A stretch of DNA of 45,968 bases from Desulfurobacterium indicum (lineage in GTDB: Bacteria > Aquificota > Aquificia > Desulfurobacteriales > Desulfurobacteriaceae). Position 1 is the first letter of the stretch; each line of letters opens with the position of its first letter. Shown here piece after piece: positions 1 through 45,968 of the stretch. Made by a program: the position numbers and the translations under genes. The notes beneath the pieces were generated by a model. The model made no database searches and had not been told where the DNA came from. It saw only the letters and a list, made by a program, of their open reading frames with translations. The DNA is taken from NCBI RefSeq assembly GCF_001968985.1, contig NZ_MOEN01000012.1, forward strand, positions 1 to 45,968, given 5' to 3'.

Positions 1-287
1 TGAGGCTAAGGAAGAACTTCAGGATATGTTCTCCAGGAGGTACTCCTAATGGTTTACACAAAATTATTGACACAACCGCTGCAGCGGGTTTAACACGCAG
101 GGATAGAGTAAATAGCTGGTATTATGTTCATCATAGAGCTCCAAATCGTCCCTACGTTCCAAGGGGATGTGGTAGATGTCACGGACGATTTGGAGGTATA
201 GGTCCTCAGTCTTGCATAAAATGCCATTTTCATGGAGGAGATGATAGGATTTTAGGATCTTATGCTACTTATAAAAGAACATTTTAG
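1..287 (+). CDS. Multiheme c-type cytochrome, C-terminal fragment (5' end outside the window)
   Basis: An open frame runs from the left edge to a TAG at 285-287 and gives about 94 residues with no start inside the window. It contains two covalent heme-attachment motifs, CGRCH and CIKCH, 16 residues apart near the C-terminus, followed by a basic tail ending YKRTF. This is therefore the end of an exported c-type cytochrome with at least two hemes, acting in the periplasm or at the membrane. The last 4 bp overlap the stop of the convergent yacG gene. The full heme number and family cannot be judged from this fragment. Heme attachment is well supported; the electron-transfer partner is unknown. 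Confidence 0.8.
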
Positions 288-466
288 TTTTTGTTATCGT
301 TTGTTGCTAACGGTTGTTTTTCAATAACGGTATACTCTTCGGTTAGCCATTTATGAAGATCGGCTAACTTACACTTTTCACTACAGAAAGGACGGAACGG
401 GTTATTCTCCCACTCCGTCTCTTTTCCGCATGTTGGACATTTTATCTTCTTTGATTTCTCTTTCAT
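284..466 (-). CDS. yacG: YacG-family zinc-ribbon protein (DNA gyrase inhibitor family)
   Basis: This 60-residue protein has the YacG signature: a CPTC pair (C10, C13) and a CSEKC pair (C28, C32), which together bind one zinc, followed by a DLHKW segment at 36-40. In E. coli YacG binds GyrB and inhibits gyrase; other roles have been proposed and nothing here shows which applies. It is the second gene of a two-gene minus-strand unit: its ATG overlaps the TAA of the fumarase beta gene by one base (TAATG), suggesting translational coupling. The length is normal for the family. The acidic/asparagine-rich C-terminal tail is not conserved in general. Confidence 0.85.
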
Positions 467-1032
467 TAGAATTCGAAAAGCTCCTGGTATTCTTTTCTTC
501 CTATTTCGTAAAGATCGTTGCCGTAAATATCGTTAACCACAAATGCGGGAAAGTCTTCGACGACGAGCTTTCTAACGGCTTCAGGTCCTAAATCTTCGTA
601 GGCTATAACTTCTGCTGACTTTACACACCTTGCGAGGAAAGCTGCAGCTCCTCCTATCGCGCCAAAATAAACTCCTTTGTATTTTTGAATTGCTTCTTTT
701 ACAGCTTTGTCTCTTTTTCCTTTACCTATCATGCCTTTGAGTCCCCACGCAAGCATTTTAGGGGCAAAGGGATCCATTCTGTAACTTGTTGTTGGGCCAA
801 CAGAACCGATTGGCATTCCGGGTTTTGCAGGCGCAGGTCCTGCGTAGTAGATGATCTGTCCTTTTATGTCAAATGGAGGGTTTTCTCCCCTTTCAACGGC
901 TTCCACTATTCTTTTATGAGCTGCGTCTCTTGCAGTATATATTACTCCTGAAATCAGAACGAAGTCACCGGCTTTTAAGTTCTCTATTACGGAAACGTTA
1001 ACGATTGGTGCTGTTATCCTTTTAGGTTCCAT
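466..1032 (-). CDS. Class I fumarate hydratase, beta subunit (C-terminal domain type)
   Basis: A 188-residue Fe-S hydro-lyase beta domain. Together with the alpha subunit it forms the two-subunit class I fumarase that interconverts malate and fumarate. Recognisable segments are the N-terminal [10 protein letters not shown], the [10 protein letters not shown] region, the [10 protein letters not shown] segment and the [12 protein letters not shown] segment. An upstream in-frame ATG exists at 1044, but the SD (GGAGG at 1038-1042) overlaps it and lies 5 bases before the ATG at 1032, so 1032 is the likely start. The alpha subunit is not adjacent; it sits with malate dehydrogenase at 16358-17203. 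This gene instead leads a unit with yacG and is divergent from the fumarate reductase operon. Confidence 0.92.
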
Positions 1033-1086
1033 TGTTGCCTCCATACTTTAAGGTTAAGAAATGGTTTATTAATTATAAGTGACTTA

Positions 1087-1115
1087 ATTATAAACGACGA
1101 GTGATTTTAAAGCAA
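1087..1115 (-). promoter_or_regulatory. Predicted sigma-70-type promoter for the fumarase beta-yacG unit
   Basis: On the minus strand, TTGCTT (1115-1110) is followed after exactly 17 bp by TATAAT (1092-1087), about 55 bp upstream of the fumarase beta start. A second TATAAT-like box lies at 1077-1072 without a good -35. This is pattern recognition only. Confidence 0.5.
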
Positions 1116-1237
1116 AGTTTATCTGTTATTCTGATAGGTTTAAAATTCATTTCTGGTTATGCTACATTTATACTATGCTTATTAACTGCCGATTCTATAT
1201 TGTGTTATACTATTTGTAGTTTTTAAATCTCTGTTTA

Positions 1238-1246
1238 TGGTATAAT
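1238..1246 (+). promoter_or_regulatory. Predicted extended -10 promoter for the frd/sdh operon
   Basis: TATAAT at 1241-1246 is preceded by TG one base upstream (1238-1239), a perfect extended -10 element, 42 bp before the flavoprotein ATG. No convincing -35 hexamer is seen at 16-18 bp spacing, which fits extended -10 promoters. The rest of the 1033-1287 intergenic region is AT-rich and holds only this element and the divergent promoter at 1087-1115. Confidence 0.5.
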
Positions 1247-1287
1247 TCCCATCCGCAAATTAAATCCATGTAGAAGAGGCAGTGGAT

Positions 1288-2988
1288 ATGGCTGTTTATT
1301 ATCATGATGTTGTGATTTTAGGAACCGGACTTGCCGGTTTGAGGGCAGCTCTTGAGATTTTAAGGAAGACGGAAGATTCTGTTTCTGTCGGTCTTGTTTC
1401 AAAGGTTCAATTAATGAGAGCTCACTCTGTATGTGCAGAAGGTGGAACTGCAGCGGTTCTTTCACCTGAGGATAGCTTTGAAAAGCATGAATATGATACT
1501 GTCAAGGGAAGTGATTTTCTTGCCGATCAGGATGCTGTTGAGGTTTTTGTAGAAAATTGTCCGAGAGAGATTTACTTCCTTGATCACCTCGGATGTCCAT
1601 GGTCAAGAACCAAAGATGGAAAGATAGCCCAGAGGCCTTTCGGGGGACACTCTTATCCGAGGGCGACCTATGCAAGTGATAAAACGGGCTTTTTTGAAAT
1701 GCAGACGCTTTACGATAATCTTTTGAGATTTTCAAATTATGCTCGTTATGATGAATATTTTATCTATGATATATTTGAGAATAACGGAGCTTATGTTTTA
1801 GCTGCTTATAGGTTAAAGACAGGAGAGGTTGATTTTATTGTAGGTAATCAACTTGTCCTTGCCACAGGTGGTTCCGGGTGTATCTACTCCTTTACAACCT
1901 ATTCAGATAGTTCAACGGGAGATGGTCTTGCCTATGCTTTGAGGATGGGACTTCCTCTTGAAGATATGGAGTTTATACAGTTTCATCCGACAGGTCTTAT
2001 TCCGTCCGGAATTCTTATGTCCGAAGCAGCAAGGGGTGAAGGCGGTCATCTGCTTAATAAGGATGGTGAAAGATTTATGAAATATTACGCCCCTACTGCT
2101 ATGGAACTTGCTCCGAGAGATATTGTTTCCCGTTCAATCTTTGAGGAGATTAAAAAGGGAAGAGCTTTTGAAAAGGACGGTTTAAGCTATGTTCTTCTGG
2201 ATTTGACTCATTTAGGAGAGGAAAAGGTAAAACATAGACTTCATCTTATCAGGGAAGTTTGTATGAAGTTTTTGGGTATTGATCCTGTGAACGAACCTAT
2301 TCCGATCAGGCCTGCTGCTCACTACTCTATGGGCGGTATAGCTGCCGATGTTTACGGTGTAACAGAAAAACCTGGTGTTTATGCAATAGGTGAGAATGCG
2401 AATGCCGGTATTCACGGCTCCAACAGGCTCGGAACCAATTCCACCGCCGAGTGTCTTGTGTGCGGAAGACTTTGCGGTGAGAAAGTGGTTGAAAATCTTA
2501 AAGAGTTTTCAGGTAAAAAGGAGCTAAATGAATCTCTTCTCAGAGAGAAGGAGAAGATGCTCTTTTCTCATATAGGTCATGGTTCCAGTGTTTCTGTCTA
2601 TACACTCAGAAAGAGATTGAAGGAAACGATGGACAGGTTTGTCGGTATTGAGAGAAACCAGGAAGAACTTGAAAAGGCACTTGAAGAGATAAAAAAGGTA
2701 AAAAAAGAAGCCAAAAATGTTAAGGTTTCAAACACTTCTAAGGTTTATAATCTTGAGCTTATAAACTATCAAGAACTTTTAAACATGGCTGATGTTGCAG
2801 AAGTCATTACACTTTCTGCTTTGAACAGGAAAGAATCAAGGGGCGCTCATTTTAGAACGGACTATCCTTCAAGAGATGATGAAAATTACTTAAAGCATAC
2901 ACTTGTCAGAAAAGATGGTGATGAACTTAAAATCTCTTACAGAGATGTAAGAGTTACAAAATACAAACCAGTGGAAAGGAAGTACTGA
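1288..2988 (+). CDS. frdA: Fumarate reductase/succinate dehydrogenase flavoprotein subunit
   Basis: This 566-residue flavoprotein interconverts fumarate and succinate on the cytoplasmic side of the membrane complex. It shows the N-terminal dinucleotide fold GTGLAG (12-17), the histidine for covalent FAD (H46, in RAHSVCAEGG), the IQFHPTG substrate segment, the catalytic loop region EAARGEGG, PRDIVSRSI, AAHYSMGGI and the C-terminal flavin segment HGSNRLGTNS. A GTG at 1282 is in frame, but GAAGAGG (1273-1279) is spaced correctly only for the ATG at 1288. It is the first gene of a four-gene operon with two small anchors and the iron-sulfur subunit. In an rTCA organism the physiological direction is probably fumarate reduction. 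Sequence alone does not separate Frd from Sdh. Confidence 0.95.
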   Translation: MAVYYHDVVILGTGLAGLRAALEILRKTEDSVSVGLVSKVQLMRAHSVCAEGGTAAVLSPEDSFEKHEYDTVKGSDFLADQDAVEVFVENCPREIYFLDHLGCPWSRTKDGKIAQRPFGGHSYPRATYASDKTGFFEMQTLYDNLLRFSNYARYDEYFIYDIFENNGAYVLAAYRLKTGEVDFIVGNQLVLATGGSGCIYSFTTYSDSSTGDGLAYALRMGLPLEDMEFIQFHPTGLIPSGILMSEAARGEGGHLLNKDGERFMKYYAPTAMELAPRDIVSRSIFEEIKKGRAFEKDGLSYVLLDLTHLGEEKVKHRLHLIREVCMKFLGIDPVNEPIPIRPAAHYSMGGIAADVYGVTEKPGVYAIGENANAGIHGSNRLGTNSTAECLVCGRLCGEKVVENLKEFSGKKELNESLLREKEKMLFSHIGHGSSVSVYTLRKRLKETMDRFVGIERNQEELEKALEEIKKVKKEAKNVKVSNTSKVYNLELINYQELLNMADVAEVITLSALNRKESRGAHFRTDYPSRDDENYLKHTLVRKDGDELKISYRDVRVTKYKPVERKY

Positions 2989-2989
2989 T

Positions 2990-3316
2990 ATGATGGTGAT
3001 GGAAGAGAGAATATCAAAAGCGCACAGGATTACAGGTATTTACCTTTTTATCTACATGATTGTGCACGTGCTTTCCAAAGGTCCTGTATGCTTTTTTGCC
3101 GACTGGATGGCTGTTTTCGCCTTTGCCTTCCATGCCTTTAACGGTATGAGGCTCATAATTCTCGAGCTTGGCTTTTTAGTGGGGAAACCTGCGTTTATTG
3201 AGTATCCGTATTCCCCTGTTTCTATTAAATATTCAAGAATACTCTTTTACATCTTTATGGCTCTTGCTGCTCTGTTCCTTGCAGTTGTTATTATCGGAAA
3301 GGGGATGACGTCATGA
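2990..3316 (+). CDS. Fumarate reductase/succinate dehydrogenase membrane anchor, SdhC-like (cytochrome b subunit)
   Basis: This 108-residue protein has about three membrane helices (roughly 15-33, 40-63, 85-105). The N-terminal SKAHRITG matches the S-x-x-H-R-x-T-G signature of SdhC-type anchors, and FHAFNGMR at about 46-53 matches the conserved heme-histidine/quinone-site region. It would anchor the flavoprotein and iron-sulfur subunits and pass electrons to or from the quinone pool. The ATG is two bases after the flavoprotein stop; nearby in-frame ATGs at 2993 and 2999 make the exact start uncertain. It overlaps the next gene by 4 bp (ATGA). It is shorter than typical SdhC (about 125 residues) but has the right architecture. 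Confidence 0.82.
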   Translation: MMVMEERISKAHRITGIYLFIYMIVHVLSKGPVCFFADWMAVFAFAFHAFNGMRLIILELGFLVGKPAFIEYPYSPVSIKYSRILFYIFMALAALFLAVVIIGKGMTS

Positions 3317-3618
3317 GAAGTGAAAGACTTTTTTATACTTTATACCTTGTTGCAGCCGTTTTTTTGTTCTTTTTTTTCATAATGCATAACCTTATGATGC
3401 ATATTAAACCCTTAAAGGAAGCTCTCCATCCGCATACACCTTACTTTATATATGTTCTCGACTTTTCCATACTTGTTATGCTCTATCACGGCCTTTACGG
3501 CATAAGATCAATTGTTATTGAGAAGAAAGGATACAGTAAGGGTGTTGACCTTCTGTTTGCCGTTGTTGGTGTTATTCTTGCAGTTGTTCTCATAGCTGCA
3601 AAGCATAAGGTTATTTGA
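3313..3618 (+). CDS. Fumarate reductase/succinate dehydrogenase membrane anchor, SdhD-like
   Basis: This 101-residue membrane protein has three predicted helices (about 7-27, 45-65, 78-97). The YHGLYGIRSI segment near residue 57 fits the conserved histidine-glycine motif of SdhD, where the histidine is the second axial ligand of heme b. It overlaps the preceding anchor gene by the ATGA quadruplet and sits just before the iron-sulfur subunit gene, so it is part of the complex II operon. The two small anchors together correspond to an SdhC/SdhD-type membrane domain rather than to a single large FrdC cytochrome b. The assignment rests on position, topology and this motif. Confidence 0.78.
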   Translation: MRSERLFYTLYLVAAVFLFFFFIMHNLMMHIKPLKEALHPHTPYFIYVLDFSILVMLYHGLYGIRSIVIEKKGYSKGVDLLFAVVGVILAVVLIAAKHKVI

Positions 3619-3631
3619 GAGGGAGTTTAAG

Positions 3632-4372
3632 ATGGCAGAATATACGTTTACCATTAAAAGATTTGATCCTGTTAAGGATAAAGAGCCTTATGAGAAGGTT
3701 TATAAAGTTCCGAAGCTTGCAAGTATTGTAACGATACTTGATGCTCTTAATTACATAAAGGAAAATATCGATTCTTCTCTGTCATACCGTCATTCATGTA
3801 GAATGGCTATATGTGGTTCCTGTGCCATAAGAGTTAACGGTAAGCCAGCTCTTGCATGTATAACAAAAATTGTTCATCTCGGAACCGATTTTATAAAGCT
3901 TGAGCCTCTTGCAAAATACCCTGTTATTAAAGATCTTGTTGTTGATCTTGAGCCGTTTTTTGAGAAGCACAAATCTGTAAAGCCATTCCTCATAAATAAA
4001 AAAGAAAGCATTTTTGATATTGAACCTGATTCAGAGCTAAAGCAGGCGCCGGAAGATCTGGAACTTTACCTTCAGTTTGCTTACTGTATTAAATGTGGAA
4101 GTTGCTACAGTGTTTGCATGGGAACTCCCGATCTTTCAAAAGGTTTTAAGGAAGGTTTTATAGGACCTCAAGCTCTTGCTCAGGCTTACAGATACTCTTT
4201 TGACTCAAGGGACGAAGGATTTGAAGACAGACTTGATACTGTTGCTTCTCCTGAGGGTGTTTTTAGATGTCACTTTGCCGCCAGCTGCTCTGCCGTATGC
4301 GGTAAAGGTTGTGATCCCGCTTTGGCCCTTCAGCTTTTGAGAAGAGCAGTTATTTTCGGAAAGAAACATTAA
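3632..4372 (+). CDS. frdB: Fumarate reductase/succinate dehydrogenase iron-sulfur subunit
   Basis: This 246-residue electron-transfer subunit has three Fe-S clusters. The [2Fe-2S] ligands are C56, C61, C64 and C76 in the N-terminal ferredoxin domain. C152, C155, C158 plus the far C227-type cysteine fit the [4Fe-4S] cluster, and C162, C213 and C219/C223 fit the [3Fe-4S] set, the usual crossed arrangement of the family. It links the flavoprotein to the membrane quinone site. It closes the operon, 13 bp after the second anchor gene, with a GAGGGAG SD. The length and cysteine pattern are normal for SdhB/FrdB. Confidence 0.95.
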   Translation: MAEYTFTIKRFDPVKDKEPYEKVYKVPKLASIVTILDALNYIKENIDSSLSYRHSCRMAICGSCAIRVNGKPALACITKIVHLGTDFIKLEPLAKYPVIKDLVVDLEPFFEKHKSVKPFLINKKESIFDIEPDSELKQAPEDLELYLQFAYCIKCGSCYSVCMGTPDLSKGFKEGFIGPQALAQAYRYSFDSRDEGFEDRLDTVASPEGVFRCHFAASCSAVCGKGCDPALALQLLRRAVIFGKKH

Positions 4373-4451
4373 TTAATCGCCTTTTCGGGATTATATTTAG
4401 TGATATGTTACAGCGAATTTTTCCAGCTATTGCTTTTAAAGGAATTGAAAG

Positions 4452-5603
4452 ATGAAGAGGCGTGATTTCTTAAAAGTTATAACATTAGGAGGGATTTTTT
4501 CCCTTCCGTCTTTTGATGTTGCGGATGCGAGAAGGTATATTCCGTATATCAAAAGAGTAAGGCACTCTTCATCTTCAAAGCGTGTCAGAATTGTTCTTGA
4601 TTTAAGTGGTAGAGTTGATAAAAAAGGTATTTCCGATTATATAAAACATAATTATCTGGTTTTTATAGTTAAAGGATTGAGAACAAACAGAAAAAGATAC
4701 AGGCTACACAGTGAATTTGCCAGGTATGTGGAGCTTATTCCTTTAACGAGAACAAAAACAAAGGTAAGAATAAAACTTGATGTTCCTCATAAATACAAGA
4801 TATTTGCTTTAAAAGCCAGGCATCATAAACCTTTCCGTCTGGTTATTGATATTTTCCCGGATTTTGTTACTTCAGGTTGTAAACCGAGATTCGGAAAACG
4901 GATAGTTGTCATTGATCCCGGTCATGGTGGAAAAGATCCCGGTGCAATATGGCCTATCCACTGGAGGCATCCAAAGTATAAAGAGAAATACATTACTCTT
5001 GCTATTGCCAGGAAGGTAAAACGTATTCTCGAAACAGATCCAAACATTACGGTAATAATGACAAGAAACAGAGATGTTTACGTTCCGCTTTTAAAGAGGG
5101 CTGAAATAGCAGCGAAAGCGTGTGCGGATGCTTTTGTAAGTATTCATGCTGACTCTATGCCGAACCATCCTAACTGGAGTGGTGTTACTGTTTTTAAAGC
5201 ATCACCGACTCTTTTTGCCAAGGCACAGGATACTGCCGAGGAGATAGCGAAAAACGTTAAGTTATGTTCGGATACTATGTGCTGGAGCATAACACCTGTG
5301 ATTGTTTCTCTGTCAAGCACTGTTACTTTTGTCGAAAGTAAGCGTCTTGCTGAATCTATAGTTAAAAGATTAAAGGCGAATACAAACGAGAATCTTGTTA
5401 AAGGAATTAAAGATATGCGAAGAAACATTCTTGTTCTCAAGACGCCGGGTCGTCCGGCTGTTCTTATAGAAACAGGATTTATGACCAACAGAAAGGATAG
5501 ACACAGACTGGTTCAGAGTAAATATCAATGGGAGATAGCCCGCGGGATAGCTGAAGGAATAAAAGATTATCTTCACTCTCTTGACAAGGTTGCGATGTAT
5601 TAA
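4452..5603 (+). CDS. amiC: N-acetylmuramoyl-L-alanine amidase (AMIN + Amidase_3) with Tat signal
   Basis: This 383-residue cell-wall hydrolase cuts the amide bond between MurNAc and the stem peptide. The N-terminus MKRRDFLK followed by a short hydrophobic stretch is a twin-arginine export signal. Residues about 35-140 look like an AMIN peptidoglycan-targeting domain and 150-378 form the zinc amidase domain, with H158 (in DPGHGG), E178, H232 (in VSIHAD) and the catalytic E340 (in VLIETGF). E. coli AmiA and AmiC are also Tat substrates. The gene ends 4 bp into the convergent methyltransferase gene. A TatA-like gene occurs at 35974-36153. Confidence 0.9.
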   Translation: MKRRDFLKVITLGGIFSLPSFDVADARRYIPYIKRVRHSSSSKRVRIVLDLSGRVDKKGISDYIKHNYLVFIVKGLRTNRKRYRLHSEFARYVELIPLTRTKTKVRIKLDVPHKYKIFALKARHHKPFRLVIDIFPDFVTSGCKPRFGKRIVVIDPGHGGKDPGAIWPIHWRHPKYKEKYITLAIARKVKRILETDPNITVIMTRNRDVYVPLLKRAEIAAKACADAFVSIHADSMPNHPNWSGVTVFKASPTLFAKAQDTAEEIAKNVKLCSDTMCWSITPVIVSLSSTVTFVESKRLAESIVKRLKANTNENLVKGIKDMRRNILVLKTPGRPAVLIETGFMTNRKDRHRLVQSKYQWEIARGIAEGIKDYLHSLDKVAMY

Positions 5604-6301
5604 TCCTGTTTTTCAATAATCAGTAATCCGTCTCCTATGGGAATAATTGATGTAGTAATTCCGGGGTAAGTTTTTACATGAGAGAGGAACATTTTTAAAA
5701 GCTTTATGCTTTTCCTGTATTTAGGCGGATGGTTGTTGCAAACGTAGCCTCTGAATAAAACATTGTCAAATATTGCAATACCTCCCGGCTTTAACAAAGC
5801 TTGAATCTTATAATTCATAAAAATGTATTCTGACTTCATAGAGTCAACAAATATCATATCAAAGGTAGCTCCTTTGGACAGTAGTTCCCTTACGATATTA
5901 AAAGAGTCATCAAAAATTAGATTTACGGAGAAGCCGGCACGTTTTATAAATTCTCTGGCGACTTTTATTCTTTCTATATTGAAATCCACTGATGTAACGT
6001 GGCACTTTCCTTCTAAGGCAAAAAGCATGGAAAGTGTGCTGTATCCTATTCCTGTGCCTATTTCAAGGATATTTACAGGTTTTTTACTCCTGCAGATTAT
6101 CTGAAGAAATCTGGCGGCTGATGGTAAAAGTATCGGAACTTTATTTTCAGATGCGTATTGTTCCATCTCTTTTAAGAGATGCTCTCTTTCGTTGAATTTG
6201 CTGGTAAAATCTTCTATGTCAGGTGGAATAATTTCACTGCGGTTCTGCCATCTCTCTTTTAGATAGGAGGTTTCGTGATTTTTTTCATCTCTGATACTCA
6301 T
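5600..6301 (-). CDS. Class I SAM-dependent O-methyltransferase (Methyltransf_3/TrmR-like)
   Basis: This protein of about 233 residues has a Rossmann methyltransferase core: the SAM-binding motif ILEIGTGIGYST, the acidic motif VTSVDFN, FDMIFVDSMK as the metal/catalytic aspartate region, and IFDNVLFRG after LLKPGG. This pattern is typical of bacterial catechol/caffeoyl-CoA-like methyltransferases, including the tRNA wobble hydroxyuridine methyltransferase TrmR. The substrate cannot be deduced here. GGTGG lies 5 bases before the ATG at 6301; a GTG at 6310 is an alternative. Its 5' end overlaps the start of the divergent phosphoesterase gene (GTG at 6275) by 27 bp, and its 3' end overlaps the amidase gene. 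Confidence 0.85.
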   Translation of the reverse strand: MSIRDEKNHETSYLKERWQNRSEIIPPDIEDFTSKFNEREHLLKEMEQYASENKVPILLPSAARFLQIICRSKKPVNILEIGTGIGYSTLSMLFALEGKCHVTSVDFNIERIKVAREFIKRAGFSVNLIFDDSFNIVRELLSKGATFDMIFVDSMKSEYIFMNYKIQALLKPGGIAIFDNVLFRGYVCNNHPPKYRKSIKLLKMFLSHVKTYPGITTSIIPIGDGLLIIEKQD

Positions 6302-6830
6302 TTTTACCACCGAAGCATAATAAATTTAAGTGCGTTTCGCTTTGAAGGTTTTGAAAACAGGATTCTTGAAAACCTGGAGAGAATTTTAACAGAAAAAGAC
6401 ATCCTTTACCATTTGGGGGATTTTACCTGGCACGGCAAAGATGGAGATGGTTTTTTGAAAAGATGGCAGGCTCTTCCTTGCAGGAAAGTTCTGGTGAAAG
6501 GAAATCACGATGAGATTCCTGCGGAAATTCTTCCTCGGTATTTTGATGAAATAGTGCCGTTTTTCAAACTTCTTGATTTTAGAGGGAAAAGGTTTTTCCT
6601 TTCTCACTATCCTGCACTTGATCTGCGGAAGAAAGAGAGATACAGAGACAGAATAGCTCGTGTTAGATGGCTGTTCAATTTTTATAGATGTGATTATCTT
6701 ATTCACGGTCATGTTCACAGAAACATAGAGGGAGTACACTGCGGTTGTTTTATATGCGGAATAAAGTGTTTAAATGTTAATGTTGAATTTACGGGATATC
6801 GTCCCGTGCCGATAGAGGAGGTGATTAAGA

Positions 6831-6838
<8 letters not shown>
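6275..6838 (+). CDS. Calcineurin-like metallophosphoesterase
   Basis: This 187-residue cytoplasmic phosphoesterase has the full dimetal motif set: SDTHF near the N-terminus (D7, H9), GDFTW, GNHDE, the SHYP histidine and HGHVH near residue 145. It resembles small bacterial phosphoesterases of the YfcE/Mre11-like superfamily. The natural substrate is unknown. The GTG start at 6275 follows TAGGAGG at 6264-6270. The gene begins inside the 5' end of the divergent methyltransferase gene and overlaps epmA by 8 bp, so it heads the plus-strand run phosphoesterase-epmA-argB-PfkB kinase. Confidence 0.88.
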
Positions 6839-8637
<1,799 letters not shown>

Positions 8638-8645
8638 GGGGGCTT

Positions 8646-9572
8646 ATGATAGCGTCTGTCTGTCCCAATCCATGTCTTGATGTTTATTACTACACAACTG
8701 TTCTGATGGAAGATGACACAAACAGGGTAGAAAATCCCTATTTAAGTCCTGGGGGTAAGGGGCTTAATGCTGCGAGGGTTATCAGCAGGCTCGGGATATC
8801 TCCTCATCTGATTACGACTATAGGTGGTTGCACAGGTGAATGTGTTATGAGGGGATTGGAGAGAGAGTCTGTTCCTTTCGAATACGTTAAGATAAAAGGT
8901 GAAACGCGGGTAAATACGATACTTGAACAAAAGGGAAAGAAAAGCCATGTTTTAATAGCCTGTAGAGGACCTATTTTGGATGAGAGGGAAGTGAAAGAAC
9001 TGGAAGAGAGGATATGTAGCCATTCACCTGATTTTCTCATTCTGGGAGGGAGTGTTCCACCGGGGCTTCCTAATGACTTTTATGCAAAGATTATAAAATA
9101 TTTTAAAAATAGAGGGTGTAGTGTCCTTGTCGATGCAGATGGAGAACTTTTAAGAAAAGCTATATCGGCTTCTCCTTTTGCCATAAAACCTAACAGGCAT
9201 GAACTTGAACGGCTTGTAGGAAGACCTCTGTTTGATTTTAACGATATCGTAGAAGCTTGTAGAGAAGTTGTAAATAGCGGAGTGCAGATTGTTATTACCT
9301 CTCTTGGTAGATATGGAGCTGTTGCCGTAACAGAGGAAAAAGTTATAAGGGTTGTTCCTCCTGATGTTAAAGTTATTAATACTGTTGGTGCCGGTGATTC
9401 GGTTGTTGGCGGTTTTATCTACGCTCTTGATAAGGGAGAAACTCTGGCGGAGGCTGTGGCATTTGCGGTTTCCTGCGGAACGGCTACGGTGATGATGGAA
9501 GGTCCAAAATTGTGCAAACCTGATGATGTTTATGATGTCTATGAGAGAGTGGCTATTTTTTATCTGGAATAG
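8646..9572 (+). CDS. PfkB-family sugar kinase (1-phosphofructokinase/tagatose-6-phosphate kinase type)
   Basis: This 308-residue ribokinase-fold enzyme resembles FruK/LacC: N-terminal CPNPCLDV, the sugar-binding PGGKGLNAARV, ILGGSVPPGLP, KPNRHELE and the catalytic ATP-site motif NTVGAGDSVVGGF. It probably phosphorylates a sugar phosphate using ATP. No PTS or fructose genes accompany it, so the substrate is open; phosphofructokinase activity in central metabolism is one possibility. An SD (GGGGGG) precedes the ATG. Its stop codon directly abuts the CCA end of the minus-strand tRNA-Arg gene, so read-through transcripts would be antisense to the two tRNAs. No terminator fits between them. Confidence 0.85.
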   Translation: MIASVCPNPCLDVYYYTTVLMEDDTNRVENPYLSPGGKGLNAARVISRLGISPHLITTIGGCTGECVMRGLERESVPFEYVKIKGETRVNTILEQKGKKSHVLIACRGPILDEREVKELEERICSHSPDFLILGGSVPPGLPNDFYAKIIKYFKNRGCSVLVDADGELLRKAISASPFAIKPNRHELERLVGRPLFDFNDIVEACREVVNSGVQIVITSLGRYGAVAVTEEKVIRVVPPDVKVINTVGAGDSVVGGFIYALDKGETLAEAVAFAVSCGTATVMMEGPKLCKPDDVYDVYERVAIFYLE

Positions 9573-9649
<77 letters not shown>

Positions 9650-9661
9650 CGGTAGAAGGGA

Positions 9662-9739
9662 TGGTCGGGGCAGCCCGATTTGAACGGGCGGCCTCGTGCT
9701 CCCAAGGCACGCGCTCTAACCAAGCTGAGCTATGCCCCG
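9662..9739 (-). tRNA. tRNA-Pro (TGG anticodon)
   Basis: A 78-nt cloverleaf on the minus strand: acceptor CGGGGCA/TGCCCCG, discriminator A, encoded CCA, anticodon loop CTTGGGA with TGG, T-loop TTCAAAT. The C1-G72 first pair plus A73 is the usual bacterial tRNA-Pro identity set. It is 12 bp upstream of tRNA-Arg in the same orientation. Confidence 0.96.
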
Positions 9740-9753
9740 AATTGACAGAGGTA

Positions 9754-9782
9754 AATATAGGAAATGTTCTTTCTGTTGGCAA
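9754..9782 (-). promoter_or_regulatory. Predicted sigma-70-type promoter of the tRNA-Pro/tRNA-Arg pair
   Basis: Minus strand TTGCCA (9782-9777), 17-bp spacer, TATATT (9759-9754), ending 14 bp before the tRNA-Pro 5' end. Close to consensus and well placed. The rest of the gap to fabD (up to 9879) holds no plus-strand promoter I can support. Confidence 0.7.
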
Positions 9783-9879
9783 GTCTAACAAGTCTAATTA
9801 GCTTGGAAAAATTCTCTTTCTTCACTATCTCTTTCTGATAAATGATAAACTTTCTTTATAAACTTGTAGGAGGTTGTTT

Positions 9880-10806
9880 ATGGGAGCTGCTTTTATCTTT
9901 CCCGGACAGGGTTCTCAGTATGTTGGAATGGGAAAAGAGATCTATGATGCCTTTCCTGAAGCACGTGAAGTTTTTGAAATGGCGTCAGAAGGGGCGAAAA
10001 TGGATATTGCAAAACTTTGTTTTGAATCTTCGGAAAGTGAACTGACACTTACATACAACGCTCAGCCTGCAATTTTAACCGTGAGTATGGCTGTTCTTAC
10101 TGTTTTGAGGAAAAACGGATTTTCTGTAAAGCCTGAGCTTGTTGCAGGCCATTCTTTAGGTGAATTTTCTGCATGCTGTGCCGCAGATGGTTTTTCAGTT
10201 TCTGACGGAGCTTATCTTGTCAGGAAAAGGGGAGAGTTCATGCAGGAAGCTGTGCCGGAAGGAATGGGCGGCATGACTGCTGTTATTGGTCTTCCTGCTG
10301 ATAAAATAGAGGAGATTTTAAAAACGGTAATTTCAGGTTTTGTTCAGATTGCGAACTATAACAGCCCTGAGCAAACGGTTATTTCCGGAGATATAAAAGC
10401 TCTTGAAGAAGCTGAGAAAAAGCTTGAAGAAACTGGAGCTAAAAGAATAGTGAGGCTTGCAGTTTCTGCTCCTTTCCACTCTGAACTTATGAAACCTGCT
10501 GCTGAAAGGTTGAAGGAAGAGATGGAAAAGATAGCTTTTAATATGCTTTCTGTTCCTCTTCTCAACAACGCTGATGTGAGTGAGTTGAAGCAACCTGATG
10601 AGGTGAAAAATTCTTTTTACAGGCAGATGTTCTCTCCTGTTAGATGGGTTGAAGATGTTAGCTATATGGAATCTAAAGGTATAGATTTGTGTTATGAGAT
10701 AGGTCCAAAAAATGTTTTGAAAGGTTTGATAAGGCGAATAACAAGGAATATAAAAGTTGTTAGTGTTGAAAAGCCAAAGGATATTGAGAAATTGCTTGAA
10801 GGGTAG
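9880..10806 (+). CDS. fabD: Malonyl-CoA:ACP transacylase
   Basis: This 308-residue enzyme transfers malonyl groups from CoA to acyl carrier protein for fatty acid synthesis. It shows FPGQGSQYVGMG at the N-terminus, the catalytic serine in GHSLGEFSA (about residues 90-98), the SAPFHSELM histidine segment and a C-terminal EIGPKNVLKGL. The ATG at 9880 follows TAGGAGG (9867-9873) by 6 bases; the in-frame TTG at 9874 directly abuts the SD and is unlikely. It leads a unit with pncA (3-bp gap) and an HPt gene. Other fab genes are not in the window. Confidence 0.95.
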   Translation: MGAAFIFPGQGSQYVGMGKEIYDAFPEAREVFEMASEGAKMDIAKLCFESSESELTLTYNAQPAILTVSMAVLTVLRKNGFSVKPELVAGHSLGEFSACCAADGFSVSDGAYLVRKRGEFMQEAVPEGMGGMTAVIGLPADKIEEILKTVISGFVQIANYNSPEQTVISGDIKALEEAEKKLEETGAKRIVRLAVSAPFHSELMKPAAERLKEEMEKIAFNMLSVPLLNNADVSELKQPDEVKNSFYRQMFSPVRWVEDVSYMESKGIDLCYEIGPKNVLKGLIRRITRNIKVVSVEKPKDIEKLLEG

Positions 10807-10809
10807 GAT

Positions 10810-11394
10810 ATGAAGCTAAATTTGACAGAAAAAGACGCATTGATTGTTGTTGATGTTCAAAAAGATTTCTGTCCGGGCGGTGCTCTGCCCGTTCCTTTTG
10901 GTGATAAAGTGGTAGAACCGTTGAATTTTTACATAAAGGTTTTTTCATCGTCAGGTCTTCCGATATTTGCTACGAGAGACTGGCATCCAGAGAATCACAT
11001 CTCTTTCAAAAAAAACGGCGGTTTGTGGCCTGTTCATTGTCTTCAAAATAGTGAAGGTGCTGAGTTTCACGATAATCTCAGGTTACCTCCAGATACTTTC
11101 ATAATAAACAAGGGGGACAGGCCTGAGCTTGAAGCCTATTCAGGTTTTCAGGGAACATTACTCGAATTTCTTTTAAAAGAGAGGGGAATAAGAAGAATTT
11201 TTGTTGGAGGTCTTGCAACTGATTATTGCGTAAAGCATACCGTCATTGGCGGGTTAAATCTTGGTTATCAGGTATTTCTTTTGTCAGATGCCGTTGCAGC
11301 TGTTAATATTAATCCTCAAGACGGTGAAGCAGCAGTTTTGGAAATGCTCGATAGAGGTGCTGTTAGTATTGTTCTGGAGGATATATATGTTTGA
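10810..11394 (+). CDS. pncA: Nicotinamidase
   Basis: This 194-residue cysteine hydrolase of the isochorismatase fold deamidates nicotinamide to nicotinate for NAD salvage. The catalytic triad is visible: D15 (in VVDVQKDF), K101 (in INKGDRPE) and C140 (in ATDYCVKH). The metal-binding D57, H59 and H63 lie in TRDWHPENH. WPVHC and the DFCPGGAL loop are characteristic of PncA rather than of other isochorismatases. It sits 3 bp after fabD and its last 8 bp overlap the start of the HPt gene. Confidence 0.92.
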   Translation: MKLNLTEKDALIVVDVQKDFCPGGALPVPFGDKVVEPLNFYIKVFSSSGLPIFATRDWHPENHISFKKNGGLWPVHCLQNSEGAEFHDNLRLPPDTFIINKGDRPELEAYSGFQGTLLEFLLKERGIRRIFVGGLATDYCVKHTVIGGLNLGYQVFLLSDAVAAVNINPQDGEAAVLEMLDRGAVSIVLEDIYV

Positions 11395-11731
11395 TTATTC
11401 TATGGATAGGCTCGATAAAGATAGGATTAAAAAAGCCGCATTGGACTATTTGTTGAGTATGGAGTTTGACAGAGATACTGCTGAAATGATAGCAAATACA
11501 GGTGTTGAGAATTTGAAAGAGAATATAGAGGAATTAATTCAAACCTTAAACGGAGGAGATTTTCAGAAGGCTGCAGATGTGGCTCATACTATAAAAGGAA
11601 TACTGTGGAATATGGGTTTGCAGGAAGAGGGAAGTCTGTTTAAAAAAGTGCAGCTTGCACTTCTTGATGGTGCACCTGAAGATATTTTGAAAGGTTCCCT
11701 TGTGAAAGCTCTTAATTCAATATCTAAGTAA
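11387..11731 (+). CDS. Stand-alone histidine phosphotransfer (HPt) domain protein
   Basis: This 114-residue helical protein contains the HPt signature AHTIKG with the phosphoacceptor H67, followed by the WNMGL turn of the four-helix bundle. HPt proteins relay phosphate between receiver domains. The ATG at 11387 is preceded by GGAGG (11376-11380) at 6 bases. It overlaps pncA by 8 bp at its start, and its stop region overlaps by 8 bp the end of the convergent response regulator gene at 11724. That neighbour has a receiver domain and is a candidate partner, but this is inference from position. The N-terminal 45 residues are charged and not recognised. Confidence 0.8.
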   Translation: MFDYSMDRLDKDRIKKAALDYLLSMEFDRDTAEMIANTGVENLKENIEELIQTLNGGDFQKAADVAHTIKGILWNMGLQEEGSLFKKVQLALLDGAPEDILKGSLVKALNSISK

Positions 11732-12839
11732 TTATTGGCGGTGGTCTGAAATCTATGTGGTCGTTTAATAGGGGATTTTCTACTATATTTTCGGCAGGGG
11801 GGTTCTCTTTTATCTTTAGAACTTCTTCTTTTGAAGATAGGAAGGCATTCACTACTTGAGGATCAAATTTTTTTCCGGCGTTTTCTCTTATGAAGTTAAA
11901 GACAGAGTGTATATCCCATCCCTTTTTGTAAGGTCTTGCTTCGCCAAGAGCGTCAAATACGTCTGCTACAGATACAATTCTGGCTTCGACGGGAATAGCT
12001 TTCCCTTTTAATTTGTAAGGATATCCGCTTCCGTCCCAGTTTTCGTGATGATAGAGAGCAATTCTTGCTGCCATTTTGAGAACTTTTACCTTGCTATTTG
12101 CAAGAAGCCTGTATCCGTAAATGGTGTGTTTTTTCATTATTTCCATCTCTTCCGGTGTTAATTTGCCCTTTTTCTTTAAAATAGAGTCAGGTATGGCAAT
12201 TTTACCTATGTCGTGAAGAGGGGCTGCAAGATATATGTTTTCGCAAAAGGTATCGCTGTAACCGAGTTTTTGTGCTATTAGTTGGGAATATAATGCGACT
12301 CTTTCAATGTGATGACCGGTCATTTCATCTCTAAATTCTGCAGCCATCGAGAGTCTCAGGATGATTTCTCTGTCTCTCATTTTTATTTCTTTCAAAGAGC
12401 GGTCAATTTCATATTTGAGAAGTTGTGCTTTGTTTTTAATTAGTTTTTCTTTAAGACGAAGTCTTAAAAGGTTTCTGACTTTTGGAATAAATTCCAGTTT
12501 ATCTAAAGGTTTTGTTAAAAAGTCGGTTGCTCCGAGAGCAAGCGCTTCTCTTTTTATGTTTCTTGCGTGTTCTGCCGTTACCATTATAAAAATTACCGAT
12601 TCTTTGTCGGGAAGTTGCCTTACTTCCTTTAGAAGCTCTATACCGTTCATATCCGGCATTATGTAATCAGAAATTATCATGTCAACGTTGTTCTCTTCTA
12701 TGTAGTCGAGGGCATCTTCTGAGCTGCGAAACGTCTTTGTTTCTATAGGCATAGGGAATTCGATGCTTTTTATCATTTCTTCCATAAAAAAGAGGAAGAA
12801 AGGTTGGTCATCTATTAGAACTATTGTCATTGTTTCCAT
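11724..12839 (-). CDS. Response regulator with HD-GYP c-di-GMP phosphodiesterase output domain
   Basis: This 371-residue, RpfG-like regulator has an N-terminal receiver domain (about 4-125; phosphoacceptor D58 in ISDYIMPD, conserved T/K at TAE and KPLD), a helical linker, and an HD-GYP domain (about 165-350). The domain has H209-D210 in LHDIGK, the [11 protein letters not shown] motif (GYP 272-274) and [11 protein letters not shown]. It would hydrolyse cyclic di-GMP in response to phosphorylation. The start is ATG 12839, or ATG 12830 nine bases inside. It overlaps the upstream dCMP deaminase gene by 32 bp and is last in the purS-purQ-deaminase unit. No kinase is adjacent; an HPt protein is encoded convergently. 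Confidence 0.92.
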
Positions 12840-13314
12840 TTGTTTCTTCCTCGACTTTCACTTTAAAAAACTTTTTGATTTGAATAACGGTAAGTCCTGC
12901 CTCTTTGGCTATCTCTTTTGCCAGCCAGTCCGGGTAGCCTTCAACGTATATAATCTTTTTGATACCTGCGTTTATAAGCATTTTTGTGCAAAGACTACAC
13001 GGACAGTGTGTGCAGTAAAGAACAGCTCCTTTCGTTGATACTCCGTGTAAAGCTGCCTGTATTATTGCGTTCTGTTCCGCATGTAGTCCTCTGCACAGTT
13101 CGTGTCTTTCGCCGCTCGGAACGTTCAGTTTTTCCCTTAAACAACCCACTTCGTCAGGATGTTTTAATCCCGATGGAGCTCCATTGTAACCTGTGGCAAT
13201 TATCCTTTTGTCTTTCACAAGAACCGCTCCGACTTTTCTTCTTAAACAGGTGGAACGGCTGGATACCATGTATGCTATTGATAAGAAGTAGTCGTCCCAT
13301 GAAGGCCGATTCAT
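12808..13314 (-). CDS. Deoxycytidylate (dCMP) deaminase
   Basis: This 168-residue zinc enzyme of the ComEB/dCMP deaminase family converts dCMP to dUMP. It contains [10 protein letters not shown] (substrate region), the zinc histidine and catalytic glutamate in LHAEQNAI, and the zinc cysteines in THCPCSLC. The RPSWDDYF N-terminus is typical. It begins 4 bp after the purQ stop and its C-terminal 32 bp overlap the regulator gene. With the dUTPase at 38918-39781 it gives two routes to dUMP in this window. The C-terminal tail is asparagine-rich and not conserved. Confidence 0.92.
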
Positions 13315-13318
13315 CGTT

Positions 13319-14014
13319 TCACGCTTTCAGTGCAGTTTCAACTATGGATTTAAACATTCTAAAGCCGTCTGTGCTTCCCAATACTGCTTCCGATGCCCTT
13401 TCGGGGTGGGGCATGAGACCAAATACGTTTCCTCTTTTGTTGCATATCCCTGCTATGTTATTCAATGAGCCGTTAGGGTTAAATTCGTCGCTTACGATGC
13501 CTTCCGGTGAGCAGTATCTTACGACAACCTGCCCGTTTTTTTCTATGTTTTTTAGTGTTTCAGGTGTGCATGTGTAGTTACCTTCTGCGTGAGCAATAGG
13601 AATATTTATGACTTCTTCTTTCGAATAGAGTGATGTAAATGGAATTTCGTTGTTTTCCACCTTAAGGTGAACAAACTTGCAGACAAATGAGAGGTTTTTG
13701 TTGGGCATCATGGCTCCGGGAAGTAGCCCCATCTCAAGGAGTATCTGGAATCCGTTACAGATTCCCATCACAAGCCCGCCTTTTTCGGCAAATTCGTAAA
13801 TAGCTTCTGATATAGGTGATAGCTTTGCCATTGCTCCGGCTCTTAAATAATCTCCGTAAGAGAATCCTCCCGGTACAATTATGCAGTCAATGTCAGAAAT
13901 ACTTTTCTCTTTGTGCCAGAGGTATTTAACCTCTTCCCCTAAAACTTTTTCGATAACCCATCCTATATCTTTATCGCAGTTGCTTCCCGGATATACAGGT
14001 ATGCCAAATTTCAT
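13319..14014 (-). CDS. purQ: Phosphoribosylformylglycinamidine synthase subunit I (glutamine amidotransferase)
   Basis: This 231-residue class I glutaminase domain supplies ammonia to PurL for FGAM synthesis in purine biosynthesis. It shows [23 protein letters not shown], the nucleophile cysteine in MGICNGFQ (near residue 85) and the histidine-glutamate pair in LMPHPER. It lies 8 bp after purS; PurS, PurQ and PurL form the three-protein complex used by Gram-positives and many thermophiles. PurL is encoded separately at 31472-33685. Length and motifs are normal. Confidence 0.95.
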
Positions 14015-14022
14015 CTTTTACC

Positions 14023-14283
14023 TCATTGGCTATTTTCTGTAATTTCAAAGGTGTATTCTTCAATTACAGGGTTTACAAGAAATCTCTTCGCCATCTCTCT
14101 GATTTCATTTTCTACTTCCTCTTTTGAAGAAGCTTCTATTTCCATGGTTATGTATTTACCTACTCTGACATTTTTTACCTTTTCAAAACCAAGGCTGTGA
14201 GCGGCTTTCTCAACAGCAACGCCCTGAGGATCAAGGATGCCTTCTCTATAGGATATAAAAATTTTAACATTGTAATTTGCCAT
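14023..14283 (-). CDS. purS: Phosphoribosylformylglycinamidine synthase subunit PurS
   Basis: This 86-residue small subunit bridges PurQ and PurL. Family features are the LDPQGVAVEKAAHSLGF segment and VRVGKYITMEI, with a C-terminal NPVIEEY segment. The ATG at 14283 is chosen because GAGGTG lies 6 bases upstream; the in-frame GTG at 14292 is part of that SD. It is the first gene of the minus-strand unit purS-purQ-dCMP deaminase-HD-GYP regulator and is divergent from the CPBP-like gene, with only 57 bp between the two starts. Confidence 0.92.
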   Translation of the reverse strand: MANYNVKIFISYREGILDPQGVAVEKAAHSLGFEKVKNVRVGKYITMEIEASSKEEVENEIREMAKRFLVNPVIEEYTFEITENSQ

Positions 14284-14340
14284 TTCTATCACCTCTGTTG
14301 CATAATTTCAATAGAAATTTTATCACATGGAAGGTTTGCC

Positions 14341-14877
14341 GTGTTTTTGAAACGGTGTGAAAGATGCCAGTTTATGAAGCCTTATTTTGCCTTTTTCGTA
14401 GGGGAAGGAATTTCAGTTACTTTTTTTCCTCTATTTGAGCCGTTTGTTAATGTAATCTGTCTTGTTGTCGTTCCTGTTCTTGTTTACAGAAAACGTTTTG
14501 AGGAGTTAGGAGTCAGGAATTTTAAGAAAGGTTTTCTTTACGGGATTTCGGCTTTTGTTTTTTTGCCTTTTATTAATCTTATATATTTTCCTGTTGCTCT
14601 CATTGATGCGTTCTCTCAGGAGTTGTTTTTTAAAGGTTTTTTCTATTCCGTATTCGAGAATGAATATATTTTCTGGAAGATTTCCAGATTGAACCTTATA
14701 TCGAGTTTCCTTTACTTTCTAATTTTTTTGACTATCTCTCGTAGTCTGTTCTCTTTTTCTTACTTTTTGGTTTCTATTATTTGTGGTGTTCTCTACGAAG
14801 AAAGCGATTCCATAGTCGCTCCTTTTATGTTCCATTTGGGATTTTTCTTGAGTAAATTTTCTGGTATTTGGAGGTGA
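14341..14877 (+). CDS. CPBP/CAAX-protease-like integral membrane protein (degenerate motifs)
   Basis: This hydrophobic protein of about 178 residues has around five membrane segments. The segment SQELFFKGFF resembles the EExxxR motif of CPBP intramembrane proteases but carries Q-E and K instead of E-E and R. A later IICGVLYEES...MFH segment resembles the motif with the second histidine. It may therefore be an inactive or divergent member. The GTG at 14341 is chosen from GGAAGG 6 bases upstream (14329-14334); ATG 14374 is an alternative. It directly precedes lspA, whose SD overlaps its last codons, so the two are co-expressed. Function unknown. Confidence 0.5.
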   Translation: MFLKRCERCQFMKPYFAFFVGEGISVTFFPLFEPFVNVICLVVVPVLVYRKRFEELGVRNFKKGFLYGISAFVFLPFINLIYFPVALIDAFSQELFFKGFFYSVFENEYIFWKISRLNLISSFLYFLIFLTISRSLFSFSYFLVSIICGVLYEESDSIVAPFMFHLGFFLSKFSGIWR

Positions 14878-14880
14878 TTT

Positions 14881-15348
14881 TTGATTCCGTTTTTAGTTGC
14901 TTTTTTTGTTTTTGCAATTGATAGGATAACTAAAATGGTTGCTTTTAAGTATTTAAAGGGTAAAGTTATCGCTGTCATTCCCGGTTTTTTCAATCTGGTG
15001 CTGGCACAAAACAGAGGTGCGGCTTTTAGTATTTTTTCTTCTACGTCAGGGTGGGGAAGGTTTATAATGCTCATAGGTTTTCCGATAGTTATCGTTATTT
15101 TTATAATGTATCTGCTTTTGACGAAAAGAGAGTATTCTTTATATCTTAAAATTGCTCTTGCTCTTATTCTTGGTGGGGCTTTGGGGAATCTTTATGATAG
15201 AATTGTTTATGGAACGGTAGTTGATTTTCTGGATTTTTATTTTGGAAAATATCACTGGCCTACTTTTAATGTTGCTGATATAGCTGTATTTCTGGGAACG
15301 GTAATGTTGATTCTGAACGTTTCAAGGGAAAAAAAGGCAGAAGCTTGA
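14881..15348 (+). CDS. lspA: Lipoprotein signal peptidase (signal peptidase II)
   Basis: This 155-residue inner-membrane aspartyl protease removes signal peptides from diacylglyceryl-modified prolipoproteins. Four membrane helices are visible. The catalytic aspartates are D115 (in GTVVDFLDF) and D133 (in FNVADIAV), with the conserved AQNRGAAFS and GNLYDR segments. The TTG start at 14881 is favoured by GGAGGTGA just upstream, which overlaps the stop of the preceding gene. Length is typical. No lipoprotein biosynthesis genes are nearby. Confidence 0.95.
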   Translation: MIPFLVAFFVFAIDRITKMVAFKYLKGKVIAVIPGFFNLVLAQNRGAAFSIFSSTSGWGRFIMLIGFPIVIVIFIMYLLLTKREYSLYLKIALALILGGALGNLYDRIVYGTVVDFLDFYFGKYHWPTFNVADIAVFLGTVMLILNVSREKKAEA

Positions 15349-15350
15349 TG

Positions 15351-15359
15351 TGATACAAT
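15351..15359 (+). promoter_or_regulatory. Predicted extended -10 promoter for mdh-fumarase alpha
   Basis: TG at 15351-15352, one base, then TACAAT (15354-15359), located just after the lspA stop and 46 bp before the malate dehydrogenase start. No clear -35 box at the usual spacing. Confidence 0.4.
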
Positions 15360-15405
15360 ATTCTCTCCTTCCGTTTCACAAAATTTCACTTTCAGGAGGC
15401 GAAAA

Positions 15406-16347
15406 TTGGAAAGAAAAAAAATAACAATAGTCGGAGCCGGAAACATAGGAGCTACTCTTGCACTTCTGCTCGCAAGAAGGGAGGTTGCTGATGTCTATCT
15501 TATTGATATTGATGAAGGAATTGCAAAAGGAAAAGCCCTTGATATTATGGAAGCATCTCCGATTTTAGGTTTTAACTCAAGGGTTGTTGGAACGGGAAAT
15601 TATGAAGATACTGCCAACTCTGATCTTGTTGTTATAACAGCAGGCTTTCCGAGAAAGCCCGGTATGAGCAGAGACGACCTTTTGTTTAAAAACTTTGAAG
15701 TTGTTAAGAGTGTAACTGAGCAGATTAAAAAGTATTCACCTGAGACTTTCATTATCGTTGTTACTAATCCTCTTGATGCCATGACATACACTGCTCTTAA
15801 AGTTTCTGGATTTCCTTCCCACAGGGTCATGGGAATGGCAGGTGCCCTTGACGCTGCCCGATTTGCTTATTTCCTTTCGGAAAAAACGGGGATTTCTGTT
15901 GAAAACATAAGGGCGTTCGTTATAGGAAGTCACGGTGATGATATGGTTCCTCTTAAAAGATATACGACTGTAAGCGGTATCCCGGTTAAGTATTTTCTTT
16001 CTGATGAGGAACTTGAGGAGCTTGTAAATAGAACGAGATTTGCCGGTGGAGAAATAGTTTCTCTGCTTAAAAGAGGAAGTGCTTTTTACGCACCAGCTGC
16101 TTCAATTCTTGATATGGCTGTATCTATTCTCTGGAATAAAAGAAAAATCATTTCCTGCAGTGTTTATCTTGAAGGAGATGCAGGGAAGTATTATGGAGCT
16201 GAAGGGCTTTGTGTTGGCGTGCCTGTTGTTCTTGGAAAAAACGGTATAGAAAGAGTTGTAAAATTAGAGCTTTCCGATTATGAATGGGCGCAGTGGAGAA
16301 AGTCAGTTGAATCTGTTAAGAATCTTGTTGAAAAACTTCCTCTTTAG
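15406..16347 (+). CDS. mdh: Malate dehydrogenase (LDH-like, NAD(P)-dependent)
   Basis: This 313-residue enzyme reduces oxaloacetate to malate. It has the Rossmann motif GAGNIG (10-15), acidic D34/D36 at the end of the second strand favouring NAD, and R83 and R89 in FPRKPGMSRDD. R83 is the position that marks malate rather than lactate specificity. TNPLDAMT is present, as are the catalytic relay D149/H176 (in ALDAARF and GSHGDDM) and R152. The TTG start at 15406 follows AGGAGG by 6 bases. It is 10 bp upstream of fumarase alpha, so the two consecutive rTCA reactions are co-transcribed. Confidence 0.93.
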   Translation: MERKKITIVGAGNIGATLALLLARREVADVYLIDIDEGIAKGKALDIMEASPILGFNSRVVGTGNYEDTANSDLVVITAGFPRKPGMSRDDLLFKNFEVVKSVTEQIKKYSPETFIIVVTNPLDAMTYTALKVSGFPSHRVMGMAGALDAARFAYFLSEKTGISVENIRAFVIGSHGDDMVPLKRYTTVSGIPVKYFLSDEELEELVNRTRFAGGEIVSLLKRGSAFYAPAASILDMAVSILWNKRKIISCSVYLEGDAGKYYGAEGLCVGVPVVLGKNGIERVVKLELSDYEWAQWRKSVESVKNLVEKLPL

Positions 16348-16357
16348 GAGATAAGAG

Positions 16358-17203
16358 ATGAGAGAGATTCATGTTAATAAAATAAGGGAGGCTGTTAAAA
16401 ATTTATGTATGGATGTTAACTACTATCTTCCTGAAGATGTTCTTGCCTCTTTTGATAGAGGGATAGAAAAGGAAAAGTCTCCGGTAGGCAGGAATGTTTT
16501 TGAGATTTTGAAGGAGAATGCTGCCATAGCCTCGGAGAAAAAGATTCCCTACTGCCAGGATACCGGATTTGCTGTTCTTTTTGTTGAGTTAGGACAGAAT
16601 GTCAGGATTGTTGGTGGTGATATAAACGAGGCGATAAAAGAAGGAGTTGCCGAGGGTTATACAGAGGGATATTTGAGAAAATCCATAGTTACAGATCCCC
16701 TGTTTGACAGGAAAAATACCGGGGATAATACACCTCCGATTATTCATTACTCAATTGTGCCCGGAGATAAATTGAAAATTAAAATGGCTGCTAAAGGTGG
16801 TGGAAGCGAGAACATGAGCCGTCTCGCCATGTTAAAGCCGGCTGATGGTGTTGAAGGTGTTAAAAAGTTTGTTCTTGAGACAGTTAGTGAAGCAGGTCCA
16901 AATCCGTGTCCTCCTATTATTGTGGGAGTTGGAGTCGGTGGAACCTTTGAGAAAGTCGCTTATCTTGCCAAAAAGTCTCTCATGAGGCCAATAGGAGACA
17001 GAAATCCCGATCCAAGATATGCAGCGTTAGAGGAAGAGCTCCTGGAAAAAATAAATAAGCTTGGAATTGGTCCTGCCGGATTCGGGGGAACTGTTACAGC
17101 TCTTGATGTTAAAATTGAGTGGTATCCCTGTCATATAGCCTCCCTTCCTGTTGCGGTGAATATTCAGTGTCACGCTTCAAGACATAAAGAAGTAGAACTA
17201 TGA
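16358..17203 (+). CDS. Class I fumarate hydratase, alpha subunit (N-terminal domain type)
   Basis: This 281-residue Fe-S hydro-lyase alpha subunit binds the catalytic [4Fe-4S] cluster. Candidate ligands are the cysteines in PYCQDTGFA (about residue 67), GPNPCPPIIVG (about 186) and the C-terminal WYPCHIASLP region. KGGGSENMS and GVGVGGTFEKVA are characteristic. With the beta subunit at 466-1032 it forms the two-subunit fumarase. It follows mdh by 10 bp with a GGAGATAAG SD and is probably the last gene of this unit, since a GC-rich hairpin follows at 17209-17226. Confidence 0.94.
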   Translation: MREIHVNKIREAVKNLCMDVNYYLPEDVLASFDRGIEKEKSPVGRNVFEILKENAAIASEKKIPYCQDTGFAVLFVELGQNVRIVGGDINEAIKEGVAEGYTEGYLRKSIVTDPLFDRKNTGDNTPPIIHYSIVPGDKLKIKMAAKGGGSENMSRLAMLKPADGVEGVKKFVLETVSEAGPNPCPPIIVGVGVGGTFEKVAYLAKKSLMRPIGDRNPDPRYAALEEELLEKINKLGIGPAGFGGTVTALDVKIEWYPCHIASLPVAVNIQCHASRHKEVEL

Positions 17204-17208
17204 AATTG

Positions 17209-17226
17209 AGCGGGGAATCCCCCGCT
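17209..17226 (+). terminator. Probable terminator hairpin after fumarase alpha
   Basis: AGCGGGG (17209-17215), 4-base loop, CCCCGCT (17220-17226), a perfect 7-bp GC-rich stem right after the fumarase alpha stop. The downstream T-run is short (TTTT after CCCC), so termination strength is uncertain. Confidence 0.55.
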
Positions 17227-17265
17227 TGTCCCCTTTTAACTCCTGCCTTGTGGTTAATATTAAGT

Positions 17266-17271
17266 TATAAT
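17266..17271 (+). promoter_or_regulatory. Candidate -10 box upstream of the aspartate aminotransferase gene
   Basis: A consensus TATAAT lies 43 bp before the aminotransferase ATG and after the hairpin at 17209-17226. A matching -35 at 16-18 bp is not evident, and the TTGTGG at 17248-17253 is too close (12 bp). Position makes a promoter likely; the exact site is uncertain. Confidence 0.35.
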
Positions 17272-17313
17272 TTTTTCTAAGGGTTTTTCTAATTTGATTA
17301 CTGGAGGATAGGA

Positions 17314-18504
17314 ATGATAAAACTTTCAAAACGTGTTGTTAATATGAATCCTTCTCCTACCATGGCAATTACTGCCAAGGCAAAAGAGATGAGGAGAAAA
17401 GGTATTGATGTTGTAGGATTTGGTGCAGGAGAACCGGATTTTGATACGCCTCCTCACATAAAGGAAGCTGCGATAAGGGCTATGGAAGAGGGTTTTACAA
17501 GATATACTCCTGCTGCCGGGATTCCGGAACTAAGGGAGGCTGTTGCCGAGAAGTTAAAAAGAGAGAACGGGATAGATTATTCGCCATCTCATGTTGTAAT
17601 AACGGACGGTGCAAAATTTGCCCTGTTTTCACTTATGCTTTCTGTGATAGAAGAGGGTGATGAGGTTGTGATTCCTGCTCCTTATTGGGTGACATATCCG
17701 GAACAGGTTAAATTTGCAGGTGGAACACCTGTTTTTGTTGAAACATCTGAGGAAAACGGGTTTGTCCTTACGGTTGACCTTTTGGAAAAAGTTGTAACCG
17801 ATAAAACGAAACTTCTTATTCTCTGTTCTCCGAGTAATCCGACAGGTGCTGTTATCCCTGCAAAAGAGTTAGAAAAAATAGGAAAATTTTGTGCCGAAAG
17901 GGGTATTTTGATAGCTTCCGATGAATGTTATGAAAAACTTTTGTATGATGGAGAAAAGCACGTAAGTATTGCTTCTATTTCTCCTGAAATCAGACAGGTT
18001 ACCATTACAATAAATGCTCTTTCAAAGGCTTATTCAATGACCGGCTGGAGAGTCGGTTATGCCGCAGGTCCTGAAGAAATTATTTCTTCAATGATAAAGA
18101 TAAACTCTCAGTCCATTTCTAACGTTAATGCAATTGCTCAGAAAGCTGGAGTTGCTGCTTTGACGGGTCCTCAGGCTTTTCTTGGTGATTGGCTTAAAGC
18201 TTTTGATGAAAGAAGGCGTTACATGGTTGAGAAGTTAAATTCTATTCCCGGTGTTACGTGCACGATACCAAAAGGGGCTTTTTATGCCTTTCCGAATGTT
18301 AAGACAGTGATCGAAAAAGGCGGTTTCAAGGATGATTTTGAGTTTGCAGATTTTCTCCTTGAGAATGCGAAAATAGCGGCTGTTCCGGGATCTGCCTTCG
18401 GTTATCCCGGTTATATGAGATTTTCTTACGCTACTTCTATGGAGAATATCAAAAAAGGTCTTGATAGGTTTGAAGTTGCCGTTAAGGCCATAATGGAGAA
18501 ATGA
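17314..18504 (+). CDS. aspC: Aspartate aminotransferase (class I, Ib-type)
   Basis: This 396-residue PLP enzyme interconverts aspartate/2-oxoglutarate and oxaloacetate/glutamate. It shows FGAGEPDFDTP, AAGIPELREA, the APYWVTYPEQ tyrosine/tryptophan region, CSPSNPTGAV, the PLP lysine in NALSKAYSMTGWRVGY (about residue 234) and the substrate arginine in MRFSYATS. It fits the Ib subgroup of thermophilic bacteria; some members also take prephenate. It overlaps the next gene by 4 bp. It connects amino-acid synthesis to the oxaloacetate pool used by malate dehydrogenase, encoded just upstream. Confidence 0.9.
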   Translation: MIKLSKRVVNMNPSPTMAITAKAKEMRRKGIDVVGFGAGEPDFDTPPHIKEAAIRAMEEGFTRYTPAAGIPELREAVAEKLKRENGIDYSPSHVVITDGAKFALFSLMLSVIEEGDEVVIPAPYWVTYPEQVKFAGGTPVFVETSEENGFVLTVDLLEKVVTDKTKLLILCSPSNPTGAVIPAKELEKIGKFCAERGILIASDECYEKLLYDGEKHVSIASISPEIRQVTITINALSKAYSMTGWRVGYAAGPEEIISSMIKINSQSISNVNAIAQKAGVAALTGPQAFLGDWLKAFDERRRYMVEKLNSIPGVTCTIPKGAFYAFPNVKTVIEKGGFKDDFEFADFLLENAKIAAVPGSAFGYPGYMRFSYATSMENIKKGLDRFEVAVKAIMEK

Positions 18505-19013
18505 TGAAGGATTATAGAAGTTCACCTTTGTATGTTGCTACCTATGCGGTTTTGACGTTGCTTTATTTTGTTTTTTTAGGTTCTGTTGCGGTTAAGTATG
18601 GCGTGAATATTAACTTCTTTGTTCTTGCAATTCTGGTTATTCCCGTTCTTCTTAGATTGGTTGCTCTTTTGAAGAGAAAAGTTGTAGTTTCCGATGATGG
18701 GATAGAAATAAGGGATCTTTTTAAAAGCGGTTTCGTTAAATGGGACGATATAGAGTCTGTCGGCTTTTCATCTCGCCGGCGGACGTTTCTATTTATTGTT
18801 ACGAAGGATAAAAACGGCTATTTGATAGATGATTCCGTTGAAAATTTTAAAGAACTTCTTGAAGAAATCGGGAAGCGGGTTGATAGGAATAAATTGCCAG
18901 AGAACTGGCAAGATATAGTTAACAGTTATAAGCCGTCATATGGCGGCATAGCACTTGTTGTTCTTGCTGTTCTTGTTATTGGGTATGTTATTCTTAAATC
19001 TCTTTCGGGTTGA
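18501..19013 (+). CDS. Membrane protein with PH-like domain, function unknown
   Basis: I do not recognise a named family. This 170-residue protein has two N-terminal membrane helices (about 10-30 and 37-57), a soluble middle of about 85 residues and one C-terminal helix (about 150-167). The middle part reads as alternating strands (KVVVSDDGIEIRDLF, VKWDDIESVGF, TFLFIVTKD) and ends in a helix, the pattern of bacterial PH (bPH)-type domains such as YdbS/YcxB-like proteins. It is embedded between the aminotransferase and trmN6 genes, with start/stop overlaps on both sides, so it is co-translated with them. Role unknown. Confidence 0.6.
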   Translation: MMKDYRSSPLYVATYAVLTLLYFVFLGSVAVKYGVNINFFVLAILVIPVLLRLVALLKRKVVVSDDGIEIRDLFKSGFVKWDDIESVGFSSRRRTFLFIVTKDKNGYLIDDSVENFKELLEEIGKRVDRNKLPENWQDIVNSYKPSYGGIALVVLAVLVIGYVILKSLSG

Positions 19014-19768
19014 GTGTGTTTGACATTAAGGAACTTGATAGGACAACTTTTTTAAAAGAATCGCTTGTTATATATCAGAAGAGGAAGGGATTCCGTTTTG
19101 GGACAGACACCTTTTTGCTTGCCGATTTTGTTCGTTGTCAGTCAGGAGAGCATTTCATAGATCTTGGGACCGGTAGTGGCGTTATTCCTTTGCTTCTCCT
19201 TGAGAAGTATGAAAATGTTACAGGTGCTGCGATTGATGTTGTTAAAGAGTGTGTTGAGTTAGCCAGACTTAATGCAGAAGTTAACGGTTTTTCAGATAGA
19301 CTTGATGTGTTTTGTATAAATGTTAAGAATGTGAGGAGCTGCTTTCCATCAGAAAAGTTTGATGTCGTTGTTACCAATCCTCCGTTTAAGGAGGTAAAAA
19401 GAGGATTAATAAATCCTGATAACTATAAAGCCATAGCAAGGCATGAGATAGAAGGAACGTTAAAAGATTTTATAGAGGCTGCGGCTTATCTTTTAAGGTG
19501 GAAAGGCCGTTTTTATCTTGTTTGTCCTGTTGAAAGATTTGTTGATACTATTTTTTTCTGTCGCAGTAAGAATCTTGAACCGAAAAGGCTTCGATTTATT
19601 CAACCTTCCCGTGATGAGAAGGCGAATCTGTTTCTTTTGGAAGCAAGAAAAGGGGGAGGAAAAGGGATAGAAGTTCTCCCTTCTCTTATCATCTATGAAG
19701 ACAAGAAAAATAGGGTTTATACTCCGGAGATGAGAAGGAAATACGAGGCTTTCTTTGAAGATAAGTAG
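19010..19768 (+). CDS. trmN6: tRNA1(Val) A37 N6-methyltransferase-like protein (TrmN6/YfiC family)
   Basis: This 252-residue SAM-dependent adenine-N6 methyltransferase has the SAM motif FIDLGTGSGVIPLLL, an acidic loop (AIDVVKEC) and the NPPF catalytic motif in VVTNPPFKE, with the N-terminal FRFGTDTFLLADF seen in YfiC-type proteins. The probable target is adenine in a tRNA anticodon loop. It starts at TTG 19010, overlapping the previous stop; GTG 19016 is possible, and the SD is weak for both. Its 3' end overlaps the comEC start by 14 bp. Confidence 0.85.
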   Translation: MSVFDIKELDRTTFLKESLVIYQKRKGFRFGTDTFLLADFVRCQSGEHFIDLGTGSGVIPLLLLEKYENVTGAAIDVVKECVELARLNAEVNGFSDRLDVFCINVKNVRSCFPSEKFDVVVTNPPFKEVKRGLINPDNYKAIARHEIEGTLKDFIEAAAYLLRWKGRFYLVCPVERFVDTIFFCRSKNLEPKRLRFIQPSRDEKANLFLLEARKGGGKGIEVLPSLIIYEDKKNRVYTPEMRRKYEAFFEDK

Positions 19769-21161
19769 ACACACCCTTTTAATTATTTTTCTCTTTTTTT
19801 TAGCACTTTCTTTAAAAATCAAGAGTATGTTTTTATTGCCGTTTTTGGCGGTTGTATTTTTACTTTATCTTGTGAAATATGGAATAAGAGATCTTGTTTT
19901 TTCAGCTCTTATTGTTGTTTTATTGGTTTCTCTTCTCTCTGTGTTTTCATCTTCTTCTATTTCTGAAGTAAAGTGGATTTTCGAAACGGATGAAGGAAGA
20001 GTTGCCCTTTTAACCGATGGAAGGTATGTTTCTGTTTCGGACGATGTTTCTGTTGGAGATGTCGTATCTGATGATGGTATGCTTGTTGAAAAAGGTGGGT
20101 TACTTTCATTGCCGGATAGAGTGAGATTTGCACTCTCTGAAAAGGTGGAATCTTCAATTGATTATCCTTTTTCATCTCTTGTGGAAGCTGTAACATTGGG
20201 GGTAAGGTATAACCTTCCTCAGAGTGTCAAAGCCTACATGGCACTGGCTGGTGTGTATCCGTTCCTTGCAATATCGGGTCTTCACGTTGCGGTTATTTTT
20301 GGTTTTATATCAGTTGTTATGAAGCTTTTCAGGATTTTTTCGCTTAAGAGGGCACTTTTTATTCTTACGGTTTTAATGCCATTTACAGGGTTTCCGGTTT
20401 CGGTAATAAGAGCTTATATCTTTATTGTGATTGCAGTTTTTTTGAAGATTCACGGTAGGAGAGTCGATTACATATACATTACCGTTTTAACTGCCTTTTT
20501 GATGTCTCTTATTTTTTCTGTTTCTTCCGGTTTTATACTTTCTTTTTTAGGTGCTTTGGGTATTTTTGCAGCTATGGAAACAGATGGTTTTAAAAGAAAG
20601 CTTTTCTTAATTCTATTTCCTTTCTTTTTTACGCTTCCTTATGTTGTTTTTAGATTTGGGACGGTAAATTTGTTTTCGCCACTTTTTATGGTGCTGTTAA
20701 CACCTCTGTTTACTCTTTTCCTTTTCTTATGCTTTTTATCCGAAATTACATATTTTAAATTAAATTTATTTGTGGTTGCTACGGAAAAAGTCAGCGGATA
20801 TTTAATTTTATTTATTAAATGGCTTTTTGGAATTTTGCATTTTGGCATTATTCATGTTTATTTGTCTTTATTCGAGATTTTTGTGCTAACTTTTCTTGTA
20901 TTTGTTGTTTTAATTCTTAAGATAAACAGAAGTTATCTTTTGGTGGTTTTTTCTATTTTTACTGTTTTGCTTCTTTTTAACCGTTCTTATGTTTACAATG
21001 AGACAAAAAGGATTTCAGGGAGAAAGCTTAACAGTGCTTATTTTTTATCGGGAGAAGGACAGAAGTATAAGGATTCTACGCTTGTAACGGATTATGTTTT
21101 TCCTTATAGCAGGAGAATATTAAAGTTTAACGGTGTTGCAGTTAAGCAAAGTGTAAAATAG
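19755..21161 (+). CDS. comEC: ComEC/Rec2-family DNA-uptake channel protein (no metallo-beta-lactamase domain)
   Basis: This 468-residue polytopic membrane protein has several N-terminal helices, an OB-fold-like soluble stretch (about 70-120) and a long helical core. The ComEC core motif FLAISGLHVAVIFG is near residue 172, and PVSVIRAYIFI, FILSFLGALG and LFSPLFMVLLTPLF follow. The C-terminal metallo-beta-lactamase domain of many ComEC proteins is absent: the protein ends after the last helix plus about 60 residues. Shorter ComEC forms of this type are known. It probably carries single-stranded DNA across the inner membrane during transformation. The TTG start at 19755 follows GAGG by 6 bases and overlaps trmN6. 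Confidence 0.85.
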   Translation: MKISRHTLLIIFLFFLALSLKIKSMFLLPFLAVVFLLYLVKYGIRDLVFSALIVVLLVSLLSVFSSSSISEVKWIFETDEGRVALLTDGRYVSVSDDVSVGDVVSDDGMLVEKGGLLSLPDRVRFALSEKVESSIDYPFSSLVEAVTLGVRYNLPQSVKAYMALAGVYPFLAISGLHVAVIFGFISVVMKLFRIFSLKRALFILTVLMPFTGFPVSVIRAYIFIVIAVFLKIHGRRVDYIYITVLTAFLMSLIFSVSSGFILSFLGALGIFAAMETDGFKRKLFLILFPFFFTLPYVVFRFGTVNLFSPLFMVLLTPLFTLFLFLCFLSEITYFKLNLFVVATEKVSGYLILFIKWLFGILHFGIIHVYLSLFEIFVLTFLVFVVLILKINRSYLLVVFSIFTVLLLFNRSYVYNETKRISGRKLNSAYFLSGEGQKYKDSTLVTDYVFPYSRRILKFNGVAVKQSVK

Positions 21162-21186
21162 CCTTTACAAAAATCAGGAGGTTATT

Positions 21187-22443
21187 ATGGAGAAACTTTT
21201 CCCTTTTATAGAATATAGAGGAAGAAAACTTTTTGTTGAAGATGTTGATGTTCAGGCAATAGCTAAAAGGATTGGAACTCCCGTTTACGTTTACAGTAAG
21301 GCTGCGTTTTCTTACTGGTTTAACGAGTTTGATTCTGCTTTTAACGATGTTGAACATTTAACAGCTTTTGCCGTTAAATCGTGTTCTAACATAGCTATTC
21401 TTAGGCTGCTTGCCGAGATGGGAGCTGGTGCCGATACCGTGTCTGCCGGAGAGATATTTCGTGCAATCAATGCTGGAATTGCTCCTGAAAAGATTGTATT
21501 TGCGGGAGTTGGCAAAAGAAAAGATGAGATGGAATATGCACTTTCCCACGGAATACTTATGTTTAATGTGGAATCTCGCCAGGAACTGGAAACACTAAAT
21601 AAGGTTGCGGAAAAGCTGAGAAAGAGAGCCAGGATAGCTATCAGGGTTAATCCGGATGTTGATCCTAAAACCCATCCTTATATATCAACTGGTTTGAGAA
21701 CAAGCAAATTTGGTATTGATTATGATGAAGCATTTGATGTTTATATGAAAGCTAAGGAGATGGAATGGGTGGAACCTATTGGAATCCATTTTCACATAGG
21801 TTCTCAGATACTTGATGTTTCTCCGTTTGAAGAAGCATCGGCAAAGGTTGCAGATCTGGTTAAAGCTTTAAGAGATAAAGGGCTTGATATTGAGTATTTT
21901 GATGCAGGTGGCGGACTTGGAATAAACTACCATCCTGAAGAGAATCCGCCTTCTTCTTCTTCTCTTGCTGAGCGGATTGTTCCTTTCGTTAAAGAGCTTG
22001 ACTGTAAGTTGATACTGGAGCCGGGAAGGCGCATATCCGGCAATTCAGGTTTTCTTCTTACAGAGGTTTTGTATATTAAAAGGAAAGAAGGTAAAATCTT
22101 TTATATTGTTGATGCTGCAATGAACGATTGTATGAGGCCGTCTCTTTATGATGCGTACCATCATATTGTTCCTGCTGAGAAAAAGGAAAATATTGAGATT
22201 GTTGATGTCGTTGGCCCTGTATGTGAAACTGGAGATATTCTTGCTAAAGAGAGAGAATTGGGAAAATGTGAGCAGGGAGACATTCTGGCTGTTTTAAGTG
22301 CCGGAGCTTACGGATTTTCAATGTCTTCAAATTACAACTCCAGAGTCAGACCGGCCGAAATACTTGTTTCAGGTTCAAAATTTGAAGTGATAAGAGAGAG
22401 AGAAACATTCGGTAGTCTTATAGAAGGAGAAAAAATTGTTTAA
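21187..22443 (+). CDS. lysA: Diaminopimelate decarboxylase
   Basis: This 418-residue fold-III PLP enzyme makes lysine from meso-diaminopimelate. It shows the PLP lysine in FAVKSCSN (about residue 61; the usual A-x-K-A-N-x form is slightly altered), HFHIGSQI, FDAGGGLGINY, the phosphate-binding LEPGRRI and the second-subunit cysteine motif GPVCETGD. AGAYGFSMSSNYNSR is typical near the C-terminus. AGGAGG lies 7 bases before the ATG. It is the last protein gene before the tRNA cluster. No lysine riboswitch is possible in the short upstream gap. Confidence 0.95.
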   Translation: MEKLFPFIEYRGRKLFVEDVDVQAIAKRIGTPVYVYSKAAFSYWFNEFDSAFNDVEHLTAFAVKSCSNIAILRLLAEMGAGADTVSAGEIFRAINAGIAPEKIVFAGVGKRKDEMEYALSHGILMFNVESRQELETLNKVAEKLRKRARIAIRVNPDVDPKTHPYISTGLRTSKFGIDYDEAFDVYMKAKEMEWVEPIGIHFHIGSQILDVSPFEEASAKVADLVKALRDKGLDIEYFDAGGGLGINYHPEENPPSSSSLAERIVPFVKELDCKLILEPGRRISGNSGFLLTEVLYIKRKEGKIFYIVDAAMNDCMRPSLYDAYHHIVPAEKKENIEIVDVVGPVCETGDILAKERELGKCEQGDILAVLSAGAYGFSMSSNYNSRVRPAEILVSGSKFEVIRERETFGSLIEGEKIV

Positions 22444-22458
22444 AAGTCGTATTTGCAG

Positions 22459-22487
22459 TTGACATTACAGGTGCTTAAGCTTATATT
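22459..22487 (+). promoter_or_regulatory. Strong predicted promoter of the tRNA cluster (and possibly rnpB)
   Basis: Consensus TTGACA at 22459-22464, a 17-bp spacer, TATATT at 22482-22487, ending 16 bp before the tRNA-Lys 5' end. It is the best sigma-70-type match in the window together with that of the dodecaheme cytochrome. Confidence 0.75.
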
Positions 22488-22503
22488 ATTCCACGCTAAC
22501 CGT

Positions 22504-22579
<76 letters not shown>

Positions 22580-22586
22580 TTTAAGC

Positions 22587-22664
<78 letters not shown>

Positions 22665-22702
22665 AATATATTGTATAATGGCTGGATCTATTTTGTAGAT
22701 TC

Positions 22703-22778
22703 GGGGCCGTAGCTCAGCTGGGAGAGCGTCAGGCTGGCAGTCTGAAGGTCGTGGGTTCGAATCCCACCGGCTCCACCA
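22703..22778 (+). tRNA. tRNA-Ala (GGC anticodon)
   Basis: A 76-nt cloverleaf: acceptor GGGGCCG/CGGCTCC containing G3-U70, the hallmark alanine identity pair, discriminator A, encoded CCA, anticodon loop CTGGCAG with GGC. The 38-bp spacer before it contains a TATAAT (22674-22679) of uncertain meaning. Confidence 0.96.
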
Positions 22779-22786
22779 GTGAATGA

Positions 22787-22863
22787 GGGCCTGTAGCTCA
22801 GTTGGTTAGAGCATCCGGCTCATAACCGGACGGTCGGAGGTTCGAGTCCTCCCAGGCCCACCA
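22787..22863 (+). tRNA. tRNA with CAT anticodon, probably tRNA-Ile2 (lysidine-modified) rather than Met
   Basis: A 77-nt cloverleaf: acceptor GGGCCTG/CAGGCCC, discriminator A, encoded CCA, anticodon loop CTCATAA with CAT. It is not an initiator: the first pair G1-C72 is matched and the anticodon stem lacks the GGG/CCC run. C4-G69 and C5-G68 are both present, the acceptor pairs that the E. coli lysidine synthetase TilS uses to tell tRNA-Ile2 from elongator tRNA-Met. Elongator Met remains possible. Confidence 0.9.
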
Positions 22864-22942
22864 TCTATCTTCCCATATTTTCCATAAAACTTCTTCATAA
22901 AACCTCCAATATTAGCTATTGATATATACCTTATATTATGTC

Positions 22943-23267
22943 GGGAGAGGTAGGCCGGAGAGTCGCTTCCCTTTTGGGGAGAGGAAAGTCCGGGCTCCAC
23001 AGGGCAGGGAGCTGGCGTTGAGCCAGGCAGGGGAAACTCTGCGGAGAGGGCCACAGAAAACAGACCGCCCCTTAAAGGGGTAAGGGTGAAAAGGTGGTGT
23101 AAGAGACCACCGCCTCTTTCCGCGAGGAGAGAGGGCATGGTAACCCCCTCCCGGAGCAAGGCTAAATAGGTCGGCGCTTGAGGGTTGCCCGCCCGATGCC
23201 GACGGGTAAGCCGCTTAGATAAATGGCTCTCTAAAACAGAACCCGGCTTACGGGCCTGCCTACTCCC
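22943..23267 (+). ncRNA. rnpB: RNase P RNA (bacterial type A)
   Basis: This RNA of about 325 nt is the catalytic RNA that trims tRNA 5' leaders. Universally conserved elements are present: GAGGAAAGTCCGGGCTCC near 22979, GAGCAAGG...AAATAGG near 23153-23170, and ACAGAACCCGGCTTA near 23236. A GGT in the L15-like loop (about 23205-23207) can pair with the tRNA CCA end. The two ends pair as P1: GGGAG and TAGGC at the 5' end with GCCTA and CTCCC at 23258-23267. It lies 79 bp after the tRNA cluster; TATATT at 22932-22937 could be its own -10, but no -35 fits. Its last 8 bp overlap the polA stop on the other strand. Exact ends are estimates. Confidence 0.95.
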
Positions 23268-25776
23268 ATCTTTTACCGATTTTGATATCAACTTTAAGTG
23301 GAACGTCTAAGCTGACGATGTTTTCCATTATTTCTTTTACTTTTTCTTTTGTTTTTTCTGCTTTTTCTTCCAGAGTTTCCATAACTATCTCATCATGAAC
23401 CTGGAGGGTCAAAAATGTCTCTTCTTTTTTGAATTCTTTAAAGAGTTCTATCATTGCCATTTTCATTATGTCAGCAGCTGTTCCCTGAATAATGGCGTTG
23501 AAAGCTGCTCTTTCCCCAAAATGTCTTAAATTTTTGTTTTTCGCTCTCAGTTCCGGAACAGGTCTTTTTCTGCCGAAAAGTGTTTTAACGTATCCCTTTT
23601 CATAGGCTTCCGACAAAGTTTTTTCAATAAACTCTTTTACCGTGGGAAACTTTGAGAAGTAACTTTCTATGTAATTCTTAGCTTCATTGAAACTAATTCC
23701 TAATCTTTGAGATAGACCTTGCGGACTCATTCCGTAGATTATGCCGAAGTTGACCATTTTTGCTACTTTTCTTATTTCGGGGGATACGTCTTCAGGTTCA
23801 GTTCCAAACAGAATTGATGCTGTTTCTGTATGGATATCCCTGTTATTTTTATAAGCATCGATTAACCTTTCATCTCCTGATAGGTGAGCAAGGACTCTTA
23901 ACTCTATTTGTGAGTAATCTGCCCAGATAAGGTTGTATCTTTCTGGAGCAATTATGGCATTTCTTATCTGTCTGGATATTTCATCGGAAACGGGAAGATT
24001 TTGTAGGTTTGGTTCTGCACTTGATAATCTACCGGTTGCGGTTCCTGTCTGTATAAAGTTTGTATGAACTCTTCCTCCTTCATCCATATGTTTTGCTATG
24101 CCGTCTATGAAAGTTCCCAGAAGTTTGGAATATTTTCTGTATTCCAGTATAAGCTCTGCGATTTCATATCCGTTGAGTGCAAGTGTTGTAAGAACTTCAA
24201 CGTTTGTAGAATATCCGGTGCGTGTTTTTTTCACAGGTTTTATCTTTAATTTTTCGAATAGGATTTTTGACAGTTGTTTCGGAGAATTTAGGTTAAAACT
24301 CTCTCCCGCTATTGAGAATATCTTATCTTCCAGTTGTTGCATCTTCTGCAGGAAGTTGTCTTTCAAGTTGTTCATATATATTCTGTCAAACAGAACACCT
24401 CTTTTCTCCATGTAGTATAGAACTTCTATTAAGGGATGTTCTATCTTTTCGTAAAGCTTAAGAAGATTTTCTTTTTTGAGCTTTTCTTCTATCTTTTTTC
24501 CGACATCTATAACGTGATGGGCATATTTTTCAATAGGTTCTATTTCTACGGTTTCCAGATATTTCTTCATAATTGTGGCTGGAGAGTAATCTTTTTGGAT
24601 GGAATTTAGCAAGTATTCTCCTATGGATATGTCAAAAAACTGTTTGTGCTTATCTGATATTCCAGTTTTGTGGTATAGATTTTTCAGATTAAAAGTGTAA
24701 ATTTTCCCGCTTTTTTTATATATTTCTTTTAGTGTTTGAGGATCTATTACGCTGTAATGTTTTTCCGCTGAAGCGAAGATGTTGTTGCTCATTATCACTG
24801 CGCATTCTTTCCTTGAAAACAGATCATCGGATTTGAGGCTTTCTAAAAAATTTTCTGTATCGATTTCTTTTGCCTCTTCAAGTTTCCTTCCTCGAAATTC
24901 AAGATTAGGGAACAGTTCTTTTATCTCTTTTGTTAGTGATTTCATCTCGAGTTTTTTAAGAAGTTCTGACAGACATTCTGCGTCGGGCTCCTTGAGTTTA
25001 AGGTCTTCTGGTTTTACATCTATCGGAACGTTTCTGTCTATTGTTGCAAGTTTTTTGCTCATAAATGCCTGTTCTCTGTAATCTTCAAGAAGTTTTTTTC
25101 TTTTCGGAGAAAGATTTGCCAGGTTTTTATAAAGATTTTCAAGAGAGCCGAATTCCTGTATGAGTTTTGTTGCTGTTTTTTCTCCAATTCCGGGAACGCC
25201 AGGTATGTTATCGCTGGTATCTCCTGCCAGTCCGAATATGTCCGGAATTTGCTTCGGATCATATCCGAATTTTTCTTTGAAGAGTTCGAGTGTGTAGAGA
25301 GTTTCTGTTTTTTTTTGTGGCGAGATTGATAAAACGTGGATATTTTCCTCTATTAGCTGTCGTATGTCTTTATCAGGTGAAACAATAATGACTTCGTATC
25401 CTTCTTTGGAAAGTTTTTTCCCTAACGTTCCTAAAATATCGTCTGCTTCGTATCCTTCCTTTTCAATTACGGGGATTCCAAGACATTCGAGAAATTTTTT
25501 TATGTAAGGGAGTTGAACTTTAAAATCGTCTGGAGCTGGTTTCCTGTTTGCCTTGTATTCTGCCGATATTTTTTCTCTAAAGGTTTTTCTGCTTACATCA
25601 AATGCAACGGCAGCATATTCTGGTTTCATTTCTTTGAAAAGTTTGAGGAACATTCTGGCAAATCCGTAAATGGCGTTTGTTGGGAATCCGTAAGAGGTAG
25701 TTAAACCTCTTATTGCATAAAAAGCTCTGTATGCAAAACTTGTTCCGTCAAATAGGTAGACTTTTCCTTCTGGCAT
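23260..25776 (-). CDS. polA: DNA polymerase I, apparently without a functional 3'-5' exonuclease
   Basis: This 838-residue repair and replication polymerase has an N-terminal 5'-3' exonuclease domain (about 1-290; GTSFAYRAFYA, YEADDILGTL, SPDKDIRQL, GDTSDNIPG, GIGEKTA). A middle domain (about 300-450) shows no DxE exo I motif. The C-terminal polymerase has motif A DYSQIELR, motif B RKVAKMVNFGIIYG and motif C LQVHDEIV. The layout resembles Taq polymerase, in which proofreading residues are lost. The gene follows the SPOR/TPR-like gene by 13 bp in a cysE-led unit, and its stop overlaps the end of rnpB on the opposite strand. Confidence 0.93.
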   Translation of the reverse strand: MPEGKVYLFDGTSFAYRAFYAIRGLTTSYGFPTNAIYGFARMFLKLFKEMKPEYAAVAFDVSRKTFREKISAEYKANRKPAPDDFKVQLPYIKKFLECLGIPVIEKEGYEADDILGTLGKKLSKEGYEVIIVSPDKDIRQLIEENIHVLSISPQKKTETLYTLELFKEKFGYDPKQIPDIFGLAGDTSDNIPGVPGIGEKTATKLIQEFGSLENLYKNLANLSPKRKKLLEDYREQAFMSKKLATIDRNVPIDVKPEDLKLKEPDAECLSELLKKLEMKSLTKEIKELFPNLEFRGRKLEEAKEIDTENFLESLKSDDLFSRKECAVIMSNNIFASAEKHYSVIDPQTLKEIYKKSGKIYTFNLKNLYHKTGISDKHKQFFDISIGEYLLNSIQKDYSPATIMKKYLETVEIEPIEKYAHHVIDVGKKIEEKLKKENLLKLYEKIEHPLIEVLYYMEKRGVLFDRIYMNNLKDNFLQKMQQLEDKIFSIAGESFNLNSPKQLSKILFEKLKIKPVKKTRTGYSTNVEVLTTLALNGYEIAELILEYRKYSKLLGTFIDGIAKHMDEGGRVHTNFIQTGTATGRLSSAEPNLQNLPVSDEISRQIRNAIIAPERYNLIWADYSQIELRVLAHLSGDERLIDAYKNNRDIHTETASILFGTEPEDVSPEIRKVAKMVNFGIIYGMSPQGLSQRLGISFNEAKNYIESYFSKFPTVKEFIEKTLSEAYEKGYVKTLFGRKRPVPELRAKNKNLRHFGERAAFNAIIQGTAADIMKMAMIELFKEFKKEETFLTLQVHDEIVMETLEEKAEKTKEKVKEIMENIVSLDVPLKVDIKIGKRWE

Positions 25777-25789
25777 TTCTCACTCCAGA

Positions 25790-26971
25790 CTATTCTGGCT
25801 GATTCTTTTTGAATTCTCTGTTTACCAGATTTTCAGCTTTTTTTTTAAATTTTTCTGCTTTTTCAAACTGCTTTTTTCCCTCTAATACTTCCGCTATGGC
25901 AAAGTAGATGTCAGCTGCTTCTATGTATCTGCCTTCTTTTTCAAGTGCCAAAGCGTAAAGCTCCTGGGCTTTTATGTCTTCAGGATATCTGGCAAGATAA
26001 GGAACAACGATCTCTTTGACAAGAGCAGTATTACCTTTTTTAAGTGCATTGGTCAAAAGTTCATACATGTCTCTGGCTTCTTTCAGGGTTCTTTTCCTTC
26101 TTAAAAAGAGATTAAGAATTAAAAATCCGCCTGAAATTGCTGCTGCCAGAGCAGCAATTATGATGTAGGTTGACAATGTTTTCTTCTCTTTAGTTGTTTG
26201 AGGTGTTTGCGTTTTTGTTGTGGGTTTGTTTGTTTTAGGTATAAAAGGTGCTGGTTTTGCTTTGTTTTGAGTAACGTTCTCTGTTCTATTTTCGAGAATC
26301 TTTTCTATGTTTGCCTTTTTTGTAGGTTTAATTTCTGTTTCAAAATGTAGATATTTAATGGAATTTTCTTTTTCTGTTGCATTTTTGTATCCTTTTACGA
26401 GAAAAGCCCTTACTGAATATGTCCCATTTTCTTCATATAGAAAAGCTTCTTTTTTGATCTCATCCGGTAGTCCTTTGAAAAATTTTATTGCTTTTTCCCT
26501 GTTGTCTGTTTTGTATAGTGATACGGAAAAGGCTTCATTTTCTGCATTAATTTTTTCTTTATTGGATTCTGTTGTTGCATTTTCAGATTTAATAGTTTCA
26601 TTATTTGATATTGGGTTCTTCTTTTCTGGTGTTTTGATCTTTTCAGTTTGGAGTGTTGAAGGATATATGCTTGTTTTTAAAATTTTATCGTCAACTTTTG
26701 TGATGAAGGCACCTTTGAAGCTTTTTCTTATCTTGTTTTTAATAAGGAATTTTTTAGCTTCTCCGTAAGTGCTGAAAAGGCCTATTCTCACTTTATAGTA
26801 GCCATCAACAATGTCTATTCTTGCTTTCGGATATTTTTCAACTTCTTTTAAAATTTCATAGGCTGTCTGCATGCTTTTTCTCGCGGATAGTTGAATGGAA
26901 TAAAAGACTTTTGCGAAAGCAGATATAGGTAAAATTATAGTGGCTATGAAGATTATCCAGAAACTTCTCAC
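25790..26971 (-). CDS. Envelope protein: signal peptide, SPOR-like repeats, membrane helix and TPR-like tail
   Basis: This 393-residue protein is not assigned to a named gene. Residues 1-20 form a signal peptide/anchor. About 21-92 (VFYSIQLSA...YYKVRIGLFSTYGEAKKFL) has the strand-helix-strand pattern of a SPOR peptidoglycan-binding domain, and a second weaker copy lies at about 146-200 (FSVSLYKTDNREKAIKFF...YSVRAFLV). A threonine/lysine-rich linker precedes a membrane helix at about 266-288, followed by a basic RRKR stop and a helical TPR-like domain (about 295-385). The likely topology is a periplasmic SPOR part and a cytoplasmic TPR part. The GTG start directly follows the cysE stop. Function unknown, perhaps linking cell wall and cytoplasm. 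Confidence 0.6.
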   Translation of the reverse strand: MRSFWIIFIATIILPISAFAKVFYSIQLSARKSMQTAYEILKEVEKYPKARIDIVDGYYKVRIGLFSTYGEAKKFLIKNKIRKSFKGAFITKVDDKILKTSIYPSTLQTEKIKTPEKKNPISNNETIKSENATTESNKEKINAENEAFSVSLYKTDNREKAIKFFKGLPDEIKKEAFLYEENGTYSVRAFLVKGYKNATEKENSIKYLHFETEIKPTKKANIEKILENRTENVTQNKAKPAPFIPKTNKPTTKTQTPQTTKEKKTLSTYIIIAALAAAISGGFLILNLFLRRKRTLKEARDMYELLTNALKKGNTALVKEIVVPYLARYPEDIKAQELYALALEKEGRYIEAADIYFAIAEVLEGKKQFEKAEKFKKKAENLVNREFKKNQPE

Positions 26972-27628
26972 TTATTCTTCCCCCTTCCTCTCTTTTTTGA
27001 GAGTTTTTACTTCTACCTCCAGAGAGTGAATAATGTCAAGCATTTGTCTTAAAGATTCCATTACAGGGTCCGGTAATTGTCCGTGTTCCAGGTCTACACG
27101 GGTTGTTCTTATACCGTCTCTCTTAACTATTTTACCAGGAATTCCAACAACTGTTGAGTTTGGAGGAACGTCCCTTACAACGACAGAGTTGGCTCCTATT
27201 TTGCAATTATCTCCTATTTTTATCGGTCCTAATATTTTTGCTCCTGCACCGATTACGACGTTATTGCCTATTGTGGGATGCCTTTTTCCTTTATGAGTGC
27301 TTGTTCCTCCCAGTGTAACTTGGTGATATATGGTTACATCGTTTCCTATTTCGGTAGTTTCTCCAATTACAACACCCATGCCGTGATCTATGAAAAATCG
27401 TCTTCCTATTTGTGCTCCAGGATGTATTTCTATTCCGGTGAACCATCGAGAGAAGTGGGATATCATTCTGGCAAGGAGTTTCAGGTTTTTTTTCCATAAA
27501 AAGTGGGCTATTCTGTGTAGCCATATTGCATGAAGTCCCGGGTAGCAGGTTATTACTTCGAAAACATTTCTCGCTGCTGGGTCTCTTTCAAAAACGACCG
27601 ATATGTCTTCACGAATTCTTTTAAACAT
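26972..27628 (-). CDS. cysE: Serine O-acetyltransferase
   Basis: This 218-residue enzyme acetylates L-serine for cysteine synthesis. It is the short EpsC-like form with a reduced N-terminal helical domain. The left-handed beta-helix of hexapeptide repeats contains [11 protein letters not shown], the catalytic histidine in [33 protein letters not shown] and [14 protein letters not shown]-terminal helix ([16 protein letters not shown]) may form a coiled coil. It follows the dodecaheme cytochrome gene and its hairpin by 130 bp with its own predicted promoter, and leads a unit with the SPOR/TPR-like gene and polA. Confidence 0.93.
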
Positions 27629-27679
27629 TTAAGCGGTACTCCTAGAAGAAAAACGGTAGTGAGATTGTAACACGAAAAG

Positions 27680-27708
27680 ATTATATATCAATGTTGATAC
27701 TGTGCAAA
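27680..27708 (-). promoter_or_regulatory. Predicted promoter for cysE
   Basis: Minus strand TTTGCA (27708-27703), 17-bp spacer, TATAAT (27685-27680), about 50 bp before the cysE ATG and just downstream of the cytochrome gene's hairpin. The -10 is perfect, the -35 partial. Confidence 0.5.
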
Positions 27709-27729
27709 GAAAAGGTATTGATTGATGAG

Positions 27730-27752
27730 TGCCGGGGAAATTTTCCCCGGCA
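27730..27752 (-). terminator. Hairpin after the dodecaheme cytochrome gene
   Basis: A near-perfect palindrome, TGCCGGGGAAA against TTTCCCCGGCA with one base between, 6 bp after the cytochrome stop codon. No T-run follows on the minus strand, so it may terminate weakly or stabilise the mRNA 3' end. Confidence 0.5.
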
Positions 27753-27758
27753 TATGGA

Positions 27759-28838
27759 TTATTTCCAGTTGGTAATTTTTTCGAGGTTGATGTAGTTGAG
27801 CTTCCCGCCTTTTGCTCTGAAAGCTTTGAGTTTCTGAAGTAGAACTTTTTCTTTTGCAAACTCTGCCTTGAGAACGTCGTCCGGCTTGTTGTTGTCCTTG
27901 CAGGCAGGGTCGTGAGGTGTAATGTGACATGTGAGACAGTTTGGATACTTCTCGGCAATAGCCTTTCCGTGAGGATATTCGCCGTGACAATCCTGACATC
28001 TCGGGATAAATCCGTGCCTGTTGTGGTGACAGGCAACACATGCCACTTTGCTGTGCTTTGTAGTTGATGTTTCGAGGTTGTGTGCAACATAGCCGTGACA
28101 AGCTGCACATTGGGAATTTGGTGTATTCTTGCTGTAAGTAATGTTGACCGGATAGTGTGGGTTGTGGTGACAAGCAAAGCAGTCGTTGTTTGTTTGCTCC
28201 GGTCTGTGTGGAAGGTGGCATTCGAGACACTGTGGAATGTATCCGTGTGTGCTGTGGTGACATGCAGCACAGCCGATTTGCGTGTGCTTGGTTGGTTTTT
28301 CCTGCATAAGGTCATAGATAGGACCGTGACATACCTGACAGTTCTTGGCAACGAAGTTTTCAGGTTGTCCTGTGCCAGGATATTTCTTACCGCCGACATA
28401 ACCTGTAAACGGTGTTGTAACAGGCATTGGCTTTTTGATAGCGTGTGGATCTGTGTGACACTTCATACAATCTGGGAGAGAAGGTCCGTGGTAGAGTCCG
28501 TGGCACCTTGTACATTTAGGCATCAGTTCTTCCCAACCTTTGATGCCTTTTTTAGGACTCCACTCGTGGAATCTTTCGTGACAAATTGTACAGCTAAACT
28601 GGTGCCTTCCACCCTCTTTCTGCATCGCCTTATAGATGCTGTAGTGACAGGCGCCACAATCGGCTGGCTTAAGCGGTTGAACCGGTTTAGTAAATAAAGC
28701 CTTCTCTTCCGGACCTATTTTCGGAAGATTTCCTCCGTTTGTAAGGGAGGGTGGGCAGTTTGTAAGGGTTACACCGTAAGCCGTTGTAGCACCCATCAGC
28801 GCAGAGCAGAGGATGAGTGCCTTTAATTTCCCTCTCAT
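27759..28838 (-). CDS. Dodecaheme c-type cytochrome (three tetraheme modules)
   Basis: This 359-residue exported cytochrome has a signal peptide (1-22, cleavage near TAYG) and twelve CxxCH motifs at residues 61, 83, 109, 124, 167, 190, 204, 220, 244, 267, 281 and 301. They fall into three units of four with the same internal pattern, CxxCH...H-x(4)-CxxCH...P-x-CxxCH...CxxCH-x-x-PH, most clearly in units two and three. The C-terminal 40 residues are helical and lysine-rich without hemes. It is probably a periplasmic electron carrier; no catalytic partner is adjacent. The ATG at 28838 is chosen from GGAGGG 9 bases upstream. It has its own strong promoter and a 3' hairpin, so it is probably transcribed alone. 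Confidence 0.92.
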   Translation of the reverse strand: MRGKLKALILCSALMGATTAYGVTLTNCPPSLTNGGNLPKIGPEEKALFTKPVQPLKPADCGACHYSIYKAMQKEGGRHQFSCTICHERFHEWSPKKGIKGWEELMPKCTRCHGLYHGPSLPDCMKCHTDPHAIKKPMPVTTPFTGYVGGKKYPGTGQPENFVAKNCQVCHGPIYDLMQEKPTKHTQIGCAACHHSTHGYIPQCLECHLPHRPEQTNNDCFACHHNPHYPVNITYSKNTPNSQCAACHGYVAHNLETSTTKHSKVACVACHHNRHGFIPRCQDCHGEYPHGKAIAEKYPNCLTCHITPHDPACKDNNKPDDVLKAEFAKEKVLLQKLKAFRAKGGKLNYINLEKITNWK

Positions 28839-28881
28839 TATTAACAACCCTCCTGCTTTGGGATTTTCAACTTTACATCTA

Positions 28882-28910
28882 ATAATAACAGAGAGACTAT
28901 GTACTGTCAA
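28882..28910 (-). promoter_or_regulatory. Strong predicted promoter of the dodecaheme cytochrome gene
   Basis: Minus strand TTGACA (28910-28905), 17-bp spacer, TATTAT (28887-28882), giving a leader of about 35 nt. It lies 46 bp beyond the stop of the PilR-like gene. It is a sigma-70-type site, not a -24/-12 sigma-54 site, although a sigma-54 activator gene is next door. Confidence 0.7.
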
Positions 28911-28955
28911 CAATATTCCAAATCTGCTCAAAATCTTTTGTAAAAAATCTTTTAA

Positions 28956-30287
28956 CTATTGTGAAAGCCCGTATTTGGATAATCTATAACGAAATTCTCT
29001 GAATGTAAGTCCTAAAAGTGATGCTGCTTCTTTTTTCTTTCCTCCAGTTTTTTCCAGGGCTTTTAGCAGGTATTCTTTTTCCAGTTCTTCGAGAATGTTT
29101 TTTAAATTAACTCCTTCGTCCGGGATTATGATTTCTGTGTGGGGGTTTTTTTCTTCACCTGTTATGGGGAGAGAAAGAATATCTTTATCGGATAAAATTA
29201 TTGCTTTTTCAACAAGATTTCTTAATTCCCTGACGTTTCCTTTTAACGGTAGTGACATAACGTAATTTATGAAGTCCGATGATATAGATCCGAACTTTTT
29301 TCCGTATTTTTTAGACAGTTTTTTGGCAAAGTATTCTATGAGTGGAGGAATATCTTCTTTCCTTTCCCTTAGAGGGGGTAGGTTAATGGTAATGGTTGAT
29401 AATCTGTAAAAGAGATCTTCTCTGAATAAGCCTTTACTTATTTTTTCTTCAAGGTTACTGTTTGTTGCGGCTATTACTCTTACGTCAACTTCTTTTTCTT
29501 CAATCCCTCCTATTGGTCTTATCTTTTTCTCTTCTAAAAATCTCAAAAGTTTTGCCTGTAAAGGTAGAGGCATATCGCCTATTTCGTCCAGAAATAAAGT
29601 TCCTCCGTTTGCCTCTTCTATAAGCCCTTTTTTGTTTCTCGTTGCTCCTGTGAATGCACCTTTTTTGTAACCAAATAGCTCACTTTCAAGAAGTTCTGAT
29701 GGAAGTGATGCACAGTTTATTGCCACAAACGGAGCGGTTTTTCTGTTGCTCAGGTTATGGATTGTTCTTGCCACTACTTCTTTTCCCGTGCCGCTTTCAC
29801 CTGTAATGAGAACGTTTGTATCATAAGGGGCTATTTTTTTTATAAATTCTTTTATTTTTTTTATTTTCGGCGATTCTCCTATAAAATCTTTGTAGGTGTC
29901 TTCGTATTCTTCTACTTTTTTTTCAAGTTCGATTTTTTTCTTAACATTTCGGAAGATGAGTCTGAGTTCCGAGATATCAAACGGTTTTGCTACGTAGTCA
30001 AAAGCTCCGAGTTTTATTGCTTCTTTTGCCGTTTCAGATGATGCAAAGGCAGTTATTATGATTACTTCTGTTTTTAATTGTTTTTCCCTTACTTTTTTTA
30101 GAACTTCCATTCCAGAACCGTCCGGAAGTCTCAGGTCAAGTAGAATTAAATCGTAATCGTGGTTTTCCAGTTTTTTCAGACTTTCTTCTACATTTGCGGC
30201 TTCTTCTGTTTCGAAATCAAACTCTTCAAGCATCATTCCAAGAATATCTCTTATACTTTTTTCATCGTCAACTATTAGCGCTTTCAT
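28956..30287 (-). CDS. Sigma-54-dependent response regulator (NtrC family, PilR-like)
   Basis: This 443-residue activator has a receiver domain (1-120, phosphoacceptor D51 in LLDLRLPDG, KPFD lysine), an AAA+ sigma-54 activation domain (about 135-365) with Walker A GESGTGKE and the sigma-54-contacting GAFTGA loop, and a Fis-type helix-turn-helix at the C-terminus. The final segment (LLGLTFREFRYRLSKYGL) resembles the C-terminus of PilR. It overlaps the start of the upstream kinase gene by 20 bp, so the two form a two-component pair. Targets would be sigma-54 promoters; none was convincingly seen in the window. Confidence 0.9.
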   Translation of the reverse strand: MKALIVDDEKSIRDILGMMLEEFDFETEEAANVEESLKKLENHDYDLILLDLRLPDGSGMEVLKKVREKQLKTEVIIITAFASSETAKEAIKLGAFDYVAKPFDISELRLIFRNVKKKIELEKKVEEYEDTYKDFIGESPKIKKIKEFIKKIAPYDTNVLITGESGTGKEVVARTIHNLSNRKTAPFVAINCASLPSELLESELFGYKKGAFTGATRNKKGLIEEANGGTLFLDEIGDMPLPLQAKLLRFLEEKKIRPIGGIEEKEVDVRVIAATNSNLEEKISKGLFREDLFYRLSTITINLPPLRERKEDIPPLIEYFAKKLSKKYGKKFGSISSDFINYVMSLPLKGNVRELRNLVEKAIILSDKDILSLPITGEEKNPHTEIIIPDEGVNLKNILEELEKEYLLKALEKTGGKKKEAASLLGLTFREFRYRLSKYGLSQ

Positions 30288-31500
30288 TTTGTTCCTCTTT
30301 GTTTTCCAGCGGTATTTCGAAACAAAATTTACATCCTCCGTATATAGAAGATGTAACTGTTAGCCTGCCTCCCAATTCTATTGCTACCCTTTTGGCGATG
30401 GCAAGTCCCAGTCCTGTTCCGTCCTTTTTCTTGGTGAAAAACGGTTCGAAAATTTTTTCTTTGGAATCGCTGTCTATTCCAGGACCGTCGTCTTCAATAC
30501 ATATTTTCAGGATTTTTTTCTCATAGGATATGGATATGATTACCAGATTTTTTGACCATTCGAAAGCGTTTTTAACGATGTTTGATATGGCTGAGTAGAG
30601 AGATTTGTAGGGAACCGTTATTGTGAACTTTTTGTCTGGCATTATCAGTTTCAATTTTTTTTCAGGGTATATGTATCTGATAGATTCGACAATTTGTTTT
30701 ACCATTTCTTTTATGTTAACTTCCGTTTTCTGAACGTCAAGAGGTCTTGATAACATCAGAAAATCGTTGATTATAGAGGATAGCCTTTCGGTTTCTCTTT
30801 TAAGCAGGTCAAGAAGTTTTTTGTTGCATGTTTCTGATTCTGCCATCAGATCAACGGCAGCTTTTATAGAAGCGAGCGGGTTTTTGATTTCATGGGCAAG
30901 GTCGGCACTGATCCTGTATAGTCGTTTAAAGACTTCATTTTTCTTTTTTTCTTCTTCAAGTTGGGCAATGTATATTGTTTGATTTATCATTTTCTTTGCG
31001 AAAGTTTTTCCTGCTACATATATTGCGAAGAAGGCGACGCCGTTTAGAAAAAGCTTTATTGTCAAATCCTGAAATGTATACATTTTGGTTGTGTATAACG
31101 TTATTCCATATGTTATTAGAGAGATTATCGGAAACAGAACGGTCAAAGGTGATTCCAAGAAGAAAGAGGCAAAGAATATAGGAAAAAGATATAAAATGGC
31201 TATATAGTCCCAGTATAGGATGTTACTTTTTATTAGAGCAGAAATAAAGATGATGTCAAGTAAAAAATCATAAGGGTTTTCTTTCTTGTAGAACAGAGAT
31301 AGGAGAGATACCATGGAATAGAGGAATATAACGCCTAAGGAATAAACATTGTAAATGACAATTCCCTCTCTCCAGAGAGAGAGGGAAATAAGTATAAGAA
31401 AAAGCGAAGATGAGAATATGAAACGTGAAACCTTATAATAGAGAAAAAAGTCTTTCCAGAATGCCAGTTTTTTAGAGTTTTTCTTCAAGACTCTGCTCAT
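30268..31500 (-). CDS. Membrane sensor histidine kinase (PilS-like)
   Basis: This 410-residue kinase has an N-terminal region of about six membrane helices (about 20-165) with almost no periplasmic loop, the architecture of PilS-type intramembrane sensors. A coiled linker follows, then HisKA with the phosphoacceptor in [12 protein letters not shown] (near residue 203), the N-box region [11 protein letters not shown]1 EDDGPGID and G2 [13 protein letters not shown]. It pairs with the PilR-like regulator that follows with a 20-bp overlap. Its start region overlaps the purL end by 29 bp. The SD for ATG 31500 is weak, and a TTG slightly downstream (residue 5) is possible. The signal is unknown. 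Confidence 0.88.
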
Positions 31501-33685
31501 ATACGGTTTGTGCTTCTGTTATAGGTATATCAATGATCTCTTTGTTTTTGTGGAGTATTCTGCCGTTTTGTCCTCCGGTTTTACCTATTACCTTTGCAGG
31601 TATGGTTTTCTTTTTGAAAAATTCAAGTGCTTCATCTACATATTCAGGGGAAACGGTGATTATGATTCTGCTCTGTTCTTCACCAAACAGCAGAAAGTCT
31701 GTTCGTATGTCGTCTTCAAGGTTTACTTCAAATCCGATCTTATTGCCAAAGGCGGACTCAAACAGTGTTACTGCAAGACCACCTTCAGATATATCGTGAG
31801 CGCTTTTAATAAAACCTTTAGATATTGCTTCTACGAGACTTTTTTGAAGATTCTTTTCAAATGTCAGGTCTATTGTTCGGCCGGGTCCCTTTATTTTTCC
31901 TTCTATCAGCTTCTGGTATTCACTTCCGGAGATGTTTCCAGTGTTTTCTCCAAGTAGAATGATTATGTCACCTTCGTTTTTGAAGTCTTTTGTCATTCTA
32001 TTATTGATGTTTTCAAGAACTCCAACGCAAACAACAGTAGGTGTTGGATATATGGCTCTTTTTTTATTGCCAACTACTGTTTCGTTGTAAAAGCTGACGT
32101 TTCCGCTAACGACAGGTGTTTCGAGGATTTTACAGGCGTCAGCCATTCCGTCTGTGCATTTTACAAATTGCCACATTATTTCAGGGTCCTCAGGACTTCC
32201 AAAGTTTAGGCAATCAGTTATTGCTCTTGGAGTAGCACCGCTGCATGCTACGTTTCTTGCTGCCTCTGCTACGGCAATTTTTCCTCCCTCGTAGGGATTT
32301 AAATAGCAATAGCGGGAGTTGCAATCTGAGCTTATGGCTATTCCTTTTTCTGTTCCTTTTACTCTTAGAACGGAGGCATCAGATCCCGGATATACCGTGG
32401 TATTAATCTGGACCATGTGGTCATACTGCTGGTATATCCATCGTTTGCTTGCTATTGTTGGAGAGGAGAGAAGTTTTTTCGTTATTTCATTGTAATCTTC
32501 CGGTTCTTTTATGATTTCTGGATCATATTTCATATTTTCTTTTATGTATGAAGGCATCTTGAAAGGACGATAGTAAACGGGAGATTCTTCGGTTAGTATG
32601 TCTATCGGAAGTTCGGCAACTTTATCACCGTGCCATAGTAACTTTATAACAGGTTCTTCTATAATTTCTCCTATTATGCAGGCATCAAGCCCCCATTTCT
32701 TGAAAACGTTCATAATTTTATCTTCTTTACCTTTTTCACATACTACGAGCATTCTTTCCTGTGATTCGGATAACATTATTTCATAGGGGGTCATGCCTTC
32801 TTCTCTCGTTGGCACTTTGTCAAGTTCAAGTTTGATTCCGACGTTTCCTCTTGAGGCCATTTCTACGGATGACGATGTTAAACCTGCTGCTCCCATGTCT
32901 TGAATTGCTACTATTCCGTCGGTTTCCATTGCTTCAAGGCACGCCTCTATTAAAAGCTTTTCAACAAACGGATCTCCAACCTGAACGTTGACTTTCTTTT
33001 CAACTTCTTCCTCAGATGAAAACTCTTCTGATGCCATTGTGGCGCCGTGGATACCGTCTCTTCCAGTCTTTGATCCCACATAGATTACGGGATTTCCTAC
33101 ACCTGCAGCTTTTGCATAGAATATCTTGTTCTTTTCAACAAGTCCGAGTGCAAATGCATTAACGAGAGGATTGGTTTGATAGCAGCTGTCAAAGTAGACT
33201 TCTCCTCCGACAGTTGGTACTCCGACACAGTTTCCATAGTGACTTATTCCGGAAACTACCCCTTTTACTATGTATTTCATCTTGGGATCGTCAAGCTCTC
33301 CGAATCTCAGTGAGTTCATACAGGCTATCGGTCTTGCTCCCATGGTGAAGACATCTCTCAGGATGCCTCCCACTCCGGTGGCAGCTCCGTTGAACGGTTC
33401 TATAAATGATGGATGGTTGTGGGATTCTACTTTAAATGCTGCGCATATTTCTTTTTCTTCATCGATCATGATTATTCCGGCATTTTCACCGGGGCCCTGA
33501 ACCACCCATGGTGCTTTTGTGGGAAATTTTGAAAGATGGGCTCTTGAGGATTTGTAAGAGCAGTGTTCAGACCACATTGCAGAAAATATACCAAGTTCAA
33601 CGAGGTTAGGTTCTCTTCCCAGCAGTTTTACTATCTTTTTATACTCTTCCATTGGCACGTGGCTTTCTATTGTTTTTTTATCCAT
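31472..33685 (-). CDS. purL: Phosphoribosylformylglycinamidine synthase subunit II
   Basis: This 737-residue small-type PurL amidates FGAR to FGAM using ATP and ammonia from PurQ. It shows [12 protein letters not shown] near the N-terminus, [24 protein letters not shown], the metal/ATP motif [22 protein letters not shown] and the second-half [10 protein letters not shown]. The ATG at 33685 follows AAAGGAG by 8 bases; longer in-frame extensions run into the preceding yggS gene. It is part of a minus-strand run yggS-purL-kinase-regulator and is separate from purS-purQ (13319-14283). Length matches the PurSQL-type subunit. Confidence 0.96.
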
Positions 33686-33698
33686 AGTTGTTGCTCCT

Positions 33699-34385
33699 TT
33701 AGTAGTTTCTCGGTCCAAAAAGTGCTGTTCCAATTCTAACAATTGTAGCTCCCTCTTCTACGGCAATCTCAAAGTCGTGCGACATTCCCATTGAAAGATG
33801 AGGGAAATTTCTCTTAAATTCTTCTTCCATTTTTTCTTTTATATTTCTCAGTCGCTGGAAATAGGGTCTTACGTCTTCCGCATTTTCAAAATATGGAGGA
33901 ATTGTCATAAAGCCTAGAAGTTGCAGATTGGGGCTGGATAGTATGGTGTCTATCAATTCTGGGACTTCGCCTTCTTTGCATCCGTGTTTTGTTTCTTCTG
34001 GGGATAGTTTAACTTCTATTAGTACTTTCTGAATTTTGTTTTCCTTGTCGGCTCGTTTTTGTAGCTCTTCAACTAAAGCTTTAGAGTCAACGGAATGGAT
34101 TAGCTCGAACATTTTTACCACATATTTTGCTTTATTTTTTTGCAAGTGTCCTATAAAATGCCATTCTATTGGCAGGTCTGAAAGAGCGGGAATTTTGTCT
34201 CTTGCTTCTTGAACTCGATTTTCTCCAAAAACTTTTATTCCTGCGTTGAATGCTTCTCGAATCTCTTGAGGAGTTCTTGTTTTGGAGGCGGCAAGTAGTG
34301 TTATTTCTTCCGGTTTTCTTCCGGCTCTTTCAGCAGCCTTTGTTATTTTTTCTTGTATCTTCATCAGGTTTTCTTTAATTCCCAT
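33699..34385 (-). CDS. yggS: PLP homeostasis protein (YggS/PROSC family)
   Basis: This 228-residue single-domain TIM-barrel protein carries pyridoxal phosphate and helps control PLP and amino-acid pools. It contains the PLP lysine K35 (in [10 protein letters not shown]), [24 protein letters not shown] and the C-terminal [28 protein letters not shown] pattern. The length is normal. It overlaps the end of the SH3-like gene by 11 bp, whose codons supply its SD (GAGAGGG), and is 13 bp before purL. No proC or sepF neighbour, unlike many other genomes. Confidence 0.93.
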
Positions 34386-35508
34386 TTTCTACCCTCTCAT
34401 AGACTTGGTTTGCAAAGAACCAGAGATCTTCACTAAGCTCTGATTCTGTTCTGTCCATAAATTGCTCTGGCGGCGCGTCGCATATGCCGTTTTTATAATC
34501 TGTTATACCTACGGCAACGAATCCTTTTTTTTCAAAGCTTCCTTTTCCGTTAAATCTGAAAATATTAAGCTGAATGAATTTAACGTTTGATGATGACCTA
34601 AAAACCTCTTTTGATAGTTTTTGCCAGAAGACTTCGTTTCCTTTTTTAAGTATCAAACGGGTTTTTCTATCCTTTATTTCTGAACCATCTAAGTCGTAAA
34701 ACAGATATTTGATGTTAACGAATACACCTTTCTTTCCGTTTTCAAGTGTTACGGTTTTTATGTCGTCTTCCGTGAGGGGCAATACTTTTGGGAAGTAGCC
34801 AAGTCTTTCTGTTATGGCACTAGATACTCTGGCACTGTTAAATGTGTCTATTACCATGTTTAATTTGTTTAGTATGCTTGATATCGGAAGGTATGCGTTT
34901 GATGAGGTTGATATGGGGACAATGTTTCCTGCATAACCGTTTATAATGAAGAGATTGTCTTTAAGCTTTATGCAGAAAGTTCCTTTTTTTAGAAAGGTTA
35001 TTTCTCTTCCAGTTTCAGGATTTATGAGAGAGGCGTTTTTTAAAATTACTCCTGCCGGGAACTTTCCATTGAAAATTGTTGTGAACTTTCTGGGAATTGC
35101 TGTTATTCCCCTTTCCGTTTGGATAACGGCTATGTCGTTTTTGATGAGTATTACAGGATATACCTTCCCGGCATTCAGCGTTATCTTTCCAATTTTGGTG
35201 CTTCCTTCCATATCCTTATTTATAAGCAGGAATTTTCCCTTTATAGTTTCTGTGAATAGAATGTTTGGTGATGTTTCAGTGATTTTTGTAAAGTCACTGT
35301 CAATCCATCCTCTGTTATTTCTTGCCCAGTTTTTATAGTAGTTAAAAACGGGAGAAGTGCTATTTTTATCTATGGTTTCTACTATTTCTCCGTCAGGTTT
35401 GTTTCTTATTGATAACGAGTCTATCATTACTGTTGCTGTATCGGCAAGAGCTGTGTTAAATAGTCCCAGGATCAAGGCAGTTGTGGCAATATTTTTAAGC
35501 AGTTTCAT
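34375..35508 (-). CDS. Exported SH3-like (SH3b) domain protein, function unknown
   Basis: I do not recognise the full-length family. The 377-residue protein has a signal peptide (1-22, ending ALA). The next 55 residues (TVMIDSLSIRNKPDGEIVETIDKNS...NWARNNRGWIDSDF) match the bacterial SH3 pattern of cell-wall-associated proteins. The remaining 300 residues look beta-rich, with short repeats around FLLINKDMEGS and GKVYPVILIKNDIAV, and end in an aromatic/acidic helix. It is probably periplasmic. It overlaps the thioesterase gene by 4 bp upstream and yggS by 11 bp downstream, indicating an operon. Confidence 0.6.
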   Translation of the reverse strand: MKLLKNIATTALILGLFNTALADTATVMIDSLSIRNKPDGEIVETIDKNSTSPVFNYYKNWARNNRGWIDSDFTKITETSPNILFTETIKGKFLLINKDMEGSTKIGKITLNAGKVYPVILIKNDIAVIQTERGITAIPRKFTTIFNGKFPAGVILKNASLINPETGREITFLKKGTFCIKLKDNLFIINGYAGNIVPISTSSNAYLPISSILNKLNMVIDTFNSARVSSAITERLGYFPKVLPLTEDDIKTVTLENGKKGVFVNIKYLFYDLDGSEIKDRKTRLILKKGNEVFWQKLSKEVFRSSSNVKFIQLNIFRFNGKGSFEKKGFVAVGITDYKNGICDAPPEQFMDRTESELSEDLWFFANQVYERVENGN

Positions 35509-35915
35509 TTTTCTCTCCTTACAAACATAATGGCTTCAGCTTCTGCTACTTTTGTTCCGTCTGCTTTTTCCATGATGGCCACGGTTTCTTTTATCCGTTT
35601 TCTGTCTTTTTTTATCCAGGCTTTTACCCTGACTTTTTCTCCGGCCATGAGCGGGTTGTGAAACTTAACGGTAATTTTTCCGGTTAAAAATCTTTCTTCT
35701 TTTGTCTGTAAGTAAGCCATAGCTTCATCCAGTATCAGAGATATGATACCTCCGTGGATAATATTGTCATATCCTTGATAAATTTTGTCTAAGCTGAAAG
35801 TGCTTTCAACTCTGTCAGGATATTTTTCAAACTTTAGATGCATACCTTTTGGATTGTCTTTTCCGCATACAAAGCAAAAACTGTCTCTTCTGGGAAGCTC
35901 TGTTTTATCGTTCAT
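35505..35915 (-). CDS. PaaI-family hotdog thioesterase
   Basis: This 136-residue hotdog-fold acyl-CoA thioesterase-like protein has CFVCGKDNPKGMHLKF at the N-terminus and the family core IIHGGIISLILDEAMA (HGG plus the catalytic-site aspartate/glutamate) at about 53-68, then TGKITVKFHNPLMAGEKV. The substrate cannot be told from sequence. It begins a minus-strand run overlapping the SH3-like gene by 4 bp. Gap to the next gene upstream is about 58 bp. Confidence 0.82.
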   Translation of the reverse strand: MNDKTELPRRDSFCFVCGKDNPKGMHLKFEKYPDRVESTFSLDKIYQGYDNIIHGGIISLILDEAMAYLQTKEERFLTGKITVKFHNPLMAGEKVRVKAWIKKDRKRIKETVAIMEKADGTKVAEAEAIMFVRREK

Positions 35916-35973
35916 TATGCCTCGAGATTAGCTAAAGATAATTATCAACATTTGAATTATAGCAAGTGTTGGA

Positions 35974-36153
35974 CTATCCTTTTTTGATAACTTTTATTTT
36001 TGGTTTTCCGTCAGAGATCACTTCTTCTTCAATACCTTCCTTGCCCTTTTTGAACTCTTCCTTTGCAAGCTTGAAGCTTTTTATGAGTTTTATTAATCTG
36101 TCTCCTTTGAAGGCAAGCACGGCAATTATTGCTACCAGAATCCATTCAAACAC
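35974..36153 (-). CDS. tatA: TatA/TatE-like twin-arginine translocase subunit
   Basis: This 59-residue protein matches TatA architecture: a very short N-terminus (FEW), one membrane helix (about 4-16), a short hinge (FKGD), an amphipathic helix rich in lysine ([18 protein letters not shown]) and a charged tail. The GTG start at 36153 is chosen because GGAGG (minus strand 36163-36159) lies 5 bases upstream; starting further upstream would add 13 non-TatA residues. TatA forms the variable pore for folded proteins, and the window encodes one apparent Tat substrate (4452-5603). No tatC is nearby. The canonical FG hinge and LP of TatA are altered to FKGDRL, so the call is moderate. Confidence 0.6.
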
Positions 36154-36197
36154 GATTTCCTCCGATCCGGTAAACTTGGACCTTCTATACATGATGT

Positions 36198-36203
36198 ATT
36201 ATA
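36198..36203 (-). promoter_or_regulatory. Candidate -10 box for the TatA-like gene
   Basis: Minus strand TATAAT (36203-36198), 45 bp upstream of the GTG. No good -35 at standard spacing. It lies in the divergent region shared with rpsO. Confidence 0.35.
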
Positions 36204-36254
36204 CTTTATTTTGCGGTATTTTGCCGGTAAATCTCTAAATTGGGAATTTCCCTC

Positions 36255-36283
36255 TTTACAAACAGACTTCACTTTGATAAATT
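36255..36283 (+). promoter_or_regulatory. Predicted promoter of rpsO
   Basis: TTTACA (36255-36260), 17-bp spacer, TAAATT (36278-36283), 45 bp before the rpsO ATG. Five of six -35 bases and four of six -10 bases match consensus. Confidence 0.5.
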
Positions 36284-36327
36284 TCACTTTGCCTTTGCCA
36301 CCGGTGAAACAGAATAGGAGGTTTTTG

Positions 36328-36597
36328 ATGGCTGTAGATAAAGATGTCAAACAGGAAATTATAAAGAAGTATGGTTTTCATGAGAAGGATACCGGTTCTC
36401 CAGAAGTGCAAATTGCTCTTCTTACTGAAAGAATCAAAATCTTAACAGAACATTTTAAAGAGCATAAGCACGATAACAACAATAAGAGGGCTCTTTATAA
36501 GCTGGTTGGAAGGAGAAAGAGGCTTCTCAGGTATCTGAAAGAGAAGGACTTTAACAGGTATAAGAATATCGTTCTAAAGCTTGGTTTAAGGAAGTAA
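36328..36597 (+). CDS. rpsO: 30S ribosomal protein S15
   Basis: This 89-residue primary 16S rRNA-binding protein has the diagnostic [34 protein letters not shown] and [14 protein letters not shown] segments. TAGGAGG lies 6-7 bases before the ATG at 36328; longer in-frame extensions would cover the promoter region. The rpsO-pnp order is widely conserved in bacteria, but here a strong terminator separates the two. Length is exactly typical. Confidence 0.97.
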
Positions 36598-36601
36598 TCC
36601 G

Positions 36602-36630
36602 GGGGGCTTCAAAGCCCCCTTTTCTTTTTC
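36602..36630 (+). terminator. Rho-independent terminator of rpsO
   Basis: GGGGGCT (36602-36608), loop TCAA, AGCCCCC (36613-36619), then TTTTCTTTTTC. A strong stem with a good T-tract, 4 bp after the rpsO stop. Confidence 0.88.
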
Positions 36631-36709
36631 TGCCGTCAAAAATCTCTTACCAAACCTTCCCGGTTTAGTGATATACTTATAGGTGTTTAGCTGGCAGTTT
36701 GCCTGTGAA

Positions 36710-36715
36710 TATAAT
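36710..36715 (+). promoter_or_regulatory. Candidate -10 box for pnp
   Basis: TATAAT 68 bp before the pnp ATG with a weak TTAGCT 17 bp upstream (36687-36692). It follows the rpsO terminator, so pnp likely has its own promoter in this 160-bp gap. Confidence 0.35.
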
Positions 36716-36782
36716 TAAGAAAAATAACAGTTTTGAAATATAGAATAAATTAATGAAATGGTAATTTTTAAGGAGGAAACAG

Positions 36783-38921
36783 ATGCCAATAACAGAAGTT
36801 TCAGGTGAAATTGGAGGGAGACCTCTTGTTTTTCAAACGGGAAAAGTAGCCAAACAGGCTGATGGAAGTGTTCTTGTTTTTCAGGGGGATACAGTTGTTC
36901 TTGTTACTGCCGTGATGTCCGATGAACCGAGAGAAGATATAGATTTCTTTCCCCTGCTTGTGGAATACAGAGAAAGGGCTTATGCTGCGGGAAAAATTCC
37001 CGGTGGATTTATAAAGAGAGAAGGTAAACCTTCCGATGAAGAGGTTTTAAAATCAAGGGTTATAGACCGTTCAATACGCCCTATTTTCCCAAAAGGTTTC
37101 AGGAATGATGTTCAGGTTATAGCGTTTGTTATCTCTGCAGACCAGGAGAATGATCCTTCAATCCTGGCAATTAATGGGGCTTCGGCAGCGCTTCACATTT
37201 CAAAAATACCTTTTGAAAAGCCCGTTGCAGGCGTCAGAGTGTGCCGTATAGATGGAAAGCTTGTTATTAATCCTTCCTATGAAGACAGACAGAGGGCGGA
37301 TATTAACCTTATTGTTTCCGGGACGGAAGATGCAGTTGTTATGGTTGAAGGTGGAGCAGACGAGGTTCCAGAAGAGGAAGTCCTTGATGCCATTCTTTTT
37401 GCTCATGAAGAGATCAAAAAGATAATAAAACTTCAGGAAGAGCTTAGAAGTCTTGTAGGGAAGGAAAAATATGAGTTTACCGTTCCGTCTCTTGATGAGG
37501 AGACTAAAGAAAAAATAGAAAAGTGGGTAATGGAAAGAATAGAGCCTGTTATAACTATTCCTGATAAACATGAAAGAAGAATGAAGCTCCGTGCTTTAAG
37601 AGAGGAGATGTTTGTTGAGCTCAACATTCCTGAAGAACTTGCGAAGCTTGCAAAGGAGGCTTTTGCAGAGGCCGAGAAAAAATTTGTAAGACAGCTTGTT
37701 CTTGAGAAAGGAATAAGAATAGATGGAAGAAAACCTGATGAGATAAGGCCTATTTCAATAGAAGTAGGAACTCTTCCAAGGGCTCATGGTTCTGCTCTGT
37801 TTACGAGGGGGCAGACTCAGGCTCTTGTTACCACAACACTTGGAACGCCTGAAGAATATCAGTTTGTTGAAGGTTTAATGCCCGGAGAAGAGAAAAGATT
37901 TATGCTTCACTATAACTTCCCGCCTTTCTGTGTTGGAGAAATTTCTCCTATGAGGGGACCTGGCAGGAGAGAAATTGGTCACGGTGCTCTTGCAGAAAGA
38001 GCTCTTGTTCCTGTTATTCCAGAGGAATCAGAATTTCCTTACGTGATAAGGGTTGTTTCGGATATTCTTGAATCAAACGGTTCATCCTCAATGGCAACGG
38101 TTTGCGGTGGTAGTCTTTCCCTTATGGATGCTGGTGTGCCTATAAAGGCACAGGTTGCCGGGATTGCCATGGGATTGATTATTGAGGGTGATAAGTTTGT
38201 TGTGCTTTCTGATATTTTGGGTGATGAGGATCACCTTGGGGATATGGATTTTAAGGTTGCAGGGACAAGAAAAGGTGTTACTGCAATTCAGATGGACTTA
38301 AAAGTTACCGGGATTAACAGGGATATTCTTGTAACAGCTCTGAAACAGGCAAGAGACGGCAGGATGTATATCCTTGATAAAATGGATGCTGTTATAAGTG
38401 AACCTCGTAAGGAAATTTCTCCTTATGCGCCGAGAATTGTTACAACTCACATCGATCCTGATAAGACGAGAGATCTTATAGGTCCCGGTGGAAAGACTAT
38501 TAAGATGATTCTTGACAAAGCTGGTGTGAAGATAGACATAAAAGAGGATGGAACAGTTCTTGTTTCAGCACCGTCTGAAGAAGCTGCAATGCAGGCTATA
38601 AAGATGATTAAAGATGTTACTAAAGATATAGCCGTTGGAAACACTTATCTTGGGAAAGTTACAAGGGTTGAAAATTATGGTGCTTTTGTGGAAATGTTTC
38701 CCGGTAAAGTTGGACTTGTTCACATATCAAAGCTGCCTCCTGAATTTAAAGAAGATATCTTCAAAAAGATAAAGGTTGGAGATCTTCTTCCTGTTAAAGT
38801 TGTTGATGTTGATCAGATGGGAAGACCAAAACTCAGCCGGATTGATGTTAATGAGGAAGAAGAAAGAGAACTGAGGAGAAGTGGAGGTTTTTACTCTGAT
38901 CCGGAGGTTAATGAAGAGTGA
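36783..38921 (+). CDS. pnp: Polynucleotide phosphorylase
   Basis: This 712-residue 3'-5' phosphorolytic exoribonuclease contains two RNase PH domains (about 10-225 and 305-545) separated by a helical linker, then a KH domain (about 550-610, with IGPGGKTIK) and an S1 domain (about 618-690, GNTYLGKVTRVENYGAFVEMFPG). The GRREIGHGALAERAL and DILESNGSSSMATVCGG segments of the catalytic second core are intact. The acidic linker and C-terminal acidic tail are normal. AAGGAGG precedes the ATG. It overlaps the next gene (dUTPase) by 4 bp (GTGA), an unusual partner. Confidence 0.97.
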   Translation: MPITEVSGEIGGRPLVFQTGKVAKQADGSVLVFQGDTVVLVTAVMSDEPREDIDFFPLLVEYRERAYAAGKIPGGFIKREGKPSDEEVLKSRVIDRSIRPIFPKGFRNDVQVIAFVISADQENDPSILAINGASAALHISKIPFEKPVAGVRVCRIDGKLVINPSYEDRQRADINLIVSGTEDAVVMVEGGADEVPEEEVLDAILFAHEEIKKIIKLQEELRSLVGKEKYEFTVPSLDEETKEKIEKWVMERIEPVITIPDKHERRMKLRALREEMFVELNIPEELAKLAKEAFAEAEKKFVRQLVLEKGIRIDGRKPDEIRPISIEVGTLPRAHGSALFTRGQTQALVTTTLGTPEEYQFVEGLMPGEEKRFMLHYNFPPFCVGEISPMRGPGRREIGHGALAERALVPVIPEESEFPYVIRVVSDILESNGSSSMATVCGGSLSLMDAGVPIKAQVAGIAMGLIIEGDKFVVLSDILGDEDHLGDMDFKVAGTRKGVTAIQMDLKVTGINRDILVTALKQARDGRMYILDKMDAVISEPRKEISPYAPRIVTTHIDPDKTRDLIGPGGKTIKMILDKAGVKIDIKEDGTVLVSAPSEEAAMQAIKMIKDVTKDIAVGNTYLGKVTRVENYGAFVEMFPGKVGLVHISKLPPEFKEDIFKKIKVGDLLPVKVVDVDQMGRPKLSRIDVNEEEERELRRSGGFYSDPEVNEE

Positions 38922-39781
38922 GTAAGTTTAGCTGGGGTGCCGGTTGGGTATATGTAAGAGGAACGAGGATTGCCTTTGACGATAGATTCCTTGATGTTGC
39001 CGTTAAACTTCACGATATATTTGGCGGGAAAATAGAAAGGGAAGAGAATCATTTTGTTCTTTCTCTTCCTGCTTTTCCTTCTGTTGATAAAGTGGATATT
39101 GAATTTGTTAAAGGTGCTTTTGAGGCCGGAGGAGTCTGGGGAAATAAGAGTGTATTCATCCCTCTAATTTCTTCCTTTGAGAGTGAAATGGAAGAAATTT
39201 TATCTCCGTTTTTCTCTATAAAAACAAAAGAGGGGTTTTTTTTAAACGGTGATGGTGCTATTTTATTCCTTCATGCCATCTATGATGAGTCGTTGGGAGA
39301 ATGCTCAAACTACCATTTTGAAAAGTTTCTTTCTTTCCTTTTTGGAGCCCCGTGGCAGAGGAGTTATGTAGAGGTTGCTGTTGAAGATGGGGGTATTCTT
39401 CCATTTAAAAAAAGAGTTTCAGATAGTGGCTGGGATCTTCACCTTGTTGAATTGATAAAAAGAGAGGGAAATATCTATTTTTTCGATACCAAAGTGAAGG
39501 TCAAACCGCCTGCCGGTTATTATCTTGATCTTGTACCCCGCTCAAGCATCTTTAAGAGCGGATTCATGCTGGCTAATTCTGTTGGTATAATAGATATGAC
39601 CTATAGAGGAACCATAAAAGTTCCACTTGTAAAAGTGAATTCTAAAGCACCTGAACCGGAACTTCCCTGGAGAGCAGTTCAGCTCATCCCAAGACGTTAC
39701 TATCCCCTTGAGATTAGACAGGTTGCTTCTCTTGATGAAACATTAAGAGGAGAGGGAGGCTTTGGGAGCACGGGAAGGTAA
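38918..39781 (+). CDS. dut: dUTPase with an extra N-terminal domain of about 150 residues (degenerate LAGLIDADG-like?)
   Basis: The C-terminal half (150-287) of this 287-residue protein carries the trimeric dUTPase motifs: motif 1 SGWDLHL (170-176), motif 2 PRSSIFKSG (207-215), motif 3 GIIDMTYRG (223-231) with the catalytic aspartate, motif 4 RAVQ (252-255), and the phosphate-binding motif 5 RGEGGFGSTGR (277-287). It should hydrolyse dUTP to dUMP. Residues 1-149 are not part of normal dUTPases (about 145-150 in total). GAGWVYVRG (7-15) and VKGAFEAGG (64-72), with the strand/helix pattern between and after them, resemble two LAGLIDADG motifs lacking the catalytic acids. The GTG start overlaps the pnp stop. 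The dUTPase part is firm; the N-terminal reading is tentative. Confidence 0.85.
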   Translation: MSKFSWGAGWVYVRGTRIAFDDRFLDVAVKLHDIFGGKIEREENHFVLSLPAFPSVDKVDIEFVKGAFEAGGVWGNKSVFIPLISSFESEMEEILSPFFSIKTKEGFFLNGDGAILFLHAIYDESLGECSNYHFEKFLSFLFGAPWQRSYVEVAVEDGGILPFKKRVSDSGWDLHLVELIKREGNIYFFDTKVKVKPPAGYYLDLVPRSSIFKSGFMLANSVGIIDMTYRGTIKVPLVKVNSKAPEPELPWRAVQLIPRRYYPLEIRQVASLDETLRGEGGFGSTGR

Positions 39782-39784
39782 GAA

Positions 39785-40471
39785 GTGATACCGCTAAAAG
39801 ATTTAAATAAAAGGGAAACCGTTCCAGTGGTTACCACCTTTTTGGTGGTAGCCTGTTTTGTTGTCTTCTTTTATGAGCTATCTGCCGGAAAGTATGTTGT
39901 ATATCTCATTCATGCTTTTGGAGTTATTCCATATGAAATAACGCACGGTGTTGACATACCACCGCCGGATCCTTTTACGCCCTACGGGAATTTGATATCT
40001 CATCAATATCTTCATGGAGGGTTCTTCCACATTATAGGAAACATGCTTTTTCTCTGGATTTTCGGTGATAACGTGGAGGACTATTTCGGAAAAATTCCAT
40101 TTTTTCTCTTCTACACGTTTTGCGGTATAGTTGCTGCGCTTATTCAGGTGTTTGCGTATCCCGATTCGGTAGCACCATTGATAGGAGCTTCAGGAGCTAT
40201 AAGCGGAGTGCTGGGAGCATATTTTATACTTTATCCTGATGCGAAGATTGTTACGCTCGTTTTTCTTGGATTTTTCATAGATATTGTTGTTATTCCGGCT
40301 TACATCTGGATAATTTTCTGGTTTATTATGCAGCTTTTAAGCCTTCTTTCCACCGCTTCAGCCGGTGGTGCTGGTGTTGCATGGTTTGCCCATATAGGGG
40401 GATTTTTAGTAGGACTTTTTATTGCTAAGTTGCTAATTTCCCGGAAAGGTAGGCCTGTCAAAGTAATCTAA
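39785..40471 (+). CDS. Rhomboid-family intramembrane serine protease
   Basis: This 228-residue polytopic membrane protease has the catalytic dyad S136 in GASGAISG and H203 in FAHIGGFLVG, with the oxyanion-site H82 and N86 in FHIIGNMLFLWIFGD. Six membrane helices fit the basic rhomboid fold. The LIHAFGVIPYEI segment and the early loop are typical of the bacterial subtype related to YqgP/GlpG. The GTG start at 39785 follows GGAAGG by 6 bases and lies 3 bp after the dUTPase stop, so it is the last gene of pnp-dut-rhomboid. Substrate unknown. Confidence 0.92.
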   Translation: MIPLKDLNKRETVPVVTTFLVVACFVVFFYELSAGKYVVYLIHAFGVIPYEITHGVDIPPPDPFTPYGNLISHQYLHGGFFHIIGNMLFLWIFGDNVEDYFGKIPFFLFYTFCGIVAALIQVFAYPDSVAPLIGASGAISGVLGAYFILYPDAKIVTLVFLGFFIDIVVIPAYIWIIFWFIMQLLSLLSTASAGGAGVAWFAHIGGFLVGLFIAKLLISRKGRPVKVI

Positions 40472-40565
40472 AAACTTTAATATAGCCGTATTACTCTTAA
40501 CATTTTTTTCATTTTGATGTATGACGGTATGAATTGTGATTCAATCTTCACGGGAGGTGGAAAAA

Positions 40566-42086
40566 ATGAGGAAGTTGTTGACTCTAGCTTTACCTTTGAT
40601 TATTGCTTCAACTGCATTTGCAAGTTCTTCTGACACTGTTGTTATCGGGACCCTTGATAAGTGGAAAGTTCTTGATCCTGCTAAAGCTTACGATGTGATG
40701 AGTTGTAACCTTATGCAAAACACATTTATTGGGCTTTACGGTTATAAACCCGGTTCTACCGTTCCTGAACCTGTTCTTGCAAAGAGTGTAGATATTTCAA
40801 AGGACGGGAAGACTTACATTTTTCACCTTAAGAAAGGTTTAAAATTTCAGAACGGTGAAGAGATTACCGCTTATACGCTTAAACGTTCCTGGGATAGAGT
40901 TTTTAAACTTAAGGGAGATCCTGCGTTTCTTCTGACGGATGTTGTTAAATCTTATAAAGCAAAGGATAAATATACATTTGAAGTTCACCTTAAATATCCG
41001 TTTTCACCATTTTTAGCAGTTACCGCTTTCACAGTTGCGTATCCTGTTCCTTCTATTTATCCTCAAAACAGTTTCTTTAAAGGTATCAAGTATCCAGCTT
41101 CAGGACCTCTTACAATTAGAAAGATTAAGAGAGACAGATATGTTTATCTAACCAGGAATCCTAAATATTTTGATTTTAAAGATGTTAAAGCCAAGAAGAT
41201 TCTAATCAGGCAATACCAGAACGCTCAGACGATTCGTCTTGCCCTTGAAAGGGGTGATATTGACATGACAGGTTCTCTTAACACGCTTGATGTTAAGGAC
41301 TTTATAACCAATCCTTCTCTTAAGTCTCGCTTTAATGTTTACGTTGCACCAAGTTTCGTAATTTCTTACATTGTTTTTAATGCCAAGAAGGCGCCGTTCA
41401 ATAATTCTAAAGTTAGGAAAGCCATTGCTTATCTTATCGACAGAAATGAAATCAAGAAGTTTGCTTACAACAACATTCTTCATGAGAATCTTTACTCTCT
41501 CATTCCGATTAACATGTGGGGACATAAAGATGTCTTTAATAAAAAACCTAATGTTGAAAAGGCTTTAAAACTTCTTGCTGAAGCCGGCTATAATAAGAAT
41601 CATCCTCTTGTCATAAACTACTGGTATCCTCAAGGACATTACGGTGCTGATGTTGATAAGGAAGCTCAAATCATTAAATCACAGCTTGAAAAGACAGGAG
41701 TGATAAAGGTAAATCTTAAAACGACGGAATGGCCTACGTATCTTGATTACATGACAAAAGGAATTCTCGGAATGTTCAGACTTGGCTGGGCACCAGACTA
41801 TGTAGATCCTGATGATTACATCTATCCGTTTATGCATTCAAAGACAGACGCTTCCCTCGGTTCCTTCTATTCAAATCCAGAGGTTGACGCTCTTATTCAG
41901 AAAGCTCGTTCAGTTAGTGATAAAGCTGAAAGGGAAAAACTTTACTATGAGATTCAGGATTATCTGTGGAAGGATGTTCCTTACATACCTCTCTTCCAGT
42001 CAGAGGCGGCTATTGTTGCCAACAAGAGTGTTAGAGGTGTAACAAACGATCCTATCTATCCGAGATACTATCTCCTTCATAAGTAA
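40566..42086 (+). CDS. ABC transporter substrate-binding protein, dipeptide/oligopeptide type
   Basis: This periplasmic solute-binding protein (family 5, DppA/OppA-like) of about 506 residues has a signal peptide MRKLLTLALPLIIASTAFA. Typical segments are DPAKAYD, FHLKKGLKFQNGEEITA, ASGPLTIRKI, NNSKVRKAIAYLIDRNEI and the peptide-site region RLGWAPDYVDPDDY. The ATG near 40566 has GGAGGTG upstream; an in-frame GTG at 40536 would add 10 residues before the signal peptide. It heads a transporter unit with two permeases and an ATPase. A strong hairpin follows the gene, so it is probably expressed above the permeases. Nickel or another ligand cannot be excluded. Confidence 0.92.
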   Translation: MRKLLTLALPLIIASTAFASSSDTVVIGTLDKWKVLDPAKAYDVMSCNLMQNTFIGLYGYKPGSTVPEPVLAKSVDISKDGKTYIFHLKKGLKFQNGEEITAYTLKRSWDRVFKLKGDPAFLLTDVVKSYKAKDKYTFEVHLKYPFSPFLAVTAFTVAYPVPSIYPQNSFFKGIKYPASGPLTIRKIKRDRYVYLTRNPKYFDFKDVKAKKILIRQYQNAQTIRLALERGDIDMTGSLNTLDVKDFITNPSLKSRFNVYVAPSFVISYIVFNAKKAPFNNSKVRKAIAYLIDRNEIKKFAYNNILHENLYSLIPINMWGHKDVFNKKPNVEKALKLLAEAGYNKNHPLVINYWYPQGHYGADVDKEAQIIKSQLEKTGVIKVNLKTTEWPTYLDYMTKGILGMFRLGWAPDYVDPDDYIYPFMHSKTDASLGSFYSNPEVDALIQKARSVSDKAEREKLYYEIQDYLWKDVPYIPLFQSEAAIVANKSVRGVTNDPIYPRYYLLHK

Positions 42087-42092
42087 TCTTTT

Positions 42093-42131
42093 AAAAGTCC
42101 CCCTTATGTGCTATCTTGAGGGGGGACTTTT
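42093..42131 (+). terminator. Hairpin between the binding-protein gene and the permeases
   Basis: An 11-bp perfect stem, AAAAGTCCCCC (42093-42103) with GGGGGACTTTT (42121-42131), loop 17 nt, 6 bp after the binding-protein stop. The flanking A- and T-runs would make it work on either strand. It probably gives partial termination or 3' end protection, letting some transcription continue into the permease genes. Confidence 0.7.
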
Positions 42132-42167
42132 GTGTTAATTTCTGTTTAAGGAGATGAGAAGAGGGTA

Positions 42168-43184
42168 ATGAGAGGGTTGTTGAAGTATATAGGATACAGG
42201 CTTGTTTCTTCTGTGGTGATGATTTTCTTAATGGTTACATTTGTATTTTTCCTGCTTAGAATTCTACCAGGTGATCCGGTTTTGGCACTTACGGGTGGAA
42301 AGGCACCGCCAGAAGTTGTTAAGCAGTTGAAAGAGCAGTTAGGACTTAATCTTCCTATATATAAGCAGTATTTAAAGTTTCTTTCTGACATACTACACGG
42401 TAATCTTGGAACTTCTATAGTTACCGGGGAAAGCATTAAAAGTGAACTTCTTGAAAGATTCCCCGCCACTCTGGAGCTATCTATCGTAAGTATTATTCTG
42501 GCGGCCGGCTGGGGTATTGTTCTGGGTATTGAGGGAGCAAGGCGTGAAGGTAGTGTGTTTGATTTTGTTACCAAGTTAATAGCTCTTTCTTTCTATGCTA
42601 TTCCTATATTTTTCGTAGGTATTATGATGCAGTATATTTTTGGTGTGAAGCTCGGCTGGTTTCCGATTTCAGGAAGAATTGATCCTCTAAATGAGCCTGA
42701 CCACGTTATAACAGGCCTTTACCTTGTTGACACTCTTTTGACAAAGAATTTTGCAGGCTTTGTTGATGCCCTTAAGCACATTTTCCTTCCTGCTTTCTCT
42801 TTGTCTCTTGTTCTTTTTTCTGTCATATACAGAATTACGCGGAGCAACATGATTTTGCAGCTTAAGAAAGAATATGTAAAAGCTGCGAGAGCAAGAGGAT
42901 TGAAGGAAAGGAGAGTGATTTACTATCACGCATTTAAGAATGCTTTTATTCCGATTTTTACTCTTATAGGTCTTCAATTTGCTGGACTTTTGGGCGGAGC
43001 AATCCTTACAGAGAATGTCTTTTCATGGCCCGGGCTTGGTTCTTACTTAATTGAAAGAATCGGTTACAGAGATTTTCCAGCAATTCAGGGGGCTATTCTG
43101 TTTTATGCTGTTATTGTTGTGTTTATATCTATCGCGATAGATATAATTTGTGCTCTTATGAATCCAAAAATTAAGTATGAGTAG
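42168..43184 (+). CDS. Peptide ABC transporter permease, DppB type
   Basis: This 338-residue inner-membrane permease has the classic N-terminus (YIGYRLVSSVVMIFLMVTFVFFLLRILPGDP), periplasmic loop, five further helices and the ATPase-contact EAA loop at AARARGLKERRVIYYHAFKNAFIPI. It forms a heterodimeric channel with the next gene product. It begins 36 bp after the hairpin and ends 8 bp inside the next gene. The C-terminal DPP signature (PALQG-like DFPAIQGAILFYA) is present. Confidence 0.93.
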   Translation: MRGLLKYIGYRLVSSVVMIFLMVTFVFFLLRILPGDPVLALTGGKAPPEVVKQLKEQLGLNLPIYKQYLKFLSDILHGNLGTSIVTGESIKSELLERFPATLELSIVSIILAAGWGIVLGIEGARREGSVFDFVTKLIALSFYAIPIFFVGIMMQYIFGVKLGWFPISGRIDPLNEPDHVITGLYLVDTLLTKNFAGFVDALKHIFLPAFSLSLVLFSVIYRITRSNMILQLKKEYVKAARARGLKERRVIYYHAFKNAFIPIFTLIGLQFAGLLGGAILTENVFSWPGLGSYLIERIGYRDFPAIQGAILFYAVIVVFISIAIDIICALMNPKIKYE

Positions 43185-43992
43185 GGTTTGCAGGATGAAC
43201 TTAAAGAAGGTACAGCTCTTTCTGGGAATATTTATTGTTGTTTTTCTTATTGTTATTGCGTTGTTTGGTCCTTACCTTACGTCGGCTGATCCGATCGCTA
43301 TTTCAAATGCCACATTTTCACCCCCATCTTCCCAGCACATATTCGGAACGGATGCTCTGGGAAGAGATATTTTTGCAAGAGTTCTCTATGGAGCTAGAAT
43401 TTCTCTTCTGGTATCTCTTTTAGCTGTTGCGATAGGGGTATCTGCAGGGACATTTTTGGGTTTGGTTTCAGGTTTTTTCGGTGGAATTGTTGATAAGGTT
43501 CTGGTTCTTATGATGGATGCCATGTATGCATTTCCGGGTCTGCTTCTTGCTATTACGTTTACAGCGTTTCTCGGGCAGGGCATAAAAAATGTTGCGATAG
43601 CTATTGCCATAGCTTTTATTCCAACTTACTTCAGGCTTGTTCGTAATCAGGTTCTTTCTCTTAAAAGGGAGCCTTTTGTGGAGGCAGCACAGGTATTTAA
43701 AGTGCCACTCTGGAAAATAATCTTTATTTATATTTTACTGCCGATTATTCCCACTCTTGCTGGGATTCTGGCTCTTTCAATAGGTGATGCTATTTTGACA
43801 GAGGCGGGACTTTCATACCTCGGACTTGGTGTTCCTCCACCAACCCCTGACTGGGGTGCAGATCTTTCAACCGGCCAGCACTACATCCTTCAGGATTACT
43901 GGTGGTGTTTTGTCTTTTCGGGTCTTGCCATATTCCTTGCTGTTCTTGGATTTGCCCTTATCGGTGATTACCTATCAGAGGAAAAGCTATGA
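43177..43992 (+). CDS. Peptide ABC transporter permease, DppC type
   Basis: This 271-residue permease has an N-terminal helix, the IFGTDALGRDIFARVLYGARISL signature of DppC/OppC proteins, five more helices and the EAA loop EAAQVFKVPLWKIIFIYILLPIIPT. The ATG at 43177 overlaps dppB by 8 bp; a second ATG at 43195 is equally plausible, and neither has a clear SD, so translation may be coupled. It overlaps the ATPase gene by 4 bp. It pairs with the DppB-type subunit. Confidence 0.93.
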   Translation: MSRVCRMNLKKVQLFLGIFIVVFLIVIALFGPYLTSADPIAISNATFSPPSSQHIFGTDALGRDIFARVLYGARISLLVSLLAVAIGVSAGTFLGLVSGFFGGIVDKVLVLMMDAMYAFPGLLLAITFTAFLGQGIKNVAIAIAIAFIPTYFRLVRNQVLSLKREPFVEAAQVFKVPLWKIIFIYILLPIIPTLAGILALSIGDAILTEAGLSYLGLGVPPPTPDWGADLSTGQHYILQDYWWCFVFSGLAIFLAVLGFALIGDYLSEEKL

Positions 43993-44915
43993 TAGAGGTA
44001 AGCCATTTAACAATTACATATCCTAACGGGTTTGTTGCCGTTAAAAATGTTTCGTTTAGTATTGATAAGAAAGAGGTTTTTGCTCTTGTCGGCGAGAGTG
44101 GTTGCGGAAAATCAACAACGGCTCATGCTCTCATAAGGCTTCTTCCAAAGGGGAGCAGGATAGAAGGTTCTTTTAAGCTTTCAGGTAGAGAGATAGTTTC
44201 CCTTAAAGAGAAAGAGATGAGGAAAGTCAGGGGAAAAGAGATAGGTATGGTGTTTCAGGATCCCCTTAATGCCCTTAATCCCCTTGTTAGAGTTAGAGAA
44301 CATTTTTTTGAAACGTTTGCAGCTCACGGAATTAAGAAATCCAGAGATGAACTTCTCGGGAGAGTTAGAGAACTTTTTGAGTTTATAGATCTTCCTTTTG
44401 AGAAAGTTAATTCTTATCCATTTGAGCTTTCCGGCGGGCAGCGTCAGAGGGTTATGTTCGCCATCGCTCTTGTTTTGAATCCTCGTCTTATAATTCTTGA
44501 CGAGCCGACAACTGCACTTGATGTTCTTGCCCAAAAAAAGGTTCTTGGATTGATAGATAAAACTAAGGAGACTTTTGATTCTGCAACTCTTCTTATCACT
44601 CATGATATGGGAGTTGTTAACGAAGTTGCCGACAAGGTGGCTGTTATGTATAAAGGTGTAATTATGGAAAAAGGTGATAAGGATAAGGTGCTTCATTCTC
44701 CCATTCATCCTTACACCAGGCTTCTTATTTCCTGTGTTCCTAAATATGATATCCATGATACTTCCATTCCCGATATTCCTTTGGAAGATAAGAATGTAGA
44801 AGGATGTCCTTTTGCTCCAAGATGTCCGAAGGTTTCTGACAGATGCTTTAAAGAGCTTCCCAAACCTGTTGTTGTAAAAGGAAGAGAGGTGTCTTGTTTT
44901 AATGTTGAAAGTTGA
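43989..44915 (+). CDS. Peptide ABC transporter ATP-binding protein, DppD type
   Basis: This 308-residue ATPase has Walker A GESGCGKST (about 35-43), Q-loop VFQDPLNALNP, signature LSGGQRQRV, Walker B LIILDEP and H-loop LITHDMG. The C-terminal oligopeptide extension CPFAPRCPKVSDRC carries the cysteine set that binds an Fe-S cluster in related DppD proteins. Such transporters normally use two different ATPases (DppD and DppF); no second one follows, so this may act as a homodimer or with an ATPase encoded elsewhere. It overlaps the YgjP-like gene by 14 bp. Confidence 0.93.
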   Translation: MIEVSHLTITYPNGFVAVKNVSFSIDKKEVFALVGESGCGKSTTAHALIRLLPKGSRIEGSFKLSGREIVSLKEKEMRKVRGKEIGMVFQDPLNALNPLVRVREHFFETFAAHGIKKSRDELLGRVRELFEFIDLPFEKVNSYPFELSGGQRQRVMFAIALVLNPRLIILDEPTTALDVLAQKKVLGLIDKTKETFDSATLLITHDMGVVNEVADKVAVMYKGVIMEKGDKDKVLHSPIHPYTRLLISCVPKYDIHDTSIPDIPLEDKNVEGCPFAPRCPKVSDRCFKELPKPVVVKGREVSCFNVES

Positions 44916-45528
44916 TGGATTGAACATAAAGATTGTAAGAAGTAGAAGAAAGACTATTTCTCTGGAAGTTAGTGATTCTGGAGAAGTTATTTTGAAATCA
45001 CCTGAAAATCTTTCCAGGGCTTTCCTTAGAAAGTTCGTTTTAAAACATAGAAACTGGCTATTTCAAAAGCTCTTTGATGTTGAAGAGAAAAAGAAATTTT
45101 TCGAAGGAAGAGGCTTCAGAGACGGTGCCGTTTTTTACTATTTCGGTGTTCCTTATGTTTTAAAGGTGATTGAATCTTCTATTTCTCTTAAACTTTCCGG
45201 TAATTACTCTCTTCTTTCTTCCGACTGGTTGAGTGATGCGAAAGGTGTTTTTATTACCTGGTATAAGAAGGTCGGATTGCCGTATATAACTGAACGAGTT
45301 AGGTTTTTTGCAGAGGACAGATTTTCTTATAAAAATGTGAAAATTACACGGGCAGAAAAAAGGTGGGGTTCCTGTTCAGGAAGTAACTCTCTCTGCTTTT
45401 CTTACAGGGTTTTGATGCTTCCAGAAGAGATTCTGGATTATATTGTTGTTCACGAGATAGCTCATATAAAAGAGAAGAATCATTCAAAACGTTTCTGGAA
45501 GTTAGGTAGTGTACGATATTTTGTGTAA
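44902..45528 (+). pseudogene. YgjP/SprT-like (DUF45) zinc metallopeptidase, 3' end cut off by an insertion sequence
   Basis: This 208-residue reading frame matches the YgjP-like M48-related family: N-terminal RSRRKTISLEVSDSGEVILKSP, then the zinc motif VVHEIAHIKEKNHSKRFWKL with HExxH and the third ligand histidine. After RFWKL the family normally continues with a C-terminal helix of about 20 residues; here the frame reads GSVRYFV and stops. The DNA from about 45505 on belongs to an IS256-family element, so the native end has been replaced. All three zinc ligands remain, so residual activity is possible. It overlaps the transporter ATPase gene by 14 bp. Confidence 0.75.
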
Positions 45529-45546
45529 GCTTGAGAAATGGGATAA

Positions 45547-45585
45547 CCTCCTGGGGAACACCCCACAAATACCAACCCCAGGAGG
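45547..45585 (+). promoter_or_regulatory. Inverted repeat that would sequester the transposase ribosome-binding site
   Basis: CCTCCTGGGG (45547-45556) is a perfect 10-bp reverse complement of CCCCAGGAGG (45576-45585), with a 19-nt loop. The right arm contains the transposase SD (AGGAGG, 45580-45585), so in RNA the SD would be base-paired. A smaller competing hairpin, TGGGG-AACA-CCCCA (45552-45565), would break the larger one. The structure is read directly; a regulatory effect is inference. Confidence 0.7.
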
Positions 45586-45590
45586 CAAAA

Positions 45591-45968
45591 ATGGAACTAC
45601 AGAAGATTTTACCAGACCTAGTTAAGGAAGTGGTAAAGCAAACCTTAGAGTCAATCATGACGGCTGAAAGAGAAGTGTTTCTTAAAGAACATGGAGGAAC
45701 AAAGAACGGCTTTTACGTTAGAAACTTAGATACTGTTATCGGTAAGCTTGAAAATCTGAGAATTCCAAGAGATAGAGAGGGAAAATTCAGAACAAAGTTG
45801 ATAGAACCTTATAGAAGAAGAGATATCAATCTTGAAGACTTAATACTTGGGATGTTTGCCTCTGGTATGAGTGCAAGAGCAGTAGCCCAGGCTCTTGAAA
45901 GCGTGTTTGAACTTAAATACTCACCCTCAACCATAAGCAAAATATCGCAGGTAACCTTAGAGGAAATA
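45591..45968 (+). CDS. IS256-family transposase, N-terminal part (3' end outside the window)
   Basis: The open frame runs from the ATG at 45591 to the window edge (126 codons). The N-terminal region matches mutator/IS256-type transposases: a short helical start, then FYVRNLDTVIGKLENLRIPRDREGKFRTKLIEPYRRR and the helix-turn-helix-like DLILGMFASGMSARAVAQALESVF followed by SPSTISKIS. These transposases use a DDE nuclease domain, which would lie beyond the edge. The AGGAGG SD is 5 bases upstream and lies inside the palindrome at 45547-45585. No frameshift is seen in the visible part, so the copy may be intact. Confidence 0.88.
   Translation, partial: MELQKILPDLVKEVVKQTLESIMTAEREVFLKEHGGTKNGFYVRNLDTVIGKLENLRIPRDREGKFRTKLIEPYRRRDINLEDLILGMFASGMSARAVAQALESVFELKYSPSTISKISQVTLEEI

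Follow-up and report, generated by a model that had tools for sequence, protein, structure and literature searches.

The window analysed here is a stretch of 45,968 nucleotides from Desulfurobacterium indicum (contig NZ_MOEN01000012.1), whose minus strand carries a gene coding for a cytochrome with twelve heme-binding motifs. The features at this locus are the following:

30268-31500, minus strand: sensor histidine kinase, adjoining the sigma-54-type regulator
28956-30287, minus strand: sigma-54-type response regulator, the upstream neighbour
28882-28910, minus strand: sigma-70-type promoter TTGACA-17-TATTAT, 11/12 matches
28839-28881, minus strand: leader to the ATG, nearly identical in the four genomes of the genus
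27759-28838, minus strand: twelve-heme cytochrome gene, stop codon included, 359 amino acids, homologs known
28773-28838, minus strand: probable export signal (about residues 1-22), read from the sequence, no lipobox seen
28443-28658, minus strand: four-heme unit 1 (residues 61-132), hemes 1-4, distal histidines 79, 91, 117 and 132
28341-28442, minus strand: linker between units 1 and 2 (residues 133-166), from the alignment
28155-28340, minus strand: four-heme unit 2 (residues 167-228), hemes 5-8, distal histidines 185, 198, 211 and 228
27912-28109, minus strand: four-heme unit 3 (residues 244-309), hemes 9-12, distal histidines 262, 275, 290 and 309
27762-27902, minus strand: charged C-terminal tail (residues 313-359), from the alignment
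27731-27751, minus strand: palindrome directly after the stop codon, no T run

The frame starts with an ATG at 28838 and contains exactly 12 CxxCH motifs, situated at residues 61, 83, 109 and 124, at residues 167, 190, 204 and 220, and at residues 244, 267, 281 and 301. By chance, a 359-residue protein would hold hardly any of them (mean 0.15, maximum 3 in 5,000 residue shuffles), and the remaining five reading frames at the locus contain zero. A first-pass annotation of this DNA had reported twelve CxxCH motifs in 359 residues at 27759-28838, and both coordinates and motif count are borne out; the minus strand can be added, as the annotation gave none. It had also considered the protein to be exported, which is supported by a hydrophobic N-terminal stretch that resembles, and probably is, an export signal. 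In the alignment of homologs, the linker between units 1 and 2 is longer in the genus than in the homologs from the sister family and from another phylum described below, and the charged C-terminal tail is long only in the five aligned members from the Aquificota.

The gene order purL, histidine kinase, sigma-54 regulator, cytochrome, cysE, SPOR-domain gene, polA is shared by all four genomes of the genus, purL and polA having been assigned by eye. As the first-pass annotation had stated, no catalytic or quinol-oxidising subunit is adjacent, the neighbours being the two-component pair, cysE, the SPOR-domain gene and polA. Around cysE in nine of ten chosen genomes, no response-regulator match occurs within flanks of up to 1.5 kb. 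The hexamers and spacing of the promoter are identical in the four genomes, a sigma-70-type promoter is present in all five upstream stretches examined, and a simple pattern for sigma-54 promoters finds none in five upstream stretches. Since promoter and leader (28839-28910) are nearly identical in the four genomes whereas the DNA upstream of them has diverged, the twelve-heme gene is probably transcribed on its own. The same conserved stretch is possibly a regulated leader. The palindrome after the stop codon is found in the window only and is not conserved in the three sister genomes. A scan of the window with Rfam models detects 6 tRNAs and RNase P, and no match at the twelve-heme gene.

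The distal histidines of the protein follow a regular scheme, with offsets of +18, +8, +8 and +8 from the first cysteine of the respective motif, repeated three times with one-residue shifts. This pattern is present in all 11 aligned proteins, the window's included, except for two hemes in the protein of a sister-family genome (G114), heme 1 (+38) and heme 8 (+19), where insertions are found. No variation is seen in the 36 motif residues of the alignment or in 10 of the 12 distal histidine columns; the other two columns are shifted by one in three paralogs. Each of the twelve hemes is probably held by two histidines; the first-pass annotation had regarded such bis-His ligation as likely, and one conserved distal histidine per heme is what this ligation needs.

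In order to examine the internal repeat, all cysteines and histidines were masked, and the heme segments were scored pairwise and compared with 20,000 permuted orders. In the window protein, segment similarity peaks at lag 4 (p = 0.0026; p = 0.0017 in a rerun), and periods of 2, 3, 5 and 6 give p values of at least 0.33. The sister-family relative has a period of 4 as well (p = 0.00015), with period 2 also scoring (p = 0.023). The first paralog tested from the other phylum gives p = 0.0099 for period 4 and p = 0.0012 for period 2, and the second gives p = 0.118 for period 4 and p = 0.049 for period 6, so that the period-4 test is not significant in one of the four proteins tested. The strongest lag is 4 in all five proteins from the Aquificota, and in six proteins from outside this phylum it is 8 (four proteins), 9 (one) or 6 (one). 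Among five control multiheme proteins, one with 24 hemes also displays period 4, together with period 2, and period 4 alone is thus not peculiar to the twelve-heme family.

A tree of 33 units, three from each of the 11 proteins, needs only 3 changes of position label compared with a mean of 15.9 for shuffled labels. The units sort mainly by position across phyla, as would be expected if the triplication preceded the separation of the lineages. However, support is weak for 14 of the 30 inner branches, and neither unit 1 in one group of paralogs nor the second unit of the G114 protein joins its positional group. The triplicated four-heme module claimed by the first-pass annotation is supported by the masked period-4 test of the window protein. 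Its three units, placed at residues 61-128, 167-224 and 244-305, stand in number and are now extended to 61-132, 167-228 and 244-309, their phase allowing more than one division. Small tetraheme cytochromes (STC) align to hemes 4-7 of the twelve-heme profile, heme numbers being read from profile positions, and flavocytochromes c3 mostly align to hemes 4-7 too, one of them (1qo8) aligning to hemes 8-11; a division (3)(4)(4)(1) is therefore as defensible as (4)(4)(4).

At a threshold of E 1e-5, the window protein matches five of 136 genomes of its own phylum, namely all four of the genus and G114, whose twelve-heme protein is 51% identical, and no twelve-heme gene is found at this threshold in the other 18 genomes of the same family, several of which are incomplete. 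Searching 391 genomes at E 1e-6 with a profile made from these five sequences gives matches in 6, which belong to three genera and now include G302, a member of another phylum. Within that phylum, three of nine genomes match, all from one genus and each with a tandem pair of twelve-heme genes, and the full twelve-heme pattern is present in every one of the six proteins. One paralog possesses a lipobox, as read from its sequence, and could sit on the outer membrane. Sequence patterns derived from the twelve-heme protein identify one locus among the genome contigs and none among the viral contigs searched; plasmid records yield nothing at E 1e-5, and at E 10 weak matches turn up in 7 records. 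A wider profile (A2) matches 28 genomes at E 1e-5, of which 6 hold the twelve-heme family; the 22 others encode different kinds of multiheme proteins, as judged by heme number and spacing, and are excluded from the family count. Close relatives with one or two units do not occur among the profile matches, in a search not designed for such proteins. The twelve-heme cytochrome is real, rare and built as a triple repeat.

The genome of the window encodes a considerable set of further cytochromes. On contig C7, a cytochrome b561-type protein, multiheme proteins, an NHL propeller and a 24-heme protein form one cluster (L062 6264-12792), a candidate quinol-oxidising complex. Contig C31 codes for an octaheme cytochrome next to a NapC/NirT protein and contig C21 for a second octaheme cytochrome, both of which (L063 10096-12201, L064 8954-10474) are candidate nitrogen-oxide reductases. 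A triheme c7 protein with a lipobox is encoded on contig C25. The genome also possesses two OmcS-like genes, L067 7434-8636 on contig C21 and L079 7433-8770 on contig C4, and the twelve-heme gene lies among housekeeping genes on a contig separate from both. Each OmcS-like protein contains five CxxCH motifs and a conserved C-X5-CH, and a profile made from nine OmcS-like sequences finds OmcS (6ef8) at E 8.7e-20, in an alignment that covers profile positions 28-361 of 383; a search with a single OmcS-like sequence does not find OmcS.

The cluster on contig C21 (L067 1715-8636) comprises, in order, three genes lacking a family assignment, those for a PPIase, a 6-heme protein and an NHL propeller, and the OmcS-like gene. 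The same order is encountered in G392, a genome of the other phylum (L066 2322-11640), where a 26-heme protein replaces the 6-heme one. Identities between the two clusters are 31% for the PPIases (537 aligned positions), 32% for the propellers (284) and 47% for the OmcS-like proteins, and the three further genes are matched by size and place only. This shared order in two phyla suggests that the cluster was transferred as a block. The presence of OmcS-like genes in the Aquificota is arguably more interesting than the twelve-heme protein itself.

OmcS-like genes occur at E 1e-10 in four of 24 genomes of the order, which make up exactly the genus carrying the twelve-heme gene, and this co-occurrence is one evolutionary event, not four. 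At the same threshold, OmcS-like matches are found in 11 of 391 genomes and 8 of 261 genera, that is, in two of the three genera with a twelve-heme gene versus six of the 258 others (Fisher p = 0.0024, a value that treats genera as independent and ignores kinship). Another tie is provided by the beta-propeller gene NHL1, which adjoins an OmcS-like gene in the window's genome and whose ortholog (40% over 306 amino acids) adjoins the twelve-heme pair in all three genomes of the other-phylum genus. NHL1 and its ortholog share 237 bits, compared with 38 bits between NHL1 and the C21 propeller and 42 bits between the C7 propeller and the ortholog from G392. NHL1 is present in seven of 391 genomes (E 1e-40), all seven within the 11 that have OmcS-like matches, and by listed coordinates it lies within 1 kb of an OmcS-like match in six of the seven; in G302, the 6-kb contig with NHL1 carries the twelve-heme pair instead of an OmcS-like match. 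Three of the seven NHL1 matches (L106, L108, G158) have one in-frame stop each, one TAG and two TGA. Both the OmcS-like and the NHL1 profiles were built partly from genomes that were then counted, which inflates the co-occurrence, and the joint occurrence of OmcS-like and twelve-heme genes rests on two independent lineages. In G392, the twelve-heme pair, NHL1, one TPR gene and four OmcS-like genes are consecutive within about 10 kb, the four OmcS-like genes standing in a row on contig C84 (L031 13211-17963). The same contig (L068 336-3733) also encodes a decaheme protein of the DmsE/GSU2203 type with an adjoining GSU2204-family protein, followed by a separate 148-residue frame. G114 has the twelve-heme gene and, at the thresholds used, neither an OmcS-like match nor NHL1.

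Genomic context suggests a tie between the twelve-heme protein and extracellular electron transfer. We propose, giving this reading about an even chance of being right, that the protein is a soluble, exported dodecaheme acting as a periplasmic electron wire and buffer. In this mechanism, for which the export, periplasmic location, fold, bis-His ligation and partners of the protein, as well as the direction in which electrons flow, are all putative, inner-membrane quinol-oxidising multiheme proteins would deliver electrons to a twelve-heme chain composed of three related four-heme stretches, which would conduct or store them in the periplasm and pass them on to acceptors at the outer membrane. 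In the genus, the likeliest acceptor would be an extracellular system of OmcS-like cytochromes, whose genes lie elsewhere in the genome. The twelve-heme protein is not the only carrier to be considered, since the same genome encodes the triheme c7 lipoprotein, and another carrier could thus feed the outer membrane. According to excerpts of PMC10954620, OmcS filaments receive electrons from PpcA-E, and homologs of PpcA-E accompany those of OmcS in diverse bacteria, exceptions being a few marine bacteria and a few Geobacteraceae. The twelve-heme protein may either supplement or replace such triheme carriers. Hydrogen respiration with sulfur or nitrate, or extracellular acceptors, had been offered as roles by the first-pass annotation; the context favours the extracellular part without proving it, and soluble respiration is still a rival.

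This rival, which we consider somewhat doubtful, holds that the protein is a general periplasmic shuttle or store for soluble reductases, for example in nitrite reduction by the octaheme protein encoded beside NapC/NirT, or for polysulfide reduction, and has no extracellular role. It would account for G114, which lacks OmcS-like and NHL1 matches, and for a gene with its own promoter and no linked partner gene, in a genome that encodes a NapC/NirT protein beside an octaheme cytochrome and a second octaheme cytochrome besides. A general shuttle would be harder to reconcile with the lack of the gene at E 1e-5 in all 18 other genomes of the family, several of them incomplete, and with the adjacency of the other-phylum genes to NHL1 and, in G392, to OmcS-like genes.

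An extension of the wire-and-buffer reading, one that we regard as speculative and quite doubtful, is that an OmcS-like filament kit, made up of PPIase, NHL propellers, small multiheme proteins and the OmcS-like cytochrome, passed between phyla along with the three-tetraheme cytochrome, and that the latter charges filaments in hydrogen-fed vent autotrophs. If true, the Aquificota would have gained access to solid acceptors or a way of taking up electrons.

It is improbable, in our view, that the twelve-heme protein belongs to a porin-cytochrome conduit of the outer membrane as its periplasmic half, in the manner of Pcc of Anaeromyxobacter and Kuenenia. Size and heme count come near those of Pcc (338-344 amino acids and 12-14 hemes in excerpts of PMC4245776), and the twelve-heme profile matches 6r2q_A (E 7.6e-6), split into four weak stretches. 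However, no porin adjoins the twelve-heme gene, the genome has zero MtrB/PioB matches at E 0.001 (a Pfam model that also misses the porin-like protein of G392), the score for the DmsE family is 12.6 versus 192.2 bits, and in G392 it is a separate decaheme protein that adjoins the porin-like gene. That the protein itself is secreted and polymerises into a filament is very improbable: many hemes per chain could form a wire and the lipobox read in one other-phylum paralog makes an outer-membrane placement possible, but OmcS is absent from the 41 chains that the twelve-heme profile matches at E <= 1, and each heme has its own conserved distal histidine in the chain, so that no ligand need come from a neighbouring subunit.

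If the link of the wire-and-buffer protein to the OmcS-like system holds, extracellular electron transfer of the OmcS type extends to a lineage of vent autotrophs and works there with a carrier that differs from PpcA. It would then also be an instance, open to testing, in which an electron-transfer kit crossed from one phylum to another, and might explain how vent cells reduce insoluble sulfur or minerals. The mechanism of thiosulfate reduction of the related D. thermolithotrophum HR11 is stated to be unknown in an excerpt of PMC12724263. In the openly available literature searched on multiheme proteins and extracellular electron transfer of Desulfurobacterium, no mention of the twelve-heme gene was met.

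Comparison with known families places the protein in a broad class. Its only family scores above cut-off are those for two broad Pfam heme families, Cytochrom_c3_2 (34.1 bits, gathering cut-off 25) and Cytochrome_C7 (32.1 bits, cut-off 24.8), each over part of the protein, and the locus is not listed at E 0.001 in a genome-wide search with Cytochrom_c3_2. Structure predictions, the check proposed by the first-pass annotation, have a mean pLDDT of 38.0 when made from 5 sequences and of 47.2 for a compact other-phylum paralog with 11 sequences, values too low for a usable model. Most of the solved structures related by profile are cytochromes that act as electron carriers or conduits (3ov0, 6r2q_A, a nine-heme cytochrome and STC). 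The best match is the cytochrome c family protein 3ov0 (E 4.6e-8), which we take to be GSU1996, a dodecaheme c7. GSU1996 comprises 318 residues and twelve hemes in four triheme domains, and such a triheme-domain architecture is not supported for the window protein, in which period 3 gives p = 0.53 versus p = 0.0026 for period 4.

With STC/CctA, the likeness consists in the alignment to the middle of the profile (hemes 4-7; 1m1p, E 4.3e-4). Unlike STC/CctA, the protein has twelve hemes in one chain of 359 residues, and with 21.7 versus 180 bits it does not reach the cut-off of the equivalog model NF047727, so that membership in this family is rejected. The heme domain of the flavocytochrome c3 fumarate reductases is similar over the same four hemes, or over hemes 8-11 in the case of 1qo8 (E 0.016). 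The decahemes of the DmsE/MtrA type belong to the same broad multiheme class, and the profile has a weak match to 6r2q_A, presumably MtrA, a chain that the structure table names otherwise. Membership in this type is rejected as well, since the score for TIGR03508 lies far below its cut-off of 192.2 bits. The one decaheme control, from G392, passes TIGR03508 and NF041028 and has distal histidines that largely alternate between +16/+17 and +7 to +10; this alternation is absent here, where the series is +18, +8, +8, +8. An MtrA-type decaheme with two extra hemes, the outcome that would have contradicted the first-pass annotation, was therefore not seen.

The periplasmic Pcc cytochromes of Anaeromyxobacter and Kuenenia, with 12-14 hemes in 338-344 residues, are alike in size and heme count as far as their published description in excerpts of PMC4245776 goes, a source that also lists porin-cytochrome clusters including one in D. 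thermolithotrophum DSM 11699. Unlike at the Pcc loci, no porin gene adjoins the twelve-heme gene in any of the four genomes of the genus. With PpcA-E, as described in excerpts of PMC10954620, the likeness lies in the proposed role only, the protein described here having twelve hemes and a period of 4.
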